Below are positions 1-9,453 of a stretch of DNA of 9,453 nt, piece by piece; within the stretch, counting starts at the first letter, position 1; each line of letters starts with the position of its first letter. A program made the translations under genes and the position numbers. The notes under the pieces were generated by a model. It had not been told where the DNA came from. It worked only from the letters and a program-made list of their open reading frames with translations, and did no database searches. The DNA comes from an uncultured Pseudorhodoferax sp. (lineage in GTDB: Bacteria; Pseudomonadota; Gammaproteobacteria; Burkholderiales; Burkholderiaceae): the NCBI GenBank assembly GCA_913776795.1, contig CAJYRH010000574.1:1-9453 (forward strand), read 5' to 3'.

Positions 1-908
1 ATGCGGGTCAGGGCGCGCGGCTCGGCGGCTGCGGCTTCGGGGACCTTGGCCACGTCGCGCTCGGCGAAGAAGGCGTGGATCAGGCCGGCGCGCTGCGGGC
101 TCGCCAGGCATTGCATGAAGAGTTCGCGCTCGTACTTCAATGCCTCGTCGAAGGGCTTGTCGAGGGCGGCTTGCACCGCGTCGACGATGCGGTGCGGCGA
201 GAACAGGTTCTTCGCCTTCTTGCCCTGCTCGGCGCGTGCGGCGGCGATGGCGGCGCGGCTGGCTTCCACGTCGGCGAGGCCGGCGGCATCGCGCGATCGG
301 CGCGGGCCGGCGTTCGACGCCAGCAGTTCCTGTGCGTAGGCCAGGCCTTCGGCCAGCGTGTCGTCGCTCTGGGCCAGCCGGTCGATGAGGCCGAGCTTGA
401 GCGCCTCGGCCGCGCCCACGTGGCGGCCGGTCAGCATGATGTCCAGTGCGGCAGCCGCACCCACCAGGCGCGGTGCCCGCTGCGTGCCGCCGGCGCCGGG
501 CAACAGGCCCAACAGCACCTCCGGCAGGCCCAGCTTGGCGTTGGCCACGGCGATGCGGTAGTGCGCGGCAATCGCCACTTCCAGCCCGCCGCCCAACGCC
601 GCGCCGTGGATGGCAGCAACCACGGGCTTCTTGCTGGACTCGATGCGCTTGCACACGTCGGTCAGCAGCGGCGGCTGTGGCGGCAGGCCGAACTCGCGGA
701 TGTCGGCGCCCGCGATGAAGCTCTTGCCCGCGCCCACGATCAGCACGGCGGCCACGGCGGCGTCGGTCTCGGCGCGTTCCATGGCCTCGGCCAGGCCGCG
801 GCGCACGGCGGCGCCCAGGGCGTTGACGGGTGGGTTGTCCACGGTGACCAGCAGCACCTTTCCGTGCAGCTGGGTGCGCACCACTTGTTCGTCCGGCGTG
901 TTTGCCAT
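1..908 (-). CDS. FadB/FadJ-like 3-hydroxyacyl-CoA dehydrogenase/enoyl-CoA hydratase, N-terminal part (partial)
   Basis: The frame reads from an ATG at 908 down to the left edge without a stop, giving 302 residues. It starts MANTPDEQVV and is a crotonase fold: the oxyanion-hole segment FIAGADIREF lies at about residues 64-73 and HGAALGGGLE at 101-110. The two candidate catalytic glutamates are Glu110 (in GGGLE) and Glu130 (in GLPEVLLGLLPGAGGTQR). After the hydratase domain comes a helical linker ending in AFFAERDVAKVPEA, which in multifunctional beta-oxidation proteins directly precedes the NAD-binding 3-hydroxyacyl-CoA dehydrogenase domain. That domain should lie beyond the left edge. The family hydrates trans-2-enoyl-CoA to 3-hydroxyacyl-CoA and oxidises it to 3-ketoacyl-CoA in the cytoplasm. 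The start is supported by an AAGAGA-like weak ribosome site just upstream and by the typical N-terminal spacing. It is divergent from a LysR gene, a usual regulator-target layout. A stand-alone enoyl-CoA hydratase is less likely because of the linker. Confidence 0.9.
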   Translation of the reverse strand, partial: MANTPDEQVVRTQLHGKVLLVTVDNPPVNALGAAVRRGLAEAMERAETDAAVAAVLIVGAGKSFIAGADIREFGLPPQPPLLTDVCKRIESSKKPVVAAIHGAALGGGLEVAIAAHYRIAVANAKLGLPEVLLGLLPGAGGTQRAPRLVGAAAALDIMLTGRHVGAAEALKLGLIDRLAQSDDTLAEGLAYAQELLASNAGPRRSRDAAGLADVEASRAAIAAARAEQGKKAKNLFSPHRIVDAVQAALDKPFDEALKYERELFMQCLASPQRAGLIHAFFAERDVAKVPEAAAAEPRALTR

Positions 909-958
909 GGCGTTGTCTCTTTGGGTTGGGATGCGGCGCATTGTTGGCCTGCGATTGC

Positions 959-998
959 GGCTTGACAATGGCATAGACTTCAAACACACCGTCAAGCC
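959..998. promoter_or_regulatory. Inverted repeat in divergent promoter region (candidate LysR operator)
   Basis: A perfect 8-bp inverted repeat, GGCTTGAC (959-966) and GTCAAGCC (991-998), is separated by 24 bases. It lies in the 100-bp gap between the divergent FadB-like and LysR genes. Each arm contains a TTGAC core that resembles a -35 element on its own strand (TTGACA on plus at 962-967), but no good -10 hexamer is found at 16-18 bases from either. LysR-type regulators usually bind an interrupted dyad in the divergent gap and control both genes. That this dyad is the operator is an inference from position and symmetry. Confidence 0.4.
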
Positions 999-1008
999 AA
1001 TTAAGACA

Positions 1009-1908
1009 ATGAGCCTGGATGTCCAGTCCCTGACGCTGCTGGTCCAGATCCTGGACGCGGGCAACCTGGCCGAGGCCGCGCGCCGCATGAAGATGAGCCG
1101 GGCCAACGTGAGCTACCACCTGAACCAGGTGGAGCGCGCCATCGGCCAGCAGCTGATCCGCCGCACCACGCGCCGGCTGGAGGCCACCGAGATCGGGCTC
1201 AAGCTCTACGAGCACGGCCGCGTGATCCAGAACGAGCTGCTGGCCGCGCGCGAGTCGATCGCCACGCTGGGGCAGGAGCTGAGCGGCCGCGTGCGGCTGT
1301 CGGTGCCCAGCGGGTATGGGCAACTGGCCATGTCGCCCTGGCTGCTGGAGTTCAAGCGCCGCCATCCGGCCATCGTGCTCGACGTGCTGTTCGAAAACCG
1401 CGTGGAAGACCTCATGCGCGACGAGGTGGACGTGGCCGTGCGCGTACTGTCCGAGCCGCCGCAGAACCTGGTGGCGCGCGACCTGGGGCCTGTGCGCTTC
1501 GTGGCCTGTGCGTCGCACGGCTATGCCGAGCGCGCCGGTTTGCCGCAGCGCCTGGAGGACCTGGCCCACACCCCCTTGCTGACGGCCGCCGTGATCGGCA
1601 AGCAGCTGCGCCTGGCGGCCTACCTGGAGGGCGAGCGGCACGAGGTGCTGATCGAGCCCACGCTGATTTCGGAGAACTTCATGTTCCTGCGCGACGCGGT
1701 GCTGGCCGGCCTGGGCGTGGGCCTGGTGCCCGACTACACGGTGCGCGACCTGGTGCAGGCCGGCAAGGTGGTCACGGCGCTCGACGCCTGGCGCCTGTCG
1801 ATCTTCGGCACCCGCATGCACCTGCTGTACATGCCGAACCGGCACCACACGCGGGCGATGGCGACGTTCATCGAGTACGTGCTGGAGCGGGCGCGCGAAA
1901 CTGCGTAG
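1009..1908 (+). CDS. LysR-family transcriptional regulator (divergent from FadB-like gene)
   Basis: This 299-residue protein has the usual LysR length. The N-terminal winged helix-turn-helix covers about residues 4-63, with AEAARRMKMSRANVSYHLNQ as the recognition region and RRTTRRLEATEIG as the wing. A long linker helix follows, then a periplasmic-binding-like effector domain from about residue 91 (GRVRLSVPSGYG), with RDAVLAGLGVGLVPDYTV near the C-terminus. The open frame extends far upstream, but the start at 1009 is chosen because MSLDVQSLTLLVQI aligns with normal LysR N-termini and upstream codons overlap the divergent gene. The ribosome site is weak (TAAGA at 1002-1006). It probably controls the adjacent beta-oxidation gene and itself through the inverted repeat in the shared gap; the effector is unknown. 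Confidence 0.93.
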   Translation: MSLDVQSLTLLVQILDAGNLAEAARRMKMSRANVSYHLNQVERAIGQQLIRRTTRRLEATEIGLKLYEHGRVIQNELLAARESIATLGQELSGRVRLSVPSGYGQLAMSPWLLEFKRRHPAIVLDVLFENRVEDLMRDEVDVAVRVLSEPPQNLVARDLGPVRFVACASHGYAERAGLPQRLEDLAHTPLLTAAVIGKQLRLAAYLEGERHEVLIEPTLISENFMFLRDAVLAGLGVGLVPDYTVRDLVQAGKVVTALDAWRLSIFGTRMHLLYMPNRHHTRAMATFIEYVLERARETA

Positions 1909-1936
1909 CAGCGGCGCCGCAGAAACAAGCCCCCGG

Positions 1937-1965
1937 TTGCGCGCTGGACCGGTTCATCGCATAAG
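1937..1965 (+). promoter_or_regulatory. Possible sigma70 promoter for the dienelactone hydrolase gene
   Basis: TTGCGC (1937-1942) and CATAAG (1960-1965) are separated by 17 bases, 37 bases before the start codon. The match to consensus is partial (3/6 and 4/6), so this is a candidate only. It sits in the 94-bp gap after the LysR gene, so the hydrolase could have its own promoter. A 10-bp self-complementary GCGGCGCCGC at 1911-1920, just after the LysR stop, has no loop or T tract and is not called a terminator. Confidence 0.3.
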
Positions 1966-2002
1966 CTGCCGTGCTTTTTTCTTCAACGGAGGTAGACCCA
2001 CC

Positions 2003-2845
2003 ATGTGCGATCTGAACGACCAGGAAGAGCTCCGCAAGTACACCCGCCGCGATTTCGGCGCCTGGGCCGCGTCGGCCGGCCTGCTGACCGTGCTGCCCGG
2101 CGTGGCCAACGCGGTGGCCGTCGCCGAACGCGACGTGGTCATTGCCACGCCGGACGGCAGCTGCGATGCCTACTTCGTCGCCCCCACCGCGGGTGCTGCG
2201 CCGGCCGTGCTGGTATGGCCCGACGTCTTTGGCCTGCGCCCTGCCTTTCGGCAGATGGGAAAGCGCCTGGCGGAGTCGGGCTACAGCGTGCTCGTCGTCA
2301 ACCCCTTCTACCGCCAGAAGAAGGCGCCCACCGCGCCGCAGGGCGGCCAGACGCCGATCGCCGAAGTGATGCCGCTGATGCAGGCCCTGACGCCGGCCAT
2401 GCACCTGGCCGACGGCAAGGCCTTCGTGGCCTGGCTCGACGCCCAGGCCGAGGTCGACAAGGCGCGCAAGATGGGCACCACCGGCTACTGCATGGGCGGG
2501 CCGATCGCGGTGCGCACGGCCACCGTGGCACCGGGCCGCGTGGGCGCGGTCGGCAGCTTCCATGGCGCCGCCATGGTGACGCCGGCGCCAGACAGCCCGC
2601 ACCGCCTGGTGGGCCAGACGAAGGCGCACTACCTGATCGCGGTGGCCGAGAACGACGACACCAAGGACCCCGAGGCCAAGGCCACGCTGCGTGCGGCGCT
2701 GGAGAGCGCCAAGCTGCCGGCTGAGGTGGAGGTGTACCCGGCGGCGCACGGTTGGTGCCCGCCTGACACGCGGGTTTACGATGCCGCCCAGTCCGAACGT
2801 GCCTGGACGCGCCTGCTGGCGACCTTCAGCAAGGCGCTGGTCTGA
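2003..2845 (+). CDS. Dienelactone hydrolase family protein with Tat signal peptide
   Basis: The product is 280 residues, alpha/beta-hydrolase fold. The catalytic Cys-Asp-His triad of the dienelactone hydrolase family can be placed: Cys163 in GTTGYCMGG, Asp218 or Asp219 in AVAENDDTKD, and His249 in PAAHGWC. The N-terminus has a twin-arginine motif, TRRDFGAW (Arg15-Arg16), followed by a hydrophobic stretch and a likely signal-peptidase site near GVANA (residues 33-37), so export through Tat to the periplasm is likely. The start at 2003 is set by a strong ribosome site, GGAGG at 1988-1992, ten bases upstream; the earlier in-frame ATG at 1937 lies upstream of that site and is not used. Family members hydrolyse dienelactone or other small esters and lactones; the true substrate here is not known. 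The classical cytosolic ClcD/TcbE enzymes are shorter and lack this leader. It stands alone on the plus strand between a LysR gene and infA. Confidence 0.9.
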   Translation: MCDLNDQEELRKYTRRDFGAWAASAGLLTVLPGVANAVAVAERDVVIATPDGSCDAYFVAPTAGAAPAVLVWPDVFGLRPAFRQMGKRLAESGYSVLVVNPFYRQKKAPTAPQGGQTPIAEVMPLMQALTPAMHLADGKAFVAWLDAQAEVDKARKMGTTGYCMGGPIAVRTATVAPGRVGAVGSFHGAAMVTPAPDSPHRLVGQTKAHYLIAVAENDDTKDPEAKATLRAALESAKLPAEVEVYPAAHGWCPPDTRVYDAAQSERAWTRLLATFSKALV

Positions 2846-2891
2846 ACCTGCGTGCGCGCGCACCTGCGCGCCGCACAGGGGAGGTGGCCGC

Positions 2892-3155
2892 ATGCCCGTG
2901 CCGTCGACCATGCGCCGCCGGGCCGGTGCGTCCTGCGCAGCCTCGTCGCGGGTGTCGTGGCGTTCGCCAAGGTCTGCGGACACGCTCGCCGTCGCCTGGG
3001 ACGACGGCGAAGCCCCCGCACGACCGCACGAGGAGTCGGTGCCGGCCGCGCTGCATGGGCACGCAACCCGCATGCGCGCAGCGCTGCAACCGGCCTGGGC
3101 ACCGCGTACAACGCCTGTGTCGGCAGCGCCACAGTTTTCGTGCGCCATCCGTTAG
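2892..3155 (+). CDS. Small hypothetical ORF (87 aa), doubtful
   Basis: An ATG at 2892 is preceded by a near-perfect ribosome site, GGGGAGGT (2878-2885), with six bases of spacing, and opens an 87-residue frame ending in TAG. The predicted protein starts [15 protein letters not shown], is Arg/Ala/Ser-rich and has a more acidic middle ([15 protein letters not shown]). No family is recognised, there is no signal peptide or membrane helix, and third positions are less uniformly G/C than in neighbouring genes. In DNA this GC-rich, open frames of this length arise by chance, so the ribosome site is the only positive evidence. It ends 155 bases before infA. Confidence 0.25.
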
Positions 3156-3191
3156 ACTTTCGCCCGCATTTGTGGCCCGTGGTGTACACAA

Positions 3192-3207
3192 GGCGGCAAA
3201 CGCCGCC
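3192..3207. promoter_or_regulatory. Hairpin in the probable infA leader
   Basis: GGCGGC (3192-3197), loop AAAC, GCCGCC (3202-3207) forms a tight 6-bp G/C hairpin about 100 bases before the infA start. There is no T tract, so it is not a standard terminator. It directly follows the palindrome GTGTACAC. It may be a structured part of the messenger leader, but no function is shown. Confidence 0.35.
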
Positions 3208-3310
3208 AGCGCAACGCAGCGCAGCGGCCGCATCAAGGTTCTCAACGGATGGACAGGGTCTGCCGGGCTTGGCACGGCGGGCTGGAAGGCAAACAGACCG
3301 AAAGCTGACG

Positions 3311-3553
3311 ATGGCCAAGGAAGACCTGATCGAAATGAACGGCGTGGTCGAGGAAGTGCTGCCCGACTCGCGTTACCGCGTCACGCTGGAGAACGGCCAC
3401 AGCCTCGTGGCCTACAGCGCCGGCAAGATGCGCAAGCACCACATCCGCATCCTGGCGGGTGACCGCGTGACGCTGGAACTGTCGCCCTACGACCTGAGCA
3501 AGGGCCGCATCAAGTTCCGCCACCTCGAGTCGCGCGGGCCCGGCCCGCGCTGA
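3311..3553 (+). CDS. infA: Translation initiation factor IF-1
   Basis: This 80-residue protein is a clear IF-1: a single S1/OB-fold domain with [51 protein letters not shown] and [19 protein letters not shown]-1 binds the A site of the 30S subunit with IF-2 and IF-3 during initiation. The start at 3311 gives the conserved N-terminus; the open frame upstream (to 2852) is a chance extension. A weak GAAAG ribosome site (3300-3304) lies six bases upstream. The C-terminal extension ([11 protein letters not shown]) exceeds the 72-residue standard form. Genes flanking it are not ribosomal proteins, so this is not the copy found in the spc/alpha ribosomal operon region. From what I recall of beta-proteobacteria, many carry a second IF-1 with this [12 protein letters not shown] start, and this matches it. 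Confidence 0.95.
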
Positions 3554-3725
3554 GGCAGGCCCAGCCGCCGCGTCGGGCCGGCCGGCTGCGCGGTGCGGGC
3601 CGCCAACCTTCCGTCTTGCACGGCCAGCGCCCCGCGCCGAGCTGTCGCAGTACCATGCTCGCGCGCGGCACCCCTCCCACCAGCACCGCGCCCATGGCGC
3701 GCATGCTTCTTGCGTCGGACATCCC

Positions 3726-4628
3726 ATGGACGTTCGGCAGTTGCGCTATTTCGTTGCGATCGCGGAGAGCCTGAGTTTTCGGCGCGCCGCCGACGAACTG
3801 CACATCGCACAACCTGCGTTGAGCCGGCAGATCCGGCAACTGGAGGAGCAGCTCGGCGCCCGGCTTTTGGAGCGCGACAAGCGCTCGGTCGCATTGACCG
3901 CCGCGGGCCAGGCGGTGCTGGAGCATTCCCGCACCCTGCTGGCGCAGATGCAGGGCCTGCCGGCCATCGCGCAGCGGGCCGCCTCGGGCGAGACCGGGCG
4001 GATCCGCGTCGGCTTCATCAGCCTGGTGGCGTACGAGTTCCTGCCCGCCTTGGTGCGCGAGTTCCGCAGCCGCCTGCCCCAGGTGGACGTGGTGATGCAC
4101 GAATTCCCCGTCATGCACCAGTACGAGCCGCTGATGCAGGACCGCTTCGACGTGGCCATCCTGCGGCCGCTGCAGCCCGATCCGCTGATCGCCACCCAGG
4201 TCATCGACCGGGCTCGCTTCGTCGTGGCATTGCCCAGGAGCCATCCGCTGTGCCGGCAGGAGTCGCTGTCGGTGGCCGACCTGTGCAGCGAGGAGTTCAT
4301 CTCACTGCCGCGGACGAACGGGCCGAGCTTCCAGGCCCAGATCGTCGGCTTCTGCCGCGATGCCGGCTTCTGCCCCACGGTGATGCGCGAAGTCGGCGAC
4401 TCGCAGGCCATGATGGGTATGGTGGGCGCCGGCATGGGCGTGGCCATCGTGCCCGAGGTGGTGCGGCACCTGAAGACCGACGGGGTCGAGTACCGGCATC
4501 TGTCTGACCTGCCGCACCGGGCCGACATCGTGGTGGCCTGGAAGACAGCGGAGTCCAACCCCCTGGTCCACCAGTTCGTGCGCGCCGCGCAGCGTGCCTT
4601 TCCTCTGGCGGACACCGTTCCTCTCTGA
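3726..4628 (+). CDS. LysR-family transcriptional regulator (BenM/CbnR-like), regulator of the ABC importer cluster
   Basis: The product is 300 residues. The N-terminus MDVRQLRYFVAIAESLSFRRAADELHIAQPALSRQIRQLE is a classic LysR winged helix-turn-helix (about residues 1-60), closest in style to BenM/CatM/CbnR regulators of aromatic catabolism, ending in LLERDKRSVALTAAG. The effector-binding domain begins near residue 91 (GRIRVGFISLVAYEFLPALV) and contains VGDSQAMMGMVGAGMGVAIVPEVV around 219-242. The start gives the standard N-terminus; the upstream ribosome site is weak. It is followed, after 151 bases and on the same strand, by the importer genes, so it most likely controls them, perhaps in response to the imported compound. 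This co-directional layout is less usual than the divergent one. The 172-bp gap before it shows no clear promoter. Confidence 0.94.
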   Translation: MDVRQLRYFVAIAESLSFRRAADELHIAQPALSRQIRQLEEQLGARLLERDKRSVALTAAGQAVLEHSRTLLAQMQGLPAIAQRAASGETGRIRVGFISLVAYEFLPALVREFRSRLPQVDVVMHEFPVMHQYEPLMQDRFDVAILRPLQPDPLIATQVIDRARFVVALPRSHPLCRQESLSVADLCSEEFISLPRTNGPSFQAQIVGFCRDAGFCPTVMREVGDSQAMMGMVGAGMGVAIVPEVVRHLKTDGVEYRHLSDLPHRADIVVAWKTAESNPLVHQFVRAAQRAFPLADTVPL

Positions 4629-4658
4629 TTCCCGCACTGATCCCGCGCTGATGCCGCG
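4625..4658. repeat. Three tandem 11-12 bp repeats of CTGATnCCGCR type
   Basis: CTGATTCCCGCA (4625-4636), CTGATCCCGCG (4637-4647) and CTGATGCCGCG (4648-4658) lie head to tail. The first overlaps the stop codon of the LysR gene. The third forms the left arm of a hairpin, GATGCC (4650-4655) with GGCATC (4661-4666) around a 5-base loop. Spacing close to one helical turn would suit a protein-binding array, but chance in GC-rich DNA is possible. Confidence 0.45.
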
Positions 4659-4690
4659 CCGGCATCACAGCCTGCCCCAAACGGTATTGG

Positions 4691-4705
4691 CCTGCCCGGC
4701 GCAGG
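4691..4705. promoter_or_regulatory. Short dyad upstream of importer genes (candidate LysR site)
   Basis: CCTGC (4691-4695), five bases, GCAGG (4701-4705) form a perfect short inverted repeat about 80 bases before the substrate-binding protein start. LysR regulators bind interrupted dyads near this distance from their target promoters. TTGGCC (4687-4692) and CACACT (4711-4716), 18 bases apart, are a poor promoter match overlapping the dyad. Assignment rests on position only. Confidence 0.25.
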
Positions 4706-4779
4706 TTTCGCACACTGCAGACAGACAGCGCTGCAGCTGTTCCCCGCCCCCGATGTCCCCATCCCGCAGGAGAGTTCCG

Positions 4780-5850
4780 ATGATCATGCACCCCACCAGC
4801 CCGCTTGTTCCGATCGGCCGCCGCCAGTGGCTCGCCGGGATCGCCGCGACGGCCGCCGCCAGCGTCTGGCCGGACGCCCCGGCGTTCGCGCAGGCGGCGA
4901 AGTTCGGCGCGGCCGACTGCGGCATCGCCAGCATCGATCCGCTCTATTCGATGGTCTACGTCGGCGCCAAGCAGCGCTACTTCAACGACGCCGGCCTGGA
5001 CCTCAAGGCAATGAACGCGCAGAGCGGGCCGCGCGCCAAGCAGATGCTGGCGGCCGGGCAGATCTTCGCCGCGGTCTCCGGCGTGAACGACCCGGTGTCT
5101 CTGACCCTCGCCGGCAAGCAGGCAGTGCTGGTGGCGGGCTTCGACACGCGCATCCCGTTCGCCAACATCCTCATCAGCAAGAAGCTCTACGACAGCGGCG
5201 TCAAGGACATAAAGGCCCTGGCCGGCCGCTCCATCGGCATCACCCAGCCGCAGTCGGCCACCTGGCTGATGGCGGTGTACCTGGCCGACAAGGCCGGCAT
5301 CAAGGACCAGCTGAAGATCCGGCCGCTGGGCGACTTCGCCACCATGCTGGGCGCGGTGAAGAGCGGGTCGGTCGATTGCTGCACGGCGACCTACTCGATG
5401 CTGAACAAGGCGCAGGCCGAAGGCTGGGGCGTGCCGCTGTTCGACGTGACCGACAACGCCGGCTGGAACGCGTCCTTCGGCGGCGACATCCCGGGCGTGG
5501 GCATCTACGTGATGCAGGAGACCATCGACAAGCGGCCCGATGCCGTACAGGCCCTGGTCACCGGGGTGGCGCGGGCCACCGACTACCTGCATCAGACCAG
5601 CGCCACCGAGGTGGTGTCGCTGATCGGTGCGGAGTACCTCAACGGCTACGCGCCGCAGCTGTCGATCGACTCCGTCACCACTTTCAAGAAGACCTGGAGC
5701 ACGGACAACCTGATCACCCCCCAGCACTACGCGCGGCTGATGGAGGTGATGGGCAGCGGCCGCCAGATCGCCAACGAGGACATGGGCAAGGTGCCCTACG
5801 AGAAGATGGTCGACATGCGCTTCGTGAAGAAGGCGCGGGGCCTCGCATGA
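4780..5850 (+). CDS. ABC importer substrate-binding protein, NMT1/THI5-like (SsuA/TauA superfamily)
   Basis: The product is 356 residues. An N-terminal signal is evident: GRRQWLAGIAATAAASVW (Arg14-Arg15 and a hydrophobic core) ends at APAFA, with cleavage likely after Ala37. The paired arginines followed by Q-W-L resemble a Tat signal, but Sec export is also possible. The mature part follows the NMT1/THI5-like plan of aliphatic sulfonate, taurine and nitrate binding proteins: IASIDPLYSMVYVGAKQRYF near residues 49-68, an AAGQIFAAVSGVND segment (91-104), LAGRSIGITQPQSAT (147-161) and GAVKSGSVDCCTAT (191-204). It should capture a small organic solute in the periplasm and pass it to the permease. 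The ATG at 4780 has an AGGAGA ribosome site (4768-4773) six bases away; a second ATG at 4786 is possible. Its stop overlaps the ATPase start (ATGA at 5847-5850), so the two are translationally coupled. Specificity cannot be deduced; phthalate-type transporters use the same family. Confidence 0.9.
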   Translation: MIMHPTSPLVPIGRRQWLAGIAATAAASVWPDAPAFAQAAKFGAADCGIASIDPLYSMVYVGAKQRYFNDAGLDLKAMNAQSGPRAKQMLAAGQIFAAVSGVNDPVSLTLAGKQAVLVAGFDTRIPFANILISKKLYDSGVKDIKALAGRSIGITQPQSATWLMAVYLADKAGIKDQLKIRPLGDFATMLGAVKSGSVDCCTATYSMLNKAQAEGWGVPLFDVTDNAGWNASFGGDIPGVGIYVMQETIDKRPDAVQALVTGVARATDYLHQTSATEVVSLIGAEYLNGYAPQLSIDSVTTFKKTWSTDNLITPQHYARLMEVMGSGRQIANEDMGKVPYEKMVDMRFVKKARGLA

Positions 5851-6650
5851 TCGACATCTCCCACATCAGCAAGGCCTACCTCAGCGCGACGCGCGAGACC
5901 TGGGCCATCGGCGATGTCAGCCTGCAGGTGCGCAGGGGCGAGTTCGTCTGCATCGTGGGGCCGAGCGGCTGCGGCAAGAGCACGCTGCTGAACATGGTCG
6001 GAAGCTTCATGGCGCCCAGCGCGGGACAGATCTCCATCGACCACATCCCGGTGGTGCCGGGCACCATCCCGAACCGACTGGGCTACATCTTCCAGAAGGA
6101 CACGGTGCTGCCCTGGTACACGGTGGGGCGCAACATCGGCCTGGGCCTGAAGTTCCGCGGCTACTCCGAGCTGCAGATCGCCGAGAAGGTCAAGCGCCTG
6201 CTGGCGCTGGCCAACCTGTCGGGCAGCGAGGACATGTTGCCGCACCAGCTTTCGGGCGGCATGCGCCAGCGTGTCGCGCTGCTGATGACCCTGGCCTGCG
6301 AACCCGACGTGCTGCTGCTGGACGAGCCATTCGGCGCGCTCGACAGCAACACCAAGATGACGCTGCACCACGAACTGCTGACGATCTGGCAGAAGCTGGG
6401 CCAGACGGTGGTGATGGTGACGCACGACCTGGACGAAGCCGTCACGCTGGCCGACCGGGTGATCGTGCTGTCGGCGCCGCCGAGCCGCGTGGTGCTGGAC
6501 CACCACGTGGACCTGCCACGCCCGCGCAACGTGTTCGCGCTGCGCGACTCCGAGGATTTCGGCCGCAACGTGCGCGCCATCTGGAGCGTGCTGGGACGCG
6601 AGTTCCAGGCCGCGCAAAACACCGCCAAGGAGGCTTCCGATGTCGCCTGA
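5847..6650 (+). CDS. ABC importer ATPase (SsuB/TauB/NrtD family)
   Basis: This 267-residue protein has all nucleotide-binding motifs: Walker A GPSGCGKST (38-46), Q-loop Gln83 in YIFQKDTVLPW, ABC signature LSGGMRQR (135-142), Walker B VLLLDEP (155-161) with catalytic Glu160, D-loop GALD (163-166) and the switch His193 in VMVTHDLDEAV. The QKDTVLPW segment and VTHDLDEA are typical of the taurine/sulfonate/nitrate importer group. It acts at the cytoplasmic membrane face and powers uptake by the neighbouring permease. The start overlaps the preceding stop as ATGA, which sets the start; the open frame upstream is out-of-frame shadow of the binding protein. Its last 11 bases overlap the permease start. 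No key residue is missing. Confidence 0.95.
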   Translation: MIDISHISKAYLSATRETWAIGDVSLQVRRGEFVCIVGPSGCGKSTLLNMVGSFMAPSAGQISIDHIPVVPGTIPNRLGYIFQKDTVLPWYTVGRNIGLGLKFRGYSELQIAEKVKRLLALANLSGSEDMLPHQLSGGMRQRVALLMTLACEPDVLLLDEPFGALDSNTKMTLHHELLTIWQKLGQTVVMVTHDLDEAVTLADRVIVLSAPPSRVVLDHHVDLPRPRNVFALRDSEDFGRNVRAIWSVLGREFQAAQNTAKEASDVA

Positions 6651-7542
6651 ACCCACCGCCGCCGCCGCGCTGCACGGCGCCGAGCGCGCCGCCGCCACGC
6701 AACGCATCCAGGAGTTCGCCGCGGCGTCGCGGCGGGCGGCACGGCGCGAGGCGACCATCGTACTGGCCTGGCAGCTGGCCCTTTTCGCCAGCTTCATCGG
6801 CCTGTGGGAAGGGCTCACGCGCCTGCCCTGGTTCGTGGCCAACACCTTCCTCGATCCGTTCTTCGTGAGCCGGCCCTCGATGGTGCTGGAGCGGATCTAC
6901 GCCTGGACCTTCGGCGCCCAGGCCGGCTTCATCTGGCCGCACCTGGCCTCCACCGTCACGGCCACGCTGCTCGGGCTGGTGGTCTCGGTCGTCACCGGCT
7001 TCGTGTGCGGCCTGGGGCTGTCGCAAAGTCCGCGGCTGGCGCGCGTGCTGGGGCCGTTCATCACGGGCGCCAACTCGCTGCCGCGCATCGCCTTCGTGCC
7101 GCTCATCACCATGATCTTTGGCCTGGGCCTGCTGTCCAAGGTGGTCACGGCCTGGTTCATCGTCTTCTTCCTGGTGTTCTTCAACACCTTCAAGGGCGGC
7201 CAGAGCATCGAGCCCCACCTGATCAACTTCTGCCGCACGCTGGGCGCTTCGCGCACCCACCTGCTGTGGAGCGTGCGGGTGCCCTACGTGATGGGCTGGA
7301 TGTTCGCGGCGCTGCCGAACGCGGTGGCCTTCTCGCTGATCGGTGTGGTGATCTCGTAGTTCGTCGGCTCGGACCAGGGCATGGGCTACTTGATCATCAC
7401 CTCGCTGTCGACGCTGAACGCGAGCGACATGTTCGCCACGATCACGCTGCTGTCCATCCTGGGCATCGTGCTGGTCTCGGCCATCCGCCACGTCGAGCGC
7501 CGGCTGATGCGCTGGACACCCGAATTCCGCGATGCCGCCTGA
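6640..7542 (+). pseudogene. ABC importer permease (SsuC/TauC family) interrupted by an in-frame TAG
   Basis: The start ATG at 6640 has a perfect AAGGAGG ribosome site (6627-6633, six bases away). The reading frame encodes 239 residues, then TAG at 7357-7359, then 60 more sense codons to a TGA at 7540-7542. Before the stop the protein shows a helix at about 38-59, one at 104-127, helices across 137-181, the permease coupling loop (INFCRTLGASRTHLLWSVRVPYV, about 195-217) and a further helix ending LIGVVIS. After the stop the same frame reads FVGSDQGMGYLIITSLS and a last hydrophobic helix (MFATITLLSILGIVLVSAI), exactly as in intact relatives, where VISEFVGS is usual. One G-to-T change (GAG to TAG) would explain it. 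The product as written lacks its final helix and is probably inactive. Sequencing error or stop-codon suppression remain possible. The substrate-binding protein, ATPase and cupin around it are intact. Confidence 0.88.
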
Positions 7543-7584
7543 ACCGCGCACCGCCCACCACCCCTTCACACGCAGGAGCAACCC

Positions 7585-7983
7585 ATGACCACCACGCTGC
7601 AAAAGCCCCGCGAGACCGAGCCGACCATCGGTGGCTCGATCTACATCAAGCCCGACACCATGGAGTGGAAGCCTACGCGCTTCGAGAAGGTGTCGATCAA
7701 GGTCCTCTACGAGAACGCCGCGCAGGGCGAGATGACCTGCCTGCTGAAGCTGGAGCCGGGGGCCTTCATCCCGTTCCACAAGCACCCCGAGCTGGAACAG
7801 ACCTACGTGCTGAGCGGCTCGGTGGAGAACCACGACGGCGTGGCCCTGCAGGGTGACTACATCTGGCGCAAGCCCGGCTCGTTCCACGACAACCGCTCGG
7901 ACACCGGCGCCCTGGTGCTTGCGGTGTACCGCAAGCCGAACATCTTCTTCCACGACACCACCGGCGAGACGGCCGGCTTCTAG
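7585..7983 (+). CDS. Small single-domain cupin protein, last gene of the importer cluster
   Basis: This 132-residue protein carries the first cupin motif precisely: Gly59, His65, His67, Glu71 and Gly78 in GAFIPFHKHPELEQTYVLSG. The second motif is near-canonical in GDYIWRKPGSFHDN, with His101 as the fourth likely metal ligand. It resembles the ChrR-like/acetylacetone-dioxygenase-like small cupins that bind Fe, Mn or Zn. It has no signal peptide and is presumably cytoplasmic. The start is fixed by AGGAG at 7574-7578, six bases upstream. It lies 42 bases after the permease frame and is probably in the same transcript. A dioxygenase, isomerase or ligand-sensing role towards the imported compound is plausible but inferred; no reaction can be named. 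The interrupted permease upstream could reduce its expression by transcriptional polarity. Confidence 0.88.
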   Translation: MTTTLQKPRETEPTIGGSIYIKPDTMEWKPTRFEKVSIKVLYENAAQGEMTCLLKLEPGAFIPFHKHPELEQTYVLSGSVENHDGVALQGDYIWRKPGSFHDNRSDTGALVLAVYRKPNIFFHDTTGETAGF

Positions 7984-7984
7984 T

Positions 7985-8024
7985 GGCCAGGCTGCAGCAA
8001 CTTCAGCAACTGCAGCCCAAGGCC
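7985..8024. terminator. Hairpin just after the cupin stop (possible terminator)
   Basis: GGCTGCAG (7990-7997) pairs with CTGCAGCC (8010-8017) across a 12-base loop, with an outer GGCC/GGCC pair (7985-7988, 8021-8024) after a small internal loop. It begins two bases after the cupin stop. There is no T tract, so Rho-independent termination is uncertain; it may stabilise the transcript end. Confidence 0.35.
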
Positions 8025-8035
8025 TGCGGGCCCAC

Positions 8036-8052
8036 CGCGCCGACACGGCGCG
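8036..8052. terminator. Short G/C hairpin in the convergent gap (possible terminator)
   Basis: CGCGCCG (8036-8042), loop ACA, CGGCGCG (8046-8052) forms a 7-bp stem. It lies between the convergent cupin and iron permease genes and could act on either strand, but it lacks a T tract in both directions. The rest of the 219-bp gap (7984-8202) shows no recognisable gene. Confidence 0.25.
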
Positions 8053-8202
8053 CGGCGCGGCAGAGGGTGCGGATGCGGTCCTGTACTGCGTCGGAGGCGA
8101 CGACGGTGTCCGTGCAGTGCTGCGGGGCGAAACTGCCGCGCAGCCGGCGCTGGGACATCTCCAGCCTGGTGACGCGGCTGCCCTGACGGCCGCCGTAGGC
8201 GT

Positions 8203-9453
8203 TCAGCGCTTGCTGCGCAGCGTGCGGCTCAGCAGCACCACGGGCAGCAGCCCGACCAGCACCAGCGCCAACGAGGGCAGGGCGGCCTCGCCCAGCCGCT
8301 CGTCGCGGGCCAGTTGGTAGGCCACCACGGCCAGCGTGTCGGTGTTGAACGGGCGCAGCACCATGGTGGCGGGCAGCTCCTTCATGACGTCCACGAACAC
8401 CAGCAGCGCCGCCGCCGCGGCCGAGCGCTGCAACAGCGGCCAGTGCACGCGCGCCATGAGCCCCAGGCCCCCCGTGCCCAGCATGCGGGCCGAGTCGTCG
8501 AAGCTCTGCGGGATGCGCGCGTAGCCGCTCTGCATGGACTGCAGCGCCACCGCGCAGAAGCGCACCAGGTAGGCCCAGACGATGCCCAGCGCCGTCGCCG
8601 TGACCCAGTAGGCCGCGCCCAGCTGCGGCGCGGCCTGCTGCAGCCAGCCAACCGGCAGCAGCAGCCCGACCACAATCACCGCGCCCGGCACCGCATAGCC
8701 CAGGCCCACCAGCTGCACGGCGACGCGCTGCACGGTGCGCGGCGTGCAGCGCACGCAGAAGGCCAGGAACAGTGCCAGTGCCACGGCGAAGGCCGAGGTC
8801 AGCGCGCCCAGCCAGATGCTGTTCGTGGCCCACTGCACGAAGCGGTCCCAGGGCAACACCGACCAGTCGGCCGCCAGCGGCCGCAGCATGAAGGCCACCG
8901 GCAGCACGAAGCCCATCAGCACCGGGAAGACGCACAGCGCCTGCGCCAGCAGCTGGCGCCCGCCGGTCAGCACCAGCGGCCGGCCGTCGTGGCTGCCGGC
9001 GCGCCCGCGCGTGCTGGCGAAGCGCATGCGCGCTTGCGCGCGCTGCTCGTGTGCCAGCAGCACGACGAAGAAGACCAGCAGCATGGTCGCCAGCTGGGCC
9101 GCGGCGATGCGGTTGTCCATGGCCAGCCAGGCCTTGTAGATGCCGGCCGTGAAGGTCTGGATGCCGAAGTAGCTGGACACGCCGAAATCGGCCAGCGTCT
9201 CCATCAGCGCCAGCGCCGTGCCGGCCGCGATCGCCGGCCGCGCCATCGGGAGCGCCACCTCGCGCACGCGCCGGCCCAGCGGGGCGCCCAGCAGCCGCGC
9301 CGCTTCCATCAGGTGTGCTGCACGCTCGGCCAGCGCCGTGCGCGCCAGCAGGTAGACATAGGGGTACAGCGTGAAGGTGAACACCACGGCCGCGCCGCCC
9401 AGGCTGCGCACCTCGGGCAGCACGCGGCCGCGCAGGCCGAATGCCTCGCGCAG
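8203..9453 (-). CDS. Iron(III) ABC transporter permease, FbpB/SfuB-type two-domain (partial, N-terminus beyond right edge)
   Basis: The frame enters at the right edge (LREAFGLRG) and runs 416 residues to a TGA at 8203-8205. Two copies of the permease core are visible, as in the fused FbpB/SfuB permeases. The first has a coupling loop MEAARLLGAPLGRRVREVALPMARP (about 49-73) and DFGVSSYFGIQTFTAGIY (89-106). The second has DDSARMLGTGGLGLMARVHWPLL (319-341) followed by DVMKELPATMVLRPFNTDTLA (355-375), a signature of this family. Hydrophobic helices lie around 120-134, 168-190, 214-234, 246-267, 281-305, 345-356 and 391-408. It should move ferric iron (or a related cation) delivered by a periplasmic binding protein across the inner membrane. 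The GTG at 9423 is an internal Val, not a start, since the conserved frame continues upstream. The partner ATPase usually follows the permease but here the next gene is the convergent cupin, so ATPase and binding protein must lie elsewhere or beyond the right edge. Confidence 0.92.
   Translation of the reverse strand: MREAFGLRGRVLPEVRSLGGAAVVFTFTLYPYVYLLARTALAERAAHLMEAARLLGAPLGRRVREVALPMARPAIAAGTALALMETLADFGVSSYFGIQTFTAGIYKAWLAMDNRIAAAQLATMLLVFFVVLLAHEQRAQARMRFASTRGRAGSHDGRPLVLTGGRQLLAQALCVFPVLMGFVLPVAFMLRPLAADWSVLPWDRFVQWATNSIWLGALTSAFAVALALFLAFCVRCTPRTVQRVAVQLVGLGYAVPGAVIVVGLLLPVGWLQQAAPQLGAAYWVTATALGIVWAYLVRFCAVALQSMQSGYARIPQSFDDSARMLGTGGLGLMARVHWPLLQRSAAAAALLVFVDVMKELPATMVLRPFNTDTLAVVAYQLARDERLGEAALPSLALVLVGLLPVVLLSRTLRSKR

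Follow-up and report, generated by a model that had tools for sequence, protein, structure and literature searches.

A lone in-frame TAG in the permease gene of an ABC importer cluster from an uncultured Pseudorhodoferax sp., probably a recent nonsense substitution

The 9,453-base stretch of DNA analyzed here (the window), from an uncultured Pseudorhodoferax sp., carries a gene cluster in the order LysR-type regulator, substrate-binding protein, ATPase, permease, and cupin (Table 1). Searches with the permease found seven loci, of which six (L001-L006) were read at the DNA level and a seventh, a 26% match (L007), was left out. The order seen at 3726-7983 of the window is shared by its three nearest named relatives, Variovorax MAG PMG_138 (L001), Variovorax sp. 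770b2 (L002), and Xenophilus sp. Marseille-Q4582 (L003). In the more distant L005 and L006, the cupin (2633-3001 and 2206-2556, respectively) precedes the binding-protein gene and does not follow the permease; it therefore stays linked to the importer through rearrangement. The stretch examined for L004 gave no cupin match.

The remaining genes of the cluster that were checked are free of internal stops, and the alignment of each to L001-L003 is unbroken. The open frame of the binding protein extends back to 4594, with 4780 taken as the probable start. The cluster has one permease gene of this kind; an ABC permease gene of another type occupies 8203-9453 on the opposite strand, runs toward the cupin, and remains open where the contig ends. 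Models of molybdate and phosphonate permeases match it, but all with scores under their cut-offs. The gene for IF-1 (infA) is located at 3311-3553, flanked by a dienelactone-hydrolase-like gene on one side and the LysR gene on the other (TIGR00008, 100.8 bits against a cut-off of 61.15).

Table 1. Coordinates of the importer cluster and of the features of its permease frame within the window.
Feature	Position	Strand	Basis
LysR-type regulator preceding the importer genes	3726..4628	+	67-75% identical in L001-L003
Substrate-binding protein, NMT1/THI5-like	4780..5850	+	PF09084; 66-75% identical in L001-L003
ABC ATPase of this importer, overlapping the permease start with its end	5847..6650	+	PF00005; 83-91% identical in L001-L003
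AAGGAGG, probable ribosome-binding site for the permease	6627..6633	+	Read by eye; six bases before the ATG
ABC permease, codons 1-239 and premature TAG	6640..7359	+	Pfam BPD_transp_1, PF00528
In-frame TAG, codon 240	7357..7359	+	Glu in 119/119 relatives (best 120 of 724 matches, own protein aside)
Remaining permease frame, 60 codons and terminal TGA	7360..7542	+	tblastn, 64-86% identity to six loci
Cupin (ChrR cupin-like), ending in TAG	7585..7983	+	PF12973

Read along the forward strand, the permease frame opens with an ATG, meets the TAG at codon 240, and then continues through 60 open codons to a TGA at 7540-7542, so that the interruption described in the initial annotation, with the same frame running on behind it, holds at every coordinate. 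The perfect ribosome site that it assigned to the permease has a likely counterpart in the AAGGAGG read by eye. Guanine and cytosine make up a fraction of 0.946 of third codon positions before the stop and 0.950 after it. Queried separately, the two parts of the frame match the six loci in register, codons 1-239 at 59-86% identity and codons 241-300 at 64-86%.

The permease belongs to the BPD_transp_1 family. Codons 1-239 score 51.5 bits against PF00528, for which the cut-off is 26.4, and cover profile positions 2-127 of 184, leaving the domain incomplete toward its C-terminal end; the 60-residue piece encoded after the stop has no Pfam match of its own at an E-value of 0.001. Likeness to the NitT/TauT-type permeases (taurine, nitrate, and aliphatic sulfonate) is given by this same above-threshold PF00528 match and by the sequence matches to permeases of solved structure described below. 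The SsuC/TauC name used initially is, by sequence scores, a superfamily label only, because the NCBIfam equivalog models for TauC and SsuC (NF007545 and NF008470), scored on the permease frame with X at the stop, give 88.9 bits against a cut-off of 342 and 59.9 against 347. TauC is the nearest NCBIfam model, yet the score is far under its cut-off. As a statement of superfamily likeness the name can be kept, and as an equivalog assignment it cannot.

Position 240 is occupied by glutamate throughout the close relatives. A protein search scored 7999 candidates and returned 724 matches, of which the best 120 were listed; one of these (P0012) is the 239-residue product of the window itself, leaving 119 relatives in the alignment. 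All 119 of these relatives from the best 120 of 724 matches have Glu at column 240, and all extend 58-60 residues past it, so none of them normally ends at this residue. At the DNA level, the codon is GAG in five of the six loci and GAA in the other. The expectation of Glu at the site of the stop is thereby borne out in proteins and genes alike, and no stop occurs at column 240 in any relative examined (the 119 proteins from the best 120 of 724 matches and the six loci); the window frame closes prematurely where the relatives stay open. The closest among the matches listed, P0002 and P0003, are each 300 residues long and 97% and 94% identical, respectively. Relative to P0002, the window frame has seven residue differences ahead of codon 240, one in that codon, and one beyond it. 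The permeases of L001-L003 share the same 300-residue frame, with 82-86% identity over codons 1-239, and differ from the window in having a Glu codon at 240 and no internal stop.

At strongly conserved columns, the frame is otherwise kept. Among the 119 relatives (best 120 of 724 matches), 108 columns are at least 95% conserved, and the window departs from them at column 240 only. Every strongly conserved column before the stop is kept, as are all 21 that follow it, and the TAG is the sole residue private to the window permease in this comparison. Codons 241-300 are best read as real coding sequence rather than a chance open frame, because they match the six loci and keep all 21 of these columns, in line with the permease-like content first noticed past the stop.

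The segment beyond the stop is predicted to contain the last helices of the permease. In a predicted model of P0002, residue 240 ends a helix spanning 205-241, and a further long helix spans 261-289; the model itself is weak, with a mean pLDDT of 67.7, a pTM of 0.53, and 44 residues under 50. Permeases of solved structure were matched by sequence, NrtB (8w9m) over query residues 50-278 and CmpB (9u9z) over 90-286. Their alignments, and that of OpuA (7ahc), extend beyond codon 240 and end at query residue 278 or 286. Read by eye, the two alignments displayed place Glu at 240 in CmpB and not in OpuA, and at the level of these sequences Glu at this position is not universal across the wider permease class. 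On the model, the stop should remove the last predicted helices of the permease, and uptake by this copy is therefore probably lost, a conclusion drawn from the conserved segment that goes with them.

Several explanations of the TAG have to be weighed against a recent nonsense substitution. The codon could be read as an amino acid, through a suppressor tRNA or a reassigned code, or be passed by programmed read-through, giving the full 300-residue permease. The retention of all 21 strongly conserved columns in the 60 codons after the stop is what such decoding would predict, but a recent stop explains this downstream conservation equally well. TAG is also an ordinary gene end in this DNA: the cupin terminates in TAG at the same residue after which its counterparts in L001-L003 use TGA, the LysR gene at 1009-1908 likewise ends in TAG, and the permease itself normally ends in TAG in L001 and L003. 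The permease TAG is followed by T, and PMC5289835 reports that U after the stop reduces read-through in E. coli and yeast; in that paper, the comparative signal is mainly for UAA, the correlation is not significant for genes ending in UAG or UGA, and the UAG-U measurement cited comes from yeast. The absence of a stop at column 240 from the relatives compared above also speaks against recoding, and no tRNA gene was found in the 9,453-base window, the only part of the genome covered. Special decoding of the permease TAG is thus unlikely, because the adjoining cupin ends in TAG where its relatives use TGA and because a T follows the permease stop; nothing found points to it, and we give recoding or read-through a very small chance. 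Smaller still is the chance that an amber suppressor tRNA encoded outside the window allows a low level of full-length permease, in which case uptake would be tuned down rather than lost. About equally improbable is a functional short permease of 239 residues, acting alone or together with a separately started C-terminal piece. The part of the frame before the stop does keep all of its strongly conserved columns, but every one of the 119 relatives (best 120 of 724 matches) runs on for 58-60 residues, the missing piece holds a predicted long helix and 21 strongly conserved columns, and by eye there is no well-spaced ribosome site before an in-frame ATG after the stop.

A more serious rival is an error in the assembly consensus, arising from low coverage, a damaged base, or a mixture of strains, with the gene intact in the cell. 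The window is apparently one single contig, as the entry for P0012 gives one contig with a longest length of 9453, and the TAG is the one residue unseen in the 119 relatives (best 120 of 724 matches), while all other strongly conserved columns are kept. Against an error there is no positive evidence, just the lack of further irregularities: the other cluster genes checked show no internal stop or broken alignment, and the permease has no second oddity. A lone lesion without other decay is the picture expected either from a very recent nonsense substitution or from one wrong consensus base. Nor does the chance of creating a stop tell them apart, as 59 of the 2700 possible single changes in the permease frame (~2%) do so, which bears in the same way on error and on mutation. 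An error has perhaps one chance in three, and we infer, with a probability of about 0.6, that the cell does carry this base and that the permease gene has suffered a lone recent nonsense substitution. This weighting of a real allele against an error is a judgement rather than a measurement. Among the three readings offered at the outset, recent loss and base-call error both fit the single lesion, the conserved columns kept, and the intact 97% identical relative, while suppression or read-through finds no support. Whether the stop is fresh or an error, the explanation is ordinary.

With a recent nonsense substitution as the preferred reading, a single change would have hit the permease of a LysR, binding-protein, ATPase, permease, and cupin cluster from a Variovorax/Xenophilus-like bacterium. 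Ribosomes would halt at codon 240, leaving a product 61 residues short of the 300-residue form at its end and without the final long helix of the prediction. An importer built on this truncated permease would probably stop working, and the gene would count as a nascent pseudogene, or else as an allele present in some members of the population. Nascent pseudogenes produced by one nonsense mutation are a known general kind in bacteria. The window permease, a candidate member, resembles them in its single premature stop with all else kept. If the base is real, the locus adds one more example of a natural population in which a single mutation has cost a nutrient importer, the rest of the cluster being intact. 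If it is an error, it is a reminder to check lone in-frame stops on unplaced contigs against the reads before giving them a biological reading.

Substitution rates on the two sides of the stop reflect long-term constraint and cannot date the stop, because divergence within the pairs compared greatly exceeds that between the window and P0002. By the NG86 method, dN/dS for codons 41-239 and 241-299 is 0.08 versus 0.30 with L001, 0.14 versus 0.11 with L002, and 0.22 versus 0.19 with L003. The higher downstream ratio with L001 would lie in the direction of decay, but it comes from 20 changed codons, and neither L002 nor L003 shows it.

Searched with the permease, viral contigs yielded a single pattern match but no relative. 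Among plasmids matched by DNA, coverage of the cluster reached 80% in none of the 13 matching records and was 7% at best; by protein, the best place was below 60% identity in all 1048 records. Genome searches with the permease frame carrying X at the stop returned no orthologue with an internal stop among the matches listed. Close orthologues at E ≤ 1e-90 appeared in 2 of 399 genomes sampled from the family of G002, a search that scored mostly five candidates per genome in the rows listed. They also appeared in 2 of 101 genomes of the genus of G002 and in 1 of 15 genomes of the genus of G003. Within the scope of these searches, close orthologues look rare in the genus and family of G002, a pattern that patchy spread or frequent loss would fit.
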